The translations under genes were made by a program, and so were the position numbers. From a virus, in IMG/VR virus record IMGVR_UViG_3300028840_004170, positions 26,074 to 90,073 of that record: a stretch of DNA of 64,000 nucleotides, one strand, 5' to 3'. Positions 1 to 64,000 of this stretch are shown one piece after another; within the stretch, counting starts at the first letter, position 1; every line of letters starts with the position of its first letter. The notes under the pieces are model-generated. The model did not search any database, was not told the DNA's origin, and saw nothing but the letters and a program-made list of their open reading frames with translations.

Positions 1-570
1 TAGCACCACAGTTTCTAGAGAATCATTTTTGATCATCTTCATTAGGTCATCTAGAGAGAATTTGAGATTCAAATTATCACAGACTTTTGACAACACACTT
101 TCTTGAGATAAATATAGATGCCCTGATGATGAGGCTTGAGACAAGATATGTTTGACATATCCAAGAATACGAACCGGAGAATCTTCTTTCAGACCAATTT
201 CATTTAAAGCAATATGGTCAATCTTTTTGAATTGCACCCTACCAAACCCAATCAAAATATATGGGTTCTCGAACAGGTTATTGAGAGAGGGAAGTTTCTG
301 ATGCTTGTCATGAAAAGCATAGAGAGCATTCTTAGCTACTTTGTAGGAGAACCCCCATCCCATGATAAGGAAAATCTCAGGACTAAATGATTCAATGTAA
401 CTCCAATATTGGAGTACACTTCTTGGTCCTCTAAGAGTTTTATGGTTCTGAGTGATAAGTTCGTAAGGACCTCGATACTTACCAAAATTGATTTGATTGA
501 AAGATGATGGAGGTATCTTTACGATCTCCTCCATCCAGGTCTTCAGACCATTTGCTATCTCAAGTTCCAT
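1..570 (-). CDS. RecD2-like DNA helicase, N-terminal part (cut by window edge)
   Basis: An open frame of 190 codons runs off the left edge. It starts at ATG 570, whose A is shared with the TAA of the reductase gene (TAATG), so translation is probably coupled. Residues about 98-150 read like the helix-hairpin-helix region of RecD2 and ExeM helicases: a GFGRVQFKKIDHIAL segment followed by a short-spaced YVKHILSQASSSGHLYLSQE segment, close to the family's usual 'GIGFKTADKIA ... GHTYLPRE' pattern. RecD2 enzymes are 5'-3' SF1B helicases. The Walker motifs would lie beyond the edge and are not visible, so the helicase call rests on this N-terminal domain and on the replication-gene neighbours. Confidence 0.6.
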   Translation of the reverse strand, partial: MELEIANGLKTWMEEIVKIPPSSFNQINFGKYRGPYELITQNHKTLRGPRSVLQYWSYIESFSPEIFLIMGWGFSYKVAKNALYAFHDKHQKLPSLNNLFENPYILIGFGRVQFKKIDHIALNEIGLKEDSPVRILGYVKHILSQASSSGHLYLSQESVLSKVCDNLNLKFSLDDLMKMIKNDSLETVVL

Positions 571-3200
571 TATGAACATCCTAATGAGTTACCACAATTT
601 GGACACCGATAACAAGTTCCGTTTGGAGTAGTGAGGAACCCACAATTAGGACAAGGAGGCCCATCAGAAATGGTACTTGTCTGCAAGGCTGGTAATTCCT
701 CTACTGGCTCATCCTTCAGTTCTGCTTCAACATGAGTATGGTCATCAGAATAGAAGTATGACTTCAACCATCTGAAAATGTAATCAAGAATGGATTTTGC
801 AAACTGTATATCTGAGTTTTTGGTCCAACCTTGAGGCTCAAATCTGGTGTTCTCAAACTTGGTTATAAATGCATCTAAGGGGACTCCATACTGAAGACCA
901 AGACTCACGGCAATCCCAAAATTGTCCATGAGACCATTTATAGTAGACCCTGCCTTTGCCATACGGATAAATAACTCCCCTGGTGATCCATCTTCAAAAA
1001 GACCTACGTGAATATACCCTTTGTGTCCGATTATATCGAATTTGTGTCGAATAGTTTTGATCTCATCTGGCAAGTTTCGTCTAAGGGGCTTCAAGGCAGC
1101 TCTTTTCTTACCTTTTGTCTTGGACATCAAGGGCTGGAAAATTTTGGAACCTTGTCTATAAACAGCTATAGATTTCAGACCCATTTTCCAAGCGTCTAGA
1201 TATATATCCTTGATCTCTTCTATTGTGACGTTTTCAGGCAAGTTGACAGTCTTGCTGATAGCACCACTAAGGAATGGTTGGACGGCTGCCATCATCCTGA
1301 TATGACCCATAGGCTCTATGCATCTATTATTGAGAGGGATAGCACAATCAAATATTGGCAGGTGTTTCTCAAGAAGCCCAGGTGCTCCTTCTATGTATCC
1401 ATTCTCAAGAACGTAGTCTTGGATTTTCTTGATCTCATCATTTTTATAATGGAGAGTCTTCAGAGCTAATGGAATAACAGGATTCACTAATTGCATAGCC
1501 CCACCACCAACAAGAACCTTACTTTTCACCAAAGCAATGTCAGGTTCTACTCCTGTGGTTGCCACATCCATCATGAATCCAATAGTTCCTGTAGGAGCAA
1601 GCAGAGTGACTTGACTGTTACGAATCCCATGCTTGTTACACTTTGACACTACCGAATTCCAAGTATCAAGACTGATCTCTAACAAGTCTTCAATAGGATC
1701 TTCTCCTATGATTTTCTTATGGGCTCTTATGTGCTTGTTCATCACTTTGATGAAAGGTTGTTTGTTGAGTTCCCATTCCTGAAATGGTTCTTTTAGAACG
1801 GCAATATCAGCACTGAAATCATATGCCGTTGAAGTCATGAGACTAGTAATTGCAGCAGCAATGCTTCGAGAAAAATCTGAGTCATAAGGATGACCCAAAG
1901 CCATAAGAGCACCACCAAGATTGGCATACCCCAAACCCAATTGACGATATTTCCTGGCTCCCTCAGTTATTTTTGGTGTGGGATAAGAAGCCCGGTCAAT
2001 TAAAATCTCTTGAGCTAGAATAGTCACCTGTACTGCATGTCGGAAAGCTTCAATGTCAAAAAATTTCTCTTTATCCAAAGAGACAAACTTCATAAGATTC
2101 AATGAAGCAAGATTACAAGCACTATCATTAAGAGACATAAATTCACTACAAGGATTGGAAGCTACAATCTCACCAGAATTGGCTAGTGTATTCCAATCAT
2201 TGATAGTGGTATGGTACTGAACACCAGGGTCACCACAAATATGTGCTGCTTTCGCTATGTCCCCTAGAATCTCAGAAGCTTTGTACTTAGGACCTTTCTT
2301 CCCACTGACTACCTCTTTTGTATACCAATTACCATCATTCTTGACAGCTCGGAAAAACTCATTTGGGATACGTACTGAGTTGTTACCATTCTGGAAGTAA
2401 GTATGATTATAGACGTGTTCAAAATTGGCTTCACCATCTCGGATCAATTCTTGGAGACGTTTTTCTTCAAGAGCTTTGCACCAAATGAATTCCTCAACAT
2501 CTGGATGCCCTACATCCAAAATGATCATCTTGGCAGCACGACGTAATCTCCCACCACTTTTGATGACACCAGCAAAAGCATCAAAACCTTTCATGAAAGA
2601 TACAGGACCAGAAGCTATACCTCCTTTTGATAGAGGCTCCGTTGAAGACCTGAGGACAGAAAAATTGGTCCCTGTCCCACCCCCGTTTTGAAAGATACGA
2701 GCCTCGTTGGAGACAAGTTCCATAATAGAACCCATTGAATCTTCCAAACCTTGAATGAAGCAAGCAGAGATCATAGGCTCTTCATCTAGCCCTATGTTGA
2801 AGAACACTGGGCTATTAAAAGCCATGACTTGATTGTAGATCATATACATAAGTTCATTACAAAATACATCTGCCTCATCTTCATCTAGATATTCACCTTC
2901 AATAGCCCATTTACGAATCGTACCACAAACTCGTTCAGCTAGTTCTTTTAGGCTTTTCTCTTCATTTTTAGCTCTGCTTGTTTTTGCAAAGTATTTCTCA
3001 GAAACTATGTTGATAGCTTGCTGACTCCAAAACTGAGGATAGGAAACCCCTTTCTGTTGGAATATTGCATTGCCATCTTTGTCTTTTACTTCTGCATTTT
3101 TCTTTTCCCATTTTATGCCTGCATCTGGTTTCCCACCTTTACAGAAAAAAGACTCCACTTTCATTTTCGTAGTATCACCAGATACCTCTAAACTTATCAT
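570..3200 (-). CDS. nrdJ: Adenosylcobalamin-dependent (class II) ribonucleoside-diphosphate reductase
   Basis: This enzyme reduces ribonucleotides to deoxyribonucleotides, with a radical generated from coenzyme B12 and no separate radical subunit. In the 876-residue product I see the first active-site cysteine in SACF (C147), the NGGGTGTNFS loop near 172, the thiyl-radical motif NPCSE (C351, E353), ACNLASLNL (C362), a PTGTIGFMMD segment, and a C-terminal zinc-ribbon-like tail with CPNCG, CYRCPNCG and GCS. That tail is typical of NrdJ proteins. I chose ATG 3200 because TTGGAGGAACTAGC lies just before it; an earlier in-frame ATG at 3281 has no ribosome site. The start overlaps the delta-like gene by ATGA. 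No B12-binding riboswitch could be assigned upstream. Confidence 0.95.
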   Translation of the reverse strand: MISLEVSGDTTKMKVESFFCKGGKPDAGIKWEKKNAEVKDKDGNAIFQQKGVSYPQFWSQQAINIVSEKYFAKTSRAKNEEKSLKELAERVCGTIRKWAIEGEYLDEDEADVFCNELMYMIYNQVMAFNSPVFFNIGLDEEPMISACFIQGLEDSMGSIMELVSNEARIFQNGGGTGTNFSVLRSSTEPLSKGGIASGPVSFMKGFDAFAGVIKSGGRLRRAAKMIILDVGHPDVEEFIWCKALEEKRLQELIRDGEANFEHVYNHTYFQNGNNSVRIPNEFFRAVKNDGNWYTKEVVSGKKGPKYKASEILGDIAKAAHICGDPGVQYHTTINDWNTLANSGEIVASNPCSEFMSLNDSACNLASLNLMKFVSLDKEKFFDIEAFRHAVQVTILAQEILIDRASYPTPKITEGARKYRQLGLGYANLGGALMALGHPYDSDFSRSIAAAITSLMTSTAYDFSADIAVLKEPFQEWELNKQPFIKVMNKHIRAHKKIIGEDPIEDLLEISLDTWNSVVSKCNKHGIRNSQVTLLAPTGTIGFMMDVATTGVEPDIALVKSKVLVGGGAMQLVNPVIPLALKTLHYKNDEIKKIQDYVLENGYIEGAPGLLEKHLPIFDCAIPLNNRCIEPMGHIRMMAAVQPFLSGAISKTVNLPENVTIEEIKDIYLDAWKMGLKSIAVYRQGSKIFQPLMSKTKGKKRAALKPLRRNLPDEIKTIRHKFDIIGHKGYIHVGLFEDGSPGELFIRMAKAGSTINGLMDNFGIAVSLGLQYGVPLDAFITKFENTRFEPQGWTKNSDIQFAKSILDYIFRWLKSYFYSDDHTHVEAELKDEPVEELPALQTSTISDGPPCPNCGFLTTPNGTCYRCPNCGNSLGCS

Positions 3201-4078
3201 GCTAGTTCCTCCAATAAAAACGACCGTAATAATATATAGCCATCTAATCCTGTATATTTCATACCTATATCTAATTGGCACAACCTTTTATGCCAACTCA
3301 GTAACTTAGGCAAGGTTATTTTTGAAGATAGCTCTTGTAGTTTTGTTAGGAAATACGGATGGGCATTTAACTGACCTGCAAGTTCTTTGATTTCCCCTCC
3401 ACGAGCCATGAATGATTTTATATATATAACTTTCTCAACAGCTTCCAAAAAGAAAGCCAAGATTTGCAATGGAGGTATTTCTTGATGTTCTAGATTAAGA
3501 AAAGTCTTGAGTGTGGTTTCTCTTTTTCTGAGGAAATCATTAAATAAATCTAGAGTTGTCTTTTTCTTTGGGTTGCCAATCCACTTGAGATCCTTTTGTA
3601 GAATCTTACCAGCAGTTTTGAAATGATTCCCCAACTTGACTAATTCAGAGTGTGTTTGATAGAGATCTCCCCTATCCAGACGTTCTGCTAAATACATATA
3701 TTCATCTTCAGATAACGAGATACCAAATTCCTTCAAGACACCTCTAATGAATACTACAAATCTTTCTTCATTGAGGTCATTGCATTTGAATGTATTTTCT
3801 TGAGGTACTTTTTCTGGTATGTGTTCGAGATACCCCCTGTTAGTCACAGCCCAAACAATGTGATGATTTTCCAACTTTATTTTCTTGAGCACGTCGTAAC
3901 TTATCTTACGGACATCACAAAAAATTATGATCTTCTTGAGAGGACTGCTTTTGATTAGGAAATAGATCTCATTAGGGTCCTCTTTTTGGATAACTGTGTC
4001 AATACCGGTACGATCTTGGATCATCTCCAAGATTTTCATTCTCAAGAATTCGTTTGTACCTATCAGACACCAATGCAT
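3197..4078 (-). CDS. DNA polymerase III delta-like clamp-loader subunit
   Basis: The 293-residue product has the general make-up of the delta subunit (HolA). It has an N-terminal alpha/beta region with a strand pattern KKIIIFCDVR and no Walker motifs. A helical collar-type C-terminal half follows, with the family-like order of a TLDLFNDFLRKRE helix, a PPLQILAFFLEAVEKV helix and a final helical bundle. Delta opens the sliding clamp. The start at 4078 overlaps the TAA of the delta-prime-like gene (TAATG); a longer reading from 4132 would cut into that gene. The adjacent position next to a delta-prime-like gene supports the assignment. The sequence is divergent, so the call depends partly on context. 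Confidence 0.7.
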   Translation of the reverse strand: MHWCLIGTNEFLRMKILEMIQDRTGIDTVIQKEDPNEIYFLIKSSPLKKIIIFCDVRKISYDVLKKIKLENHHIVWAVTNRGYLEHIPEKVPQENTFKCNDLNEERFVVFIRGVLKEFGISLSEDEYMYLAERLDRGDLYQTHSELVKLGNHFKTAGKILQKDLKWIGNPKKKTTLDLFNDFLRKRETTLKTFLNLEHQEIPPLQILAFFLEAVEKVIYIKSFMARGGEIKELAGQLNAHPYFLTKLQELSSKITLPKLLSWHKRLCQLDIGMKYTGLDGYILLRSFLLEELA

Positions 4079-4932
4079 TATTTTCTCAGCTCTATCTTTG
4101 CATCTACCACAGCTTGAAAGAAATGATGCCAAGCTCTAACACTAGGGTATCTCTTCATAGTCTGGTAGAATTGATTTAAATGGTTATAGATAACGAGTAG
4201 GTCTTGACTACCTCTTTTCTCTTCTATCAATGAAAGTCTTTCTTGGACATATGGAGAGGATTCTGTGAAATGAAGATGCAGTACAAACAACACCCAATGG
4301 ATTAAATCTCCAAGATCTGTCTCTCGTACTTTAAGAAGATTCAGTAACGTCTCTTTTTCAAAAAAACTCTCTATGAACAATATAGCTCTTTCCTGTTCCA
4401 CACGACTTTTGTTAAGTTGGAACAGTGGTATTCCACCATACTCTGCTTCTGATGTTGGTGGTATATAAATTTCCCAGCATCGAGATCGAAGAGTGGGGAT
4501 AACTTCTGTGTGGTAAGGAGTGAGGAAAAGAAACAGATTGTAAGGCTTTACATCCTCTACTATTTTCAAAAAAACATCGCTTCCCTCAGGGGTGATTTTA
4601 TCAGCTTGGTCTATGACAATAGCTCTGACTTTAGAGGCTAGTGGTGGCTTACTGACAGCAGCAGAAATCTCTCGAATATCATTTACACCCCAAGACTTCT
4701 TTTCTAATTCATAGAGAATGTAATCTTCTCTAGGTATTGATATGCAAGAAGCACATTCACATTTTGAACTTTGATTACCTTCACAATTGGCATATTTGAA
4801 TATGAGCCTGGAGAAAAGTTGCTTCCCCATGCCTTCTTCACCAGTGAGAATAAGAGGATGAAAGGTGCCTTCTCTGACATAACTTGTCAGAAATGCTCGG
4901 ACACCATCTCTTTCCCAAATCTCACCAAACAT
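4078..4932 (-). CDS. Clamp-loader AAA+ subunit, DNA polymerase III delta-prime-like (HolB/DnaX family)
   Basis: The 284-residue product shows a degenerate P-loop GEEGMGKQ (residues 31-38, Q where S/T is usual). It also has a zinc module with C50, C58, C60 and C63, a Walker-B-like strand AIVIDQAD (105-111, DQAD in place of DEAD) and a TLRSRC motif (147-152) like the conserved SRC of clamp loaders. The altered P-loop suggests a structural, non-hydrolysing role like bacterial delta-prime, which organises delta and the gamma/tau ATPases. The start is ATG 4932, with GAGGAGGT four bases upstream. It is coupled to the delta-like gene downstream. No phage gamma/tau gene is in this window, so a host or distant subunit may supply ATPase activity. 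Confidence 0.8.
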   Translation of the reverse strand: MFGEIWERDGVRAFLTSYVREGTFHPLILTGEEGMGKQLFSRLIFKYANCEGNQSSKCECASCISIPREDYILYELEKKSWGVNDIREISAAVSKPPLASKVRAIVIDQADKITPEGSDVFLKIVEDVKPYNLFLFLTPYHTEVIPTLRSRCWEIYIPPTSEAEYGGIPLFQLNKSRVEQERAILFIESFFEKETLLNLLKVRETDLGDLIHWVLFVLHLHFTESSPYVQERLSLIEEKRGSQDLLVIYNHLNQFYQTMKRYPSVRAWHHFFQAVVDAKIELRK

Positions 4933-4975
4933 ATATACCTCCTCTTCACTGTATGAAGAGACTCTACCAATGAGC

Positions 4976-5560
4976 TTAAATTATTTCTAAACGCTCAGCT
5001 AAATTCTTTGTCTTTGGAGCAAAATAGTTGAAGAATCGTTTCTTTTCGGCAGGATTCCTCAAGACATAGGAAGGATGATACATAATGAAGACATGAAATC
5101 TCCCAGCTCTATAAATTTTGCCAGCTATATGTGTAATTTTTTGTTTCTCTTTAAATTGCATCAAAGTCTGGACTACATCTGATCCCATAAGGATCAGAAT
5201 CTTTGCCTTGTCAAAAAATTCCAGTTCTTTTCGGAGATGTACTTTACAGGACTCAATCTCTGTCTGAGTAGGAGGTCGATTTCCAGGAGTGAAACATTTT
5301 ACCATATTCACTATCCCAACTTGGTTTCTTTTGTAACCAACCTTCCCCATCCACTCATTCAGAAGCTGCCCAGAACGTCCCACAAAGGGCCTGGTGAAAC
5401 GATCTTCATCGTTACCAGGGTTACGACCCACAAAAATGATTTTGGCATCCTGAGGGCCTTCTCCTCGAACAGGACTAACCACGTCTTGATAAAGTGGACA
5501 GAGCTGACAAGAAGCTATCTCTGTGGCAATAGAACTATCTTGGATCAGAGGTGTGTCCAT
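4976..5560 (-). CDS. Family 4 uracil-DNA glycosylase (4Fe-4S type)
   Basis: This enzyme removes uracil from DNA in base-excision repair. The 194-residue product carries the four cluster cysteines C18, C21, C89 and C105. Their spacing is nearly that of Thermus family 4 UDG (C14, C17, C86, C102). It also has the motif run VGRNPG ... RPFVGRSGQLL (44-67), the segment NMVKCFTPGNRPP (85-97), and the terminal catalytic-type motif HPSYVLRNP. The usual GEAPG of motif A is GRNPG here. I prefer ATG 5560 because GGGAG sits five bases upstream; ATG 5572 is also in frame but directly abuts its only candidate site. The gene overlaps the end of the upstream small gene by 16 bases. Confidence 0.9.
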   Translation of the reverse strand: MDTPLIQDSSIATEIASCQLCPLYQDVVSPVRGEGPQDAKIIFVGRNPGNDEDRFTRPFVGRSGQLLNEWMGKVGYKRNQVGIVNMVKCFTPGNRPPTQTEIESCKVHLRKELEFFDKAKILILMGSDVVQTLMQFKEKQKITHIAGKIYRAGRFHVFIMYHPSYVLRNPAEKKRFFNYFAPKTKNLAERLEII

Positions 5561-5817
5561 GCACACTCCCATCCTTTAGGTTTCAGAGTAGCTCTCTGCA
5601 CGAATCCTTTTTGACTGATTTCATTTGAAATCTTCTCAACATAGAATGGACCTTTAACTTCTGCTATTCGATGTCTAGGTGGGGAACCATCATCTGGCTG
5701 ATATTGTGATTTGAAAGAAAACCCATCTTCAAAATGAATCAACCATTTGGGTCTAAGAGAATCTGTCTTTGTTTCTACTTCTAAATTCAGGTCAGGTATC
5801 ACATAAATTGTCTTCAA
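5545..5817 (-). CDS. Hypothetical protein, 90 residues, TTG start
   Basis: I do not recognise this family. The product is mixed alpha/beta, without membrane segments or cysteine pairs. It has a central charged and proline-containing stretch (PDDGSPPRHR) and a Trp-rich end. The start is TTG at 5817, supported by AAAGGGAG nine bases upstream; no in-frame ATG fits. It overlaps the glycosylase gene downstream, so both are likely translated from one message. A DNA-repair accessory role is possible from position only. Confidence 0.6.
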   Translation of the reverse strand: MKTIYVIPDLNLEVETKTDSLRPKWLIHFEDGFSFKSQYQPDDGSPPRHRIAEVKGPFYVEKISNEISQKGFVQRATLKPKGWECAWTHL

Positions 5818-5835
5818 GATACATCTCTCCCTTTA

Positions 5836-5945
5836 GGAACGGGAGGAATTCTTGAAGAATTTGAGAGATCTCGTTCCCCTCAACCCCTTCCTAAATGTCA
5901 TGCTAGCTGAAGTTATCCAGCTAGACGAACACTCATAAGTGTTCG
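5836..5945 (-). promoter_or_regulatory. Hairpin-rich leader upstream of the glycosylase/clamp-loader/reductase operon
   Basis: Three inverted repeats stand in a row. The first joins GGAACG (5836-5841) to CGTTCC (5872-5877) and encloses AATTCTT/AAGAATT (5847-5861). The second is CTAGCTG/CAGCTAG (5903-5924). The third is CGAACACT/AGTGTTCG with a CATA loop (5926-5945). Read on the minus strand they form a structured leader just before the ribosome site of the TTG-start gene. On the plus strand the last hairpin is followed by a T-run near 5954-5964, so it could also act as a terminator, though no plus-strand gene precedes it. Function is inferred from structure only. Confidence 0.4.
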
Positions 5946-5961
5946 GGTTTCATATTGTTTT

Positions 5962-6354
5962 TTATACCATCGTCGTTATATATGCTCTCTTTTCTGTTCC
6001 TTCCAGTGGTGTTTTTGTTTTCAAGGCTTCTGTTGTTGTTGGCTGCCCAAATTTCTGCTCGGATGTGCCTCTCATGAACTTATAAGAGGGAAGAGACATA
6101 CTTGGCCCGACTCCAACCAGCGAAATGCTGGGGCTAGTAAGGGCTGAGAGCCCACCGGTAGGCCGGTGGCAGCAAACAGCAGGGCATCTCCCAGACCATC
6201 GGGACGTAAATCTAACCTTCCCTGGTACTAGTAGGCCAGTAGTCAGGGCATTTTTACGTTGATGGCAGATAAACTGGAAGTTTGGACATGAAACTCTTGA
6301 CTTGCTAGAAGACTGTTTACCCTCAGCGGTAAGATTCAAACGACCTTTTTTCAC
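5962..6354 (-). CDS. Possible 130-residue protein (GTG start) in a structured, GC-richer segment
   Basis: An open frame starts at GTG 6354. It has AGGAGGGG nine bases upstream and a sigma70-like promoter about 40 bases upstream, so translation is plausible. The product is unlike its neighbours: rich in S, T, G, P and R, with scattered cysteines (CPNFQFICH near 29, CPAVCCH near 60), and with many ACA codons toward the end. I recognise no family. The DNA of the middle part is GC-rich and folds into several perfect hairpins, which is more typical of a functional RNA than of a gene. The frame may therefore be incidental to an RNA, or the segment may do both jobs. Confidence 0.35.
   Translation of the reverse strand: MKKGRLNLTAEGKQSSSKSRVSCPNFQFICHQRKNALTTGLLVPGKVRFTSRWSGRCPAVCCHRPTGGLSALTSPSISLVGVGPSMSLPSYKFMRGTSEQKFGQPTTTEALKTKTPLEGTEKRAYITTMV
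6084..6345 (-). ncRNA. Candidate structured RNA, class unknown
   Basis: A cluster of short perfect stems lies in a locally GC-rich patch: CCAGC/GCTGG (6117-6131), GGGCT/AGCCC (6141-6153), CCACCGG/CCGGTGG (6152-6169), CCCTG/CAGGG (6220-6248) and TTACC/GGTAA (6317-6332). The element GGCCTAC occurs twice on the minus strand, each time in a loop context. A strong promoter directly upstream on the minus strand would transcribe it. I could not match it to tRNA, tmRNA, RNase P, group I or II introns or a known riboswitch by eye. Large ornate phage RNAs such as GOLLD or ROOL are possible relatives by location and style only. Strand choice follows the promoter. Confidence 0.35.
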
Positions 6355-6390
6355 TTTTTGAATCCCCTCCTAATCAAGCCAATTAAGGGC

Positions 6391-6418
6391 ATTATACGGA
6401 TTCAAACTCCTTTGTCTA
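6391..6418 (-). promoter_or_regulatory. Sigma70-like promoter for the minus-strand operon
   Basis: On the minus strand, TAGACA (6418-6413) is followed after 16 bases by a perfect TATAAT (6396-6391). The predicted transcript would start near 6384, about a dozen bases before an AGGAGG ribosome site and the GTG at 6354. This is the clearest host-type promoter I found in the window. It points into the glycosylase/clamp-loader/reductase operon, which fits early or middle expression by the host polymerase. Confidence 0.6.
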
Positions 6419-6847
6419 CAAAAAAGATCTCATACAATTCCAGTAACTTACAACACTGGGTCTCATAACTCCCTGAACATACAACTAAAAAATTTCCCGC
6501 TTCCTACCCATTTTTTTTCATTTCTTCTCCTCACCATATGTTGCCATACAGATCTTTTCGTGTACTCCCCCTTCTTCATTTATATATACTCTCTTTTCTT
6601 TTCCTCTTGTAGGTAGAAGTTAAGATCAGATCTATTTATATATATTATTATGGAGATCCAAAAATTGGAGGTAAGGAAAGTTACCTGTGTTGCAGGTAGG
6701 GAGATTTTGGGATCTGAAAAGTTACCATACATGTATTGTAAGTGTAGAGATGAGATCCAAAAAATTGAGACCTGGATTTGTGGGTGGGGGGATGTTGATT
6801 GATCTGTTTGTATTGTTAGTGTATATATGAGTGAAGAGGAGGATGAT
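6419..6847. other. Divergent noncoding region between replication and structural arms
   Basis: About 430 bases separate the minus-strand promoter from the first convincing plus-strand gene. The stretch is AT-rich, with several TATATAT runs (near 6585, 6637 and 6822) and poly-T/poly-C pyrimidine tracts between 6500 and 6605. It probably carries the promoter of the plus-strand genes, but I see no convincing -35/-10 pair. A short frame at 6650-6802 (50 codons) lacks a ribosome site and is not called. Confidence 0.5.
6653..6769 (+). repeat. Pair of direct repeats, GAGATCCAAAAA type
   Basis: GAGATCCAAAAATTGGAG at 6653-6670 recurs as GAGATCCAAAAAATTGAG at 6752-6769. AAAGTTACC also occurs twice between them. 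The copies sit upstream of the structural arm and could be protein-binding sites or the trace of a small duplication. Confidence 0.45.
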
Positions 6848-7201
6848 ATGTCGCTTAGTGGTAATTTCCCGGAAAATGGTACCAGTGTCTCAACTGAAGA
6901 GGTGGAGATTTGGAGGGAGGATATCCCTGAAGGCAATTATTGGATTCAGGAGGGGAGGAATTATCTGAGGACTCTGACCAAGGATGATGTTATATGGATG
7001 TTGCAGAGGATTCCAAAAGCTAGGAAAGATTATTTGGAAGCTGTGAATCCAGAAAGGGAGGATTATGTACGTCTTGCTAATGTGCCTCTGGTCAACCACT
7101 ATGATCCTGACAAAATGAATAAGGGTCTTAACAGGACTCCACAGTCTATTGAATTCCTCTGGAAGGAGTGCAAAGGTGTATGGCCCAGACACAGACATTG
7201 A
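6848..7201 (+). CDS. Hypothetical protein, 117 residues
   Basis: I do not recognise this protein. It is acidic and Trp-rich, with a patch of aromatic and charged residues (GNYWIQEGRNYLRTL) and a helical middle; no membrane segment is seen. I chose ATG 6848 because AGGAGG lies five bases upstream; the in-frame ATG at 6827 has no ribosome site. The end overlaps the next gene by 22 bases. It is the first gene of the plus-strand arm. Confidence 0.65.
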   Translation: MSLSGNFPENGTSVSTEEVEIWREDIPEGNYWIQEGRNYLRTLTKDDVIWMLQRIPKARKDYLEAVNPEREDYVRLANVPLVNHYDPDKMNKGLNRTPQSIEFLWKECKGVWPRHRH

Positions 7202-7566
7202 TTCTTATATGTGTGGGTGGGATTTTGTTTTTTTGTCTTGCCTGTATAGTTGTATTCGTATATGGGTTTAAGAGAGGATTTCGATATTTTTATCGGTGTG
7301 TGAATGAAGAGAAGGACATAAAGATATATCTCTCGTTGTCAGAGATACTTGGAGATGTTATGAGGATAAAAAACCGTAAAGAGCCAGATAAGGTGAAGCA
7401 ACAAAGGTTTTGGAAGGATTTGTGGGGGAAAGCATGTGACCGTGCTAGAACAGTAGAAGATTCAAGATTAGCTGTGTTGGAACGTTATAGTAAGGAGCCA
7501 GAGAAAATCCTACGGAAATTTAATATCATCTCTCAGGCCGATATAGATAGGGAATTTGGTCAATGA
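7180..7566 (+). CDS. Small membrane-anchored protein
   Basis: The 128-residue product has one strong N-terminal membrane segment (about residues 7-30, LILICVGGILFFCLACIVVF). A basic patch (GFKRGFRYFYR) and a charged helical domain follow. The order suggests an inner-membrane protein with its C-terminal part in the cytoplasm. The start at ATG 7180 has AAAGG three bases upstream and AAGGAG farther back; GTG 7168 is a weaker choice. It is coupled to the next gene by ATGA. Function is unknown. Confidence 0.65.
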   Translation: MAQTQTLILICVGGILFFCLACIVVFVYGFKRGFRYFYRCVNEEKDIKIYLSLSEILGDVMRIKNRKEPDKVKQQRFWKDLWGKACDRARTVEDSRLAVLERYSKEPEKILRKFNIISQADIDREFGQ

Positions 7567-8042
7567 AAATTGTACGTTATTACCAGCGTCGAATGTCTTT
7601 TGATGTCTCTCCCATTGAAGTTGAAGACCCTCTCCAGGTCACTTGGCTCACAGCTCCAGGCATTCTCGATTCTGAAATTAAAAATCTTGTAGAGGCAATT
7701 GATTTGGAAGGAAAGGTATGGGCTCATACCAGTGACATCGATTTTGTGGCTATGGAGAATGGTGATTTGTTCTATATGGTGCAGGTCCCAGGTCTTTATG
7801 GGTCTGTGAATGTAGAGTCTCTGAAAATACCTTTTTTCCTTTTCCCAATACGATCTCAAGAGAGTTCTTTTTTCATTCATGTTTACACTGAACAAGACAT
7901 GGCTTCATTGGAGCCATTTTTTAACGATGGGTTCTTTATCACTTCCAGAAAAGGTCTTCAGGTCTGTTATCTAGAACCAGTCCCTGAATCGTTGAAGGAA
8001 TTGACTTTGAAACATTATTGTGGCCCATCACAGGAGGAGTAA
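7563..8042 (+). CDS. Hypothetical protein, 159 residues
   Basis: I do not recognise this protein. It is a soluble, beta-rich product with a hydrophobic aromatic centre (KIPFFLFPIRSQESSFFIHVY) and a C-terminal GPSQEE tail. Its start overlaps the previous stop (ATGA) and its stop overlaps the next start (TAATG), so it belongs to one translationally coupled run of small genes at 7180-8511. Confidence 0.65.
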   Translation: MKIVRYYQRRMSFDVSPIEVEDPLQVTWLTAPGILDSEIKNLVEAIDLEGKVWAHTSDIDFVAMENGDLFYMVQVPGLYGSVNVESLKIPFFLFPIRSQESSFFIHVYTEQDMASLEPFFNDGFFITSRKGLQVCYLEPVPESLKELTLKHYCGPSQEE

Positions 8043-8335
8043 TGCGTCCAGCACCTACTAATCTAAGGCTATACCCTAAAGTGAAGGATGTGAACATAGC
8101 TCTACATGCTTATTGTACCGGATGTGAAGTGGGTGTGGCATATCAGGATAGAGAAAATCAATTAAAGGACATGAAGCACCCAACAGGTGCAGTTCTTCTT
8201 GGTGAAGATGGAGACAATATCTTAAATGATCCTACCTTGAACGAATTGAAAATGGTTTGCGACCGTTGTCTTAAATCACATTACCCTGAATTGCTGATTG
8301 CTATCCAAAACCAAATCAGTCCTTGGGAACGATGA
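8042..8335 (+). CDS. Small protein with two CxxC pairs (putative zinc-binding)
   Basis: The 97-residue product has C25-x2-C28 (YCTGC) and C73-x2-C76 (VCDRC), a spacing compatible with a treble-clef or zinc-ribbon fold split by a loop. The start is ATG 8042, with AGGAGGAG a few bases upstream, and overlaps the preceding TAA. The stop overlaps the next start (ATGA). Function is unknown; zinc binding is inferred from the cysteines. Confidence 0.65.
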   Translation: MRPAPTNLRLYPKVKDVNIALHAYCTGCEVGVAYQDRENQLKDMKHPTGAVLLGEDGDNILNDPTLNELKMVCDRCLKSHYPELLIAIQNQISPWER

Positions 8336-8511
8336 AGATCTTTGAAGTCAAAATTAATGAAGATTCCTTCCAGGTCAAGGCTAAGGAAATTTTCACAGCC
8401 ACCAAAAGAGCTGTTGATCTCTATCATGACCAAAGGAAGAAGTTGGGTCGTAGGAAAAGAATACCCAAACATATAGAACTATTCATTTCAGTCAGACATA
8501 CTATCTCATAG
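8332..8511 (+). CDS. Small basic protein, 59 residues
   Basis: I do not recognise this protein. The short product has a beta-like start (MKIFEVKINEDSFQVKAKE) and a basic end (KKLGRRKRIPKH), so nucleic-acid contact is possible. It begins at the ATGA overlap with the previous gene and has only a weak ribosome site, consistent with coupling. Confidence 0.5.
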   Translation: MKIFEVKINEDSFQVKAKEIFTATKRAVDLYHDQRKKLGRRKRIPKHIELFISVRHTIS

Positions 8512-8573
8512 TCTCACTAAACTATTTATTAAAATCTAAAAGTGGATATTGTTGTTTGTTCACGGAGACACTT

Positions 8574-9065
8574 ATGCCTAGAACTAAGGATAGATACAAA
8601 TCTGAAGAGAAAGAGACAGAGAGGTTGGTACGGAAGGCTCCTAAGAAGCGTCCTCCTCGTAAAGATCGTAGACGAGAGCGTGTGAATGAGTCAGATCCCG
8701 ATTTGAGTAGTTCTGATCCTGACATGTCAATGAATTACAAGCAAATTGGTGGTTCTCTTCACAAGCTATCAGAAGATATGAGTCATTTATCTAGAAAAAT
8801 CTCCAGCCTTTTCCCAGAATTTTCAGATGATTTGTCTGAGATTACTTACCGTATCGAGAGACTAGCAAAAGAAGATTGTTCTCTGGTGCAGGCTGGGATG
8901 TTTAGAGGACTTCCCAAACAAGAGGCTCGTAAAGTTGCAAGCAACATGTTGGGTAGGCTGAGTGCTATCTCACATTATGCTGAAGTGAAAAGAGAAGCTA
9001 TTGATTTGAAAAAAACTATAGAGAGGGACCTTGAGTTTGCTTCTCCCTCAACCAGAGAACTTTAA
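8574..9065 (+). CDS. Hypothetical protein with basic N-terminus, 163 residues
   Basis: The first 40 residues are strongly basic (RKAPKKRPPRKDRRRERV). A DPDLSSSDPDMS linker and a helical domain (about 60-163) follow. GGAG lies seven bases before ATG 8574. The basic tail could bind DNA or RNA. The gene precedes the head module and is coupled to the next gene by TAATG. No family is recognised. Confidence 0.6.
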   Translation: MPRTKDRYKSEEKETERLVRKAPKKRPPRKDRRRERVNESDPDLSSSDPDMSMNYKQIGGSLHKLSEDMSHLSRKISSLFPEFSDDLSEITYRIERLAKEDCSLVQAGMFRGLPKQEARKVASNMLGRLSAISHYAEVKREAIDLKKTIERDLEFASPSTREL

Positions 9066-9655
9066 TGACTTCTATCTCGACAATAGTCTATACCTGCTTG
9101 TGTGAAGGTTGTGGTGTGGATGACATCCAGGGAGAACTGTATGATAAGATAGGTCATCTCTATCATAGAGATGATGTGATCAAGATTTCGAAACGAATTC
9201 TTGGCTTAGATAATGAATCTAGACTTATAGAGTTCAGAGATGAGCTTATTTCTGAGGGTGTTACATTTTTTGATGTTGTGTTTTCTGGTCTTGCTCGTAT
9301 CGAGAACATAAAGAAATTTGATCCTGAAGTGACACCTGATGCAACAGGTTTTGTAGACCGTTTAATTCAAGGCCCAAGACTAGATGCTTTACACCATATC
9401 TTAGATGTTCTGAAACGCTATAAGTATGACCTATACTTGAAATACACCAAAGATTCAGTCAATGCTATGGTGTCCATTGTGGAGTCATATATATCTTGGC
9501 TTACAGACATTCATGTACTGATACAGCATCTCTTCATCCAGTATTTGGATGAGGAAATTGATCTAGATAACCTTGAGGAAGATTTGAATGGCTTTTTCAA
9601 AACATTAGAGGAAAAGTGGTTCGATAGTCTCGGTTCAAGTTTTAACCTCATATAG
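9065..9655 (+). CDS. Hypothetical helical protein, 196 residues
   Basis: I do not recognise this protein. It is mostly helical and acidic toward the C-terminus (DEEIDLDNLEEDLNGFF), with two nearby cysteines at the start (CLCEGC). Position directly before the maturation protease, in a coupled gene run, suggests a head-related role, but nothing in the sequence identifies it as a portal protein. Confidence 0.6.
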   Translation: MTSISTIVYTCLCEGCGVDDIQGELYDKIGHLYHRDDVIKISKRILGLDNESRLIEFRDELISEGVTFFDVVFSGLARIENIKKFDPEVTPDATGFVDRLIQGPRLDALHHILDVLKRYKYDLYLKYTKDSVNAMVSIVESYISWLTDIHVLIQHLFIQYLDEEIDLDNLEEDLNGFFKTLEEKWFDSLGSSFNLI

Positions 9656-9664
9656 GATAGGAAG

Positions 9665-11170
9665 ATGGGTTTTTTAAAATATGCTGATGCTACAGTTTTA
9701 GTCCCTTCCATTGATATCGAGGACTGGTTTAGGGCAAAGAATCCTAAGTTCTCAGCTCGTACAGCTAATAAAGCAGAGAGTATCCTGGAAGAGTTTGATC
9801 CCAAAGAATACTTATTGTCTCATTGCACAATTATTGCTTCTGTAGATACTGAGGCACCTGCCAATAGCAAGCTAGGTAAAATCAAGGTTGATGGTTTTGT
9901 TGTGGATCGTCAATATCCAGATTTCTATGTCACTGCTGATACATCAGTCTATATAAATGGTAATGCCGATTGTTGGGAACGTAATCTGCTTGTAGCTTCT
10001 TACCCTACTTTTGTTGGTGGTGAGAATTATGTAGAACATGTTCAGATCCCAAGTTTGAGCAAAGGGAAGGTTATTGATGCTGTAGCTCGTGACCTTGGTG
10101 ATACCATATATATAGACATCTTGGTTGCTACTCATAAGAAACATAAAGACTTGATCCAGGATATTCTCCGTAAAAAGATTACAACATTATCTATGGGCTG
10201 TGAGGTAGTCTTTACTATATGTACCAAATGTGGGAATGTGGCATTTGATGAAACGCAGCTTTGCCCTCATATTAAATACGAGAAGGGTTCTACATTTATA
10301 GATCCTGATGGAAGAGAGCGTATCGTAGCAGAACTGTGTGGGCATAAAGATGTGCCTGATTCAGTTATATTTATAGAAGCTAGTTGGGTGAAAGATCCTG
10401 CATTTACGGGAGCAGTGCTTCATTCTATATTGAACCCTAATATCATAGATCTAGAGAAAATCTCAGGTCTACTCAAGAATGCTTATGAGTCAAGACGTGA
10501 ATCTGTTGAAAATGATAATCTTCGACGGGTAGCTTCTAGGATTGTTTTAGCCCAACCCCCAGAAGATGAAGAACCTGCTGAAGATGAAGCTGAGGATGCT
10601 CCTGAGGAGGGTGGAGAAGAAGGAGGAGAGGGAGACTGGCCAGATGATAGTGAGGGTTGGGATGTTGAGATGGACCCTGTTGATGAAGGTCTGGAAATCC
10701 CTGGTGAGGGTGAATTAACAAGTTATACTGACCTCATGGAAGAGGTCAGGTTGAAGCTACTTCAAGATGTTTGGGATACTGTTCTTGAAGAAGCTCTAGA
10801 AGAGCCAGAACCCGAGATCACTCAATTTACAGAATTTGAAGATGATACTCTTCTAGAATCAAGAAAAAAGAGACTCTCTAAGAATGTCAACTCAGGTCTA
10901 GAAAACTATAGAAAATTTGGATGGCAATCTTTGAAAGATAAATTTTCTAGACTAGAACTTCTTTTGGTGGCTAAGAAGGCTGGAATTGATTTCTCATTTG
11001 ATGAAGTAAAAACCTTGTTAAAAGTGGGTTCTATATCATCATATGGTGACGATCCTAAAGTTTTCCTGAAAAAATGCCAATATATTTTTAATAAATCTAT
11101 CTCTAATAGAGAGATCAAGAGATTTATCCTTGGTGGATATATTTTGAGTCTGGCAAAATCTCGTAGTTAA
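9665..11170 (+). CDS. Prohead maturation protease with zinc motif and acidic scaffold-like tail
   Basis: The 501-residue product fits a phage head maturation serine protease. It has a beta-rich N-domain, a candidate catalytic histidine in VEHVQIP (H125) and a candidate nucleophile in TTLSMGCEV (S176), the usual SxG setting. A zinc-like insert follows (C186, C189, C200, H202; CTKCG ... CPH), as in several phage proteases of this type. Residues about 300-345 are extremely acidic, and the last 120 are helical, like a scaffold core. Such enzymes cleave scaffold and capsid N-termini during assembly. AGGATAGGAAG precedes ATG 9665. The gene is followed by a scaffold-like gene and then the capsid genes, the expected order. 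Confidence 0.75.
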   Translation: MGFLKYADATVLVPSIDIEDWFRAKNPKFSARTANKAESILEEFDPKEYLLSHCTIIASVDTEAPANSKLGKIKVDGFVVDRQYPDFYVTADTSVYINGNADCWERNLLVASYPTFVGGENYVEHVQIPSLSKGKVIDAVARDLGDTIYIDILVATHKKHKDLIQDILRKKITTLSMGCEVVFTICTKCGNVAFDETQLCPHIKYEKGSTFIDPDGRERIVAELCGHKDVPDSVIFIEASWVKDPAFTGAVLHSILNPNIIDLEKISGLLKNAYESRRESVENDNLRRVASRIVLAQPPEDEEPAEDEAEDAPEEGGEEGGEGDWPDDSEGWDVEMDPVDEGLEIPGEGELTSYTDLMEEVRLKLLQDVWDTVLEEALEEPEPEITQFTEFEDDTLLESRKKRLSKNVNSGLENYRKFGWQSLKDKFSRLELLLVAKKAGIDFSFDEVKTLLKVGSISSYGDDPKVFLKKCQYIFNKSISNREIKRFILGGYILSLAKSRS

Positions 11171-11180
11171 GGAGGCTATT

Positions 11181-12278
11181 ATGGCTAGAAGAAACAATAT
11201 GAATCGTAGACCTACGTCACGTCGTCGTCGTAGGGCGGATGCGTATGAGATGAATTCGGATCATAGGCAGCCTCCCTATGATGCATACGCTAAGGGTGAC
11301 CCTGAAGCTTGGGCAGAGGGAAAACACCCTTCAGACCTTTGGTTAGGTGAAGAGCCCAGAGATGAAATCGGTATGGGTCAACCCAAGCCTGATTGGGGAC
11401 ATCATTCTGACGAGAGATGGAATGAGGGTACCTATGACAATCAGAAAAGTGAGCCTGCTATGGAACCCATGATGATGGCAAGAAGGAATAGGAAGTCAAA
11501 GGCTGATATCCGAAAGAAGGCTTTCCGTTGTGTGAAGATTGCTAAGCATATGCTTGCTGGTGCTTCTGAGGAAGCAATTGAGGATCAGGCTGTTGAGCTG
11601 ATGACTCTAAGCAGCAAGGCTATCCTTGCTACTCTTTCCAGGATTCGTAAGAGTTCTGTAGACACTAAGGTTGAGGATACCAAAGAAGCCAAGACCGAGG
11701 AATCTAAGGAAAAGAAGGTCAAAGCTGCTCTGACTCCTGATGAAGTCACTACTCTGAAAAGTCTTATGGCTAAGTTAGAGGCATGTGACACCGTGAAGGG
11801 TGAGGAAGGTTTGGAGAAAGAAGGTCAGGAAGAGGAAGGTGAAGAAGAGGAAGGTGGGGAAGAAATGGAGATGGGGGAAGTGGGAGAAGAGGGAGAAGAG
11901 CTTCTAGATGAAGGTGAAGCTGCTCCAGCTCCTATGCCTGAAGGTGAAGCTGCTCCAGCTCCTATGCCTGAAGGTGAAGCTGCTCCAGCTCTTGAAGATG
12001 AAATGCTAGAGGACCTCATGGGTGAGCCTGGTCTTGACGTAGAAATGATGGCTCCTCCAATGATGGAAGAAGAAGTCCTCCCAGAAAAACAGTATGACCA
12101 AGTGTTGCAAGGACTCTTTGATGAAGAGACCGGTGAAGTCAAAGCCAAAAAGTCTTCTCGTAAACCAGTCAAGAAGTTGGGTGGTTCTGTGAAGGTGGCT
12201 TCTAAGGATAAAGGTGGATCTGATCTATCGACTCTTTGGCACTCTGATCCTGATGTATCAGATGTTTTCAAAGATTAA
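11181..12278 (+). CDS. Acidic scaffold/prohead-core-like protein with tandem repeats
   Basis: The 365-residue product starts with a very basic stretch (RRPTSRRRRRAD). It has a central helical segment (about 105-155, KKAFRCVKIAKHMLAG) and a long Glu/Gly-rich part (about 205-245). Then comes a ten-residue unit EGEAAPAPMP, present nearly three times, and a basic C-terminus ending SDPDVSDVFKD. Low complexity, extreme charge and the place between protease and capsid genes suit an internal scaffold that the protease would degrade. AAGGAGG lies close before the ATG. A decoration or internal head protein is the alternative. Confidence 0.6.
   Translation: MARRNNMNRRPTSRRRRRADAYEMNSDHRQPPYDAYAKGDPEAWAEGKHPSDLWLGEEPRDEIGMGQPKPDWGHHSDERWNEGTYDNQKSEPAMEPMMMARRNRKSKADIRKKAFRCVKIAKHMLAGASEEAIEDQAVELMTLSSKAILATLSRIRKSSVDTKVEDTKEAKTEESKEKKVKAALTPDEVTTLKSLMAKLEACDTVKGEEGLEKEGQEEEGEEEEGGEEMEMGEVGEEGEELLDEGEAAPAPMPEGEAAPAPMPEGEAAPALEDEMLEDLMGEPGLDVEMMAPPMMEEEVLPEKQYDQVLQGLFDEETGEVKAKKSSRKPVKKLGGSVKVASKDKGGSDLSTLWHSDPDVSDVFKD
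11911..11992 (+). repeat. 30-bp tandem repeat inside the scaffold-like gene
   Basis: The unit AAGGTGAAGCTGCTCCAGCT plus CCTATGCCTG repeats at 11911-11940 and 11941-11970, with a partial third copy to about 11992. The copies are nearly identical at DNA level, so the duplication is recent and its copy number may vary between relatives. It encodes EGEAAPAPMP units in frame. Confidence 0.9.
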
Positions 12279-12334
12279 TGTGATGTAATTGACGAAGAAG
12301 ATGAAGAAACGTCAACCCTAAAGGAGGTATGAAC

Positions 12335-12949
12335 ATGCCAGCAGGATTGCAGGGACAAAGCTCCCAGGATTTCGTGGCAGGCCCCTCAGCTCTGAGGATC
12401 TTGCATCTCGGAATCCGAAACAATGTTGGTGAGCTATGTGCAGATGCCTTCACTCAAAACAACCCGTCTGTGGAAACCGGAGATCCGTCAACGACTCTGA
12501 CCGGTAACACTAAACGGGGTGTCCTGGGTGGGAGTGTGTGTGTAGCTCGTGGTGATGCCGGTAATGGCCAAGTTGGTGGACCCCCGGCTGTCCCAGATGC
12601 TGATAACAAGCCACTGGGTATTTTCATTAACGATGCAGAAGGCAATGCTTTCGAGAATGCCCCTGCACCGGCTAGTGGAAAGGGTCCATATGTAAGTGGC
12701 CAGGGTAGTTATGGGGTTCGTATTTACGAAACTTCCCAGCAAACTACTACTGGTGGCGGGGCCGTTGGTGATGCATTGACAGCCTACAAGACAGGTCAAT
12801 CCCTGTATTGTGGTATCAATGGATTGCTGACCAACCGTGCTAACGACTCGATTGAAGTTGCAGCTTCTGGAACGGCTAAGGAAGTGGGTACTGTTATTGT
12901 AGCACCCGATTCCTCCTTCCCGGAACTCGTCTTCAATCTGTTACTGTGA
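12335..12949 (+). CDS. Head decoration-like structural protein
   Basis: The 204-residue product is rich in G, A, T, N and S, without long helices or charged clusters, like small beta-rich capsid decoration or stabilisation proteins. It lies directly before the major capsid gene and shares its distinct codon style (CTG, ACC, GCC and CGT used more than in neighbours), which suggests high expression. AAAGGAGG lies seven bases before ATG 12335; the ATG at 12329 is too close to the site. The role is inferred from context. Confidence 0.6.
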   Translation: MPAGLQGQSSQDFVAGPSALRILHLGIRNNVGELCADAFTQNNPSVETGDPSTTLTGNTKRGVLGGSVCVARGDAGNGQVGGPPAVPDADNKPLGIFINDAEGNAFENAPAPASGKGPYVSGQGSYGVRIYETSQQTTTGGGAVGDALTAYKTGQSLYCGINGLLTNRANDSIEVAASGTAKEVGTVIVAPDSSFPELVFNLLL

Positions 12950-12962
12950 TGGAGGTGCTGAG

Positions 12963-13838
12963 ATGGCTCAAGTATCAAATGCTATGAAGCAAAAAATCAT
13001 CTCTGAGTTCATCCGCACCGCTGCTGGTAGGCAAAAGCTGGCTGCTTCCATGATTCAGCCACTGCGTACACGCAGAGATTACAGTGCGGTAGGACGTAAG
13101 ACTTTCCTCGTTGAATATTTGCCGGATGGAGCTTTGGCTGTATATGATAAAGACCCAGACGTACCGGCTTATGTCGTTGGTGAGGAAGGTGAGAACATTT
13201 TGGCTATTGTCAAGACCAGAAGGGTACAGTTCCCTCTGTTTGAAGTAGCCAGTAACCCCGAAATTCCGTTGACCCAGGTCAAGGAGAGACGTTTCGATCT
13301 GATCGAACGTGCTCAGGATCTTGCCAAGGCTCAGATTCAGGCTGCTGAAGATGAGCGTGTCTTTGCCATTCTTGATAGCATTGCTGTCAATGGCTATGAC
13401 AACATTCCTGGTCAGACCAATCCTGATCTGTTGGTGATCGCTCCCATCAACCCAGGCATTCTTGCCGATGCTTTTGGACAGGTTGAAGAGCATGATCTCC
13501 GTGTTGCTCGTATCTATATGAACGCTCGTGACTATGCGGATATCCGTAAGTTCGGTCGTGACATCTTGGATATCGAGTCTCAGGGAACTCTGCTCAAAAC
13601 CGGTATGATGGCTACGTTGTGGGGAGCCAAGATCATCGTCTCCAGGCTTGTTCCTCGTGGTTTCGTGTATATCTGTTGTGAACCCGAACAATTTGGACGT
13701 ATCCCTGTCCGTACAGAACTGACTGTTCTGTCTGCTGATGATCCAAAGGCTAGGACCATTGGATTCTCAGTATTCGAGAATCTCGGTATCGGTGCGTACA
13801 ATCCTTGGGGTCTCCAGAGGCTCGTGGTCCAGCGGTAA
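12963..13838 (+). CDS. Major capsid protein (HK97 fold)
   Basis: The 291-residue product looks like a compact HK97-type capsid protein. It has an N-terminal helical arm, a KERRFDLIERAQDLAKAQIQ spine-like helix (about 107-126) followed by AAEDERVFAILDS, a central beta/alpha region with RIYMNARDYADIRKFGRD (about 184-201), and a C-terminal strand set ending NPWGLQRLVVQR. These features recall encapsulin-like capsid proteins. GGAGGTGCTGAG precedes the ATG. Codon use is biased, as expected for the most abundant virion protein. It is followed by strong hairpins and preceded by the decoration-like gene. Confidence 0.85.
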   Translation: MAQVSNAMKQKIISEFIRTAAGRQKLAASMIQPLRTRRDYSAVGRKTFLVEYLPDGALAVYDKDPDVPAYVVGEEGENILAIVKTRRVQFPLFEVASNPEIPLTQVKERRFDLIERAQDLAKAQIQAAEDERVFAILDSIAVNGYDNIPGQTNPDLLVIAPINPGILADAFGQVEEHDLRVARIYMNARDYADIRKFGRDILDIESQGTLLKTGMMATLWGAKIIVSRLVPRGFVYICCEPEQFGRIPVRTELTVLSADDPKARTIGFSVFENLGIGAYNPWGLQRLVVQR

Positions 13839-13845
13839 CGGTTTA

Positions 13846-13912
13846 CCCCTAAGAATCCCTTCCTAATTCTTGGGTGAAGAGATGGGTGGGGGGTCGAAAG
13901 ATCCCCCACCCA
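13846..13912 (+). terminator. Two strong hairpins after the capsid gene
   Basis: The first hairpin pairs AAGAAT (13851-13856) with ATTCTT (13866-13871), extended by CCC/GGG. The second is very stable: TGGGTGGGGG to CCCCCACCCA around a GAAA tetraloop (13883-13912), about 13 pairs with one G-T. There is no immediate T-run; a T-run appears only about 30 bases later (13937-13945). They probably stop part of the transcription or protect the capsid message from 3' exonucleases. Confidence 0.65.
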
Positions 13913-14012
13913 GATCTGCTACTCTATATCTATATATTTTTTTCTTGATCTAATACAAATTTTCTGTAATATTGTCTGAGAGTGCTTAATACTTCCATGG
14001 AGGATCTAGAAA

Positions 14013-14984
14013 ATGTCAAGAGAAGCGAAATGTTATGTAGCTAAGGTGGGTTTCACTATTGGTGATACTGAACAGAAAATTGAAGCTGGGACTCGAATTG
14101 TTTTTGATGGTTATAGAGCTGAGATTGAAGGGGAACCTGCTGTAGTTCTTCCTAGACTCAAGACTGTCATTAAAGCAGGATGGTTAGCTCCAGAAGGTGG
14201 TTCAGAACCTAGTTATCATCCACAGTCTGCTGATATGCAAGTTTCAGCAGCCACCCCTAATAAAAAAGATTCTAAGTTTCAAACTGTAGTTTCTGCGGTT
14301 GATGAACAAATTGTTGGTTCATTTAGAAACCGACAAGCATTACATGACAGAGCTAAAGAGCAAGCTACTGGTAGAGATCCTGTTGGTATAGAAGTTGATG
14401 AAGAAATGGGTGAGATTGCTCAGGTACGTACTATTGGCAAGAGAAATGTGGGTCGTGAAGGAGAGGTAACAGGTCGTACCTTGGTAGCTAAAGAGACTTT
14501 ATCTGCTGTCAATAGAGAGATCAAGGACATTGAAGATGTTCAAGGTGAAGCCAAGACAACTTCAGTGATGCAGGAAGGGATCGTTTTTAAGCAAGAAAAC
14601 ATATCACCAAAAGCTGCTGGGGCACGAGAGACTGATGGTAAACAGAGTCAAATGATTGCCACTTCTGAAGATGCTATTGAGGTAGGTAGTGTTCATGACC
14701 GTAACCGTGAAGTCAATGTTGAAGTAGAAGTTGATTCAGATGATTCTGATGATACCCCTCGTCGAGGGAGAAAGCCCAAGATAGATGATATGCTTGTGGC
14801 CACAGTCAAAAAGATGTGTCCTGAATTCCCAGAATCTTGGGATTTTTATGCATCTACAAAAGATAAGACCGAAAGTATCAAAGAATTCTCAGAGAAACCT
14901 GATATCATCAGGGCTATCTTTTTGGCTGAGACTGATACTTTCAAGCGTGTAATTCGACAGTCTTATCCAGAAGCACTCAGTTGA
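14013..14984 (+). CDS. Hypothetical virion-associated protein with AT-hook-like motif
   Basis: The 323-residue product has a small beta-type N-domain (about 1-60, with KAGWLAP) and a long, polar and probably disordered middle. An acidic run (VEVDSDDSDDTP) is followed at once by RRGRKP (250-255), an AT-hook-like sequence, and then a C-terminal helical domain. GGAGG lies nine bases before ATG 14013. It begins a new group after the capsid terminator. A role at the inside of the head or in DNA contact is conceivable, but the family is unknown. Confidence 0.6.
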   Translation: MSREAKCYVAKVGFTIGDTEQKIEAGTRIVFDGYRAEIEGEPAVVLPRLKTVIKAGWLAPEGGSEPSYHPQSADMQVSAATPNKKDSKFQTVVSAVDEQIVGSFRNRQALHDRAKEQATGRDPVGIEVDEEMGEIAQVRTIGKRNVGREGEVTGRTLVAKETLSAVNREIKDIEDVQGEAKTTSVMQEGIVFKQENISPKAAGARETDGKQSQMIATSEDAIEVGSVHDRNREVNVEVEVDSDDSDDTPRRGRKPKIDDMLVATVKKMCPEFPESWDFYASTKDKTESIKEFSEKPDIIRAIFLAETDTFKRVIRQSYPEALS

Positions 14985-15040
14985 TCCTCTCCTTGTTTTC
15001 CTTTTATTTTATTCTATAACAGAACTGTGATGAGGTTTCC

Positions 15041-15772
15041 ATGTGGGAATATGATTACGAGTATCCTTCTGGTTATAGAACATTAGTAGCCCCTCCTGAT
15101 TCTGACAGATCTAATGGGGGTGAAGGTGATATACTAGACATAGAGGATATGTATCGTAAACCAAAGCATTTTGATACTGTTGTGGAAAAAGATATGAGAG
15201 GTGAATTAAGTTTTTACCCAGGGCAAGGAGCGTATGAAGACCCTGTTATTATAGAACTTGATTCAGAGGAATATCGTGATCATCTCATAGCAAATGCTGT
15301 AGTATCTAGATTTTTGTGTGAGACCTCTCCTTTAATATTGAGTCCTAAATATCATTCAAGTAGAATTGCTGTGACCATGAAAGATATTGAGGGGCGGTTG
15401 TCTAGGGATGTGAAAAACAAGGCTAGGAGTTGTCGTACCAGATTACGCAGATCTATGCCTAAAAACAATAGATATACTTTTGAGGTACAATCAAGAGGTG
15501 GTCAGGGTACTCATGTAGTGACTGTGAAGGCTGAAGCAAAAGATAGAAGGATCAAAAATCTAGATAAAGCTGACCTTAAATTGTCTTGTTCTTGTCCATT
15601 TTGGATCTATTATGGGCCAGAGTACCATGCTCGAAGAGGTGGTTATTTAGATGGCAATTCAAAAGGAACTGCAACACCTCCTCGTATCAGAGATCCAAAG
15701 GGTAACAATTTGGTGTGTAAGCATGTTTATGCTGTGTTTGACTTAGTGAAAAATTATTCATATAGGTGGTGA
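15041..15772 (+). CDS. SWIM-type zinc finger protein
   Basis: The C-terminal half of this 243-residue product carries CSC (C183, C185), then PFWIYYGPEYHARRGGYLDG, a PPRIRDP segment and C226-K-H228. This is the CxC...CxH pattern of SWIM domains, in the long-loop version seen in phage proteins. SWIM domains bind zinc and usually contact nucleic acid or protein. The N-terminal half is unassigned. GAGG lies before ATG 15041. The location between the capsid and fibre-like genes is unusual for a regulatory zinc finger and suggests a virion or assembly role. Confidence 0.7.
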   Translation: MWEYDYEYPSGYRTLVAPPDSDRSNGGEGDILDIEDMYRKPKHFDTVVEKDMRGELSFYPGQGAYEDPVIIELDSEEYRDHLIANAVVSRFLCETSPLILSPKYHSSRIAVTMKDIEGRLSRDVKNKARSCRTRLRRSMPKNNRYTFEVQSRGGQGTHVVTVKAEAKDRRIKNLDKADLKLSCSCPFWIYYGPEYHARRGGYLDGNSKGTATPPRIRDPKGNNLVCKHVYAVFDLVKNYSYRW

Positions 15773-15775
15773 CCT

Positions 15776-16204
15776 ATGATCTATACTTTTGAATGTGAAT
15801 GTGGGGAAATGACAAAGAAGAATCTTTCCGTTGAAGAAAGAGATTCTGAAATATTATGTAGCTGTGGGAATCAGATGGATCGAGTCTTTAACCCTGGCTC
15901 AGTGAATTTTTCGTTGAAAGGTTGGGGTTGGACCGGCAGGGATTGGAAAGAGAAAAGGGCACGGGAGCAACGATCTGTGGATATGGCTCTCAAACAAAAT
16001 GAGAGGTATGGAGAAGGGGCAAAGTTGGTTCCTAATTATAAAGGGCAAAAGGCTGATTCTTGGGAACAGGTGAGAGATCAAGCAGTCATGGAGAAGGGTT
16101 CTCAGGTTGCAGCTCAGTATCAACCTTTGATTGAAAAAGAACGGTCTGGTCCAAGATCAAAAAATGAGGTTATTGACAAGACCGTTAAAGACATGAGGAG
16201 TTAG
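15776..16204 (+). CDS. FmdB-like zinc-ribbon protein
   Basis: The first 40 residues read like an FmdB-type zinc ribbon: YTFECECGEM (C7, C9), then a loop, then LCSCGNQMDRVF (C28, C30). The cysteine pairs are C-x-C, not the usual C-x2-C. The rest is a charged helical tail (GWGWTGRDWKEKRAREQRS onward). A second FmdB-like gene lies at 34041-34457, just before the sheath. Phages often carry such ribbons near structural genes, where their job is unclear. TAGGTGG lies before the ATG. Confidence 0.65.
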   Translation: MIYTFECECGEMTKKNLSVEERDSEILCSCGNQMDRVFNPGSVNFSLKGWGWTGRDWKEKRAREQRSVDMALKQNERYGEGAKLVPNYKGQKADSWEQVRDQAVMEKGSQVAAQYQPLIEKERSGPRSKNEVIDKTVKDMRS

Positions 16205-16206
16205 AA

Positions 16207-16845
16207 ATGCCATTCCGACATATGATTAGCATAAGGAAAAGAGCGAAAGACCTTGTTGATATATTGATTGATAATCAAGAAGGGAATCCTTCTTTTACTT
16301 TAGAATTTTGTCAAGAGCTTCAAGGATCGTATGGGGATACTATCCAAATACCACAGTTTACTGGTGGAAAGTCAGATTCAATTACTCATGCAGTGGCTTA
16401 TACTGGTCATGGTCTTCCAAAAAATGTAACACGTTTTATTTTCAATCCTGCTGATGTTTCAATGGATGATGAATCAGTATTTTGGATTGAGTTGACTGTA
16501 GATGGTGGTCCTGCCGCTGGTACTCAGCTTCCATTTCCAATCATTTCCCCTATTTATAGAGATCGGTCAAATTTCATTGTGGAAGGTACCGCTCCTACTG
16601 GTGGTATAGAAGTTTTATTGCCATGTGTTTCTGATGAGATCTTCATCCAAAACACAGGTCTCACACCACAAATGTTTGTGAAATATGAAGAAAATGGTGG
16701 TGAATTTGTTGTTCCAGCTCTAGGTGCAAATGAGCCCCCAGCTTATCCTGAGAAAAATATTTCTAGAGTTTTCATGCGTGGTGATGGTGCTACAGCTAGT
16801 TTTACATTAAAAGCTAATCTGAATCACGCTCCTTCATATTGGTAA
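16207..16845 (+). CDS. Virion-type structural protein, unassigned
   Basis: The 212-residue product is beta-rich and has a repeated Gly/Pro/Asn character without helices, as in small head or tail decoration proteins. Its C-terminal part (FMRGDGATASFTLKANL) resembles the start of phage fibre or fixation domains. AGGAG lies before ATG 16207, three bases after the previous stop. No family is recognised. Confidence 0.55.
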   Translation: MPFRHMISIRKRAKDLVDILIDNQEGNPSFTLEFCQELQGSYGDTIQIPQFTGGKSDSITHAVAYTGHGLPKNVTRFIFNPADVSMDDESVFWIELTVDGGPAAGTQLPFPIISPIYRDRSNFIVEGTAPTGGIEVLLPCVSDEIFIQNTGLTPQMFVKYEENGGEFVVPALGANEPPAYPEKNISRVFMRGDGATASFTLKANLNHAPSYW

Positions 16846-16882
16846 TCTACTTTTTCCATTATGCTTTTATAACATCCCTATT

Positions 16883-16908
16883 TAGAGTGGATTTGTGTGT
16901 CCACTCTA
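16883..16908 (+). promoter_or_regulatory. Perfect hairpin directly upstream of a ribosome binding site
   Basis: TAGAGTGGA (16883-16891) pairs perfectly with TCCACTCTA (16900-16908) around an eight-base loop. The 3' arm directly abuts GGAGG of the next gene's ribosome site. The structure could be a processing site, or could control access to the ribosome site. Confidence 0.5.
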
Positions 16909-16924
16909 GGAGGAAAGAAATGTT

Positions 16925-17212
16925 ATGCCTCTTTGTCGAGTCGGATCTGCCCTTAATACGGATAGGTTCAAATATGGCATTCCATTAATTGGTGATGTGA
17001 ATGGAGTTAATGTGATGTATCTAACACCAGATGTATTTGAGCCAACTTCATTAAGGGTACACTATAATGGTCAAAAACTTCATGAAGGAGCTGTTGAAGA
17101 TTACACTATCTCTGAAAGTGGTGGGGTAGGTACAGGTTATGATACTGTGACTTTGAACTTTGCTCCTTTTGGAGATGACAGAGTAACTGCAAATTATATA
17201 ACTGCTATTTAG
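16925..17212 (+). CDS. Small beta-module virion protein, 95 residues
   Basis: The product is almost entirely one module: SLRVHYNGQKLHEG (about 40-53), DYTIS, then TVTLNFAPFGDDRVTANYIT (about 74-93). The same strand pattern (V-NG- ... VTL-PP-G--V---Y) recurs in the sheath, in a neck-like protein and in the giant baseplate protein. AGGAGG lies 12 bases before this ATG; a nearer ATG in another frame leads only to a short frame. It is likely a decoration or accessory virion protein. Confidence 0.6.
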   Translation: MPLCRVGSALNTDRFKYGIPLIGDVNGVNVMYLTPDVFEPTSLRVHYNGQKLHEGAVEDYTISESGGVGTGYDTVTLNFAPFGDDRVTANYITAI

Positions 17213-17246
17213 CGTTGGTTAAAAAACTTTTTTTGGAGGTTTAGAA

Positions 17247-19184
17247 ATGGGTAGAACATATATCAGGCAAGTCACTCAGATCAATCCATCTGATACCTAT
17301 GATGATACTATTGCTCCAGGATCAACTTTGGAGACAAACCCAAGTAACATTGAGGATGATCTGAATGGTCTTCGTTCTATGCTCAAGAGAGTCTTGTATT
17401 ACACAGAGAGTGGTAATTGGTATGATGAAGTGCCAACAATAAATACCAAGACCAGAGGTATATACCAAATTGCCACACATCTTGATGCTTTAGAGGAACA
17501 CAAGTTCCTCTTTAGAGCACAGGTGCTTACTGACATTACTGTCCCTGCAAGTGTTGTTCCTACAGGTTCTATTACTACAGTAGCAAAAGCTAATCTTTCT
17601 GATGGTGAAACTTTTGTTATTAGTGATGGTACTAATCCTGCTGTGACATTCTACTTTGATGTTACTGGCACATACACTCCAGGAAGTGGTTATGATGCAA
17701 CTAACATTCGAGTAAATGTAAGTGGTGACACTACAGCAGATGATGTTCGAGATACTTGCATTGCAGCTATTGATGGTGTTGGTGCTGGACTCTTGGTAGA
17801 TGCTTCAAATGGTGGTGCTGCTACTGTAACCCTTACACATGATCAGGGTGGTAGTGCTGGTAACCAGACAGTTACTGAAACAGTTTCAGATGCTGGTTTT
17901 GCAGTTTCAGGGCTTACTGGTGGTGCTGGTGATCATGTTACTTTGAGCCAGGCTAGTAGTGAAACACCTACTGAGACAGCGGCTGTCAATGCAGGAACTG
18001 CAAATGGTTGTGTTGTTGCTACATTATCTGGTGATGTTGGAAGCCATGACCTTGCTGAAGTCTCTGGTGTTAATACTATCAACCCCAAAAACTTAGTAGT
18101 TATCAGGGACGCTACTACTGGAGACCCAATTCTTTCTAATCAAAAAGAAATTCTTGGGTTGTTGCAAACTGAAACTGGGGTTACAGATGGTACTGCCTTT
18201 AATGACAGTACAGCACAGGTACAGATTTCATTTGTAGTTGAGAATGGTACTGCTGATGATCTTATCCCTTGTGATGCTGCTGATATTGGTGGTAAATCTG
18301 TTAATTACAGTTATGTACGTCGATTGAATCTTGATTCTTTGCCAGAACAAGCATTCTTAACAGGTGTGTTTACAGATGTAAGTGCCTCTGTTGATGTTAC
18401 TCTTGATAATGCTATTGACAATCAAGCTGGACCAGCAACACAGATTCAGAATATTGATTGGCGTATCTCTGATACTTATACTCTTGATTTCCAAACCAGT
18501 GACGGTGGTGTAGACCTTTTGAGTATTAAGCCTAATGCTGCTGGTGATGAAATTGAGTTAAATGTAGATGACCTTGATATAAACAATGTCAACACAGCCG
18601 ACTTTGCACAAGGAGCTGCATTTGACACTGGTGGCACCACTATCAATGTAGGTGATACCGCTGGTCAGATTGATTCTGCTGCTGGTCTGACTCTGGCTTC
18701 AGGTGGTGCTGGAGATGTCAAACTTGATTCTGTGAATGAGATCCTTTTTGATGATGGGTATCGTTCAGGATCTACATTCAGTGTGGATCTTAAATTGGCT
18801 GCAAATTCTACTGAATGGGATAATTACGAAACAGCTTTTGGTGAAGTGTCATTGCTGAATGCTATTGTTCAAGCTTCTACAGCAGCAGATACTGAGAAGA
18901 CTGTTGCAGTAGTTACAGCAGCTACGATTGCTGCTAATACAAATGTGACAGGAGCTGGTGGATCACCAAATATTGATGCTCAACTTTCTGATTATTCAAC
19001 CTATACATTTGTAACCGATGTTGATATATATTTGAATGGTGTGCTGATGCGTAATGGTGCTGATGCAGCAGCAAATCATGATGTATACCCAGGTGATGCA
19101 CCAGCTAATGGGGATCTGAAATTTGAGTTTGCATTGACAGGTTCTCCTGGTAATCCTGATGTTATCACAATGATTATCAGGTAG
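17247..19184 (+). CDS. Large Gly/Thr/Asp-rich structural (fibre-like) protein
   Basis: The 645-residue product is rich in G, T, A, D and N, with very few aromatic residues in its middle, typical of phage fibres or head decorations. Residues about 1-90 form a helical anchor-like part (DDLNGLRSMLKRVLYY). The centre has FVISDGTNPAVTFYFDVTGT and VTLTHDQGGSAGNQTVTE-like stretches, close to beta modules seen in surface proteins. The end has an NGVLMRNG motif common in tail-fibre heads. GGAGG lies seven bases upstream. A fibre or decoration role is inferred. Confidence 0.55.
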   Translation: MGRTYIRQVTQINPSDTYDDTIAPGSTLETNPSNIEDDLNGLRSMLKRVLYYTESGNWYDEVPTINTKTRGIYQIATHLDALEEHKFLFRAQVLTDITVPASVVPTGSITTVAKANLSDGETFVISDGTNPAVTFYFDVTGTYTPGSGYDATNIRVNVSGDTTADDVRDTCIAAIDGVGAGLLVDASNGGAATVTLTHDQGGSAGNQTVTETVSDAGFAVSGLTGGAGDHVTLSQASSETPTETAAVNAGTANGCVVATLSGDVGSHDLAEVSGVNTINPKNLVVIRDATTGDPILSNQKEILGLLQTETGVTDGTAFNDSTAQVQISFVVENGTADDLIPCDAADIGGKSVNYSYVRRLNLDSLPEQAFLTGVFTDVSASVDVTLDNAIDNQAGPATQIQNIDWRISDTYTLDFQTSDGGVDLLSIKPNAAGDEIELNVDDLDINNVNTADFAQGAAFDTGGTTINVGDTAGQIDSAAGLTLASGGAGDVKLDSVNEILFDDGYRSGSTFSVDLKLAANSTEWDNYETAFGEVSLLNAIVQASTAADTEKTVAVVTAATIAANTNVTGAGGSPNIDAQLSDYSTYTFVTDVDIYLNGVLMRNGADAAANHDVYPGDAPANGDLKFEFALTGSPGNPDVITMIIR

Positions 19185-19230
19185 TATCAACTAATATATA
19201 TGTAGCTAAAAACAACTAGAGGAGATGTAG

Positions 19231-19833
19231 ATGAATGTAGAAAAGTCAGAACTGAAGATGTTGATTACCAAAGAGGTTGGTAAGAGACTAAGTGCTCAGG
19301 AGGAAGCTGCAAAACAAGAGCTGTATCGTAATGACGGTGCTATTGGTGCTTTGAAGCAAGGTATAGAAAAGTTAGAAAATCATAAGGGATACTATAAGAA
19401 GAAGTTAATGGGTGAAGAAATGTCACCTGAAGAGCATACTATGGTGGTGACAGCTATAGATCAGTGTAAAGGTATCCTTACCAATTTGTCAGATGCAGCT
19501 TTTATCAATAAACAGATTAAACAGGGAGAAGTGTTAGCCTTTGGTAAAAGTGAGAATATTCTTTCTTCAATGCATGAAGAAGAACGGGCAAAATTAGAAA
19601 CTCTCTATAAAGCCATCGAAGATGGTACTATAACTCCAGATAGTGATGGTTCTGTGCGTCCTTCTTTACAAGCTGCACGAGGGAAATCAGTGGTGGCTGA
19701 CCTCAATGAGCGTAGAGCCAAAGCAGCAAAAGAAAAAGCTGAAAAGAAAGAAGGTGCTGCCAAGAAAGCAACTAAAGCAGCTACTAAGAAAACCGAGGCT
19801 TCAAAGAAGCGAGGGAGACCTAAAAAGTCTTAG
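19231..19833 (+). CDS. Helical protein with Lys/Ala-rich tail ending in an AT-hook
   Basis: The 200-residue product is helical and coiled-coil-prone in its first 150 residues. Its last 40 are Lys/Ala-rich, like a histone H1 tail, and finish in KKRGRPKKS with the canonical AT-hook core RGRP (194-197). This suggests binding to the minor groove of AT-rich DNA, perhaps phage DNA in the head. GAGGAG lies before ATG 19231. Alternative: a virion protein with a basic tail. Confidence 0.6.
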   Translation: MNVEKSELKMLITKEVGKRLSAQEEAAKQELYRNDGAIGALKQGIEKLENHKGYYKKKLMGEEMSPEEHTMVVTAIDQCKGILTNLSDAAFINKQIKQGEVLAFGKSENILSSMHEEERAKLETLYKAIEDGTITPDSDGSVRPSLQAARGKSVVADLNERRAKAAKEKAEKKEGAAKKATKAATKKTEASKKRGRPKKS

Positions 19834-19853
19834 ATAGAATAGGATGAAGGGAT

Positions 19854-20342
19854 ATGCCTCGAACTCCAGATAGAGTGTACGGACCTTCACTGGAGGAAGA
19901 GACTCGATACGATGAGCAAACTGAAGATCCTACAGAAGAAGGTGCTGTACGATATGTAAGTGGAGCCTTTAAGCTCAAAGACAGCCTGGGTATATACAAT
20001 CCTCGTACTGGTGGGAGTGGTATAACTGAGGCAGAACATAAAGTTCTAAGGCAGTTAATCCACTTTATAGACAATGGTCCTGCTGAGGGTTTTGTGTCAG
20101 GGGCATATAGAGAAATCCTTCCCTCTGCCGATCCTTTTCCCACCTCAGAGATATGGTGGGAATCCTCCTCAAAAACTAAGAAGATAGTTGAACTTACCAT
20201 TACTCGAAATGCTAATAAAATACCAACTGCTGAGGAGTGGAAAGTATATGATACTGATGGTTCTACAGTATTGGCTACTGTAACAGATACTATATCGTAT
20301 ACTGGTATTTTTGAGACTTCCAGAACGAGGGCAATAACATGA
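19854..20342 (+). CDS. Hypothetical virion protein, 162 residues
   Basis: The N-terminal half is acidic and helical; the C-terminal half reads as a beta domain with a WESSSKTKKIVELTITRN strand pair. Similar arrangements occur at fibre N-termini, where a short protein links to the virion. The gene is coupled to the next by ATGA and so probably works with it. No family is recognised. Confidence 0.5.
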   Translation: MPRTPDRVYGPSLEEETRYDEQTEDPTEEGAVRYVSGAFKLKDSLGIYNPRTGGSGITEAEHKVLRQLIHFIDNGPAEGFVSGAYREILPSADPFPTSEIWWESSSKTKKIVELTITRNANKIPTAEEWKVYDTDGSTVLATVTDTISYTGIFETSRTRAIT

Positions 20343-21328
20343 GTCGTAGCCCTGCTGTGATATTATATGATAGTGCTGCTCATCCAGTAGGGGTTGAGTT
20401 GGATGGTTCAATTTATCGCCTTCAGACCCAAACCAAATTAGCTACAGGTCATGGTTTAGCGACAGAAGCTAAACAAGATGTTTTGGAAGCCTCTCTCACG
20501 TCAATTGAAGGGGATACCGATAATCTTGACGTAGCTCTTTCATCTCGTGCCTCAGAATCAACTGCTGACCTGATTCGAGCAAAGACAGATAATCTTGATG
20601 TAGCATTATCTACACGTACAAAGCCGAGTGACCTCCAAAAAACAGTGTTGCATGATGGGTCCGGTAATCCTGTCGGTATCATTCTTGATGGTGCTGTATA
20701 TCGTTTGCAATCAGAATCAAAAATAGCAAAAGGATCTTCTGATTTAGTGTCTCTAGATGCCATTGACACAATCAGTGGGCAGGGTAGGCTGAAAGCAACA
20801 TTGTATTCACTCGGAGGTGAGCCCATAGCGTTCACTTCTGCACCACCAGACCCATCCTCAATCAGAAATTCATATGTGCTTAACGGAAGCAATGATTCGT
20901 TGCTAGTGGATGGGAGTGTTACACCTGTTGAATTTACATATGAAGCAGATTCAACATATGATATTTCTCTGCAAGAGATGAAACTCACCATAGCATCAAA
21001 TTCTATTACCTTCGGCAATGGTTACTTTGGTGCTGTATCAGGACCATTGACCAATGGTGTATTGGTTCAAATAACAGCAGGTGGTAATACTGGGACAGTG
21101 ATCAATATACAGCAGAATGAGGGTTTTGTGAATTTTGCATCCCCCGGTGGTTTTCAATGGGTCGTGAGCAGTAAAGATTTGCTGTCTACAACCTGGTTAA
21201 TTGGTGGGGGGTTGAGGTTATATGCAGGAACATCGGATAGAGTTTCTGTTACGGTAAGAGATGATATTGATTCTGCTGGGGTGTATTTTAGATGTTTTGT
21301 TAAGGGTAATTTACTTCCATCAGTGTGA
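20339..21328 (+). CDS. Fibre-like protein with internal duplication
   Basis: The 329-residue product contains two copies of one unit. The first is ILYDSAAHPVGVELDGSIYR (about 8-27); the second is VLHDGSGNPVGIILDGAVYR (about 103-122). Between them, TDNLDVALS occurs twice. The second half is beta-rich (TFGNGYFGAVSGPLTNGVLV) and resembles receptor-facing or accessory fibre domains; a related block (SGLANGVLIRH) occurs in the next gene. GAGGG lies before the overlapping ATG. It is likely part of a fibre cluster, 19854-23050. Confidence 0.6.
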   Translation: MSRSPAVILYDSAAHPVGVELDGSIYRLQTQTKLATGHGLATEAKQDVLEASLTSIEGDTDNLDVALSSRASESTADLIRAKTDNLDVALSTRTKPSDLQKTVLHDGSGNPVGIILDGAVYRLQSESKIAKGSSDLVSLDAIDTISGQGRLKATLYSLGGEPIAFTSAPPDPSSIRNSYVLNGSNDSLLVDGSVTPVEFTYEADSTYDISLQEMKLTIASNSITFGNGYFGAVSGPLTNGVLVQITAGGNTGTVINIQQNEGFVNFASPGGFQWVVSSKDLLSTTWLIGGGLRLYAGTSDRVSVTVRDDIDSAGVYFRCFVKGNLLPSV

Positions 21329-21335
21329 GATAGTA

Positions 21336-22322
21336 ATGCCGATTAATACTGTTGTGATTAACAATTTGAATCTTGAGCGTTCTAAGTTCAAACGTCTCGA
21401 TAATGGCTCCGAAGAGATGGCTATTAATGGTGCTGCTCAAGGTACACCTACAGTAATTTGGAATGGAACTGGTGCTGGAGATACTGGTGGTGATTGGGAT
21501 CACGAGGCACAAGGAACAGAAACAGCAGAGTCAAAATATTCTGGGACAAATGGTCTTGATAGTGGTGAAAGGTCAGCCGGACAAGAGACAAGATTTGATT
21601 ATGGGGAGAATCAAGACATAGCTGGGACATATGATACCTTGACTTTCTGGATGCAGCCCAAAGCCTATCCTGTAGGTTCAAATTTCAAGATTCTATTTAG
21701 AACCAGTGGGGGTTCTAATCCTGGTAATGTCCTTTATGTTGCTGATTATATTGATAACTTTGATCTGGATATTTGGCAGCAAGTTAATATTCCAATAGCA
21801 GATTTTGATCTCGTAAATGATGTTGCTAAGTTAGTTTTCATTTATGCCTCTCAAGGTGGTCAGCATTTCTGGTTTGATGATATTGAGCTGAATAGTAGTG
21901 GTGGGGGAGGTCCTTATACGTTCAGAATCTCAGCACCTAGCACAGAAATATATCATGTAGATTCAATGAAACTTATCGTGGTTTCTGGTACTTCTGGCTG
22001 GAATTCAAATTCTTTTGCAGATATTACAAGTGGTTTAGCAAATGGTGTTTTGATTCGACATCTAGATACTGAACCAGAAGAAGACCAAACTTTGTGGTCT
22101 TTCACTATGAAGACGAATGTAGACCTTTTTGGGTATCTACGTCCAGTAGATGATATGGTATTTTCGGATAATACTCAGATGTTTGTTTTTCTGCTAAAAC
22201 CCGAGATAGCTACAGTGCATATAACTGATAAAAAAGTTCTTGATATTGTGATTCGAGACAATCTTTCAAGTTTAACTAAGATGAGAGCTTTTCTTCATTA
22301 TGGTGTGGAGGTGATTGAATGA
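21336..22322 (+). CDS. Fibre-like protein with carbohydrate-binding-type domain
   Basis: The N-terminal half of this 328-residue product has a jelly-roll style sequence: YDTLTFWMQPKAYP, NFKILFRTSGG, IWQQVNIPIADFD and HFWFDDIEL. This pattern is typical of carbohydrate-binding modules. The C-terminal half (about 205-328) matches the style of the preceding protein's last domain (FRISAPSTEIYHVDSMKLIV ... SGLANGVLIRH). ATG 21336 is chosen because an earlier in-frame start lies inside the previous gene. Glycan binding is inferred; the exact family cannot be set by eye. Confidence 0.6.
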   Translation: MPINTVVINNLNLERSKFKRLDNGSEEMAINGAAQGTPTVIWNGTGAGDTGGDWDHEAQGTETAESKYSGTNGLDSGERSAGQETRFDYGENQDIAGTYDTLTFWMQPKAYPVGSNFKILFRTSGGSNPGNVLYVADYIDNFDLDIWQQVNIPIADFDLVNDVAKLVFIYASQGGQHFWFDDIELNSSGGGGPYTFRISAPSTEIYHVDSMKLIVVSGTSGWNSNSFADITSGLANGVLIRHLDTEPEEDQTLWSFTMKTNVDLFGYLRPVDDMVFSDNTQMFVFLLKPEIATVHITDKKVLDIVIRDNLSSLTKMRAFLHYGVEVIE

Positions 22323-23050
22323 TAGATCTCAGAAATCCTCCACGGTTTTCAGATGGGAAACCACATTACGTCCCAGATATCTTTCCGTCTGGGATGGTAA
22401 GTAATTATACTGGTGTAAGTGATGATGTGTCTAATGGAGTGAAATTTGCTGGTACTGAATTCTCAAAAGCATATGTTATGGGTGGTAGTGACAGCATTGA
22501 GTTTCAATTCATTGAATGGTCTTACCTAGCTGGTGGTATGGTTTTCTATGATGGTGGTAAGCCAGGTGATAAGGTCTCATTTAGTATTTATGCTCCAGCT
22601 ACTGTAGGGACTTCTAATCCAGGAGCCGGTAATTATTTGAAATATGAGATAGCTCCAAATACACATGTTTATATACCATATCCCAATGGTGGTTGGGATT
22701 TGGATCTGTCTGAAAAATTAAATGGTAATGTAACTTTTACTAAAGTGGTTCCAGTACCAGCTCCTGGTAATAATACAGGATGGTTTGATTGGGACCCAGA
22801 TACAGAAACAGTATCAATTAATGTAACTGGAAAAGGAGGGTATAATCTGATTGATCAGCCTATATCATTAGCTACTTTTGTATCAAAAATACCTTTAATT
22901 GGAAATGGTGAAGTGCCTCTTGTTATTCCGGCTGTTAAGCCTATGCGGGTACTTGCTCATTGGATACATAAAGTTGTGATAGTCAATAATTCAGATAAGG
23001 CTCTTGATGTAGGTTGGATTTTGTATCTGGGTAAGAAAAATGCCGTATAG
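22319..23050 (+). CDS. Fibre-cluster protein, 243 residues
   Basis: The product is beta-rich and Gly/Pro/Asn-rich (WSYLAGGMVFYDGGKPGDKV), and its end (IVNNSDKALDVGWILYLGKK) looks like a compact beta sandwich. It overlaps the preceding fibre-like gene by ATGA, with GGAGGTGATTGA upstream, so it belongs to the same cluster. No family is recognised. Confidence 0.5.
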   Translation: MIDLRNPPRFSDGKPHYVPDIFPSGMVSNYTGVSDDVSNGVKFAGTEFSKAYVMGGSDSIEFQFIEWSYLAGGMVFYDGGKPGDKVSFSIYAPATVGTSNPGAGNYLKYEIAPNTHVYIPYPNGGWDLDLSEKLNGNVTFTKVVPVPAPGNNTGWFDWDPDTETVSINVTGKGGYNLIDQPISLATFVSKIPLIGNGEVPLVIPAVKPMRVLAHWIHKVVIVNNSDKALDVGWILYLGKKNAV

Positions 23051-23059
23051 GAGTTTGGT

Positions 23060-23587
23060 ATGGAACAACATGTTGATATCTTTTTTACGTGTAGTAGTGC
23101 CTGGTATAGTCGTCTTTTAAGATGGGCTGAAAAGAGTAAGGTAAGTCACACCGGGTTGGAGTATAACAATCTTTCATTTGAAGGTGATAGCTGGACCTTA
23201 GAGTCAAGTGCTGGTGGTGTTGAGACGTTTCCTACAAAGAAAAGACCCCAAAATGTAACTCACCGTTTTCGATGTCAATCATCTAACATTTCATCAGCTT
23301 TGAAGGAGATTTCTGAACTTGTTACATCTCCTTATGATTGGAAAAGTGCCTTTTTCATTGGGCTGGTGTTCATTGTTTGGAAGTTGTTAAAAGTGAAAAT
23401 CAAACGACCTTTCAATAATTCTAGAGGTCAGGTTTGTTCAGAAATGGTCTCTAGATTTCTGAAAGTTTTGGGAAGTCCTGGTATTGATAATTTCGATTTT
23501 GAATCTGTGACACCTCAAATGCTTCTTAGTTATTGTCGAAATCGACCAGAGCTTTTTGTTGAAGTCGATATAGGAGGTGCATTATGA
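23060..23587 (+). CDS. Permuted papain-fold (YiiX/YebB-like, NlpC/P60 clan) peptidase or amidase
   Basis: The 175-residue product shows the permuted order of this fold: a catalytic-type histidine near the start (VSHTGLEY, H30), a WTLESSAGGVE strand with E48, the PYDW motif (91-94), and the cysteine late in the chain in GQVCSEMVSRFL (C126). Members act on peptidoglycan-type or lipid/amide bonds. A short hydrophobic stretch (FFIGLVFIVWKLL, about 98-110) could be a membrane-facing helix. AGGAG precedes ATG 23060. It is followed by a membrane protein gene overlapping by ATGA; together they could serve lysis or envelope modification. Confidence 0.7.
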   Translation: MEQHVDIFFTCSSAWYSRLLRWAEKSKVSHTGLEYNNLSFEGDSWTLESSAGGVETFPTKKRPQNVTHRFRCQSSNISSALKEISELVTSPYDWKSAFFIGLVFIVWKLLKVKIKRPFNNSRGQVCSEMVSRFLKVLGSPGIDNFDFESVTPQMLLSYCRNRPELFVEVDIGGAL

Positions 23588-23964
23588 GTATAATACAATG
23601 GTGGGTGTCTAGATTTAAGTGGGAGCCAGATAATTGGTGGTGGGAACAGATCAATATGAAAGAGGCTTGGGGTTGGGTAGGTCTTGAAGATAAGTTACCA
23701 GCTTGGACTTTTGTTATACCTGACAAATTGTCCCATTTTTTAACATGTTTTCTATTGACATGGCTATTTTTTAGGTTAGGATTAAATAGACATTGGGCAG
23801 CCTTTTTGGGTTGGTTCATAATGATGGGACCATGGGAAATTCTTCTTGATGGTTGTTTTAGGCATGGTGCTTCTTGGAAAGATATGATAGCTAATACGTT
23901 AGGTACAATTTTGTGCTGGTGGTGGTTAGCTAGTTATGGTAATGTAGGTCAGTCCCAGTTGTGA
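23584..23964 (+). CDS. Membrane protein with VanZ/YfiM-like signature
   Basis: The 126-residue product is extremely Trp-rich at both ends, with two or three membrane segments (about 50-66, 71-88 and 103-117). The pattern PDKLSHFL (46-53), then WEILLDG (84-90), then HGASWKDMIANTLG (94-107) follows the order of VanZ- and YfiM-type proteins (D-K--H ... E ... D--AN--G). Phage versions are known next to lysis genes, but function is unproven. It overlaps the peptidase gene by ATGA. Confidence 0.6.
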   Translation: MSIIQWWVSRFKWEPDNWWWEQINMKEAWGWVGLEDKLPAWTFVIPDKLSHFLTCFLLTWLFFRLGLNRHWAAFLGWFIMMGPWEILLDGCFRHGASWKDMIANTLGTILCWWWLASYGNVGQSQL

Positions 23965-23990
23965 TTTTATGTAACTAATAGGAGGAAGAT

Positions 23991-24503
23991 ATGAAAGTTG
24001 AGATGACAAGAAAGGAGTTGATTTCTTTCAATGATACTCTGAAGGCTTTAGCTAGGATCAGAGAAACTAGATTTGCTTATGTCATTGCAAAGAATAAACG
24101 TACCATCAAGGATGAACTTGACGCTCTAGAAGAAGCAAGACAAGCTCCAGATGGCTATGAAGAATACGAAAAGCAACGAGTTAGATTGGTCACAAAACAT
24201 GCAGTGAAAGATCCAGATGGTAATCCAATCTTCCTTCCTAATGGTGCTACTAGAATCAGAAATGAAATTGAGTTCGAAGCTGAATTCAATAAGCTCCGAG
24301 AAGAACATCGTGAGGCAGTTGAGTTAGGTGAAGCTAAAGAAAAGGAACTTCAAGAATTTCTGAAAGAGAAGATTTCATTCGATTTACATGCTGTTGATGT
24401 TAAGTATCTTCCAAAAGATCTAAGTTCTGATGAGATGGAAACATTGATGCCCATCATTGATGGGAATCTAGATGATTTGTTTTTAGACCCTGACCCATCT
24501 TAA
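23991..24503 (+). CDS. DUF1617-like phage protein
   Basis: The 170-residue product is helical and charged, with the arrangement seen in DUF1617 proteins. A helix holds AYVIAKNKRTIKDELDALEE (about 29-48), followed by an EKQRVRLVTKHAVKDPDGNP segment (about 59-78), a long helix (EFEAEFNKLREEHREAVEL), and a LHAVDVKYLPKDLSSDEMET tail. Such proteins are found in tail and head regions of many phages and their role is unknown. AGGAGG lies before ATG 23991. Confidence 0.55.
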   Translation: MKVEMTRKELISFNDTLKALARIRETRFAYVIAKNKRTIKDELDALEEARQAPDGYEEYEKQRVRLVTKHAVKDPDGNPIFLPNGATRIRNEIEFEAEFNKLREEHREAVELGEAKEKELQEFLKEKISFDLHAVDVKYLPKDLSSDEMETLMPIIDGNLDDLFLDPDPS

Positions 24504-24606
24504 ACATAGATATCTCTATAAATAAATCTTCAAATTATATATTTATTTTTCCTGTCTATTGATGGTCATGTTGCGCTATAATTGACAGAGGAGGGTTGTA
24601 TAGTCT

Positions 24607-24990
24607 ATGCCCGTTGAAACAATTAAACAATTTGCTCAATACGGTGGTTATATTGGTTTATTGACTGCTGTGATGGTCGTAGGTCTTGGTTTTGCTGTGA
24701 TGTATCTTTGGAGGTATATACAAAAATTGATGGTTCAGATCAATACTACCCAAGAAGAACATCAAAAGACATTAACATCTCTTCAAGAGGAGTATCAGAA
24801 AACCATCACATCTATACAAGAGAAATACCAGGTAACATTGACTGATCTACAAGATAAGCGTGTAGAAGAATCCAAAGAAGTGAGAGAACTTTTGATGGAT
24901 TTCTCTAATGAGAATAACACTGTCATCAGGGGTCTCACTGAAGCTATGAATGCTTGGAAAGAGGCTATGGTAGCCAGGAGAAACACTTGA
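24607..24990 (+). CDS. Single-pass membrane protein with 11-residue coiled-coil repeats
   Basis: The 127-residue product has one membrane segment (about 14-36, YIGLLTAVMVVGLGFAVMYLW). Three consecutive 11-residue units follow: EEHQKTLTSLQ (50-60), EEYQKTITSIQ (61-71) and EKYQVTLTDLQ (72-82). Hendecad periodicity suggests a right-handed or straight coiled-coil stalk. A basic end (EAMVARRNT) follows. It could be a holin-like or spanin-like component or a membrane anchor. GAGGAGGG lies 12 bases upstream. It is the first of three coupled genes. Confidence 0.6.
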   Translation: MPVETIKQFAQYGGYIGLLTAVMVVGLGFAVMYLWRYIQKLMVQINTTQEEHQKTLTSLQEEYQKTITSIQEKYQVTLTDLQDKRVEESKEVRELLMDFSNENNTVIRGLTEAMNAWKEAMVARRNT

Positions 24991-25238
24991 TGTGGCCATT
25001 CAAGCCAAAAGAGATTGAAGATGATACCAAAGATGGGGAAGTCTCTGTTGAATTTGAATTTGATCTAGAAGAACTTTTTAAAGTTCCAGAAAGCGATGGA
25101 GAATCTCATAAGACTGTGACTACATTGATAAAATCACAGAGAGACCGATATCAAGACTTGAAATCTCAACTTCAAGATTTTAAAACTCAGGCCATTAACT
25201 TAATGGATGTTCCTGTGAAAGGTGGTAGCAATGAGTGA
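24990..25238 (+). CDS. Small acidic protein, 82 residues
   Basis: I do not recognise this protein. It is acidic at first (EVSVEFEFDLEELFKVPESD), with a helical C-terminal part (RDRYQDLKSQLQDFKTQ). The start overlaps the previous stop as TGATG, with AGGAGA upstream; the end overlaps the next gene by eight bases. It sits between two membrane coiled-coil proteins and probably works with them. Confidence 0.55.
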   Translation: MWPFKPKEIEDDTKDGEVSVEFEFDLEELFKVPESDGESHKTVTTLIKSQRDRYQDLKSQLQDFKTQAINLMDVPVKGGSNE

Positions 25239-25755
25239 ACCCACAATAAAGGATGTAGCAGACAAATTAGATAGAATCCTTGAATTGATTACTAAGTTAA
25301 TTGACCCAATGACTAAAACTTTGGATGAAGCTGAGAAAAGTACCAGAGAAATCAATAGATCTACTTTAAGTCGTTACATAGTTCTTGGTGGTATGGCTTT
25401 GACAGTCATCGTGATGTGTGGGGCTATGGGCTATGTCTTATGGGAAATGCGGGATGTAGTCAAAAAGCTAGAAGAGCAGCATCTGAAAGTGGGAGTCACT
25501 GAAGTACAGGTAGATACTCTTGTGGATCTTGCAAAGAAAAATGCTTCTACACCTGAAATCAGGAAGAAATTAGAGAAAATAACTAGAATTAAAGATGATC
25601 CTAGTCCTGAGCAGGTGAAGATGGTGATTAAAGCGGCATCTAGGAAGCCATCTTCTTCTATACAAATAAAAGTGGATAAAGATAAGAATCTTAGTAAGAA
25701 ACCGTTGGAAAAAGCAGCCTCATCAGAAAAAGAAGATGAGGATGACACGGATTGA
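25231..25755 (+). CDS. Membrane protein with flanking helical domains
   Basis: The 174-residue product has an N-terminal amphipathic helix (DKLDRILELITKLIDPMTK), one membrane segment (about 49-71, YIVLGGMALTVIVMCGAMGYVLW), and a long, charged C-terminal part rich in Lys and Glu ending in EDEDDTD. The layout recalls holin/anti-holin partners or tail-linked membrane proteins. AAAGGTGG lies five bases before ATG 25231. It forms a three-gene membrane cassette with the two genes before it. Confidence 0.6.
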   Translation: MSEPTIKDVADKLDRILELITKLIDPMTKTLDEAEKSTREINRSTLSRYIVLGGMALTVIVMCGAMGYVLWEMRDVVKKLEEQHLKVGVTEVQVDTLVDLAKKNASTPEIRKKLEKITRIKDDPSPEQVKMVIKAASRKPSSSIQIKVDKDKNLSKKPLEKAASSEKEDEDDTD

Positions 25756-25831
25756 TTTTATAGAGGATACAGAATAACGATTATCTTTTTATGATTACCT
25801 AGAATAGGTCATGATTTAAGAGGAGATGACA

Positions 25832-26401
25832 ATGCTAAGAGTTATTCATAGCCAATCTGAAGAAGGAACCATTATTCTCAGTGATATCGAGGATGGAGTT
25901 AGGTTCAATTCTAGACATATCCTTGATGCTTCAAAGAGGGCTTTATTGAAGCAACAGGTTCTGGTTCCATACGAGAATCCAGACGATGCAGCTCAACCTG
26001 GATTTGTTGACCTTCAAGAGACTGATAATGTGCTCTTGTCGGCTGACCATGGTTGCATCAAGGGTCTCCAGGACAATGGTTTAGCTACGGTGCAGATTTT
26101 CTCAGCCGCTGATCTGACTGCTCCTGCTATTACCACAGCCGATTTGGACAACCCTGGGGCTGGAGACCTTACTGTAACAGGTACTGATTTTCTGAGTATC
26201 CCACCAGATGTTTCCAAACTGGTTTTAACTGGCACTGGAGCCGTAGAATTGACTCAGGCTCAAGTAACTGGTGGTGGTGGTACTTGGTCAGATACTTCTA
26301 TCGTTGTCCCAGCAGCATTGGTTCCAGGCGTTGCTACGGGCACTACTTCAGCTACTGTAAGAGCTGATGGTCAGGATTCGAACACGGTGGCTTTATCATA
26401 A
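25832..26401 (+). CDS. Abundant virion protein with IPT/Ig-like domain
   Basis: The 189-residue product has a beta N-domain, then a C-terminal part in IPT/Ig style: DLTVTGTDFLSIPPDVSKLV (about 110-129) and WSDTSIVVPAALVPG (about 151-165). Codon use is biased towards C-ending and G-ending codons, as for the capsid genes, which suggests high expression. GAGGAG lies six bases before ATG 25832; the ATG at 25826 is too close. A decoration or tail-surface role is inferred. Confidence 0.55.
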   Translation: MLRVIHSQSEEGTIILSDIEDGVRFNSRHILDASKRALLKQQVLVPYENPDDAAQPGFVDLQETDNVLLSADHGCIKGLQDNGLATVQIFSAADLTAPAITTADLDNPGAGDLTVTGTDFLSIPPDVSKLVLTGTGAVELTQAQVTGGGGTWSDTSIVVPAALVPGVATGTTSATVRADGQDSNTVALS

Positions 26402-26412
26402 GATGATTTGGT

Positions 26413-26754
26413 ATGGACAAAGAATCAATAGGAGAATTTCTAGACCAACATCTGGTGAACTTTCGTGGCAACCAGTGGAGGCCACATTTTATTTTCCCTC
26501 AGAATTACTTGAAGTTTCTTCTGAAGGAAATGGAAGCTCATTTCAAGACTATAGATGGACTTGATATTGAGGGCATCACTTGGCAAGCTAAGTTTAGGAA
26601 GAAGAAACACGAGATGAAGGTATATTTAGATAAGGCAAAGAGGGCAAGATACTTTGACCATATCGATTTTATGGAAAATATGGACATGTTTTACAGGGAA
26701 GCAAGATCATTCATCGAAGCTCTCTGGAAACTTCGTTTGAAAAAGGAGATATAA
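26413..26754 (+). CDS. Hypothetical helical protein, 113 residues
   Basis: I do not recognise this protein. It is helical and basic (ITWQAKFRKKKHEMKVYLDKA), with many aromatic residues. It lies between two abundant-virion-type genes and ends directly before the next ribosome site (AAGGAG). It may be an assembly partner of its neighbours. Confidence 0.5.
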   Translation: MDKESIGEFLDQHLVNFRGNQWRPHFIFPQNYLKFLLKEMEAHFKTIDGLDIEGITWQAKFRKKKHEMKVYLDKAKRARYFDHIDFMENMDMFYREARSFIEALWKLRLKKEI

Positions 26755-26756
26755 AG

Positions 26757-27287
26757 ATGGCACGTATTGGAGTTATCAGAACAGATGTGGCACAAGTTCA
26801 CGTTAGCGATCTTGAGCCAGTTTCCCAGTGGGCTCCCTCAGTAGAACCTTTGGGTCAGGAAAGAGCCATTGCCAGGCCAGTTCCAGGTACTGCTAGCAAT
26901 TCTCATCAGAGTGTTGAAGAGATCCTAGCCGCAGATTCCAATGGGTTGACTGCTGCTGAAATCACTGCTACAGCTCCCCTTATCATTGCTAGGGGTCTTC
27001 CCAGTGGTGGCCCTATCAATGTCAGCAAAACCAATCTTGACTTTGACTATTCAGGCATTGACGCTGCTGCATTCGATTTTGCAGGTGCTAATATGGATGC
27101 TGACACAGCAACAGCTTTGGCTGAAGAGCTTGCTCCATCTTTTGTTGAAACCGGTGTGTTCCTTCTTTCTTTTGACCATGGTGTGATTCATGGTTATAGG
27201 GACAGTGGTTTCGAGTATGGTGGTACTGCTGGTGCAGCCGTTGGTGTCGTTGATGACGATGGATCTACTGCATTTTCATTACCATAA
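26757..27287 (+). CDS. Abundant virion-type protein, 176 residues
   Basis: The product starts MARIGVIRTDVAQVHVSDLE. It is rich in Ala, Asp and Ser and beta-rich toward the end (FLLSFDHGVIHGYRDSG). The phrase LSFDHGVIHGYRD resembles LSADHGCIKGLQD in the 25832-26401 product, so the two are probably distant paralogues. Its codon bias also suggests high expression. AAGGAG lies eight bases upstream and a hairpin follows. Confidence 0.55.
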   Translation: MARIGVIRTDVAQVHVSDLEPVSQWAPSVEPLGQERAIARPVPGTASNSHQSVEEILAADSNGLTAAEITATAPLIIARGLPSGGPINVSKTNLDFDYSGIDAAAFDFAGANMDADTATALAEELAPSFVETGVFLLSFDHGVIHGYRDSGFEYGGTAGAAVGVVDDDGSTAFSLP

Positions 27288-27302
27288 TAGGTAATTTGTA
27301 GT

Positions 27303-27324
27303 TTGGTGTTGTTTACAGCACCAA
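27303..27324 (+). terminator. Hairpin after the abundant-virion gene pair
   Basis: TTGGTGTTG (27303-27311) pairs with CAGCACCAA (27316-27324), one pair being G-U, around a TTTA loop. There is no T-run, so it may be a stability hairpin and not a true terminator. Confidence 0.45.
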
Positions 27325-27359
27325 TGTAATGTAACGATCTGTTAGCTTATGGTAATGTG

Positions 27360-27611
27360 ATGAATCATGACAAATCCTCAAATACCCGTGCGGTAAGTGA
27401 TATATATTTTGCTGCTTTTCTTAGGACATGTGGGTGTATGTTGGAACGTCATGAGAGAAGGGGTAATAGAACCTTGTTTATTTTTGAGGAATCACCTCGA
27501 TTAGAGGAACTCAAATTGGCTTACTACAATAAGTCAGACGGAACAAAGGTCATTCCATTAGATTTTGCTAACAGCGTAAAGGACCTTAAATCCCTATGTT
27601 ATATGAGTTGA
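27360..27611 (+). CDS. DUF5659-like small protein
   Basis: The 83-residue product has the DUF5659 pattern: a start SDIYFAAFLRTCGCMLERHE, a central RTLFIFEESPRLEELKLAYY, and an end VIPLDFANSVKDLKSLCY. These small proteins are common in phages and of unknown role. The start at ATG 27360 follows an in-frame GTG at 27357; no strong ribosome site is visible. Confidence 0.6.
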   Translation: MNHDKSSNTRAVSDIYFAAFLRTCGCMLERHERRGNRTLFIFEESPRLEELKLAYYNKSDGTKVIPLDFANSVKDLKSLCYMS

Positions 27612-27614
27612 TGA

Positions 27615-28007
27615 ATGTCATATGCTGTGAGGGGAAAGCGTCGTACCTTCTATGTCCTGTTTCTTAGAGAGGAAACAGGAGATCCTTTTGATCCCACCAA
27701 TCCAGTTATAGAAATATTCCATTACGATGACCTAGATGGAGCTACTGGAACCAATAAGATAGTAGATGTGCCAGCAACTGCTTTGATTTCAGATCCTGAA
27801 GTTGGTCATTTTCATTTTGTATGGGCTGTCCCCTATACCAAACCTTTAAGGCAAGTACATTATGCCCTATCAACAGGGGATGATCCTATTACGGGACGTA
27901 CCGGACATTGCGAGGAAATTTTCTCTATAATTGATGATACAGACCCCTCTTCTACACCATCTCCTTGTGGGGGTGGAGGGATGACTTGTTCTTTCGTCAA
28001 AAATTGA
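27615..28007 (+). CDS. Hypothetical virion-accessory protein, 130 residues
   Basis: The product is a beta sandwich by pattern: RTFYVLFLREETGDPFDP, VIEIFHYDDLDG, GHFHFVWAVPYTKPLRQVHY. It is of the kind seen in phage Ig-like accessory domains. The end has a CGGGGMTC pair. The next gene's N-terminal part shows the same style (GEYYAAFQIPFD), so both may share one domain type. Confidence 0.55.
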   Translation: MSYAVRGKRRTFYVLFLREETGDPFDPTNPVIEIFHYDDLDGATGTNKIVDVPATALISDPEVGHFHFVWAVPYTKPLRQVHYALSTGDDPITGRTGHCEEIFSIIDDTDPSSTPSPCGGGGMTCSFVKN

Positions 28008-28062
28008 TTCCCACTTGTCTTTTTATTTCTATAAGTAGTAGAATAGTTTTGCGAGGTTCACT

Positions 28063-28953
28063 ATGAGTGTAGCTTTTGTAAGAGGTCAAACTCTTGGTAG
28101 AGATGACCTAAATATCTATCTTCGTAATTCAGCCGGATTACCAGCTAATGCGGCTGTGATTACGTATGCTATCTATGATTATACGACAGGGGTTGAAGTT
28201 CTTATTGGTGATGCCGATAGAGTACCTGTTAATCCTGCTGTTGGGGAATACTACGCAGCATTTCAAATACCATTTGATGCTAATATTGGTGATTTCCGTA
28301 TCAGATGGACTTTCAAAGAAACTTTCTCATCAGCTCCTGTTCAGTGTGTTCAAGAGTTCAATGTTGTAGAAGGGGGCCTAGCAGCACAGACATTAAGCTA
28401 TGGTGCAGTTATGGATGATCTGATAGATCGTCTTAGAATCTATTTGAGAGATAATAATCCTGATCGTAACTATCATTTCCGACCTCCTACAGGTGAAGGT
28501 ATCATCAATAGTTACAACAGAGTTTTTGGGTATATTTGGGAAAATCTAGAGTTAAATGAGTATATTGAAGGTAGTGCAAACCTTATTATGATGTATCCTC
28601 CCAGGACTGTATATAATAATGTTTCTGGCATGCTGCAAAGTCGTCCTGAATGGAGAACTTTGACTTTGACTGGGGCTATGATTCTTGCCCTTCAAGCATT
28701 GATGATCAACTGGATAGAGGAAGAATTCGACTACTCGATTGGTGGTATTTCTCTTAGCATTGAGAAATCCAGCAAATATGAAGCTGCTAAGCGAAATGCT
28801 GAAGAGCAATTTGATAAATATGTTGAGGCTGCAAAACGTGGTGTGAAAATTACAAAGGGACTACAACAGCCTAAATATGGTGTTGGTATTCGTAGTTCTT
28901 TTGGGCCTCATGTTGGTAGAGGGGTTCTGACCCCTAGAAAATTTATAGGATGA
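28063..28953 (+). CDS. Neck/connector-like protein with Ig-like N-domain
   Basis: The 296-residue product has an Ig-like N-domain (about 1-105; PVNPAVGEYYAAFQIPFDAN), then a helical domain. The helical part includes MDDLIDRLRIYLRDNNPDRN (about 119-138) and ALQALMINWIEEEFDY (about 209-224), an arrangement often seen in head-tail connector adaptors of large phages. GAGG lies before ATG 28063. It leads a run of tightly spaced genes reaching to 31406. Confidence 0.55.
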   Translation: MSVAFVRGQTLGRDDLNIYLRNSAGLPANAAVITYAIYDYTTGVEVLIGDADRVPVNPAVGEYYAAFQIPFDANIGDFRIRWTFKETFSSAPVQCVQEFNVVEGGLAAQTLSYGAVMDDLIDRLRIYLRDNNPDRNYHFRPPTGEGIINSYNRVFGYIWENLELNEYIEGSANLIMMYPPRTVYNNVSGMLQSRPEWRTLTLTGAMILALQALMINWIEEEFDYSIGGISLSIEKSSKYEAAKRNAEEQFDKYVEAAKRGVKITKGLQQPKYGVGIRSSFGPHVGRGVLTPRKFIG

Positions 28954-28956
28954 TAC

Positions 28957-30234
28957 ATGGCATTTCCAGAAGCCCCACATAATTTGAATGTGGTATCACC
29001 ATATATCCCAAATGCATTGGATCTTAGATGGGATAATCCTGGTATTCTACCAGGGAATTCTCAGTTCAAGGTGCTTGGAGTCAATATTTATCGAGCCTTT
29101 GACAGTGAATTTGGTCCATTTCGTAAACTCAATGAAATACCTATTGGAGCTACGTTTTATCGTGATCAGGTACAGTTGAAAGTTGAGATTGATGAAGATG
29201 TATCAGATAATTACATCTCTAAAGGTACTCGTGAAGATGATAAATGGATATTCAGGGTGAAACGATACCCTATCATGAAACCAGCTACTGATACTAATTT
29301 GAAAATAGCTGATCATGCCAAAGATGTTACAGTAAAGATTGATGGTGTAGAAGTAGTACCATTTAAAGTGAAGGGGGATCTTGGTATTGTAGAGTTGGTG
29401 AATGGGCCTATTTTCAATCCGACTACTCAACGATTAGAACCACCAGTGCTCCCAACAGACAGTTCAGTAACGACTTGTACGTATAGATATCTATCCAATT
29501 CTTTATCTACAGCTATGAGTCAGAGGATTTTTTATCGTATCACAACGGTAGTAGAGGGCACAGGTTCAGGTGATGATGGGTACATTGAAACTCCAATGGA
29601 GAATACGTATCCTGTTTCAGCTCATGAAATTGAGAAGTTGGATTATATTTGGACAGAAGCTATTAGACGTAATCGATGGATACTAGAGCAGGGTGGGGAA
29701 AGAGTTAAAGTGTTCTTAAAACGTCACATAGGAATTCAATGTCCTTGCTGGAGATCGCATAAGAACCAGCCCAAGAGTGATTGTAAGAGATGTTTTGGAT
29801 CTGGTGTTTTGGGTGGGTATGACGGTCCTTATGATATGATTATAGCTCCAGATGAATCTTCAAAGAAAAAAGCTCAATCAGATATGGGTCGAAAGTTAGA
29901 GCATAGTTGGGAGGCATGGACAGGTCCTAGCCCTCTCCTTTCTCATCGTGATTTTATTGTACGTCAGAATGGTGACCGATATACTATTGGAGCACCTTCA
30001 ATCCCTTCAGCAAGAGGTTCTATACTACAACAACATTTTACAATGAACTACATTGATTCAGGAGATATTAGGTATTATGTCCCAGTCACTGGTACAGCAT
30101 CTCTTGTATTCCCAGAGACTCGACTTCAAAGTGATGGGTCTAATGTGTATCCTCAGATTACTGAGAAATCCACTATTCCAGATGAAAGGGAACAACGAGG
30201 TCGTACCGTAGTTTGGGAAAATATTACCTACTAG
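28957..30234 (+). CDS. Neck/tail-joining-like protein with FN3-type domain and zinc ribbon
   Basis: The 425-residue product begins with an FN3-like domain (APHNLNVVSPYIPNALDLRW). A beta module follows (VTVKIDGVEVVPFKVKGDLG ... VTTCTYRYLSN) of the type also found in the sheath. Next is a zinc ribbon with C262, C264, C276 and C279 (CPCW ... DCKRCFGSG), and then a beta domain. This combination is known from neck or adaptor proteins of large phages. The start follows the previous stop by four bases. Confidence 0.6.
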   Translation: MAFPEAPHNLNVVSPYIPNALDLRWDNPGILPGNSQFKVLGVNIYRAFDSEFGPFRKLNEIPIGATFYRDQVQLKVEIDEDVSDNYISKGTREDDKWIFRVKRYPIMKPATDTNLKIADHAKDVTVKIDGVEVVPFKVKGDLGIVELVNGPIFNPTTQRLEPPVLPTDSSVTTCTYRYLSNSLSTAMSQRIFYRITTVVEGTGSGDDGYIETPMENTYPVSAHEIEKLDYIWTEAIRRNRWILEQGGERVKVFLKRHIGIQCPCWRSHKNQPKSDCKRCFGSGVLGGYDGPYDMIIAPDESSKKKAQSDMGRKLEHSWEAWTGPSPLLSHRDFIVRQNGDRYTIGAPSIPSARGSILQQHFTMNYIDSGDIRYYVPVTGTASLVFPETRLQSDGSNVYPQITEKSTIPDEREQRGRTVVWENITY

Positions 30235-30241
30235 AATGTAA

Positions 30242-30751
30242 ATGAAATTTAGAATTCAACCAAATATTTTCACACCTGATCCGAAAGAACCAAAATTAAA
30301 CCGTTTCTTTTTGGACCGTTTAGCACGAGATATGGTGAGGATTCTGAAGACAGAAATCAAAAAAGAATCCTTCAAAGCTCCAGCAACGGATTTAATTCGT
30401 TCTTGGAAATACTCTGTTAAGGGGCAAGACATAGTAATATGGTCTGACCATCCAGCTTTGACAGGGGAGAAAGTTGAAGAAGAGGTAGAAGAAGAAAAGT
30501 TGGATCTTGATAATATTGACCTGCCTGATGATCCAAGAGAGGCTATGAAAGTATTACGTGCAATACCAAATGTAGCTGTGATACAAGATGATGGTAAGAT
30601 TGAAGTGAGGAAAGTGACAGCAAAAAAGATGGGGGATGAATGGGTATTCCCACCTCATAAAAGAACTGCATTTTTGGAACGAGCTAAAAGGTCAATTATG
30701 AAAATGATACGTAACAGGATTCAATCTAAGATACGAGAAGCAATAGGGTGA
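30242..30751 (+). CDS. Tail-completion-like protein (HK97 gp10-type guess)
   Basis: The 169-residue product is mixed alpha/beta: a helical start (FFLDRLARDMVRILKTEIKK), a strand pair around SWKYSVKGQDIVIWSDHP, and a C-terminal basic helix (FLERAKRSIMKMIRNRIQSK). This helix/strand/helix order resembles head-tail joining and tail-completion proteins of the gp10 type. The acidic central insert (EEEVEEEKLDLDNIDLPDD) is unusual. Context between neck-like genes supports the guess. Confidence 0.5.
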   Translation: MKFRIQPNIFTPDPKEPKLNRFFLDRLARDMVRILKTEIKKESFKAPATDLIRSWKYSVKGQDIVIWSDHPALTGEKVEEEVEEEKLDLDNIDLPDDPREAMKVLRAIPNVAVIQDDGKIEVRKVTAKKMGDEWVFPPHKRTAFLERAKRSIMKMIRNRIQSKIREAIG

Positions 30752-30755
30752 TGTT

Positions 30756-31406
30756 ATGGCAAAGATAGACTTAGACCGTGACCTTGTAGTCATAGGGAAC
30801 ATTGTGGGAGACCATAGAATAGATGATTTGGGAGTGACTGTGGGATATGATGAAGCGGTGCGTCTCACAGCAAAACAAGTATCAAAATCAAAAGATTTGT
30901 TCAGAGACATTAAAGATAAGAAACTTAGAGTAGATCGTAGGTTGTATGCTTCTTCAACAAAAGTTCCTGAGAAACCTGTGAAACCAAAAGAAGAATCATT
31001 ACCATCTTTGCCTAAGCCTGTAGCTAAGAGAGTAACTCAAAACACAAGCTCTCCAGATCTTGAAGCTGTGAAATTTTTGGCTGCTGGGAATGCTAGGACT
31101 TTGGAGAATCTTACCCAGCTCTTAGGTGAGGTTGTATCAGAACTGAAAGATATGAAGAGTTCAGTAGGGAATGGTGTTGATAAAGATACTCTTCGTGAAT
31201 TGTTACGAAGCATACAGATCCAATCAGGATCTGGGCAGGATATAATAGATACAGAAGCACCTCGATATATACCTTCAGACCTTTTAGGTGCTGAAAATGT
31301 AGTTTCTACAAAGGTCGATGTCAAATCAGAGAAGAAGAAGACTGGTAAGCTAGATAGCAATTTGAAGGCTTTGAAGGAACTAAGGGCTAAAAAAGAGAAT
31401 GGTTAA
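30756..31406 (+). CDS. Hypothetical neck-region protein, 216 residues
   Basis: I do not recognise this protein. It has a beta N-domain (MAKIDLDRDLVVIGNIVGDH), a Lys/Pro-rich linker (VPEKPVKPKEESLPSLPKPV), a helical middle, and a Lys-rich C-terminus. AGGG lies before ATG 30756. It closes the neck group before the noncoding gap ahead of the actin-like gene. Confidence 0.5.
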   Translation: MAKIDLDRDLVVIGNIVGDHRIDDLGVTVGYDEAVRLTAKQVSKSKDLFRDIKDKKLRVDRRLYASSTKVPEKPVKPKEESLPSLPKPVAKRVTQNTSSPDLEAVKFLAAGNARTLENLTQLLGEVVSELKDMKSSVGNGVDKDTLRELLRSIQIQSGSGQDIIDTEAPRYIPSDLLGAENVVSTKVDVKSEKKKTGKLDSNLKALKELRAKKENG

Positions 31407-31596
31407 TCTTTTTATATATATCTGAATGTGATGGGCTTTCAGGGATGATGTTGCTCAAACTCTAGAATCTATAAGATTCTATGTTTATTATGTGGCAAAT
31501 ATTTACTAGACGGAGCCGATCATAAGATGTTATATATAGACCTTGGGAGAAGGTCGCAATTTATGTTATGTAGCTAACGTCAAAGGAGAACACGAG
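31407..31596 (+). promoter_or_regulatory. Leader region of the actin-like gene with two hairpins
   Basis: This 190-base gap is among the longest in the structural arm. It holds TAGAATCT/AGATTCTA (31463-31481) and GACCTT/AAGGTC, the latter near 31538-31554, plus several ATGTT and TATATA elements. I see no clear tandem iterons, so a centromere-like site is unproven. It likely carries a promoter or 5' control region for the actin-like gene. Confidence 0.4.
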
Positions 31597-32589
31597 ATGA
31601 GTAACTCAGGAGTTGGTCTAGATATAGGGACCATGAACATCATTTCTGCTCGTAAGAATGACGAGGATGAACTAGTAGTCAAGAGGCTTAGAGATGCTTT
31701 TTTGGATCTTGAGCCTGATGCTAAGAAGATGCTCAAGCTTTCTGGAGTGAGTTATATAGAATACAAGGATAAGATTGTTATTGTTGGGGATACAGCTTTA
31801 CATACTGCAAATATCTTCAAAAGAGATGCTCGTAGACCTCTATCAAAGGGTATCATTTCACCAGAAGAGGTTGATGCTGTTGAAATTTTGTCCATCATCA
31901 TTAAGCAGGTGCTTGGTAAACCATCTGTTAAGAATGAGATTTGTTACTTCTCTGTGCCAGCCGAACCAATTGATGATGTTTCAAAAGATGTAATCTACCA
32001 TACCGATGTATTCAAGAGAATTCTTAAAGAACTAGGGTATGAGCCTCAAGAATCAAATGAAGCCCTTTCAGTGATTTTGTCTGAATGTGCTCAGGAGAAT
32101 TTTTCGGGTATTGCCTTGAGTTTTGGTAGTGGTATGGTCAATGTTGCTATGGCCTATCATAGCATGCTTTCGTTGGCATTTTCTATGTCTCGTGCTGGAG
32201 ATTGGATTGATACTCAGGCAGGGAAAGCTCTAGGTCAAACTTCTTCTAGGATGTGTACCATCAAGGAAAAAGGTATTGATCTGAAAAACCCTAAAGATCG
32301 TAATGAAGAGGCAATAACCATTTATTATAAATCCTTGATTGAGGATGCTGTTAAGTATCTGGTGAAGAAGGTTGGTGAAATGGGAGAGTTGGATTTCCCA
32401 GAACCAATCCCTATTGTGTTGGCAGGTGGTACCTCGAAGATAGGCGGTTTTTTGGACGTGTTCAAAGAGATATTTGAACCCTATAAGGTCAAAATGAAAG
32501 TGGAAATCAGTGAAGTCCGAATGGCTGTGAATGTATTAACAAGTGTTTCAGAAGGGCTTCTATTACAAGCTCTTCAAGAATATGAATAA
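31597..32589 (+). CDS. Actin-like ATPase (MreB/ParM/FtsA superfamily)
   Basis: The 330-residue product has the actin-fold landmarks in order. They are phosphate-1 VGLDIGTMN (6-14), a connect-type segment CYFSVPAEPID (116-126), a phosphate-2-like IALSFGSGMVNVAM (172-185), GDWIDTQAGKALG (201-213), and an adenosine motif IVLAGGTSKIGGF (273-285). The usual Asp of phosphate-2 is Ser (S175), so hydrolysis may differ. Family members polymerise into filaments that move DNA or organise the cell. AAAGGAGA lies seven bases before ATG 31597; an upstream in-frame start at 31543 lacks support. A small HeH/SAP-type gene follows at 12 bases. Confidence 0.8.
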   Translation: MSNSGVGLDIGTMNIISARKNDEDELVVKRLRDAFLDLEPDAKKMLKLSGVSYIEYKDKIVIVGDTALHTANIFKRDARRPLSKGIISPEEVDAVEILSIIIKQVLGKPSVKNEICYFSVPAEPIDDVSKDVIYHTDVFKRILKELGYEPQESNEALSVILSECAQENFSGIALSFGSGMVNVAMAYHSMLSLAFSMSRAGDWIDTQAGKALGQTSSRMCTIKEKGIDLKNPKDRNEEAITIYYKSLIEDAVKYLVKKVGEMGELDFPEPIPIVLAGGTSKIGGFLDVFKEIFEPYKVKMKVEISEVRMAVNVLTSVSEGLLLQALQEYE

Positions 32590-32600
32590 GGAGGATAGAT

Positions 32601-32864
32601 ATGGCACGTCGTTACAAAGGTATACTGTTTCCTGACACTTCTTTTGAGACTCCAGAGCATGGTATCCCAGGACAAGAAGGTAAGGCAAAGAAGAAGGCAA
32701 AGAAGCCTGCGGCAAAGCCTATTGAAGAAACCGAAACTCTCAGCTCTTCTGATTTGAGCAAGATGAAGAAAGCTCAGGTAGAAGAAGAAGCAGAGAAGTT
32801 AGGGATTGACATAACTGATAAGACCAAAAAAGAATTGGTTGAAGAAATCTTGAATACCCAATAA
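32601..32864 (+). CDS. Small HeH/SAP-type protein
   Basis: The 87-residue product has a basic Lys/Ala linker (AKKKAKKPAAKP, about 29-40) and a C-terminal helix-extension-helix: LSKMKKAQVEEEAEKLGI (about 52-69), then DKTKKELVEEILNTQ (to the end). This matches the HeH/LEM or SAP-like fold, which binds DNA or RNA. GGAGG lies before the ATG. Its position right after the actin-like gene raises the idea of a filament adaptor; a neck-related role is equally possible because such small proteins are common in phage head-tail clusters. Confidence 0.6.
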   Translation: MARRYKGILFPDTSFETPEHGIPGQEGKAKKKAKKPAAKPIEETETLSSSDLSKMKKAQVEEEAEKLGIDITDKTKKELVEEILNTQ

Positions 32865-33985
32865 TGTACTATTGGCTCACAAATGCAACCAAAAAGTTCC
32901 TAATTAGTGAACTTAGAGAGTCGTTCGCTGATCATCCGTATTTCTCTAAGATTCAGGTCCAAGATCGGTTTTCTTTCAAAGAACGTCCTCAATTTGCTTT
33001 GATTATAAAGGGATCTAGTGGTGATAGGATAGTGTTATCACCACAGAATTTTGTAGGTATGGTGCATAGTTATTGTATGCTTGCATCTATTGATGGACAT
33101 AAAGGACAGTTCTTAGAATGGATACGAGAAGATACTCAGGCTCTATATGATAATGATAATGTGTTCCCTACCGAGCCTGGGATATATGTTCTTGAACTTC
33201 TTGATGTTGATGATGAGAAAGAAGGTGGTACTGTAATTGTGGATGTTTTCCGGTCTATATTTGATGAGAATCTCATAACATTTGAGACTGGGTTAGAAAC
33301 TGAAGCCTATCTTGATAATGAACCTATCACAAAAAGTCTTCGTCTTCGAGTAGATAATAATGATTATGTCTATATTTTAGAGGAAGGTGTTGATTATGAC
33401 CAGGATGGTAATAAAATCACTTTTCTCAGTCCTTTTGTGGAGAAAACTACTATCCTAGCAGATTACAAAGTTTTGACTGGGAGTAATGGTCCACATACTT
33501 TCAATTCTTTTGGTTCGAATAATTCTATACTTCCAGGAGTAGTTCTAGCTTTCGGACATAAATTGCTAAAAGGTGACAAGTGTGCTGTAGTTATAACGGA
33601 TCGTAGAGGGCCAGCATTCAATGAATATGGTGGTCATTATACAATGAGCTTTGACATAGATGCCATTGCAGTAAAGGATTCTGAACAAGCAGAGCAAGTA
33701 GCTGACGATGCTGTGATGACTTTTCTGAAGAAAAAATCTCAATTTGAGGATGTTGGCCTGACAATGGTAGATGGTCCTTCTTTGGGTGGTGAGTCTGAAG
33801 AAGTCTATGATGAAGAAGGGGATGAATATTATTTCTCAAATAGTTTTTCTATATCTTTCCAAACAGATTGGTCTTATTATGAGCCTCTGCCACTGCAAGT
33901 CTCTCAAGTAGTGGTTTCTACGGTCTATGAACAGATCGTCACGAGATCTGAAAGACGTGAGTTAGATATAGAAAAGTTTTTTTAA
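32864..33985 (+). CDS. Neck/tail-terminator-like structural protein
   Basis: The 373-residue product starts at the TAATG overlap with the previous gene. It is mixed alpha/beta; its C-terminal region (HYTMSFDIDAIAVKDSEQAE, about 264-283) and SFSISFQTDWSYYEP look like the strand/helix repeat of tail-terminator and tail-completion proteins. An inserted beta module (LRLRVDNNDYVYILEEGVDY ... TTILADYKVLTG, about 161-208) has the style found in the sheath. It is placed just upstream of the sheath, as tail-end proteins usually are. Confidence 0.55.
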   Translation: MYYWLTNATKKFLISELRESFADHPYFSKIQVQDRFSFKERPQFALIIKGSSGDRIVLSPQNFVGMVHSYCMLASIDGHKGQFLEWIREDTQALYDNDNVFPTEPGIYVLELLDVDDEKEGGTVIVDVFRSIFDENLITFETGLETEAYLDNEPITKSLRLRVDNNDYVYILEEGVDYDQDGNKITFLSPFVEKTTILADYKVLTGSNGPHTFNSFGSNNSILPGVVLAFGHKLLKGDKCAVVITDRRGPAFNEYGGHYTMSFDIDAIAVKDSEQAEQVADDAVMTFLKKKSQFEDVGLTMVDGPSLGGESEEVYDEEGDEYYFSNSFSISFQTDWSYYEPLPLQVSQVVVSTVYEQIVTRSERRELDIEKFF

Positions 33986-34040
33986 CCTTTTTATGTCATC
34001 TCTATTTGTAGATGATGGATTCGTAGCAGCGAGGGAAACC

Positions 34041-34457
34041 ATGCCAGTATATAAATATGAATGTAGCGGATGTGGTCTAGAATTTGACCGGCTTGTGTCT
34101 AGTTCCGAGGGGAGTGAGAAGACTTCCTGTGTGAATTGTGAAGAAGAAGCCACTAAAATTGTGGCTAAGGCTAGTTTTAATTTTTCATCTTCTCGTGCCC
34201 AAGGTGAAACTGGGGTGCATGATATTGACTATCCTGTTGTGGATAAGGCAGTGGGTCGTTCTGCTGAGAAGAGATGGATCAAGTTTGAAGAGCGTCGTAA
34301 AGCTGAAGACCATGCTAGGAGCGATTATGATAGTCCCTATCTAGGCAAAGTGCCTATTGGGGATCATACTGACGGATATTATCGAGTACCTCAAGAAAGA
34401 CTTGAGGTACGTCGTGAAGCAGCCAAAGAATTACATGAGGCTTTGGTTGGAAATTAA
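34041..34457 (+). CDS. FmdB-like zinc-ribbon protein (second copy)
   Basis: The 138-residue product starts with a classic FmdB ribbon: MPVYKYECSGCGLEFDRLVS (C8, C11), then TSCVNCEEEATKIV (C30, C33). A charged helical region follows. GAGGGA lies five bases before ATG 34041; the in-frame ATG at 33993 has no site. It is a distant paralogue of the ribbon gene at 15776-16204. It sits directly before the sheath gene, and its role there is unknown. Confidence 0.65.
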   Translation: MPVYKYECSGCGLEFDRLVSSSEGSEKTSCVNCEEEATKIVAKASFNFSSSRAQGETGVHDIDYPVVDKAVGRSAEKRWIKFEERRKAEDHARSDYDSPYLGKVPIGDHTDGYYRVPQERLEVRREAAKELHEALVGN

Positions 34458-34504
34458 TTATCTTTTATTAGAAAAGTTAGTTAGGCTTTTTTTAGGAGGA
34501 TAAA

Positions 34505-37500
34505 ATGACACCATTAGGTATGGGACCTTTCGAGTCACACGTTTTCCCTGGGGTCTATACTAGAACTGTCCGTGAACGAGGTGGTGGACCTCCTGCGGGC
34601 ATCAGACCCTTAGTAATCATAGGTGTAGGACAGGAATACCTTGAAGTAACCGATTTGGAACTGGTTCGAGGTTCGTCTGCTACTGTAGATCAGCGTATCG
34701 TCAATGAGGATGTGAGTGAAAGATTTGTTTTGGATGAAACAAATCCTGATAATCCTGTCCTTGGTGCTGCTGATGGGGTGCATTCTAAGTTCAAGGTACG
34801 TAACCTTCCTATCGTGACTGGAGAAGGTAGAGGTGAAACCTCTACTAGTCCTACCCATGTGGAGGTTACTGTAGACGGTACTCTAGTAGCAGTAGCTCAA
34901 GTGAATGGTACTAAGGGTGAGGTTACTCTTCAGTCCATTCCAGCAGAAGGATCTACAGTTCTTTGTACCTACTACTATAATCGCACCGATACTCAGGTCA
35001 CTGAAGATGTGTCTGATCAGGTTAGTGAAGAATATGCCCTGTTGTATTCTAGCCCAGAGACATTTGAAGTTACTGAAGGTATCAATGACACCTTCAAGTT
35101 GTCTGTGAATGGTGGTTCAGAGAAGACTGTCACTTTAACGGCAGGGGCTGGTAGAACAGCTCTTCAGATCATTGCTGATATCAATGCAGCTCAAGTAACA
35201 GGTCTGACAGTTTCAGTGGATCTTGATGAACAAGGTCAAAACAGAATCGAACTGAAAGCTGCTAGTGAGATTGAGATTGGAAATGGTAATGCTAATGCTC
35301 TCTTGGGATTTGCAGCAGGTCAGACTTCTGGGAGGAATAAATCTTTCAGAACATTCCAGAGACCAATCGTAGATGGATCTAATGGTGGTATCACATCAAC
35401 AGATCCTACCGATGTGACAGTGGCAGTTAATGGTACAGACCAAACTCCAGTGTCAATTGATGGTACGAATGGTTGGGTGACGTTATCAGTACCACCTCCA
35501 GTAGGAGCTACTGTTGCAGTCACATACTATTTCAATACATATCAAGATACTTTCGATTATCTACCAAATGATGACATTACTGAAGTGGGTAATTGTGGGT
35601 ATGCTCCAGGACGTAGGGATTACTTAAATCTTTCTGATTTTGTGGTCAGTGATGGGAAGATTTATTGGGGTACTTCTGTATCTGTTACAGGTGGTGACCG
35701 TTCTGCTGGAGCAGAGCCATTTGATGATACTCAGATTTCAACTCTGTTGATTGATAATCGTATCTACATGGCTGAATGTGAACGATATGTTGATACATCA
35801 GTCACTCCTTCAGTGGTTTCTGATAATGAGTTTGTTCTTCCAATGCCTCCAACAACGGGCAATGGTAGGAATTCTCCATTAGGTTCAAGTCTATATGAGA
35901 CTGTTTCAGAAGGTCGTATTGATCTCCCTACAAATCGTCCCGATCTTGTCATTGCATATCGTGGACGTGATGTTGTAGATGCTCTCAATAATGGTCCTAT
36001 AGATGTTCTAGAAGTTGACTCTTCTACTCGTAGAGTCAAGTTAGGTGGAACGGTACCTCCTGGGGACTTGGTATTCTGTACGTTCTGGTACAATCGTATC
36101 ACAGATGACACTTTCACTCTTGAATGTCTGAATGAAGGTGTTTCAGGTACTGGTAAGTATAGTGTCTTGTCATCTTTGACAGGTACTAATCAGTATGCTG
36201 TTCTCTTTGCTGGGAAGAGTGGTGGGTTGGCTGAGACAGTTCAATGGCCTTCAGGTGTTGAGACTGTACCAGATGCAATTCATGTTGGTGGTGACCCTGT
36301 TTTAGAGATTGTTACAGTTACGTTCCATGATTCTACTGGAACCCCTGCAATTTTCACAAACACTGAACCTGGACCATATTCTTGCTACGATGGTGCTTCC
36401 GACTTGTTCTATTATAATGTAGACAATATTGGGATGACCAATGTAGACCTAAGCAATAGTGGTGCAGCTTCAATAGTAAGTGGTGCTTGTGGGACTACTA
36501 TTGATTGTAGTGGTGGGAATAATCTCGTTGAATTTACAGTTGATGGTGTGTCGGTACCAGTTACTCTCGGAACATCAGCTACTGAAGCAATTGCTGATAT
36601 CGTGACAGCTATTAACTTAGCTTCAAATGGTACAGCTCTTAGTGCAGATATTGCTGAGACCATTGGTACGGGGGCTCTTACCAGACTTCGGATCTTCTCC
36701 CCCACTGCTCCTACTGGTCCAGATGATGTTTCTACTGTAGTTGTAGAATCTGGCACCGCAAACACACCTCTTCTTCTCACAGAAGGTGACGAGAGCACTG
36801 GTATTGAAGGTGCTGTGGCATTGCCAGCTACTTTACTCAGCTCTAATGCTGAAAGTTATGCTATCACTGCTGGTGTGAACGATATTTTCCGTCTCACCAT
36901 TGATGGTGTTCCTTATGAGGTCAGCCTCACAGCCGGTACTCGTACTGCTGCCCAGATTGCTACAGACATCAATACGGAAACAGGTGCTTCCAATGCTGGA
37001 TCTGTGACCGTAGGTGCTAGCAATTATCTCAGGCTTTATTCCAATATCTCTAGTCCAGATAGTAAGATCATCATTGGTGATGGTACTGCAAATACTACTC
37101 TTGGGTTCACTAGTAATCAGACTGGGGATCAAAGACTGCCTGGAGCTGAAGAAATTTCAGTGGTCTTGAATGATGATACTACATTTAAGACTCGGGCTAG
37201 AGCAAGCACCGTAACTCAAGCTGGTGTTGGAGTGTTCTTGAGGATTGAGTCTCTGACCATTGGTACTACATCATCTATCGCTTTTGGTACAGGTACTGAC
37301 AGTGCCTTCAATGATACTGGACTTGGGATTGTACCAGGGACATCTGGAGATGTTGGTGAAGGTGCTGGATCTTACTTTGATGTGACTTCTTCACATTCAG
37401 AAGGTTCTGGTACTGGTACAAGCAACATTGGTTATCCGGGACAAACCTATACAGATGAGGTCACGGGTCTTAGATTTACAGTTCTAGAATCTACAACAGG

Positions 37501-38728
37501 ATCATATACTGATGGGGAATCTTTCGGGATGTCTGTAGTTGATGAGATCCCAACTAATGCAAATACTCCTGTCAGGACTATCCCTGGTGTTGAAATGACA
37601 GTAGCAAATACTGTAAATGTCAGTGTTGGTGATACTTCTATTGTCCGTACTTTCGATAAGTCCGGTAATGAACCATCTATCGGTGACTTCTATTACATCA
37701 GTTATAGTTATACCAAAGATAGTTGGGACACAGAACTGTTCACTTCTGATGAGATGCCTGTCATTAAGTCCCTATATGGTGAAGTCTCAGTCGAAAACAG
37801 ATTGTCTCTGGCTGCCGACATTGCCTTCAAGAATGGTATCCCATATCTTGGCTTGAAGCAGGTTCCAAAGGTTGAAGATTCAAGTCAGGCTTCTGTATCT
37901 AGTTTCATTGAAGCTATCAAAGAACTTGAGCAGCCTCTCCCAGGGGATGTGAAGCCTTACGTTATCGTTCCATTGACGACAGAAGCTGAAGTTATTAGCT
38001 ATCTTGAGCAGCATTGTGCTATCCAGTCCAGTCCACGATATGGTAACAGAAGGATTGGTTTCTTCGGCTTTGCAAGTGGTACTAAGCCTACAGATGCTCA
38101 GGCTACAGCTAAGGCTATTGGTTCTCATCGTATGAGGACAGTATATCCTGATTCAGCTATCGTTGGAATCGAGAACGAGATTGGGGAAGAGACTGAACAG
38201 ATTGTTGATGGTACTTACTTGGCAGTAGCTCTGGCAGCTTCTTGTCTCAATCCTATCAATGACTTTGCTCAGCCTTATACCAATAGGACTCTGCAAGGAT
38301 TTAAACGTCTTGGTCGTCAGATCAATACTGTTGAACAGAGTCAGACAGCTATTTCAGGTATCAATGTTCTCCAGGATACTGCTACTGCAATTGAAGTTAT
38401 GCAGGGCTTCACTACTGATATGTCTGATCTGCTCACTCAGATTCCGACCATTACTCAGATTGATGACCAGATGCATGTCAACATGACTAAGCGTCTGAAG
38501 AAGTTTACTGGTGTGAAGTTCTTACCTTCACTTCCTGCTGAGGTTCAGTCTGAGGCCAATGGTGTGTTGAGAGCAATGAAGGAAGCTAATCTAATAGCAG
38601 ATTATGAGCCTGCGGTTGCTACGGCACATCCTGATGATCCAACATTGATCTTGGTTGAAGCATATTATGCTCCAATCTTCCCGAACCTCTACATTCTTGT
38701 GACACAGCATGTAAGGATTCGCATCTAA
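34505..38728 (+). CDS. Tail sheath protein, unusually long, with inserted repeat domains
   Basis: The sheath surrounds the tail tube and contracts at infection. The N-terminus has FPGVYTRTVRE, a usual sheath start. The last 330 residues look like the conserved sheath core, with RRIGFFGFASG, LAVALAASCLNPINDFA, and ending YYAPIFPNLYILVTQHVRIR. The 1407-residue length is about twice normal, owing to inserted repeats. Flagellin-hook-like units lie near residues 185-276, 662-762 and 782-876 (for example FKLSVNGG ... IIADINAA). Beta modules (V-V-G ... VNG--G-VTL ... YYYN) lie near 118-158, 300-345 and 475-535. AGGAGG precedes the ATG. Its stop meets the stop of an antisense gene. Confidence 0.85.
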   Translation: MTPLGMGPFESHVFPGVYTRTVRERGGGPPAGIRPLVIIGVGQEYLEVTDLELVRGSSATVDQRIVNEDVSERFVLDETNPDNPVLGAADGVHSKFKVRNLPIVTGEGRGETSTSPTHVEVTVDGTLVAVAQVNGTKGEVTLQSIPAEGSTVLCTYYYNRTDTQVTEDVSDQVSEEYALLYSSPETFEVTEGINDTFKLSVNGGSEKTVTLTAGAGRTALQIIADINAAQVTGLTVSVDLDEQGQNRIELKAASEIEIGNGNANALLGFAAGQTSGRNKSFRTFQRPIVDGSNGGITSTDPTDVTVAVNGTDQTPVSIDGTNGWVTLSVPPPVGATVAVTYYFNTYQDTFDYLPNDDITEVGNCGYAPGRRDYLNLSDFVVSDGKIYWGTSVSVTGGDRSAGAEPFDDTQISTLLIDNRIYMAECERYVDTSVTPSVVSDNEFVLPMPPTTGNGRNSPLGSSLYETVSEGRIDLPTNRPDLVIAYRGRDVVDALNNGPIDVLEVDSSTRRVKLGGTVPPGDLVFCTFWYNRITDDTFTLECLNEGVSGTGKYSVLSSLTGTNQYAVLFAGKSGGLAETVQWPSGVETVPDAIHVGGDPVLEIVTVTFHDSTGTPAIFTNTEPGPYSCYDGASDLFYYNVDNIGMTNVDLSNSGAASIVSGACGTTIDCSGGNNLVEFTVDGVSVPVTLGTSATEAIADIVTAINLASNGTALSADIAETIGTGALTRLRIFSPTAPTGPDDVSTVVVESGTANTPLLLTEGDESTGIEGAVALPATLLSSNAESYAITAGVNDIFRLTIDGVPYEVSLTAGTRTAAQIATDINTETGASNAGSVTVGASNYLRLYSNISSPDSKIIIGDGTANTTLGFTSNQTGDQRLPGAEEISVVLNDDTTFKTRARASTVTQAGVGVFLRIESLTIGTTSSIAFGTGTDSAFNDTGLGIVPGTSGDVGEGAGSYFDVTSSHSEGSGTGTSNIGYPGQTYTDEVTGLRFTVLESTTGSYTDGESFGMSVVDEIPTNANTPVRTIPGVEMTVANTVNVSVGDTSIVRTFDKSGNEPSIGDFYYISYSYTKDSWDTELFTSDEMPVIKSLYGEVSVENRLSLAADIAFKNGIPYLGLKQVPKVEDSSQASVSSFIEAIKELEQPLPGDVKPYVIVPLTTEAEVISYLEQHCAIQSSPRYGNRRIGFFGFASGTKPTDAQATAKAIGSHRMRTVYPDSAIVGIENEIGEETEQIVDGTYLAVALAASCLNPINDFAQPYTNRTLQGFKRLGRQINTVEQSQTAISGINVLQDTATAIEVMQGFTTDMSDLLTQIPTITQIDDQMHVNMTKRLKKFTGVKFLPSLPAEVQSEANGVLRAMKEANLIADYEPAVATAHPDDPTLILVEAYYAPIFPNLYILVTQHVRIRI

Positions 38729-38910
38729 TTTAGTCGATATTTATCCTTCATACGCTTTGTTCTGAAATCTTCAAAAATCTTCACTGTGCTCTGAGTCTTT
38801 TTAGACTCAGGCATTTGATCTAGAAGATAATTGATGTTTTTGATGGCTTTCTCTACATTCCCTCTTTTTAGGTAAGCCAATACTTCAATTAGGACTCTTG
38901 CTTCATCCAT
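38725..38910 (-). CDS. Small antisense helical protein, 61 residues
   Basis: The frame runs opposite to the surrounding tail genes. AGGAGGT lies seven bases before its ATG at 38910, so it is likely a real gene. The product is helical and basic at the end (MDEARVLIEVLAYLKRGNVE; FRTKRMKDKYRLN). Its stop overlaps the sheath stop tail to tail. It may be a small regulator or an anti-factor; no family is recognised. Confidence 0.6.
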   Translation of the reverse strand: MDEARVLIEVLAYLKRGNVEKAIKNINYLLDQMPESKKTQSTVKIFEDFRTKRMKDKYRLN

Positions 38911-38966
38911 GACAACACCTCCTAACCTTATATACTGGTTAATTTTCTATTTTTAAAGTAGGATTA

Positions 38967-38985
38967 TGAGATTAGCTATATCTCA
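38967..38985. promoter_or_regulatory. Operator-like palindrome between divergent genes
   Basis: TGAGAT and ATCTCA form a 6-7-6 inverted repeat between the antisense gene at 38910 and the plus gene at 39005. Such a site could bind a dimeric regulator, for example the nearby HTH protein, but this is inference. Confidence 0.3.
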
Positions 38986-39004
38986 ATGATAAGGAGAGAA
39001 AATC

Positions 39005-39358
39005 ATGTCTGATGCAACTATTCAGAGTACCTTACAATATCCTCCAGAAAGTGGTGTAAGCCCAGTTCAAATACCCAAGTCTGTCACAATAAGTAGTTTC
39101 ACTGAGAAAGTAGACTCTACCTATCTGTTGGATACTGGTGTTGGGCAAGACCTTGATTTGGGGTCTGTAGCTTCTGCAAAAGCTCTTTATATGAGTTCAG
39201 ATCAGGATATTGTGGTTTATATCAATGGAGCAGTTACTGGATTCAACATTGTAGCAAATGGTTACTTCATTTTGGCTGGTGGGGCTTCTGATATCACTTC
39301 GATTTCTGTTGATGTTTCTGTGGACAATACTTCGATTCGACTTTGGGCCGTTGAATGA
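39005..39358 (+). CDS. Small beta-rich virion-type protein, 117 residues
   Basis: The product has a beta-sandwich pattern: ALYMSSDQDIVVYINGAVTG, ANGYFILAGGASDITSISVD and TSIRLWAVE. This is like a small tail or fibre accessory domain. AAGGAG lies just before the ATG. The gene overlaps the next one by ATGA. No family is recognised. Confidence 0.55.
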   Translation: MSDATIQSTLQYPPESGVSPVQIPKSVTISSFTEKVDSTYLLDTGVGQDLDLGSVASAKALYMSSDQDIVVYINGAVTGFNIVANGYFILAGGASDITSISVDVSVDNTSIRLWAVE

Positions 39359-39630
39359 GATATTCGATCCAAAAAGGTCAGATTCGAAACCAGGTTTTGA
39401 AGCAAATCAGTGTGTTGAAGGAATCTGTGTCTGTTTTAGAGGAAGCATCTGGTTTGAAATCAGATGAAATTAAAGAATATGAAGAGAATGATCCTGGGAA
39501 AGCTTCAAAGTTGAAGCGTCAAGTGAGGATTATCCAGGAAGCTATCAGTTCTATAAGAAAGTCTGTAAAAGTTCTAGAAAAGTATAGAAATACCAAAGTG
39601 ACTTATCAATATCCTAACCCAAAGGAATGA
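39355..39630 (+). CDS. Coiled-coil protein, 91 residues
   Basis: The product is almost wholly helical with heptad-like spacing (QVLKQISVLKESVSVLEEAS; IIQEAISSIRKSVKVLEKY). Its short C-terminus overlaps the end of the antisense HTH gene by 17 bases, tail to tail. Coupling by ATGA ties it to the preceding beta protein; the two may form one assembly. Confidence 0.55.
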   Translation: MRYSIQKGQIRNQVLKQISVLKESVSVLEEASGLKSDEIKEYEENDPGKASKLKRQVRIIQEAISSIRKSVKVLEKYRNTKVTYQYPNPKE

Positions 39631-39862
39631 TTTTCGAGGGAAGAATCACTTTACCTTCCGTGACCCCATATCTTTGACGTAATGATTTCTTACGATCTCT
39701 TTGAGCTGCCCACCGATCCAGTTCTGATTTTGAGAACATATAAGGTTTTTCTGAGGGGTTGACAGGGGAAATCTCTCTACGGCTTAGGCAGTTATAGAAT
39801 GACTTTTTCTTCAATCCAAGATACTGACAAGCATCATCGGTGCAAAAATACTTTTCTTCCAT
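39614..39862 (-). CDS. Helix-turn-helix DNA-binding protein (excisionase/AlpA-like)
   Basis: The 82-residue product has the compact HTH_17 pattern: YFCTDDACQYLGLKKKSFYN (about 4-23), then a wing-like SEKPYMFSKSELDRWAAQRD (about 37-56). Such proteins act as excisionases or transcription regulators. The start codon overlaps the sigma-like gene's stop as TGATG, so both are made together. It lies on the strand opposite to the tail genes. Confidence 0.7.
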   Translation of the reverse strand: MEEKYFCTDDACQYLGLKKKSFYNCLSRREISPVNPSEKPYMFSKSELDRWAAQRDRKKSLRQRYGVTEGKVILPSKIIPLG

Positions 39863-40662
39863 CACATAACCAGATTTTCTACGATTTCTTTGACAACCTT
39901 AACCTTTTGGTATCCGCTAAGGAATCTAATGAAATCTTTTGATAGCCCTACGAGTTGGAATTTTATTGAAGCTGGCTCTACAGGGCTTCCTAATTGTTCT
40001 CCAACTTCTTCAGCCAGTTCAGTTAGACTATACTGTTCAAGATAATATTTTCTGAACATATCGGCAAGAGGAAACTTTGAACGCTGAGTTTTGGAATCAT
40101 CTTCAAGGAATTTCACGAAATCTTTGAAGATGATCTGCCACTCAAGGTCATTCATTTCTTGTTCAAATAATCGCATTGTAGATTCAGGTGACCCTTGAAG
40201 ACGTTCTTCCAAAGTGTCTATAACATCAGTTCCTGCTGGGCCATAGTATTCTTGGCCTTTATCTCTGATCCACTTCTTTTTCTTTAGAACAGATAATTCT
40301 TGAACCGTCTTATTTACTAGCAGTTTTGTGATATCTGTGACCGTCTTATCTTCATCTAGTTTTTCGAACCAGTTATTTCGAATCAAAAACTCAATCACAT
40401 CTTCCATAGCATCATTTGCATCGGCAGGGTTTGGGAAGAAGCTTTTTACCTTGTTGAACATATAGTTCTTGATCTTCAAGGCTTCAGCCTTGTCAATTGG
40501 TTTACCTATTTTCTCAAACATTTGCATGAGATATAGAACCCATGTCTCAGAGTAACTTGCGATAACTCTTCGTAATACAACAATAAATTGTTCTGGGAAG
40601 CTGAGAGCAGAAAATACCTTTTTACGTAATGCTCTAAGCTGTCGGGTCGCTATGCGTGTCAT
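39862..40662 (-). CDS. RNA polymerase sigma-factor-like protein
   Basis: The 266-residue product shows a sigma region 2-like segment, DANDAMEDVIEFLIRN (about 81-96), followed by VNKTVQELSVLKKKKW (about 116-131), and a C-terminal helix-turn-helix like region 4: YYLEQYSLTELAEEVGEQL ... ASIKFQLVGLSKDFIRFL. Sigma factors direct RNA polymerase to promoters, and phages use them for late genes. AGGAGA lies six bases before ATG 40662. Divergence means the family call is moderate; a DNA-binding regulator is the alternative. Confidence 0.6.
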   Translation of the reverse strand: MTRIATRQLRALRKKVFSALSFPEQFIVVLRRVIASYSETWVLYLMQMFEKIGKPIDKAEALKIKNYMFNKVKSFFPNPADANDAMEDVIEFLIRNNWFEKLDEDKTVTDITKLLVNKTVQELSVLKKKKWIRDKGQEYYGPAGTDVIDTLEERLQGSPESTMRLFEQEMNDLEWQIIFKDFVKFLEDDSKTQRSKFPLADMFRKYYLEQYSLTELAEEVGEQLGSPVEPASIKFQLVGLSKDFIRFLSGYQKVKVVKEIVENLVM

Positions 40663-40806
40663 TTAGTTCTCCTGTCTCTATCAGTAGATAACTCTCACTA
40701 AGAAGATAAATAAAAAAATTATAGAAATTTTCACTATAAAAATTTAGAGAATTGTAGTATAGAACTATAGGGCATGGATAATCTATGCTCGTAACAGGAG
40801 GTGGCT

Positions 40807-42363
40807 ATGAACTTTAAATTCAATATTCCAGAGCTTGATGGCATTATAGAGGCTGTATATGAGTCTCTAGAAATGAATCGTCAAATCCTGGAGAATCAAA
40901 GGGTTGGTCTAGAGAATCAGAAGATTCTCCAGGAAAATCTGAAATCTGTGGCTAATGCTTTGGGTGGTTCTGGTGTTCGACCTGAACTTAAAGAGTTGCA
41001 GAGTGTCGAAACACCGGAGAGAAAACCAAAACCTAAGTCCAAACCAAAAGCCCTAAAGCCAAAGTCAGCATCTGCTGAGGTTTCATGTTCAGAACCTCAA
41101 CATGACCATGACCATGACCATGACCATGATGAGGAACAATGTATTGTGCCAGACTGTTCAGAGCCTTTCTATTCAAAAGGTTTATGTATAAGGCACTACC
41201 AATCACATCGATTAGCCCAGAAAAAGAGCCCTGAGTCTGAGCAAAGGTGGCTCAAGAAGTATAAGGTCACTTCTGAGGATATTGAGAAGGGTAAAGCTCG
41301 AAGGAAAAGGGGGTCACGTAAGTCTGCTGTGAAAACCCCAGCAAAGAATGAAGCTAAGAGTGCTGACACAGGAGGTCAAGAAAAAGGGGAGGGAAACTAC
41401 CCAAAAGCACGTAGGGAGACATCTGAGGCAGCGGTGTCTCCCAGTGCAGATATCTGCCTCATAAATGATTGTGGTAGGAAAGCTCATTCAAGAGGGCTTT
41501 GTTCAGCTCATTATCAGCAGTATCGAGAAGCTACAAAGAAAGGTGGGGAGTCAGAGTTCTTTGATGAGCATGACATTGAAGTTCTCCCAAGAGGGAAGAA
41601 AGGGAGGCGTACAAAAGAAGATGTAGATCCAACTCCCAATGTCGATATGAGTAGGGTTCTTGAAGATAAGAAATCTTACAAGGAGGTGAAAGAGCTGAAA
41701 TTGACCTCTGTGTCCATTTCAGAGATCACTAAAGAGCTTGACTCAAGTTTGGATAGGAAGTTCCCTGAGCTTGAATACTGGGTCTGGAGGGACAGTTTAA
41801 ATGGTGTTCGTAGTGATGGACGTGTTCTTCTAGATCTAGAAAAGAATAGCCTTCTCTTCTTTTCCAAAAAGGATATGGCTTGGGAAGGTCAAGTGTGGGA
41901 ACGAGAACTCATCGTGAGTTTGGCTGATAAATTCCAGGTCAGGTATATCAGGATAGATGATGATTTGAAGGTTCTGACCTCGAATTTCAGGAATTATTAT
42001 GCTCTGCCAGAAGAATCTGATGGGAGGTTTTTACTGAGGGCAAAGCTTCGTATGGATCGTCCAGATGTGTTCTGGGAGGTAGGTGACTTGTTTTATATCC
42101 ACAGCTTCAGGATCGATGGTTCCGTGATTGATGCTGTGTATGCATGGCTAGTGAAGCCTCCATGCTTTGATGCCCCATCAGAGGATGATCCTTTGTGGGA
42201 AGAATGGAACAATGCTACTAAGAACATCTGTGCCTTTGCAGGAGCTGATAAGATTGAGAAGTGGTTCGAGCTTCTTTTCAACGGGGTAATTCCTGTTGGA
42301 GCACATGATAAGTTGCGGGAAATTAGTTCTTCCCAGATTGAATCGGCTCTAGAGAAAGATTGA
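40807..42363 (+). CDS. Protein with tandem C-x4-C-x9-C-x2-H zinc fingers and a His-Asp repeat
   Basis: The 518-residue product has a helical start with repeated ENQ elements (about 25-45), a Lys/Pro linker, and an (HD)5 run (99-108). Two zinc fingers of identical spacing follow: C112, C117, C127, H130 (CIVPDCSEPFYSKGLCIRH) and C217, C222, C232, H235 (CLINDCGRKAHSRGLCSAH). A basic linker separates them. The large C-terminal domain (about 290-518) is mixed, with no recognised family. Such fingers are common in phage HNH enzymes, but no HNH motif is seen here. AGGAGG lies five bases before ATG 40807. Confidence 0.6.
   Translation: MNFKFNIPELDGIIEAVYESLEMNRQILENQRVGLENQKILQENLKSVANALGGSGVRPELKELQSVETPERKPKPKSKPKALKPKSASAEVSCSEPQHDHDHDHDHDEEQCIVPDCSEPFYSKGLCIRHYQSHRLAQKKSPESEQRWLKKYKVTSEDIEKGKARRKRGSRKSAVKTPAKNEAKSADTGGQEKGEGNYPKARRETSEAAVSPSADICLINDCGRKAHSRGLCSAHYQQYREATKKGGESEFFDEHDIEVLPRGKKGRRTKEDVDPTPNVDMSRVLEDKKSYKEVKELKLTSVSISEITKELDSSLDRKFPELEYWVWRDSLNGVRSDGRVLLDLEKNSLLFFSKKDMAWEGQVWERELIVSLADKFQVRYIRIDDDLKVLTSNFRNYYALPEESDGRFLLRAKLRMDRPDVFWEVGDLFYIHSFRIDGSVIDAVYAWLVKPPCFDAPSEDDPLWEEWNNATKNICAFAGADKIEKWFELLFNGVIPVGAHDKLREISSSQIESALEKD
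41101..41130 (+). repeat. CATGAC hexanucleotide repeat
   Basis: Four exact CATGAC units and one CATGAT encode the alternating His-Asp run in the zinc-finger protein. Such short repeats are prone to slippage, so the count may vary between relatives. Confidence 0.9.
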
Positions 42364-42397
42364 TCTTCATCAATATCTTCGATATACTCTAGAAGTT

Positions 42398-43201
42398 ATG
42401 AAGAAGATATTGATTCAAAAAACTTGTGCTGGTGTTTCTCCTGAAGTAGTGACCTTTGAAACGGGGGCTTCCCCAGATCAAGTCTCTACTTTAGAATGTA
42501 ACACATTTAATCATCATGGTGATGGTTATTCTCCGTTTTTCCCATCATCTTTGCATTTATTCTATGAGAGTCTATTGCTTGGTCGATCATTGCCTAATAC
42601 AATGGTTATGAATCATATTCGTCATTATTCAAATGCTTTGGCTCCATGCTTTTTTCTATATGATCTTGATATTTATTCAGAGAGAGCACCTGAATTGGTA
42701 TCAGTTGTGGATCGTATTGAGCGTTGGGGAAGCGTTGGTTTTATCAATATACCACCTAGAATAGATGCTCTACTATACAGTATATTTTCATTACTGCCTG
42801 ATAAGGAACATGAAGAGAATCTTTCAGAAGATAGTTTGGGTGAAATACTACGTGTAGCTATCGATACTTTCCATTGGTATCTCTCAAATAACATCGTACC
42901 TAACACACATAGATCTCAATTGTCAGAACCTAATATTCTAGAACAGAGAGGGTCTTATGTGATAGCTGAAATTGAAGACCTAAAAGACATTGACTCTCTA
43001 TATCGTAAGGGTATAGAGTATGGTTTATGCTTTATGGGTGATGAGGCAGTGTTGTTCAAAAAGTCTATATTTATAGAAGTTCCTATGGAGAAGATCGCAT
43101 CCAAGATGGGTGACTACAGAAAATTGGATAATTTTTTAATAATCTCTATTAAGAGAGAAAGAAGTTTTGTAATTTCTTTATGCCGTAGGTTTTTTGGTTA
43201 G
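42398..43201 (+). CDS. Hypothetical protein, 267 residues
   Basis: I do not recognise this protein. Near the start it has TFNHHGDGYSPFFPSSLHLF (about 36-55), a His-rich turn that faintly recalls DHH-type phosphoesterases, though the usual surrounding motifs are missing. The middle is helical and aromatic, and the C-terminus is basic (ISIKRERSFVISLCRRFFG). There is no strong ribosome site. It lies between the zinc-finger gene and small basic genes of the tail region. Confidence 0.5.
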   Translation: MKKILIQKTCAGVSPEVVTFETGASPDQVSTLECNTFNHHGDGYSPFFPSSLHLFYESLLLGRSLPNTMVMNHIRHYSNALAPCFFLYDLDIYSERAPELVSVVDRIERWGSVGFINIPPRIDALLYSIFSLLPDKEHEENLSEDSLGEILRVAIDTFHWYLSNNIVPNTHRSQLSEPNILEQRGSYVIAEIEDLKDIDSLYRKGIEYGLCFMGDEAVLFKKSIFIEVPMEKIASKMGDYRKLDNFLIISIKRERSFVISLCRRFFG

Positions 43202-43231
43202 TTATAGTGTAAACCACTAGGAGGTAATCGA

Positions 43232-43615
43232 ATGAGACGCCAAAATGCAGAATCAGCAATTAGCAGACTAGAGAGAAGGGTTCGTCGGAGAAAGTCCGCT
43301 TCGAGAGCTACCAATGTCGAACGTCCTAGTCGTAGAAGTGCAAGGTCTAAAAGACCCCGTATGACCAGAGAGGCAGCATCTAGAACTGCTCGTATCAGAT
43401 TAGCAAATATCTTGAATACCGCAGCAGATTGTTTGGATTGCTTGGAAGCTGCTGAGCAGGAAAGAGTGACTCGTGATACAAGGGCTGCTCGTAAGGATCT
43501 TGCTGGTATCATCACCAGGCTTGCTGACCTCACTGAAAATAAGGCTCCTTTTGATCCAGTAGCGATCCGTGAGCTAAAAGCAATTGAAAGGGATCTGGAA
43601 CTGTTCCCTCGGTAA
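43232..43615 (+). CDS. Small Arg-rich protein, 127 residues
   Basis: The N-terminal half is very Arg-rich (RLERRVRRRKSASRATNVER) and may bind nucleic acid or an acidic partner. The C-terminal half is helical and acidic (ADCLDCLEAAEQERVTRD). AGGAGG lies before the ATG. It stands directly before the tail-tube gene. Family unknown. Confidence 0.6.
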   Translation: MRRQNAESAISRLERRVRRRKSASRATNVERPSRRSARSKRPRMTREAASRTARIRLANILNTAADCLDCLEAAEQERVTRDTRAARKDLAGIITRLADLTENKAPFDPVAIRELKAIERDLELFPR

Positions 43616-43635
43616 TTGCTGTTTGAGCATACAAT

Positions 43636-43668
43636 ATCTATGGGACTTGACCTGTAGATGTCATAGAT
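43636..43668 (+). promoter_or_regulatory. Hairpin upstream of the tail-tube gene
   Basis: ATCTAT...GAC (43636-43646) pairs with GTCATAGAT (43660-43668), with a two-base bulge. The hairpin lies between the Arg-rich gene and the tube gene and could set message boundaries or protect the abundant tube transcript. Confidence 0.4.
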
Positions 43669-43679
43669 TGAGGTAGGCA

Positions 43680-44333
43680 ATGTCAAACGACAATTATATT
43701 TACCGTAAGGGAGCCACCCCTAATACTCGGACTGCTATCAGTCAGAAGAATAGGATCTTTGCTTTTGCAACAGGTGGAGATAGCAATCTGACTCAGATCG
43801 GAAATGTTGCTTCATTTGATCTTTCAGAGAGCAGAACCATTGATCCGGTTCGGGGTATTGGGTATGGTGATCAAGTAGCAGAACTCGTTCCTTCAGTCAC
43901 TGACCCTATGAGCATCAGTGCTTCTAGGGCTATGTTGTATCTCCAGAACTTCTATCAGGCCCTGGGATACTATGGTGGTGCAGAAGGTCTTGTACGCTCC
44001 CTTAAACATCATAGATGGCCTTTTGATATAAAGCAGGAACTTGTCTTGTCACATCTTGTGAATCAAGAGTTGAAATGGACTAGGGTTACACCTGCTGTTG
44101 AAGACAGTTCACGGGCCATTGTCACATATTTCGAGGCATGTTGGATCAATAGCTATTCAGCTTCTTACCCAGCAGATTCAGCTATTGTGAATGAAGACCT
44201 CGATATTACTGTCTCAGATGTTCTAGATAATGTGACTCCAAATCAAAGCCAGTATGCTAGGTTGACTTTGGATAATACATATTCTAGCTTGGATTCAGGT
44301 GGAGATATCAAACGCTCTGTAAGATTTGCGTAA
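43680..44333 (+). CDS. Tail tube protein
   Basis: The 217-residue product fits a contractile-tail tube subunit. It has an early strand set (RIFAFATGGDSNLTQIGNVA, about 25-44), a conserved-style SFDLSESRTIDPVRGIGYGD (about 45-64), and an amphipathic SISASRAMLYLQNFYQALGY helix. A later beta region holds QELKWTRVTPAVED. Tube subunits stack as hexamers inside the sheath. Sheath, chaperone-like and tape-measure genes surround it, as expected. Confidence 0.75.
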   Translation: MSNDNYIYRKGATPNTRTAISQKNRIFAFATGGDSNLTQIGNVASFDLSESRTIDPVRGIGYGDQVAELVPSVTDPMSISASRAMLYLQNFYQALGYYGGAEGLVRSLKHHRWPFDIKQELVLSHLVNQELKWTRVTPAVEDSSRAIVTYFEACWINSYSASYPADSAIVNEDLDITVSDVLDNVTPNQSQYARLTLDNTYSSLDSGGDIKRSVRFA

Positions 44334-44373
44334 TCCATCTTATCCCTTTATGTTATGTTATGTGGAGTAAATC

Positions 44374-45021
44374 ATGCCTTCAGCATTCCTACTTGATGGA
44401 CTAGAGCAACTAAAAGATGTTGGTCTTCTAGAAATATCTTTTGAGGTTTCTGGTCTCAAAATTGTACTTCGTTCCCTTAAAGCAGAAGATGATATCTTAA
44501 TAGCCCGTAAGATGGCAGAACTCGATTCTGAGGGGCTAGAGTATGTCCAGACCTATAAGATGTGGATGGTAGCTTATTCTATTGCACAGCTCAATGACAT
44601 GGACTTGAGAGGTATCAAAGCTATACCCCTAAAACCAGAAAAAGAAGGTGATAAACCAAAGACGAAGACTAAGGAAGAGTATTTGTTCGAGTTGCTTTCT
44701 ACATGGTCACGATCAGTGGTTTCTGTATGCTTTAAGAAGTATGGTGAACTTCTGGTTAAGACTGAGAATAGTGCTGAAGAAGGGGTTGAATACGAAGTCT
44801 TTGATGTTGATGCTGAGATTAAGAGGTTGCAGGACAAAATAGAATCTTTGAAATCTCAGAAAGAGACTCCTTCTAGTGAAGCTTCTGATATAGAGAGTAA
44901 TTTGTTTGAGAATGAAAAGTTGGAGGCTGAAGCAAAATTGTCTAAGGAGGAACCTTCTACAGATACATCACCTCCTGAAGTAGATAACGATTCAAATGCT
45001 GAATCTCCATCTAATCCATAA
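44374..45021 (+). CDS. Tail assembly chaperone-like protein
   Basis: The 215-residue product lies between the tube and the tape measure, where tail assembly chaperones are found. It starts with an alpha/beta part (LLEISFEVSGLKIVLRSLKA), a pattern seen in such chaperones, then a helical middle and a long acidic, disordered tail. The next gene is in the -1 frame. I looked for a frameshift site and found none, since a stop in the next frame (TAA 45012) bars read-through. GGAG lies before the ATG. Confidence 0.6.
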   Translation: MPSAFLLDGLEQLKDVGLLEISFEVSGLKIVLRSLKAEDDILIARKMAELDSEGLEYVQTYKMWMVAYSIAQLNDMDLRGIKAIPLKPEKEGDKPKTKTKEEYLFELLSTWSRSVVSVCFKKYGELLVKTENSAEEGVEYEVFDVDAEIKRLQDKIESLKSQKETPSSEASDIESNLFENEKLEAEAKLSKEEPSTDTSPPEVDNDSNAESPSNP

Positions 45022-45032
45022 GGTGCTTTGAT

Positions 45033-46217
45033 GTGGTCTCAGATACTCGTACAGCCCTATTGGATAGGGATCAACATAATCCTGATCTAAGTGTAGAACG
45101 CTACAGGTCTCAAAGAGAAAAGGAAAAACAACGAGAAGAAAAGTGGCTGCTTCGATATAAGAATCTGGAACAACTTATCTTCCAGGGTTTTTTGACTCTT
45201 CCTGTTTGCATCCAAGATACACGATTTGTTTTAAAGACAATCAATACTGTAGAGTTTGAAAAAGCACGTTTGTATCTAGGTCTTCGTCAATCAGATCATA
45301 TTATACACCAATTGTATTTTATAGCTCATTCCATACTTATGGTAAATGATGTGAATGTTCTTCAGAGCAGATCTGAGTCATTACCATATATCATAAAATC
45401 TTTGCAAACCTTGCCTGTATCATACTTAACACGTATGGTTACATTGTTGACTGATCTTAATAATTTATCTGTGAAAAGTGGGCCTCTTATTGAAGCCTAT
45501 TGTTATGAGGATGTATCACGGCAGAATTGGATGTCTTTGAAAGGCTACAAATTGAATGATCCTATGGTTTCAGGTGTCGAAGGTACTCAGTATATTGGGT
45601 TGAATACCTACCAGAAATTATGGGTTTCTTTGAATAATTTGGAAGACATCAAGATAGCTCGTGAAGTTGATTGGGATTATGCTAAGTTTGTAGGATCTTG
45701 TTTTAATCCCAAAGGAGTTAGAAACATAGAGGCTCATGATAAAGGTCGTCGAGCTAGAGAACGTGAAGAAAGAGAAATGATCCGTAAAGGTGTTGTTGAA
45801 GATGACACTATTAAAATACAAGCCAATACTGTTGAAGAATTGATGGATGAGTTGGAACGTAGTCTGAAGGGTGAGAAAGATTGGCATGACAAAGTTATAG
45901 AAGAATACGAAAGGAAAACAACAGAAGATTATAGAAAACAAAAAGAAAGTTATCTTGAAATAATGGAAGAATCCCCTCTATCTCTAGAAGAATTGCAAAA
46001 TCTTCAAGATGAGAATCCTGGTAAAAGAGTGTTTTCTCTAGATCAAGCTAAGGAATCTCTTGAGAAGAGGCGTCAAGGGGTTATCAATTCTCCTGCTATG
46101 CAACGGATGTATGAAATGTCGAGATCTTCCAAATACATCAACCGTCTTAATCCTTCTATAAATTCAGATATTGTAGAGGGTTTTGAGGTAGAGACCCCGA
46201 ACATAGGGAGAAAATAA
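45033..46217 (+). CDS. Tail assembly chaperone/baseplate-related protein, GTG start
   Basis: The 394-residue product begins at GTG 45033, behind AAGGTG. It is helical and charged, with SREKEKQREEKWLLRYKNLE-type helices, an EFEKARLYLGLRQSD segment and a long charged coiled-coil tail. Its location before the tape measure suggests a partner in tail assembly. It ends at the TAATG overlap with the tape-measure start. I do not recognise the family. Confidence 0.5.
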   Translation: MVSDTRTALLDRDQHNPDLSVERYRSQREKEKQREEKWLLRYKNLEQLIFQGFLTLPVCIQDTRFVLKTINTVEFEKARLYLGLRQSDHIIHQLYFIAHSILMVNDVNVLQSRSESLPYIIKSLQTLPVSYLTRMVTLLTDLNNLSVKSGPLIEAYCYEDVSRQNWMSLKGYKLNDPMVSGVEGTQYIGLNTYQKLWVSLNNLEDIKIAREVDWDYAKFVGSCFNPKGVRNIEAHDKGRRAREREEREMIRKGVVEDDTIKIQANTVEELMDELERSLKGEKDWHDKVIEEYERKTTEDYRKQKESYLEIMEESPLSLEELQNLQDENPGKRVFSLDQAKESLEKRRQGVINSPAMQRMYEMSRSSKYINRLNPSINSDIVEGFEVETPNIGRK

Positions 46218-49200
46218 TGCCTGCGGTTGAAAAAGAGATTTATGAACAGATATATAAGCTGTCTACTGAAGGTCATGATAAGGTTCTCAATAATCTTGGT
46301 GATATTCATAAGGCAGTTTTGGGTATTGCTGAAGATGTAGCTTTTAAACCATTAGGTTTCAAAACTCTCATATCAGAAGCAAAGAAAGCTAAAGCTAGTG
46401 TTGATGGCATTTCCAAGTCATTGCAACAGATTCCGAAAAATATTGCAGGTACTATCAAGAAAGATTTCGCTGAAGGTTTTCGTGGGTTACGTAAGGATAT
46501 AGCAAAAGAAGCTAAAGCAGCAAGTTCGTTTTGGGGTGAAGCTTTTTCAGGAAAATCAGTGGGGAAAATAAGCCCTGCTGTTCAAGCTGCTATTCAAGAT
46601 GCTACAGAAAAAGGTTTAAAAGAAGGTGTTGATGATAGTGCTGCTTCTATAAGTAAGGCTCTTGAGACTCTCTTAAAACATGCTCCTACTATAAAGCCTG
46701 AGTTTGACCCTAAAGCTATGGGTCTTCCTTCTATTGAAGTGCAACCAGATATAGAGACTGCTACGATGATTGAGCAGTTTGAAGTTTTTAAGGATATGGC
46801 AGCTACTGGAGGAAAGGAATTCCAAGAAAATTTAGAGGATGCTTTTCAAAGAGGTGAAGACCTTATCGAAGATATGAAGAATGCAACTGTTAATGATAAG
46901 AACCTAGTTGGCTTACAGAGATCTTTTAGGGATACTGTAAAAGGCATTCAAAAATCATTCGAAAAGGGTTCTGAAGGAACCACTAAGGATTTGAAAGATG
47001 AAGTGCCTAAGATTATGAAGGGTGGTTCTGATTTCATATATGATGCCTTCCATGCCTTAGAAAGTCCAGAAGCTTTTTTCCAAGGTATTGGTAAAGCTGG
47101 TGAATTTTTACAGAAGAAAGTTCCTGCTGGACTTGAAAAATGGTCTCGTTCTCTTGACAAGAAAGGTGGTTTGTTAGGTAAAGGAGCAAAAAAAGCTGCT
47201 GGTAAGGGTGCAGGAGCCGCAGCAGGTGGTGGTGGTGCTGGAGGTGCAGCTTTATCTGGTCTTGGTAAAGTAGCCATGGTTGCAGGTGCTGCATTAGCAG
47301 CAGTGGCAGCTATTGGAGCCCTAGTGAAGCTCTTGTTAGAAGCTGATTCTGCTATCAAAGATTTTAACAAGTCTATGTTAAGTAATGTTGGTGCTGGTAA
47401 TTTGATGGCAGCTACATTTTTGGAGGGTAAAGATGCAGCCAGTGCTTTTCACGATGGGTTAGATACTCTTTATAAAGCAGGTAACGATTTTGGTTTCTTT
47501 TTAAGAACTGGGATTAAGCATGAAGAATTTGCAGCAGCTTTAGGTGCTATGTCAAAAGCTGGTTGGACATTTGCAGATGTTACAGGCCAGGCTGGAGATG
47601 ATGCTAAAAACTTACAAGATGCTGTGAATTTAGCTAATGTGGCAAGTAAGAATTTTGGTATTGGTCTTACTGAAGGAGCTGAGACAATCGGTGATTGGAG
47701 AAAAAATCTTGGGATGTCTACTGAAGCAATTGCTATGACATTTGCTCAGATACAACAGGATGCTCTTGAAGCTAATATGGATGTTGGTAAATTTTTCAAT
47801 ACCGTGAAAAATGTGTCTTCTGATTTTGTTTTGTTTGGTGTTCGAGCCCATGAAGTTTCTGGTATGCTGGAACTTCTCGGTAAATCTGTTGGCCCAAAAA
47901 AAGCTGCTGAGATGATAGGTGGGCTCGTTGGTCAGATGAAAAATATGGGTGAGCAAGACCGTATCCGTATTGTTGCTCTAGCTGGTCATAAGAAAACGTT
48001 AGATGCTTTACGTGGATCTCAAATGAGAGGTTTGAAGTCATTAAAGGATCAAAATGGTGCTTTCTTTGCCAGTGCTGGTAACCAAGACTTATATAATAAG
48101 GCTTTGCAAGGGAATGTTGGTGCTATAGAAGAACTTCAAAAGAAAGCTGCTGGCACAAAAGGTATGGATGAGGTAGCCAGAAGATTGTCAACCTTTGCAG
48201 AAGTTGCTAGAGAGGCCAAGGCAGGTCTTGTGGGGGCTGCTACAGGTATTGCTAGTGCTGACCTTCAGGCACAGGTAGAAGTCCAATTCTCGGCTATTGA
48301 GCGTTTTACAGGGCCTATTGCTCAGGCATCTGGTATTCAAGCTATGGTTGCTCGTCAACAATTAGGTCTTTCATTGGAACAGTGGAAGGCAATTAAGGGA
48401 CTTGATGCTGGTATGCGTAGTGCTATGGAAAAACAAACAAAAGAAGCAGTTAAATATGGTGGTTCTTTAGCACAACTTCAAAAAGAGACAGGTATTAGGA
48501 ATGAATATCTGAAAATAGGTAACACCCTTTATAAGCAAACTGCTGATGGGACTTGGAGGCAAGCTAAGAAGACTGATTTCATGTCTGATAAACTAAAAAA
48601 ACAAGTCGCTAATATGGATACTCAGCAGACTGTGGCTGAAAAAGCTGCACAAGCTACTATTAGCATGTCGGAGGTAATGAAAGAAGGTTTCAAAAATGTC
48701 CTAAGGTCTTTAGGACATATGATCTCAATTATTTTGAGAGACCTTTTACCTCCGATTTTGGATCTTGCTGGTGTGACTACACCTTACATGAAAGCTCAAC
48801 AGAAGATCAAAGATGTGGGTAAGATTTTTGATGAAAAAATGGGAGGTTTTGCAGATCAAGGTGTGGTTAAAGATCTCAAAAAGGGTCTAATGACATCTGG
48901 AGCAGATGCTACCGATTCTGATATGATCACCAAAGGTGTCTCAGAGGCTTTAAAAGGTGCGGAGTTCTCCCCTCAAAAATTAGTTGATGTACTTACAGCT
49001 AGAGGTTGGGATGAAGAAGATATAGATGTAGGAGCATTTGATCGGTTGTTTGAAACTATGAAGAAAGGTGGAATTGAAGCTGAAAAAGCCAAAGATGAGT
49101 TTGCTAAATCTTTAGGTGATATGACCGAATCTGATTTGAAAGATTTCACATTTGCATTAAGTGCAGCCAGAAAAGAATCTAAGCTTCTAAAGAGTATGAA

Positions 49201-50014
49201 AGAAGAACCTGAGCGCAGTAAAAAAGAAGCTAAAAAGATGCAGGATAAATACAAAGCTCAGTTTGAAGCAACTCATGGTAAAATTTATATGGGTAGAGGG
49301 GATACTGGTATACAAAGAGCACCAAAAGTAGTTATGCCAAAAGTTAAAGAGGAAACAAAGCCTTCAAAAAAATTGACACCAGCTCCTATTGAAAAGAAAG
49401 AACCTGTTGTAACAAAATCACCTGCTCAAGATCCTGTAACTGTAGCAAAGAATACATATAGGAATGCTCAGACACAATCAAAGACATTGAAAAAGATGGC
49501 TACTGATGGGATCAAATTAGTTTCTAAAGATAAGAAATCGTTTGCAGATGCAGTGTTTGATGGTTCTTTCAGGGCTTTGATGGCTTATGGTCTTTTGAAA
49601 CAATTAGGTGCTGGTTTTGATGATGTCACTAACCTGAAAGAACGTTTAGGTTCTACTGAAAAGATGTTGAAGTGGACTATGAAAGGTCCAGCTTCGGCAA
49701 TGTCTGGGGAACCTGCTACTCATGACATGTTGGTTTCAAAAACAGGGTATGTCAAGTTATCTGCTGGTGATATAGCATTCAATCCTTCAGAAGCTGCTCG
49801 TGGTATGAGAGCACCAGCAGGAGCTTTGGCAGGTAAAGCCATGGCTAGATTAGCTACTGCTGGGGGTGGTGTTGGGGGTGGTAAGCCAGTAAGTATCACT
49901 AGGAATCAAAGTAACACTTTCAATATACAAGGAGATCCTGCAAAGGTGAAGAAGGTAGTAATGGATGCTTTGGCTGAAGATAAACGTCGAGAAGCTGAGT
50001 TGGGAAGAGGTTGA
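46217..50014 (+). CDS. Tail tape measure protein
   Basis: This protein fixes tail length and is carried inside the tube. The 1265-residue product is long and helical, with coiled-coil-prone stretches, a Gly/Ala-rich hydrophobic segment (about 330-375, GKVAMVAGAALAAVAAIGAL) and a second hydrophobic helix near 835-850 (SIILRDLLPPILDLAG). At about 0.15 nm per residue the tail would be near 190 nm. GGGAG precedes ATG 46217. No lysozyme or peptidase domain was noticed inside it. Confidence 0.85.
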   Translation: MPAVEKEIYEQIYKLSTEGHDKVLNNLGDIHKAVLGIAEDVAFKPLGFKTLISEAKKAKASVDGISKSLQQIPKNIAGTIKKDFAEGFRGLRKDIAKEAKAASSFWGEAFSGKSVGKISPAVQAAIQDATEKGLKEGVDDSAASISKALETLLKHAPTIKPEFDPKAMGLPSIEVQPDIETATMIEQFEVFKDMAATGGKEFQENLEDAFQRGEDLIEDMKNATVNDKNLVGLQRSFRDTVKGIQKSFEKGSEGTTKDLKDEVPKIMKGGSDFIYDAFHALESPEAFFQGIGKAGEFLQKKVPAGLEKWSRSLDKKGGLLGKGAKKAAGKGAGAAAGGGGAGGAALSGLGKVAMVAGAALAAVAAIGALVKLLLEADSAIKDFNKSMLSNVGAGNLMAATFLEGKDAASAFHDGLDTLYKAGNDFGFFLRTGIKHEEFAAALGAMSKAGWTFADVTGQAGDDAKNLQDAVNLANVASKNFGIGLTEGAETIGDWRKNLGMSTEAIAMTFAQIQQDALEANMDVGKFFNTVKNVSSDFVLFGVRAHEVSGMLELLGKSVGPKKAAEMIGGLVGQMKNMGEQDRIRIVALAGHKKTLDALRGSQMRGLKSLKDQNGAFFASAGNQDLYNKALQGNVGAIEELQKKAAGTKGMDEVARRLSTFAEVAREAKAGLVGAATGIASADLQAQVEVQFSAIERFTGPIAQASGIQAMVARQQLGLSLEQWKAIKGLDAGMRSAMEKQTKEAVKYGGSLAQLQKETGIRNEYLKIGNTLYKQTADGTWRQAKKTDFMSDKLKKQVANMDTQQTVAEKAAQATISMSEVMKEGFKNVLRSLGHMISIILRDLLPPILDLAGVTTPYMKAQQKIKDVGKIFDEKMGGFADQGVVKDLKKGLMTSGADATDSDMITKGVSEALKGAEFSPQKLVDVLTARGWDEEDIDVGAFDRLFETMKKGGIEAEKAKDEFAKSLGDMTESDLKDFTFALSAARKESKLLKSMKEEPERSKKEAKKMQDKYKAQFEATHGKIYMGRGDTGIQRAPKVVMPKVKEETKPSKKLTPAPIEKKEPVVTKSPAQDPVTVAKNTYRNAQTQSKTLKKMATDGIKLVSKDKKSFADAVFDGSFRALMAYGLLKQLGAGFDDVTNLKERLGSTEKMLKWTMKGPASAMSGEPATHDMLVSKTGYVKLSAGDIAFNPSEAARGMRAPAGALAGKAMARLATAGGGVGGGKPVSITRNQSNTFNIQGDPAKVKKVVMDALAEDKRREAELGRG

Positions 50015-50017
50015 TAG

Positions 50018-50581
50018 ATGACAAATATCCCAGGAGCTTTTACAAAAAATGAACGACGTATTGACAGGATACCTGTGATCTTTGGGATTATGTTACCTAC
50101 CGGTGATCCTTTGACGAGTTTCTTTTTGATTTCTCATGTTAATCCAACTACTCTTGAAGAGAGGATGGTCCAAAAAATTGAAAGGATACAGACAAAAGGG
50201 GGTTGGGTAGAACAGCATTGGGGTCGTGAGATGGATGAAATATCAGCATCTCAAAGTACAGGAGCTTTCATGGATGTCAATTATGGATTGACAGGTGAAA
50301 GTCTTTATCGACGTAATGCTATAGCTTATGATAAATTTAAAGATTTGCTTGAATTATATAGAAATAATGGTAGTTTTTATGATGCTAATGGGCAAATCCT
50401 TTTTCAAGGACGTGTCATTATTAATTACTCTAGTGCTGAAAGGGCTGAGAAAAGATTTGAAGGGTATTTCATTAACTTCAATGTGAGTGAAGATGCTACT
50501 AAACCATGGGCATTTGAACTTTCATGGTCTTTCAAAGTGGAAAAAAGTGAAAGAAGTGTTGGTTATCAGGAGTTGAAATAG
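50018..50581 (+). CDS. Tail-end/baseplate protein (paralogue of the next gene)
   Basis: The 187-residue product aligns in style with the next one: ISHVNPTTLEERM, GGWVEQHWGREMDEISAS, FKDLLELYRNNGSFYD and FNVSEDATKPWAFELSW. The same order appears in the following gene with INPSTFSHDMS, GYVREHWGENLDTVSC, LMSLIMIYENNGRVYS and FTVSDREENPYNTPYSFEF. Both probably sit near the tail tip, between tape measure and hub. GAGG lies before the ATG. Confidence 0.6.
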   Translation: MTNIPGAFTKNERRIDRIPVIFGIMLPTGDPLTSFFLISHVNPTTLEERMVQKIERIQTKGGWVEQHWGREMDEISASQSTGAFMDVNYGLTGESLYRRNAIAYDKFKDLLELYRNNGSFYDANGQILFQGRVIINYSSAERAEKRFEGYFINFNVSEDATKPWAFELSWSFKVEKSERSVGYQELK

Positions 50582-51411
50582 TGGCTAATAAACGAGACTT
50601 TAATCCATCTATACTTAAAAGTCTTGAGGAGTTGCTCCCCAAGCCTATGAACAACTATGGTAATTTCATTGTTGTAGAGGATGAGTCTATATATCCACTT
50701 AAAGGTAGTGTTCCATCTATAGCTCCTATGGTTTTTGCTTTGGTCCCACCAGATATACCTTCAACTAAACCACCATCAAATATTGAAAACTGGGTGAAAG
50801 ATAGCAAAGCAGATCAGGATAAAAGACGTACACAGTTTGAGATAGATGAAGTGAAAAGTAATGCTGAAGAGTCATTGAAAAATTTGAGATCAAGTAGAGA
50901 TAATATTGATAAGATCACAAAAAAAATGAGTGAAGTACCTCCTCTTGTATTGTTGATAAACCCATCTACTTTTAGTCATGATATGTCTAAGTTGATTATA
51001 GATGGGTCTTTTACACGGTCAGGGTATGTTCGTGAGCATTGGGGGGAGAATCTTGATACTGTGAGTTGTGATGGTACAATAGGTGGTTTTTATGGTATTC
51101 AAATGCAAGGGGGGAACCTTAAGCATCAAGTAATGATTACTCGTTCACATAAGAAAGCATCACTTTCATTTCAGAATTTAATGTCTCTAATTATGATATA
51201 CGAGAATAATGGTCGAGTGTATTCTGACCTTTACGACCGTAGGAGGGTTGTTTTGGTTGGTTCTGTTATGATGTTTTGGGATGGGAATGTGTATATTGGG
51301 AATTTCAATAATTTTACTGTTTCTGATCGTGAAGAAAATCCATATAATACTCCATACTCGTTTGAATTTGCTGTGAGTTCAATAATTGACGCTTATGGGC
51401 GAGGTAACTAA
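50581..51411 (+). CDS. Tail-end/baseplate protein (paralogue of the previous gene), GTG start
   Basis: The 276-residue product starts at GTG, overlapping the previous TAG (TAGTG). Its C-terminal 160 residues share the pattern of the 50018-50581 product. The N-terminal 120 residues add a polar linker and a helical part (KSNAEESLKNLRSSRDNIDK). A tandem duplication with a domain added to one copy is the likely origin. Confidence 0.6.
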   Translation: MANKRDFNPSILKSLEELLPKPMNNYGNFIVVEDESIYPLKGSVPSIAPMVFALVPPDIPSTKPPSNIENWVKDSKADQDKRRTQFEIDEVKSNAEESLKNLRSSRDNIDKITKKMSEVPPLVLLINPSTFSHDMSKLIIDGSFTRSGYVREHWGENLDTVSCDGTIGGFYGIQMQGGNLKHQVMITRSHKKASLSFQNLMSLIMIYENNGRVYSDLYDRRRVVLVGSVMMFWDGNVYIGNFNNFTVSDREENPYNTPYSFEFAVSSIIDAYGRGN

Positions 51412-54020
51412 TGGGTGTAGGATGGGAAAGACCCCCTTTATTTAAGGGGACATATAGATCAAAGAAGATAGTTAGGGTAGCTCCAGATGCTTTTGTACGC
51501 ATCAATGGTAAAATAGATCTTGCTCAATGTGTCAAATGTGAACGTAGCTTTGATATAAATCCATATGTGAATAGTATTTCTATTGATCTCAATATTGATT
51601 CAGTTCCAGGTAGTGCTTCGATATCCCTTTCTATACCAAGGCATGACATTAATAATTTCTACGGTGATGGTCATTTCTTGATTACAGAAATGATGGAAGT
51701 TGAAATTTTTATGAAAGGATACTTCAACGTATATGGGGTGCCTCAATACTACCCTGTTTTTTGGGGTCTTATCACTCAGGTATCTGAAAGTTACAGTTCT
51801 GGTGAACATTCTATTAGTTTGTCTTGTGCAGATATTTTGAAATGGTGGGAAAAGACAAGGTTGAATGTGACTCCTCATCTTTTTGAAGCTGGTATGACTA
51901 GAGCAGGGTACATACCATTGCTTGGTAATATCTTTGCTGGTGCTAATCCATATGATATCATTTTTTCATTGTCTCGAAATGTGACTGGGGATTTGTTTTT
52001 AGGTCAAAGGTCATTGCAATCTGGTCCTATTGATGCTTTCTCTCAGAAAGGTCAAATGGCAGTAGCTTCTATTATGAAGTATTGGAGAGAAAGGTTTGCT
52101 CGGTTTAAGAAATCTCTTGTTTTATATGGTATTAATGGTGCTAATTTGAGACCTTCAGCTTTATATGAAGCTGCTGACAAGTTAGAACAAAAGATGGCTA
52201 CGACTAAGAATAAAAGGTTGAGATCAAAACTCAGTAAAGAATATCGTAGATTAGCTAGTGATGCATTACATAAGTTGAAAAACGAAGATACCAACAAAAA
52301 TTTCTTGGACCCTACTAGTCCTGAAATAGTTGGTTGGAAAAATATGTTCACACAGGCTGGGCAAGTGAACCTGTGGGAATCTGAATATATGAGTAAGTTA
52401 GAAATAGCAAATCATATCAAAGATGTGATAAACTATGAATTCTTTATGGATACTACTGGAGATATCGTATTCAAGCCACCTTTTTGGAATCTTGATGTTC
52501 GAGGAAATTACCCTATAAGTTGGATTCAAGATATTGACGTGATTGATTGGGATTTTACTTCGTCTGAATCTGAAGTATATACAATGCTAACTATGAAAGG
52601 GTCTTATAGTTCCAGATCAGAATATGGTATTGCTTCAGAGATTTGTCCTTCGTGTACTGTGACTGATTATAAGTTACTATCCAAATATGGTTTAAGGGCA
52701 CATGATTACACTTCAGAATGGATCACAAGTCCAAAAGCATTATTCTTTCATGGCTTAGATGTTTTAGATCATGCCAATGCAAGAAGGTGTACTGGTTCTG
52801 TTACAATCCCACTTAGACCTGAGCTGCGAATGGGGTTCCCTATCTATATTGAGTCACGAGATGAGTTTTGGTACGTATCTGGTATTTCTCACACCATATC
52901 ATTTGGTGGTAGAGCTACAACTACATTGTCTCTTATGCAAAAAAGAGGTAAATTCATAGCTCCAAAAGATTTTGCTACTAGTGTTCCAGAACTTGAGAAA
53001 GCAAAGACCACTACTTATCAAAATAGAAGTTCTGATACTCCTAGAGATTCAAAGACTGGTCGTATTGAAGGGCATAAAAACATTGTGATGGTATATCATA
53101 AAGGTGCTCATGAAATTCCAGATAAAGAATTTGAGGCTATGCTAGGAGGCCAGACTAAAACAAAAAAAGGAAAGAAAGTATCATCATCGGTATTTGCTAA
53201 GCATGCAAAAGCAATATACAACCTTAGCTTAGAAGATATGTCTAAAGAAGATGCTATGGAGTTTTTGCATTCCTGGGGTAATCCAGGTTTAGGACAATAT
53301 GTTTATGCTCAGGTAAAGTCTGATTTAGCAAAACAAGCTGGTACTGTGAATATTGATTTGGCTCTTGATGGTCGTGAAACAGATGGGAAGCCACGTAAAA
53401 ATGTGAAAGCTAAGAATGAACTTCCGGCAAGAAAGAAAGCTGTTCGACTTGTATTTCCTGTGTCAGATAATTATGGGTATGAACATATTGGTAATTACTC
53501 CTATGGAAGAGGATTGACTTTGAGTGGTGGTGGGATACGAGAGCCTTCTGGAGGTATTTCTTTGGGGCAAACAGAAACACCAGATCTGTCAAGATTTTCT
53601 GATGTCATCAATTCAAGGGGGCTTGAGAATTTTCTCACTATGTCCCCTAGTAGTGATACTGATTTGGAAAGTAAACAAGCTTCAAGGAGAGATGTTGGGA
53701 CTCAGGGTGTGTCTACTTATACTATTGATGATCCACTCACTGTTGAAGTGGATTCTGTGTCTAAGGGTGTGGCATATACCAATTTGAATCCAATACAAGA
53801 AAAAGAAACTCTTTGTGATTGCACCTTAAGTAGAATGGAACTTGATTTCATATCTCTTCTATCAAATCGTGAAGGAGAGGGGGATTGGCAAAAAGTACGT
53901 GGAAGAGCTTCTACTAAAAGAGGTATGTCCGAATTATTAAGAGACATTTTTGCAGAAGATGATGCTCATTGGGATGAGCATGCTAAGTACGAAAAAGATA
54001 TACGGAGTAGTGATAAATGA
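51411..54020 (+). CDS. Baseplate hub-type protein
   Basis: The 869-residue product has the pattern of tail hub proteins (gp27/gpD-like): VNSISIDLNIDSVPGSASIS (about 53-72), LSIPRHDINNFYGDGHFLIT (73-92), then MEVEIFMKGYF and FWGLITQVSESYSSGEHSIS. A linker with helices follows, then a second beta region with TLSLMQKRGKFIAPKDF near residue 510. The last 350 residues are polar and appear unique. It starts at TAATG and overlaps the spike gene by ATGA, as hub and spike genes usually do. Confidence 0.75.
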   Translation: MGVGWERPPLFKGTYRSKKIVRVAPDAFVRINGKIDLAQCVKCERSFDINPYVNSISIDLNIDSVPGSASISLSIPRHDINNFYGDGHFLITEMMEVEIFMKGYFNVYGVPQYYPVFWGLITQVSESYSSGEHSISLSCADILKWWEKTRLNVTPHLFEAGMTRAGYIPLLGNIFAGANPYDIIFSLSRNVTGDLFLGQRSLQSGPIDAFSQKGQMAVASIMKYWRERFARFKKSLVLYGINGANLRPSALYEAADKLEQKMATTKNKRLRSKLSKEYRRLASDALHKLKNEDTNKNFLDPTSPEIVGWKNMFTQAGQVNLWESEYMSKLEIANHIKDVINYEFFMDTTGDIVFKPPFWNLDVRGNYPISWIQDIDVIDWDFTSSESEVYTMLTMKGSYSSRSEYGIASEICPSCTVTDYKLLSKYGLRAHDYTSEWITSPKALFFHGLDVLDHANARRCTGSVTIPLRPELRMGFPIYIESRDEFWYVSGISHTISFGGRATTTLSLMQKRGKFIAPKDFATSVPELEKAKTTTYQNRSSDTPRDSKTGRIEGHKNIVMVYHKGAHEIPDKEFEAMLGGQTKTKKGKKVSSSVFAKHAKAIYNLSLEDMSKEDAMEFLHSWGNPGLGQYVYAQVKSDLAKQAGTVNIDLALDGRETDGKPRKNVKAKNELPARKKAVRLVFPVSDNYGYEHIGNYSYGRGLTLSGGGIREPSGGISLGQTETPDLSRFSDVINSRGLENFLTMSPSSDTDLESKQASRRDVGTQGVSTYTIDDPLTVEVDSVSKGVAYTNLNPIQEKETLCDCTLSRMELDFISLLSNREGEGDWQKVRGRASTKRGMSELLRDIFAEDDAHWDEHAKYEKDIRSSDK

Positions 54021-56086
54021 GTGTTCAGCCACGATCTTCTAAATTTCTTACCGATGCAAGATCCAAATATGAGTTCTTACGTATTGGTCAGATCGTTAGA
54101 GTAGATTATGAGACATTACTGGCTGACATTGAATTTGTAGATGCCTCTGGTACTCGTTCTGAAGTGCCATTGTCTCAACCTATGGCTGGAGCCCGTTCTT
54201 TCTTGGGTGGTATCCCCGAAGTAGGGAGTATTGTAGTAGTTGGATTTAAACGATTCGTAAGTGGTCATGGTACTCCTATGATACTTGGGTATTTACCTAA
54301 GGGGTACTTGTCACAATTGAATTATGATCCTGTGGCTGTAGCCAATCCTAACGAAGCTCCCCTAGAAGACTTTCCAGCATTGTTTGGTACTACTAGATAT
54401 AAACTCAGGAAAATATATCCTGGAAACATACTAGCTAGTTCCAGTCAAGGATCTGACCTTGTGCTAGATCGGAATGTGAGGCTTTATTCTGCTGCTGGTG
54501 ATGAGGTATTTCTTCGAGCTGATGATCACACATTCCATGTTAATACTCTTAATTTCAATGAAGCTTTAGCATCAGGTAGAAGATATAGTGGGCTTATTTC
54601 TCGTAGTAAGTTATTACTTCCTGCTGATATATTTGATGAAGATGGTATGGTAAATACATCACATCCTGCATTTGATATACTAGATGATTGGGATTGGTTT
54701 GATGATGATTACAATCTTCTTCCAGAGGTGAATTTCAAAGAATTCCCCACCTGTGTTCTTCCAAATGGTAAACGGTACTATGTGGTTCCAGCGTCTACAG
54801 ACTACAATTCACCTTATGACAAACAGACTTTTTCTTATGTGGAAGATCGTCTTGAAATAAATCATACTTCTGACGGAATACTCCAAGTTTCAGAAGGGGT
54901 AGATGGTATAGAAGTTGACTACGATTATCCTCTCATCGAAAGAGTATATGGTACATATGTAGGGAACAGTATCTATACAGATAAAGATCGAGTCAATTAT
55001 GGAAAGGTCCTAAGACCAATTCTGTTTGGTGGTAAAGATTCTGTTCCTGGTGATATCACTCCTTCTCTTGTGCCATGTGCAAGAGGTACAGATAATGAAG
55101 ATGAGAGACTAGCAGCAGCATTCGTATATCGTCTTATTCGTCCTGACCAAAGAGGTGAAATCTTTATTGCTCATGATAAGGGTGGGCATGCCTTCTATCA
55201 CTATCCTGCAACCACAAGTGCTCATCCATTAGGTGAGGGAAAGTCTGTTTCTTTTAACACTCATGGTAATGTGAAGGCTGTCATAGGCAAGGATGGTGAG
55301 GGTGCAAAGAGCCTTGATATAACTACAGGTGGGTCAATTGACCTGAATCTTGGTAAAGATGCTGCTGGGTATAGTTTCAATCAAACCCTGACTGGATCAG
55401 CAAATATTGAGATTCGAGGTAAGGACAATGATGGTAACGGGTACCGATTTGTCTGTGAAGGTACCTGCGTTGAAAGTTTGAGAGGTGGGAAGTTTTCCAC
55501 TGTGTTTGGGAACTTCAAGGAAGAAGTCAGTGGTACGAAAGATGAGCGTTACAATAAAATAACCCAAAAAGTGATAGGTGAGCATTCAACTTTTGTGGGT
55601 GAAAAGAAAAGTGTTACTGTTAAAGGTAATGTGGAAGCTACATATGCTGAAGGCATAAAGGAAACTATAATAGAAGGAGATTTTGAACGAGAAAATCTGA
55701 TTGGGAATTCAAAATTAACCCTAGTCGCTGGAGACCAAATAGCACTCCTCACCTTAGGGAACCTTAAAGAGACTTTGACTGCTGGGGATCGAGTCACAGA
55801 AATTGTAGCTGGTAATTGGAAAGTAAGTGTCACAACAGGAAGTGTTGCTATTAATGTCACTTCAGGTAATATAGATATCAAGACATTAGCTGGTAATGTG
55901 ACATTGGATGGTTTACAAGTGAATGTGGTAGGAAAAGTAAAAGTAGTGATAGATGCCCCACTGGTCGATATTGGTAAGGTATTAGCAGGTGGTGTGGTTT
56001 CTGGTACAGGCCCACCCAACCCAGGAGGTCATCTTGATTATATGACGGGTATGCCACTTATGGGCTCCCCAACTGTAAAGGTGTGA
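54017..56086 (+). CDS. Central baseplate spike (gp5/VgrG-like)
   Basis: The 689-residue product begins with an OB-fold-like domain: RIGQIVRVDYETLLADIEFV (about 22-41) and GGIPEVGSIVVVGFKRFVSG (about 64-83). This is followed by a linker domain. The C-terminal part (about 500-665) consists of short strands with regular turns (GNVEATYAEGIKETIIEGDF and on), the repeat style of triple-stranded beta-helix spikes. The end is Gly/Pro-rich. It follows the hub gene with an ATGA overlap and would pierce the cell envelope. Confidence 0.8.
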   Translation: MSVQPRSSKFLTDARSKYEFLRIGQIVRVDYETLLADIEFVDASGTRSEVPLSQPMAGARSFLGGIPEVGSIVVVGFKRFVSGHGTPMILGYLPKGYLSQLNYDPVAVANPNEAPLEDFPALFGTTRYKLRKIYPGNILASSSQGSDLVLDRNVRLYSAAGDEVFLRADDHTFHVNTLNFNEALASGRRYSGLISRSKLLLPADIFDEDGMVNTSHPAFDILDDWDWFDDDYNLLPEVNFKEFPTCVLPNGKRYYVVPASTDYNSPYDKQTFSYVEDRLEINHTSDGILQVSEGVDGIEVDYDYPLIERVYGTYVGNSIYTDKDRVNYGKVLRPILFGGKDSVPGDITPSLVPCARGTDNEDERLAAAFVYRLIRPDQRGEIFIAHDKGGHAFYHYPATTSAHPLGEGKSVSFNTHGNVKAVIGKDGEGAKSLDITTGGSIDLNLGKDAAGYSFNQTLTGSANIEIRGKDNDGNGYRFVCEGTCVESLRGGKFSTVFGNFKEEVSGTKDERYNKITQKVIGEHSTFVGEKKSVTVKGNVEATYAEGIKETIIEGDFERENLIGNSKLTLVAGDQIALLTLGNLKETLTAGDRVTEIVAGNWKVSVTTGSVAINVTSGNIDIKTLAGNVTLDGLQVNVVGKVKVVIDAPLVDIGKVLAGGVVSGTGPPNPGGHLDYMTGMPLMGSPTVKV

Positions 56087-56087
56087 T

Positions 56088-56681
56088 ATGCCCCTGACTC
56101 CTCCAGGACTTATGGGGCTATTGTCCCCTCTTATGAGTGGTGCTGGGTTTGCTGGCACAATGGCTCAACCTATGGCATTGGCTATTTCCAATGCTGTCAC
56201 AACTTATCTTCTATCTCTTCAAGTGAAAACAACTGATGTTGGTACTTTTGGGACTGGTGTTGGTACAGGGAAAGTGATAATCACTCCACCTCAACTTGTG
56301 GGTCCCCTTCTTGGTGCTGCTACAGCAAACAATTTGAAGGGTACATCAACTCCTGGGCTCATGACAGCTATCGGGAATGCTGTGGCTTCTTTCATAGCTT
56401 CAATGGCTATTGTGCAGACACAACATCCTACTGTAGCTGTGGGGTCAGGGATAGGGCAGTTATTGATTATAGGAGGACCAGCCCCTTTACAGGGGCAGCT
56501 AATGGGTATGCTTTCAGCAGGGGGTTTTGCGGGACAATCTACACCCTCTTTTGCAACTGCCGTGGCTCAAGGATTGACACAAGGGTTAGCTACTGCTCAG
56601 ATAATTCAGGTGATTGCTGGATCTCCAGTTGTACCTCCACCAGTACCATCATCTGGAGTTGGAATTGGGAAAATGTTATGA
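56088..56681 (+). CDS. Hydrophobic triple-repeat protein
   Basis: The 197-residue product is made of three repeats of about 60-65 residues. Each has a Pro-rich start, an LMG/LLG-type segment, a helical part (ALAISNAVTTYLLSLQVKTT; LMTAIGNAVASFIASMAIVQ; FATAVAQGLTQGLATAQIIQ) and a Gly-Val-Gly end (GTGVGTGKVI; VGSGIGQLLI; GVGIGKML). The helices lack charges, but the repeats look more like packed virion domains than membrane spans. It sits between the spike and the giant baseplate gene, so it may be a spike-tip or baseplate piece. Confidence 0.6.
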   Translation: MPLTPPGLMGLLSPLMSGAGFAGTMAQPMALAISNAVTTYLLSLQVKTTDVGTFGTGVGTGKVIITPPQLVGPLLGAATANNLKGTSTPGLMTAIGNAVASFIASMAIVQTQHPTVAVGSGIGQLLIIGGPAPLQGQLMGMLSAGGFAGQSTPSFATAVAQGLTQGLATAQIIQVIAGSPVVPPPVPSSGVGIGKML

Positions 56682-59600
56682 GTGCTATTGAATTAAATCT
56701 TTCAGGATGGGTGCTAAGAAAACCCAAGGTGGCAGAATCGAATTCTCCAAATACCTCTGCACCTGATACACAGGAACTTTCAGGGTTCAGTCCTACGGAA
56801 CGAGCTGATTATATGGTAGCAGCTCTTAACAATGGCTGGATGCATGAAATAGAGTTTGCTTGGGTAGCAAACAAGGACCGTGGTCAGTTTGGTTTTTCTG
56901 ATGCAGATCAGAGATGGACACCTTTACCTGGACGTTCCCCTCTTTCGTTGGGATCATTGTCAAATACTGAAAGGTTGGTTGCAGCTCCTATCCCTACTGA
57001 TACTTATCCGTATCGATTTTACATTTCAGATCCTAGCAGTTCAGATTTGACTACTTTCAATGTAGTTTCCTCTTTCACATCTCCAGCTTCTCTTGCAGCA
57101 GGGACTGTTGAGATCCATGATACTTCAGGTGAGTTGAATTTTTCTCAGGATGATGTAGATGATTTTGAAGGGGATGCAGTTTATTATCAGACTGAAGGAT
57201 TTGTGAACTATGGGGATGAGAGTAAATACCGTTTAGGGGCTTTAGAAGACCCTCTAGACGCTTATCGTCTTGCTCTTAATCCCATTCCTTCCCCTACACA
57301 GTTTCCAATCATTAGAATTGGAAATAGACTTCCTCTTACCCCTGTAGCTGTGAACACAGAGGCTAATTTTACTAGTCCTAGTGCTGGTACTGTGCAATGG
57401 GCAAAAGACAAGGGAACTTTGAATTTTAGTTCTACAGATATCACTAATTACGAAGGTGATATGGTGTATTACTGGGGGGCTTATGATTCTTTTGATAGTC
57501 CTGGATCACCTGGATTGAGTGCTAAAACGTATAGTCTTGGTACTATTGACATTTCAAATCCCGCTAATCCTACTACTACTGGTTCTATGCCTCCTAGTGC
57601 TGTGCCTTCCAGTGGTGGAGATGTCATAATTTATTTCACTTTTGCCACAGCTTATCGTCGAGTCACAGAGACTAATATTGTGTCAAGTTTTTCTACTACG
57701 GTGAAATATGGAGAAGTAGAACTCAAAACTGATGGTACTATCAAGTTCAATTATGCTGAGGCAAGACGATATAAGATTCCTTTATCCTGGAATGTTTATG
57801 CTGTGGTCTGTGATTATGATTTGAGTAGTGAAGATGTTGGGGTGCGGTATTTCCGTAGTTTAGTCAATAAGGATGGTTCTGATTCTGATGTTACAGATCT
57901 TAATTGTCTAGTCACTGTAGAAGATCAGACTCTGATTTCAGGTCTTATTGCATCTCCTATTCAAGCATTGCCAGTATCCCCTATAGAACCACCTCTTTCA
58001 GCTCCATACAAAAACCCTTCATTTAGAATTGAGGGAAAGGGGATCACAACATTACAGGACCTCAAAACTAGTTCTAGTGCTGGTGTGGGTTTTTTGCTTG
58101 ATTATGAGACAAAAGAATTGACTCTTGCTTACAGGAGGAAGTTTGATATCAGTCTTGACACAGATGCTTCATTTTACAACTTTGAGGATGTTGGGATTGT
58201 TCAGTACGGTTTTGTGTTAAGAGATGGTCCTGAGGCTGGTCCAAATACGGACATGTCAGAAGGAGATGATTATCTCTTAGAATCTAATGGTGGAGCAATA
58301 TTCTTTATCAATCGATTTGGTAAGACTCTTGACACTGGAACAAAGGGTCAAGTCACATCGGCAACAACATTTAGAGATACTACGGCTGATTTCACAGGGT
58401 TTGCTGGGAAACAATTAGTGATCTTATCAGGTCCAAATAAGGCTTCCTACCTTATTGATTCAATTACTAGTAGTGTTGAATTAGAAATCGAAAGTAGTAT
58501 TCCATTTCCTTCTACAGGTACTCGTATCGCTTATGAGATATGGGATGAACCAGAGATATTGGGAGATAGAGTCTGGGAAGAGCTTCAATTGCCTGAAGAT
58601 TATTTCAAGTTGAAGAAACTTTTTCCTATTGGCACAATATCAAATAGTCCTAGAAGAACAATTCCTATTGTAGACATTTCAGCTCGTGTTGAATTTCAGC
58701 TAGATGCTGATACTATTGATATTTCCTGGGTTGAAACAAATGGTGATTTTGGAACTCCCAGTGCTGGTACTGCTGAAGTCTCAAAAGAAACTGGGGATGT
58801 AAATTTCTCAGCAGCAGACCTCACTACTTATAGTGGTCAGACAGTATGGATCTCATGGTGGTTATATCCTTCAGATTACATGGTAAATTCTGGTAATGGA
58901 GGTATATATCTCAACACACCTCTATTGAATTGGGAAAGACTGAAGGCTTTTTACTACACAGAAGAGGGTGGCGATTTACAAGAGGAACACCTTGTAGTTC
59001 GTATTTGGGATGAGATTTGTGTGATCACCCCTGGTTCTGTGGATGTGCCATTTAATCCTGATGATCGAGAAACAGATTCCAGTTTTGGCATTTTGGTGTA
59101 CCGAGGTGATGTTACCAGTGGTGTTGGGAGATTCTACAAGTTATCTGATACTGAAACCAGTGAAAAAGTATCTGTTGATTGGGATACGAATACCCTAACA
59201 TTCATAGATCCTTTGGCAGGAGATGATGAAGTCACTGTAGAATACTATATCATTGATCCTGTTGGGGGTGAAAAGTCATTCACTTTATCTACCTACCCAA
59301 TATTTTTCCCAAGCTATGATTTCGAGGTAGGTACAAATGAATTCATAGCCTGGGGAGATGTGTCTTCAGTTTTTGTAGCAGATCAGTTTGTGTTTCTGGG
59401 TGGGAACGACATTTATAGAGTTTCAAGCTCATCATATGCATCAGGTAAGACCACAGTGACTTTGGCTTCTTATCTTCGTAAAACATACAAAGTACCAACA
59501 TTTTTGGTATCAAGCCAACCCCTGGATTCAAATTACTTTGAGCCTGTAACTGAGCGTTTTGAGAAAACTCAGAAAGGAAGCTATGCTCTAAATTTCAAAA

Positions 59601-62600
59601 CTATTGTGACTGGTATCAGTGTTGGTACTATCCTGACTCTGGGTGGCGATGACTATTTGGTTTTGGGTGTAGCTATTGAAGATAACCGTACTGTAGTTCA
59701 AGTTGGTTCCAAGTTCCCTTCAGAATATTACTACACACCAGGAGCTTTGGAGCGATCTATCCGACCTGTGTTTCCAGATCAGACAACAGAATTTGTGACA
59801 AGTCTCCCATTGGTTACCACAGAGCCATTTACTCTTCGTCTCAGGAATAAAAATGCCGGTACTGTTGAGGAACTAGTTTTGGATACTGATTTGAGTGTAT
59901 CTGAATCAGGTGCCCTTTTACTACTAACCAAGGCATTAGGTTCCAATGATATTCTTGAATTCAATTACGCTGGTAGAGAAACGTATGATGAAGACCATGA
60001 ATTCTCAGGAGAGTATATTTACAGATATGTGCCTGATGATTCAAATCAGTTCTTGGGGGCTTCTATTATTGCCTCTTATACCGTCTATAACCCAGATACA
60101 CTGTATTTCAGGGTAGAGCCTTTCAATACCATTGCTCTTGAAGTTTCATCTGCCCTGGGGGAAGCTGCGGCTTCTCAAGCACCTTCTTCAGGTCCTCCTG
60201 GCCCACCACCCCCACCACCAGCTCTAAATGAGAAAGGGAAGAGCACTTTCTACTGGGATTATGGTGATACTGTAGACAGTGATGCCGTGGCAAGAAGGTA
60301 TTTGTTATATTACAATGATGTCTGCAATTTGATAGAAGACCTTTTGGCATATTTTGATGGTAGAGTTGTGGGGGATATTCACGGGAAGTTCCTTTTTACA
60401 GACAGTCTTTACACAACTCCTGTTGAACCAAGTGCTGCTGTGAATCATATCGATAGCATTATCTATATTTCACCAGCTTGGCCTGCATTCCCATCCCCTC
60501 CTTTCCCACCTGGATTCCCACCACGTCGTTCACAGGCAATGTGGAAGGGTTCAAGATATAGTCGTCTATATCCTGAATATGGTAAATTCTTTGGTGCTAG
60601 CTCTCCTACAGAAGGGGCTGGTCCTGGTTATTCATTCCCTGATGAATTTTTGAAAGAGATTTATGAAATTGGTCGTGAGAATTTAGCAAGTATTTCAGGT
60701 GTGAAAGACCGTCCAGCTCGAACCAAACTTCTCAATTCAATAGCTTCAGGAGAAAGTTCAGCTACATTAGAAGTAGAGAGTGCTTCTGAAGATGGTGAGG
60801 AATTCATGGTTCCTGGGTTTGCTGTTGATGATGAGGTGATGATAGGACGTACCTCAAATCCATATCTTGTGGCTGGGATAGTTACAGCAGTAGATACAGG
60901 GTCCACTCCGAATACAATCACTGTTGATTTCGTTTCATATAGCCTTACCCCCACATTACCACCCCCCAGTGGTACTACATGCCCTGCTCTTTTACCTAAT
61001 GACACGGTATATCATAATCCATTTTGGTGGGAAGATGATGGTGGCGGGAACCCAATTGGTCATTTCCAAACATATAAGACAGGGCTTGATTTTGCAGTGG
61101 ATATGAAAGCTGGGAATCTTATCAATATGGGGTTCCCATTCCCACTTCCAGGTCAGACTCCAATTCAACCATTGTCTTACCTAGAAGGTAAGATTAGTTA
61201 CGGCAATGCCCTTACAGAACCATACCGATTCCCAGCTTTGGATGGGCAAGTATACAATGATTGGAATGACAGAGAAATTCCATTCAAGATCAATGCAACA
61301 GCAAACTTTGATTTTGTATTTGAGGGTGAAGAAGATCTTATAGATGCTATTACGGCAAATACTCTTGAGGGTGTTCGAGATACTGATGGTGATATTTTGT
61401 CAGATCGTCAGACTTTTGAGGGAGATATTGCTGGATACAATCTTGAAGTTAATGATGAGCTGATTCTTCTTACAGGTTCAAATACAGGTCGTTATCTTAT
61501 CACATCTTTTCCAACTTCTGTGCAAGCTAAGGTAGCAGCATTTAAACATCGTCAAGATGGTACTGTTGATTATGAGATCTGGGATTCTACTGAAACAACT
61601 CTTAGGACCAGTGGGACTACAGCTAATATCCAAACTGACCTTCTGACACTTCAAGACACGGGTAAAAATTTCCCCGTAGCTGGAGTTATTGTTGGGGATA
61701 AACTTATCGTTAATTCAACTTCTGGGTACTACAATAACGGGACATATTGGATACAGACGGTTGCTACTACCACAGTTTCGGTGCGAGCCTTTAGTACCTC
61801 AGAGACTGGTGTTTCATTCGATATCAAACGAGGTACAAGCACTACTGGTCGGGCTTCTGGTGATACAGGGTATTTTGACACCACTACGGTTTTCATTGAT
61901 CCTAATGCTACATGGGAAACAGATGAATTGGTGAAGGGAGATACTCTGGTAATCCCTGAAGGGAAGAATCGGGGGAACTGGAGAATCAATAGTATTGATA
62001 GTGAAACTCAAATGACTCTTCAGGATGCTGTCCGAGTTGCTGAGGATGGGACAGGTGGTAGTCTAACTGACACAGGGGCAAATGATCGTCTTGATGTTTC
62101 TGGCACAGTATTTCAAAGTAGTGATGTGGGTCGTAAAATAACCATCACAGGTACTTCTAACGGAAATGATGGGACATATACTATTCTATCTTTTATTGAT
62201 AGCAACAGTATCACAATTAGTGGAAGTTTCCCAGGGACCCTCCCTGATACAGGGAATTGGGCTCTATGCGTTGATTACAAAGTTGATGATGTGAGACGTG
62301 AATCTCAATATATAGCAGATTGGAGAACAAAACTTCTAGAAGAACAGTCTGAACTTCAAGATGTTACTTTCCAAGGTATTTTGGATGACCTTTTTGATAC
62401 TCTATATGATACATCAGCCTTTGTTTCTGGGACTTCCGGTGCGGTGACTGGGGCTCAAACTTTCCAAGACACTTCAAAAGATTTTGAAGTTCTAGGTGTA
62501 GTGAAGGGAGATATTCTAGAAATATCTTCAGGTGTAAATGCTGGTATGTGGTGGGTAGAAGAAGTCAGTGGAGATACCATTACTATTCCAAGTACAGATG

Positions 62601-63025
62601 CTTTTCCAAGTACAGATACTGGTCTATCGTATGATGTCTGGCAAGGAAATACTCGATTTTCAGAGGATATGCGTAGAACTCTTATGGACTTTTTGAACCT
62701 TATCAATGGGGCTCTTAATGACATCACTGCTACTCTGCCATACTCTCAAATCGATACCAACCCTGATTATGGAGATCCCACAGACACGTTTTTAGGTAAT
62801 CGTCAGGATGATGTCCAAGATTTCAGAACAGAACTTGCTGAATTCCCAGAGAGATTTGAGACAGCTTTACAATATATAGATAAATTGTATGACAAGAGAT
62901 TTTCTTGGATTGATTATAGAGTAAATCTAGAACAAGGGACTTTACCCACCAAAGAACGGTTATTGAATGAAAAAGAGAAGAATGAACGGGATTTAATTAA
63001 GAAATTATTAATGGTCCAGGGGTAG
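56678..63025 (+). CDS. Giant multi-module baseplate/tail protein, 2115 residues
   Basis: The N-terminal 1100 residues repeat a beta unit with AGTVEIHDTSGELNFSQDDV, AGTVQWAKDKGTLNFSSTDI and AGTAEVSKETGDVNFSAADL. This alternates with sheath-type beta modules (DEVTVEYYIIDPVGG). A Pro run (SSGPPGPPPPPPALN) lies near 1170-1185. From about 1530 on, a second unit recurs: DRQTFEGDIAGYNLEVNDEL, LQDTGKNFPVAGVIVGDKLI and TFQDTSKDFEVLGVVKGDIL; an earlier copy lies near 565. The C-terminus is helical (ERLLNEKEKNERDLIKKLL). It may serve as a baseplate wedge or arm. It starts at the ATGA overlap. Confidence 0.7.
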   Translation: MSAIELNLSGWVLRKPKVAESNSPNTSAPDTQELSGFSPTERADYMVAALNNGWMHEIEFAWVANKDRGQFGFSDADQRWTPLPGRSPLSLGSLSNTERLVAAPIPTDTYPYRFYISDPSSSDLTTFNVVSSFTSPASLAAGTVEIHDTSGELNFSQDDVDDFEGDAVYYQTEGFVNYGDESKYRLGALEDPLDAYRLALNPIPSPTQFPIIRIGNRLPLTPVAVNTEANFTSPSAGTVQWAKDKGTLNFSSTDITNYEGDMVYYWGAYDSFDSPGSPGLSAKTYSLGTIDISNPANPTTTGSMPPSAVPSSGGDVIIYFTFATAYRRVTETNIVSSFSTTVKYGEVELKTDGTIKFNYAEARRYKIPLSWNVYAVVCDYDLSSEDVGVRYFRSLVNKDGSDSDVTDLNCLVTVEDQTLISGLIASPIQALPVSPIEPPLSAPYKNPSFRIEGKGITTLQDLKTSSSAGVGFLLDYETKELTLAYRRKFDISLDTDASFYNFEDVGIVQYGFVLRDGPEAGPNTDMSEGDDYLLESNGGAIFFINRFGKTLDTGTKGQVTSATTFRDTTADFTGFAGKQLVILSGPNKASYLIDSITSSVELEIESSIPFPSTGTRIAYEIWDEPEILGDRVWEELQLPEDYFKLKKLFPIGTISNSPRRTIPIVDISARVEFQLDADTIDISWVETNGDFGTPSAGTAEVSKETGDVNFSAADLTTYSGQTVWISWWLYPSDYMVNSGNGGIYLNTPLLNWERLKAFYYTEEGGDLQEEHLVVRIWDEICVITPGSVDVPFNPDDRETDSSFGILVYRGDVTSGVGRFYKLSDTETSEKVSVDWDTNTLTFIDPLAGDDEVTVEYYIIDPVGGEKSFTLSTYPIFFPSYDFEVGTNEFIAWGDVSSVFVADQFVFLGGNDIYRVSSSSYASGKTTVTLASYLRKTYKVPTFLVSSQPLDSNYFEPVTERFEKTQKGSYALNFKTIVTGISVGTILTLGGDDYLVLGVAIEDNRTVVQVGSKFPSEYYYTPGALERSIRPVFPDQTTEFVTSLPLVTTEPFTLRLRNKNAGTVEELVLDTDLSVSESGALLLLTKALGSNDILEFNYAGRETYDEDHEFSGEYIYRYVPDDSNQFLGASIIASYTVYNPDTLYFRVEPFNTIALEVSSALGEAAASQAPSSGPPGPPPPPPALNEKGKSTFYWDYGDTVDSDAVARRYLLYYNDVCNLIEDLLAYFDGRVVGDIHGKFLFTDSLYTTPVEPSAAVNHIDSIIYISPAWPAFPSPPFPPGFPPRRSQAMWKGSRYSRLYPEYGKFFGASSPTEGAGPGYSFPDEFLKEIYEIGRENLASISGVKDRPARTKLLNSIASGESSATLEVESASEDGEEFMVPGFAVDDEVMIGRTSNPYLVAGIVTAVDTGSTPNTITVDFVSYSLTPTLPPPSGTTCPALLPNDTVYHNPFWWEDDGGGNPIGHFQTYKTGLDFAVDMKAGNLINMGFPFPLPGQTPIQPLSYLEGKISYGNALTEPYRFPALDGQVYNDWNDREIPFKINATANFDFVFEGEEDLIDAITANTLEGVRDTDGDILSDRQTFEGDIAGYNLEVNDELILLTGSNTGRYLITSFPTSVQAKVAAFKHRQDGTVDYEIWDSTETTLRTSGTTANIQTDLLTLQDTGKNFPVAGVIVGDKLIVNSTSGYYNNGTYWIQTVATTTVSVRAFSTSETGVSFDIKRGTSTTGRASGDTGYFDTTTVFIDPNATWETDELVKGDTLVIPEGKNRGNWRINSIDSETQMTLQDAVRVAEDGTGGSLTDTGANDRLDVSGTVFQSSDVGRKITITGTSNGNDGTYTILSFIDSNSITISGSFPGTLPDTGNWALCVDYKVDDVRRESQYIADWRTKLLEEQSELQDVTFQGILDDLFDTLYDTSAFVSGTSGAVTGAQTFQDTSKDFEVLGVVKGDILEISSGVNAGMWWVEEVSGDTITIPSTDAFPSTDTGLSYDVWQGNTRFSEDMRRTLMDFLNLINGALNDITATLPYSQIDTNPDYGDPTDTFLGNRQDDVQDFRTELAEFPERFETALQYIDKLYDKRFSWIDYRVNLEQGTLPTKERLLNEKEKNERDLIKKLLMVQG

Positions 63026-63037
63026 TAGAGGTGATTC

Positions 63038-63244
63038 ATGAATGAACAGGAAGAGAACATTGCTGAAGAGGTAGAAGAACCAAAGAAGGAGCCTTTCAAG
63101 TGGAAGCATAACAATGACATTATGCAGAATATGGCTAGTAAGTTCATAGGTCCTTTGGGAATGCTCAAAGATGCTTTGGTAGAGGAAAGAAACAAGCTAG
63201 TAAAGAATCGTAACGAATGCAGGAAGCGTAATTTAAATGGCTGA
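63038..63244 (+). CDS. Small charged helical protein, 68 residues
   Basis: The product is acidic at first (EENIAEEVEEPKKE), then basic and helical (LVEERNKLVKNRNECRKRN). GAGG lies before the ATG, and the end overlaps the next gene by eight bases. It may be a small baseplate partner or chaperone. Confidence 0.55.
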   Translation: MNEQEENIAEEVEEPKKEPFKWKHNNDIMQNMASKFIGPLGMLKDALVEERNKLVKNRNECRKRNLNG

Positions 63245-64000
63245 GTGGAAAAGCACATTAAACTTGATGCCCGAGGTTGTGCTCGAATCGGCAGATCAAG
63301 TATCAAAGGTTCTGAAGAAATTTAGAACCGTGCTCAATATCATTCTGACAATATTAGAGACTGCCAAGATGTTCCTTATTGACCTTGGAAATCCTTTAAA
63401 GGTCATTCTGGAAGGTATTGTGGAGTTTATTGTTGGTATTTTGAATGATTTGAATCAGAGTGTTGGTATCTATATATTGTTGGTAGGACCTGTTATTCAA
63501 GGTCAAAAATTTCTTGATATCAAAGGTGGTATAGCCAATTTCAATCAGAAGTTTGCAGCAGCTCTTTATGATTCAGCAGATGGTAACCGACCACAATTCA
63601 CAGATACCTCTGAGGTGCATTCTTTCGTTATAGTTCTAGATTCTGGTAATCTTGCTGGTATTGTTGAGCAGTTTGTTAAGTTGATAATAGCGATTGGGGA
63701 GAGTATCACTCAAAACCTCCCACCCCCAGACAATGTTCGAGCTACCCCTATTGACAAGGATGATGGGTTATTAGTGAGTAACCTATCAGTAATGAAACGA
63801 GAGGCTGTTGGAGTCCAGATTGATTGGACTCTTGGTGGTGCTGGGGGTACAAATATAGCTGATTCGTTTGTACCTTCAAAATGGAGGATTGAACGGTCTA
63901 AGACTAGGGCTGGAGAACCTTTTCTGATTGATGAGGAGGTTTACAATGCGGCTGGAGAGAAGACCACTATAAAGAAACATGTCTTTGATACCTTTGGTCG
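63237..64000 (+). CDS. Tail/baseplate protein with FN3-type segment (cut by window edge)
   Basis: About 254 codons are visible, starting at ATG 63237 behind AGGAAG. The N-terminal part is helical and hydrophobic (VLNIILTILETAKMFLIDLG; VILEGIVEFIVGILNDLNQS). From about 162 an FN3-like domain begins (PPPDNVRATPIDKDDG; GVQIDWTLGG; WRIERSKTRAGEPF). The gene continues beyond the window. It is probably another baseplate or tail-surface protein. Confidence 0.55.
   Translation, partial: MAEWKSTLNLMPEVVLESADQVSKVLKKFRTVLNIILTILETAKMFLIDLGNPLKVILEGIVEFIVGILNDLNQSVGIYILLVGPVIQGQKFLDIKGGIANFNQKFAAALYDSADGNRPQFTDTSEVHSFVIVLDSGNLAGIVEQFVKLIIAIGESITQNLPPPDNVRATPIDKDDGLLVSNLSVMKREAVGVQIDWTLGGAGGTNIADSFVPSKWRIERSKTRAGEPFLIDEEVYNAAGEKTTIKKHVFDTFG

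Follow-up and report, generated by a model that had tools for sequence, protein, structure and literature searches.

Gene organization at the locus

The window analyzed here, a stretch of 64,000 nucleotides, belongs to a 90-kb virus record, and the locus recurs with 100% identity in two larger contigs, of 186 and 358 kb. The major capsid protein is 79% identical to that of a 485-kb uncultured phage and 38% identical to that of Bacillus phage G, and the capsid gene places this phage near the huge phages. Our focus is positions 5962 to 6418 of the window (the segment), which the initial annotation described as a structured, GC-richer transcript or an orphan gene behind a strong minus-strand promoter, together with the flanking genes and features (Table 1). 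To the left of the segment all genes lie on the minus strand: a gene for a 90-amino-acid (aa) protein, a uracil-DNA glycosylase (UDG) gene, the genes for clamp-loader delta' and delta subunits, and a large gene (570..3281) whose product, judged by its sequence, we take to be probably a ribonucleotide reductase. To the right of an AT-rich divergent gap the genes lie on the plus strand, the major capsid gene among them. The 90-aa gene heads the UDG/clamp-loader operon, and a hairpin-rich leader abuts its ribosome site.

Table 1. Positions of the features in and around the segment (window coordinates)
Feature	Position	Strand	Remarks
Clamp-loader delta-like subunit	3197..4132	-	PF21694
Clamp-loader delta'-like subunit	4078..4932	-	PF13177
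Uracil-DNA glycosylase (UDG)	4976..5572	-	PF03167
90-aa gene, TTG start, unknown family	5545..5817	-	First gene with good support in the leftward operon
Hairpin-rich leader	5818..5945	-	Stems 5926-5945 and 5903-5924; long-range pair 5832-5843/5884-5895
GTG frame, 130 codons, orphan	5962..6354	-	Open frame with ribosome site; coding status ambiguous
26-nt direct repeat, copy A	5976..6001		TTATATATGCTCTCTTTTCTGTTCCT
GC-richer core, two or three predicted hairpins	6060..6282	-	Modest extra stability, z = -2.4
Shine-Dalgarno-like AGGAGG	6366..6371	-	11 nt 5' of the GTG
Sigma-70-like promoter, TAGACA-16-TATAAT	6391..6418	-	11/12 consensus bases matched
AT-rich divergent gap with repeats	6420..6826		Holds the cumulative GC-skew minimum of the 358-kb contig
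26-nt direct repeat, copy B	6580..6605		92% identical to copy A

Elsewhere in the window, an actin-like protein (31543-32589) matches the Pfam family Volactin (PF25216, E = 1e-69). Neither tRNA nor tmRNA genes were found in the 64 kb. The phage encodes a tmRNA (L107:4254-4611) and a large tRNA island (L104-L107); the search of 140 kb gave 51 tRNA matches, mostly at ~92-150 kb of the 358-kb contig and far from the segment; three tRNA matches lie near 327-331 kb (L116), and a DUF3800-VI RNA match lies at L107:7269-7317. Many near-repeats at L104:15451-16297 (contig bin 95.5 kb) coincide with a tandem run of tRNA genes, and the contig has further repeat-rich bins at 329 and 334.5 kb.

Promoter and base composition

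The proposed TAGACA-16-TATAAT promoter is indeed present on the minus strand. In a motif scan, only two sigma-70-like sites in the 64-kb window match at 11 of 12 positions, the other one lying within a gene and on its opposite strand, and TAGACA..TATAAT has just two sites across the 358-kb contig. Weaker promoter-like sites show no regional excess over chance (2 counted versus 6.3 expected), and the 11/12 match is therefore suggestive but short of proof. The start region of the GTG frame lies 30 nt downstream of this promoter. Because no terminator-like site was found on the minus strand between this promoter and the UDG/clamp-loader operon, the promoter probably drives those genes. A separate promoter near repeat copy A (~5990) could be the driver of the operon instead, in which case the upstream segment would be a unit of its own.

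The base composition of the segment differs from that of its surroundings, as the initial annotation had it, with a GC content of ~0.50 over positions 6000-6299 versus 0.35 to 0.38 in the flanks. The motif GGCCTAC, which had been singled out for occurring twice, has two copies 73 bp apart in the segment, out of 15 in the 358 kb.

RNA folding and homology searches

The five perfect stems ascribed to the segment came down to one perfect stem (6152-6169) when the minimum was set at 6 bp and the loop at 3 to 12, a chance-level count given the 0.85 expected in shuffled sequences. As background for the folding energies, 40 transcribed segments drawn at random from this phage had a mean z score of -1.10 (sd, 1.09), and the two segments with z of -2.9 or lower both came from the tRNA region. 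Folding energies of 5940-6430 (z = -0.93; 15 of 100 shuffles equal or better) and 5946-6384 (z = -1.82) do not fall clearly below this matched background, as those of a structured noncoding RNA would. A sub-hairpin at 6190-6282 (z = -2.5) and the 223-nt core (z = -2.4) are weakly above chance, both being sub-windows picked post hoc. An energy clearly below the background was found for the hairpin leader alone (5818-5950; z = -3.48, with none of 200 shuffles as good), which lies outside the interval originally claimed. On the minus strand, the whole 567-nt leader that includes these hairpins has z scores of -2.9 to -3.7, compared with the background mean of -1.1, whereas its plus strand scores only -0.7.

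A search of Rfam, including GOLLD, ROOL, and OLE, returned no match at the gathering score, and at E values up to 10 it returned two chance-level matches, neither of them to GOLLD, ROOL, or OLE. A single-sequence covariance model (R1) searched against 55 loci and 23 records matched only the phage itself, and a distant DNA search of phages and plasmids recovered chance pieces only. Every copy of the segment that we found is identical and comes from two contigs of the same phage; no RNA or protein homologue was found outside these contigs. When synteny was compared with 80 capsid relatives, the closest one (L006, with a 93% identical capsid) stopped short of the segment, and no UDG match was found in the 32 relatives searched.

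Coding potential of the GTG frame

The 130-codon GTG frame (6354..5962) and its upstream ribosome site were both located as reported. The frame is open beyond chance in dinucleotide shuffles (P of ~0.001 on the same strand and 0.0065 on either strand). Motifs resembling a Shine-Dalgarno site lie upstream of 38% of long genes versus 2.7% of random NTG triplets in gaps, and the AGGAGG site before this GTG has a likelihood ratio of ~14. Positions 5962..6354 thus show two traits of a protein-coding gene, an open frame beyond chance and a ribosome site; the triplet periodicity and codon usage typical of this genome are missing from the frame. Specifically, the base-by-codon-position chi2 is 9.6, which is not significant and is below that of 98.9% of gene fragments, GC content peaks at codon position 2, and the codon score falls in the bottom 5% of genes, in agreement with the atypical codons noted earlier. 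Given this lack of periodicity and these atypical codons, the frame may be untranslated. A neighboring gene, o7168, has periodicity as poor as that of the GTG frame, yet two related phages carry weak homologues of it, and poor periodicity therefore does not exclude a gene.

Searches of Pfam, PHROGs, phages, and viral and genome contigs with the GTG-frame protein retrieved nothing besides the same phage. An AlphaFold2 model had a pLDDT of 35, a value that is uninformative as it was obtained from a single sequence with no alignment. The last codons of the frame overlap the duplicated 26-nt DNA element. Taken together, translation of the frame has about an even chance. The orphan gene behind a strong promoter of the original description stays a possibility, backed by the promoter, the ribosome site, and the openness of the frame.

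A probable replication origin in the divergent gap

The cumulative GC skew of the 358-kb contig reaches its global minimum at window position 6562. Because GC skew also tracks gene strand, we fitted the skew at fourfold-degenerate sites, entering gene strand as a covariate. After this correction, the arm effect at fourfold sites was 0.26, a value reached in none of 2,000 permutations; the permutation takes genes as independent although neighboring genes are not, and the support is accordingly strong rather than exact. The best skew breakpoints lie at 204-222 kb of the contig, and the gap sits at 208.4 kb. GC skew thus changes sign beyond what gene orientation accounts for, as at an origin recognized by skew, and the gap is probably an origin of bidirectional replication. 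The 358-kb contig is incomplete, with a sister contig running 4,089 bp past its end and no circularity shown, so that the geometry of the replichores is uncertain.

The 26-nt element has exactly two copies in 358 kb, the next best sites having 7 or more mismatches, as expected by chance. This repeat may represent a promoter present in duplicate or a site at the origin to which a protein binds. GATC sites are clustered at the gap (8 in 420 bp), a high density though not a unique one in the genome. DnaA boxes do not cluster at the gap, and the density of iteron-like repeats there is no greater than in many other bins. At the skew minima of two larger relatives, no comparable divergent site by the capsid module was found.

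Interpretation of the locus

We consider it fairly probable that the leftward DNA replication operon of a jumbo phage begins with the segment, at a probable origin, and that this operon head consists of a promoter, then either a small orphan gene or an untranslated leader, and finally a hairpin leader. This reading builds on what was observed at the locus, namely, its sequence elements, gene order, skew switch, and folding statistics, and it draws in particular on the excess structure in the leader, the open frame with its Shine-Dalgarno-like site, and the skew minimum at 6562. The 11/12 promoter is correctly placed and oriented, and the operon genes are predicted to act in replication and nucleotide metabolism. 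RNA polymerase would start at ~6384 from the consensus promoter, and the transcript would cross 5962-6354, either encoding a short basic orphan protein or serving as an untranslated leader. It would then read through into the hairpin-rich leader (5945-5818), which probably tunes downstream expression or stability, and on into the genes for the 90-aa protein, UDG, clamp-loader delta' and delta, and probably ribonucleotide reductase. The AT-rich gap just upstream would act as the probable bidirectional origin.

About as likely as not is a narrower reading that overlaps the operon-head interpretation, in which the 130-codon frame is a true orphan gene for a protein, either young or of foreign origin, and RNA structure is incidental. 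The openness of the frame on the same or either strand, the likelihood ratio of its AGGAGG site, the promoter 30 nt ahead of where it starts, and the precedent of o7168 argue for such a gene; the absent periodicity, the low codon score with its GC peak at position 2, the low single-sequence pLDDT, the protein searches without a homologue, and the final codons shared with the 26-nt DNA element argue against it. It is unlikely that the segment is instead a stand-alone structured noncoding RNA of ~400 nt (6384..5950, minus strand), whether it would act like the large ornate RNAs of phages or would regulate the origin. The GC-richer core, the moderate fold excess (z = -2.4 to -2.5) of the sub-windows picked post hoc, the strong promoter, and the poor coding periodicity of the GTG frame would fit such an RNA, but the whole-segment z scores (-0.9 to -1.8) are those of the phage background (-1.1 ± 1.1), Rfam gave no match, the covariance model built from a single sequence retrieved the same phage only, no terminator was found, and the open frame would be left unexplained. 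The new large structured phage RNA of the initial annotation fails on the grounds of background-level folding and missing Rfam match, homologue, and terminator. We likewise regard as rather improbable a new structured RNA, perhaps peptide encoding, that is made at a jumbo-phage origin and controls origin firing or the replication operon, and the RNA claim is not worth pursuing without related sequences.

A decayed insertion, also raised originally, or a foreign fragment might explain the contrast in GC content and the 26-nt direct repeat flanking the segment with copies 604 bp apart. However, the search of phages, plasmids, and viral and genome contigs matched no insertion or gene, the ends of the segment lack terminal inverted repeats, and the repeat does not closely bound the GC-rich part, and we judge this origin of the segment highly improbable. 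The skew switch and the diverging transcription at the gap could also point to an R-loop origin like T4 oriF, with the minus-strand transcript priming leading-strand synthesis, and T4 oriE, oriF, and oriG are likewise located where transcription and base composition change strand (PMC3016281). In T4 oriF and oriG, the AT-rich unwinding element lies downstream of the promoter (PMC3016281), whereas at this locus GC-richer DNA follows the promoter and the AT-rich part precedes it, and R-loop priming seems doubtful at best.

The locus is ordinary in kind, and the assignment of a probable origin is the most useful result. A probable origin defined by skew, a consensus promoter, and a hairpin leader ahead of clamp-loader/UDG genes lie together in a compact region suited to testing how jumbo-phage replication starts.

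Comparison with known systems

Like the GOLLD, ROOL, and OLE large RNAs (PMC12286853), the segment is located in a phage and spans a few hundred nucleotides; it differs from them in having no covariance-model match, no extensive supported structure, and no tRNA island beside it. With T4 oriE, oriF, and oriG (PMC3016281) the locus shares the strand switch of transcription and nucleotide bias and a promoter with a sigma-70-like -10 element. It departs from them in the position of the AT-rich element, which is upstream of the promoter. No counterpart of the local promoter, frame, or leader was found in the relatives examined. At the level of the whole genome, bidirectional-type skew occurs in ~30% of huge phages (PMC7162821), and the same skew pattern is seen here in a phage whose capsid protein is 79% identical to that of the 485-kb uncultured phage record.

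Follow-up and report, generated by a model that had tools for sequence, protein, structure and literature searches.

Why is an actin-like gene found among the genes that join the head of a phage to its tail, and with what would its product work? The question arises from a window of 64,000 nucleotides of viral DNA (IMG/VR record IMGVR_UViG_3300028840_004170, positions 26,074 to 90,073), in whose coordinates all features are given below. To our knowledge, PhuZ tubulin and a few actins of prophages account for most of what is known of phage cytoskeletons. A sequence-only reading of the window had reported a 330-residue open reading frame with actin-fold motifs, an 87-residue open reading frame after it and a 190-base gap before it, and these coordinates are borne out:

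31407–31596, plus strand: gap that contains small hairpins and is not conserved as a cis site (iteron and fold analysis, gap lengths in relatives)
31597–32589, plus strand: VOL, a volactin-family actin-like ATPase of 330 residues (PF25216, AlphaFold2, Foldseek, MamK profile match, pocket residues)
32601–32864, plus strand: SAP/Rho_N-like gene of 87 residues, accessory and outside the conserved module (same phage's contigs only)

VOL is a full-length volactin

The VOL reading frame starts with the ATG at 31597, after AAAGGAG, and its stop codon ends at 32589. Its product matches the Pfam family Volactin (PF25216) across residues 6–325 of 330 (E 9e-70, 236 bits, cut-off 35); Pfam also returned a weak MreB match and no ParM. 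Haloarchaeal proteins are 39–40% identical to VOL across its length. An AlphaFold2 model built with 90 natural relatives reached a pLDDT of 92.9 and a pTM of 0.91, and Foldseek placed MreB, Mbl and MamK at the top of its matches (E about 1e-14), with TM-scores of 0.73 against the MamK filament subunit and 0.76 against BeeR. MamK was also the closest solved structure by sequence profile (E 3e-10 against the PDB), where VOL as a single sequence gave no match. VOL is thus a full-length volactin-family protein with an actin fold, and structure prediction agrees with the fold first proposed for it. Membership of the ParM family is ruled out, as Pfam returned no ParM and the best PDB profile match is MamK. 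Volactins differ from MamK too, scoring far under the NCBIfam MamK cut-off; in that collection VOL had no match, and two relatives only had weak matches to MamK/MreB. A search of a viral structure library returned distant matches only.

The phosphate-1 and adenosine motifs noted earlier are present in VOL, as is the phosphate-2 motif. Residues D9, G11, T12, E155, G177, G179, G201, D202, D205, K223, E224 and G277–G278 are invariant or nearly so across 81 phage and 78 cellular volactins, and the nucleotide-pocket residues are equally conserved in the two groups. The serine that replaces the phosphate-2 aspartate had been singled out; it is real (Ser175), but it is no oddity. It is invariant across the same 81 phage and 78 cellular sequences and is therefore a family trait, which also rules out that ATPase activity was lost through it. 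The volactin of Haloferax volcanii and its relatives (VolA, HVO_2015, PF25216) belongs to the same full-length family and has the same phosphate-2 serine. In Haloferax, volactin forms long, dynamic filaments in vivo with membrane-bound tips, and its dynamics were compared by the authors to ParM instability (PMC10869688); the binding factors of archaeal volactin are not known (PMC10869688).

VOL is a core gene of a neck and tail cluster

The surroundings of VOL were compared among 51 loci of its own phage lineage (type I) with 9 kb on each side, termed full-flank loci. The following genes flank VOL:

28957–30234, plus strand: neck/virion protein of 425 residues (phrog_1004 virion structural protein, E 4e-7; 48 of 51 full-flank loci)
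30242–30751, plus strand: neck protein of 169 residues, gp10-like by reading, no family match (profile in 51 of 51 full-flank loci)
32864–33985, plus strand: putative neck/tail-junction protein of 373 residues, so named from its position (43 of 51 full-flank loci; anchor of an independent scan)
33993–34457, plus strand: FmdB-type zinc-ribbon protein (PF09723, E 7e-11; 43 of 51 loci)
34505–38728, plus strand: large, putatively tail sheath-like protein of 1407 residues (41 of 51 loci; Pfam DUF2460 and Flagellin_IN)

We chose the names neck, gp10-like and sheath from gene order and weak matches; none comes from a curated hit. The FmdB-type zinc-ribbon gene (33993–34457) regularly accompanies the neck genes of these huge phages. 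Further downstream, on the minus strand at 39614–40662, lie two genes that, by reading, encode a small protein of HTH type and another resembling a sigma factor; among the loci examined they are found in this phage only.

The cluster was also sampled independently of VOL, by a scan with the 373-residue neighbour that yielded 60 clusters with enough upstream sequence. VOL was present in all 60 and the upstream adaptor described below in 59, so VOL is a core gene of the head-tail cluster of the type I lineage. The neck/tail setting had been recognized correctly, but taken as unusual, whereas in this lineage it is the rule. The same constancy suits the main rival to a filament, according to which VOL and its adaptor would be virion proteins that build a ring or collar of actin fold where head meets tail, with nucleotide bound for structural reasons and no filament formed. 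VOL always lies between neck genes, often abutting the next gene, and its retention in all sampled clusters is what a structural role would favor. The pocket residues, however, are conserved as in cellular filament formers, which argues against such a ring. The earlier suggestion of a virion part that has kept only the fold is weakened by this conservation, although membership of the virion is still compatible with it.

The two elements closest to VOL had been proposed as its partners, namely the 87-residue HeH/SAP-type gene as a nucleic-acid binder and the gap as a cis site. A weak Rho_N/SAP resemblance does exist (Pfam E 0.0048 and 0.13, both short of cut-off), but the gene is absent from relatives except for contigs of the same phage, even by permissive search; in other phages the space between VOL and the 373-residue gene is empty or holds various short inserts. 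The pairing of this gene with VOL is thus not kept in relatives, and the SAP gene was dropped as a partner. The gap does contain small hairpins, but neither a repeat array nor iterons were found in 31380–31620, shuffled sequences fold almost as well as RNA (z -1.93), and its length varies: in relatives without an inserted gene, mostly 1–105 bp precede VOL. The gap is not conserved and was likewise dropped as a cis site.

An adaptor gene with a conserved tail lies upstream of VOL

A different gene accompanies VOL throughout the type I lineage:

30756–31406, plus strand: adaptor (partner A) of 216 residues, with an N-terminal 'DLG' domain, a Pro-rich linker, a coiled-coil-like part and a conserved C-terminal tail (upstream of VOL in type I loci)
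31266–31283, plus strand: (F/Y)IPS motif of the adaptor tail, here YIPSDL (tail alignment)
31302–31331, plus strand: tail segment VSTKVDVKSE, predicted as a strand (the matching segment is a strand in the fusion model of locus L066)
31350–31394, plus strand: C-terminal helix of the adaptor, LDSNLKALKELRAKK, the proposed volactin-binding element (tail profile, fusion model)

Wherever a type I phage locus extends far enough upstream, the adaptor precedes VOL, either adjacent or with one to a few genes inserted. In clade B phages (e.g. L063:9284-9958) a Dps/ferritin-like gene (PF00210, phrog_3636) stands between adaptor and volactin. Adaptor proteins are about 20% identical overall and have in common the N-terminal DLG domain of ~50 residues and the C-terminal tail, which follows the pattern (F/Y)IPS-x-I, then an IxVxxxxS-like segment, then a helix LDDAxxALRALRKKK; the (F/Y)IPS motif also occurs in the partners of Magnetococcales and Neomarinimicrobiota volactins. 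Membrane segments were found in none of 86 phage adaptors. The adaptor in the window has no Pfam match, and the Pfam matches of a related adaptor (L012) are sub-threshold, with none to a DNA-binding family. A PDB profile search with the window adaptor gave weak matches, mostly to coiled coils, and the 373-residue protein likewise had weak matches only, mostly coiled-coil or chance.

In whole phage genomes of 203–619 kb, tail matches at E < 1e-3 fall in the volactin cluster only, and a 297-kb phage contig (G006, the contig of L041) carries two volactins, at 131,852 and 293,993, each beside its own tail-bearing adaptor. The tail was not found in the type II record described below or in phiKZ.

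In locus L066 the adaptor and VOL share a frame, so that readthrough of the one stop codon in the natural DNA yielded a tail-VOL fusion for AlphaFold2. In the resulting model tail residues 24–29 form a strand and residues 32–49 a helix (pLDDT 75–77), with the following linker at 39–45. Since the tail has no second strand, its strand would have to pair with VOL. Docking of the tail on VOL is suggestive only in this model, which has few tail rows, a cis geometry and no inter-part error estimate. The tail helix is short and its hydrophobic moment is low (0.13 in the window, 0.09 in haloarchaea), which counts against a filament module.

VOL and the adaptor encoded just upstream would work as a two-gene module, in which the C-terminal tail (FIPS, strand, helix) may dock on volactin as the ParR tail does on ParM and the arcadin-2 tail on crenactin; in those two cases C-terminal parts occupy a hydrophobic groove (PMC5173319). 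The crenactin-arcadin-2 pair is similar in that a gene-neighbor partner binds the actin via a C-terminal helix (PMC5173319), as is proposed for the phage, and differs in that crenactin belongs to another actin family and arcadin-2 depolymerizes. The N-terminal domain of the adaptor would then set the attachment target of the filament.

The adaptor tail recurs beside volactin in cells

A profile built from the phage adaptor tails alone was searched against 80 cellular volactin loci in six-frame translation, 11,710 segments in all. The best matches (to E 2.6e-7) fell in an Omnitrophota gene ~1.5 kb downstream of the volactin end, followed by genes directly upstream of volactin in haloarchaea, Magnetococcales, Anaerolineae and Neomarinimicrobiota. 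Upstream-adjacent genes make up 28 of the top 50 matches against 1.05 expected (p 1.5e-34, a value that ignores kinship among loci). In controls, the number of upstream-adjacent genes among the top matches was 0–1 with shuffled-column profiles and 0–2 with the tails of four other phage genes. A tail match above 5 bits was lacking nearby in 30 of the 80 cellular loci, which was counted against the module.

The same tail is carried by different anchors. In haloarchaea and Archaeoglobi the anchor is DUF7139, with 3–4 membrane segments; in Magnetococcales it is a membrane protein with FIP and a helix, in Omnitrophota a coiled-coil-like protein, and in Anaerolineae a protein with an N-terminus that reads as winged-helix-like. 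For Archaeoglobi, the tail resemblance (EVDNAAKVLKMIEES) is our own reading, with no strong profile match. The Anaerolineae example (L111:5354-5950) is possibly a true DNA-segregation version. In Omnitrophota (L090-L114), the conserved gene cluster that holds volactin also encodes a ParA/MinD-like ATPase and coiled-coil proteins. Several of the Omnitrophota and Magnetococcales volactins presumably stem from magnetotactic-bacterium assemblies.

Haloarchaeal volactin thus resembles VOL in having an upstream partner gene with a similar tail. The two systems differ in gene context, the phage gene lying within a neck cluster, and in the anchor, which is soluble in the phage partner and consists of the DUF7139 membrane segments in haloarchaea. 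A control search showed that DUF7139 is present in Haloferax volcanii, and the common tail offers it as a candidate anchor of archaeal volactin, whose filament tips touch the membrane (PMC10869688). No report of DUF7139 or of a phage volactin was found in the open-access literature.

The sequence-only reading had likened the locus to ParM-ParR-parC. The likeness to an actin with an adjacent adaptor stands, with a C-terminal tail as the proposed binder, but the actin is a volactin and not a ParM, the adaptor lies upstream and is not the SAP protein, and neither a parC-like site with centromere repeats nor a recognizable DNA-binding adaptor was found. We consider it very unlikely that the system segregates or positions replicating phage DNA in the manner of ParMRC or AlpAC, either the SAP protein or the adaptor serving to bind the DNA. 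The actin-plus-adaptor layout would fit, as would the winged-helix-like anchor in Anaerolineae and the Dps-like gene between adaptor and volactin in clade B phages, and AlpC/AlpA of the Corynebacterium prophage CGP3, also a phage actin with an adaptor, sets a precedent (PMC4446434, PMC5539076). However, the SAP gene is not conserved, no iterated site is present, phage adaptors match no DNA-binding family, and VOL lies within a structural cluster; the CGP3 system differs in that AlpA binds phage DNA sites (PMC5539076).

Volactin and a tail-bearing adaptor may form a cytoskeletal module common to archaea, bacteria and huge phages. In this module, the tail would bind volactin and a change of anchor (membrane, DNA-binding, coiled coil or virion part) would redirect the filament; one huge-phage lineage would have made the module a core of head-tail assembly, while a second phage lineage carries volactin with an unrelated upstream partner. 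We regard the odds for and against this general scheme as even.

Phage volactins and a possible filament in late assembly

Among 50,697 phage records, volactin was found in two metagenomic huge phages only, LR745208.1 (485 kb, 50% identity) and LR756511.1 (595 kb, 30%). An alignment scan of IMG/VR with VOL identified 490 relatives; among the best 80, which were examined, 24 lie on contigs of at least 200 kb, up to 619 kb. Identical VOL copies occur on contigs of 186 and 358 kb. A scan from LR756511.1 found 108 relatives of this more distant phage volactin (type II). Cellular volactins occur in haloarchaea, Archaeoglobi, Thermoplasmatota, Omnitrophota, Magnetococcales, Acidobacteria and others. 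The type I phage volactins form one group in a tree (SH-aLRT 99), beside Magnetococcales, Neomarinimicrobiota and one Thermoplasmatales sequence, and LR756511.1 stands far from type I on a long branch.

The close volactin relatives in possible host groups would suit a phage volactin that mimics or poisons a host volactin or MreB-type cytoskeleton, altering cell shape for infection, and the tail could then compete with host anchors. Yet a decoy would need neither strict linkage to neck genes nor a dedicated phage adaptor, and this is the least probable of the readings considered here.

Type II volactins are found in other company, beside genes for PKD-domain proteins, a glycosyltransferase, a primase and an exonuclease, and none of the neck genes of the type I cluster lies within about 10 kb of them. 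They have their own upstream gene of ~75 residues with the C-terminal motif WAIPDFxSxxKIxFGK, seen in 79 of 81 loci (L005:11759-13014, L177-L256). Its tail has no similarity to those of the type I and cellular loci, which was counted against the filament module. The type II volactins also speak against the virion ring, given their setting apart from the neck genes, near those for primase, exonuclease and PKD proteins, and their separate partner; so does the adaptor tail, since cellular proteins anchored in the membrane, which do not belong to virions, carry it as well. We judge the ring unlikely, while giving it more weight than the other alternatives.

The reading that we favor, with a probability of roughly 0.6, is that VOL is a cytomotive filament tethered by the adaptor and acting in late assembly; polymerization, direct binding, cargo and the role in assembly are what we infer. 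It starts from what was observed of family, fold, conserved pocket, strict linkage to adaptor and neck genes, and a common tail on different anchors. VOL would be a nucleotide-binding, filament-forming actin homolog made late, from one cluster, with the head-tail joining proteins. Where the anchor in archaea and Magnetococcales would be a membrane domain, the phage adaptor has a soluble anchor, whose most likely target is an assembly intermediate of the neck, capsid or tail; inside the infected cell, dynamic volactin filaments may thus move virion components into place or toward one another. The earlier idea of a filament system plus adaptor in the phage structural arm is supported as a possibility, but through parts other than those originally proposed.

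Such a role would be comparable to that of the PhuZ tubulin spindle, which volactin phages appear to lack. Profiles for PhuZ and for chimallin each matched none of 26 volactin phage records, some of them fragments, and both detected phiKZ; tubulin was found in none of 30 volactin phage records, again including fragments. The PhuZ spindle of chimalliviruses is likewise a phage-encoded cytoskeletal filament of giant phages, to which a VOL filament would be the counterpart, and differs in being built of tubulin and not actin. Actin filaments are not mentioned in a 2026 review of jumbo phages. Our results suggest that assembly in a large family of giant bacterial or archaeal viruses makes use of actin-type filaments encoded by the viruses themselves. 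If this is true, the conservation of volactin among the core structural genes of many uncultured huge phages would make actin-type filaments standard in giant-phage infection beyond the nucleus-forming group.

All phage volactin sequences in this comparison are metagenomic. Phage-type volactins also occur on contigs assigned to a Thermoplasmata MAG and to an uncultured bacterium (L088, L089); these contigs are probably viral.
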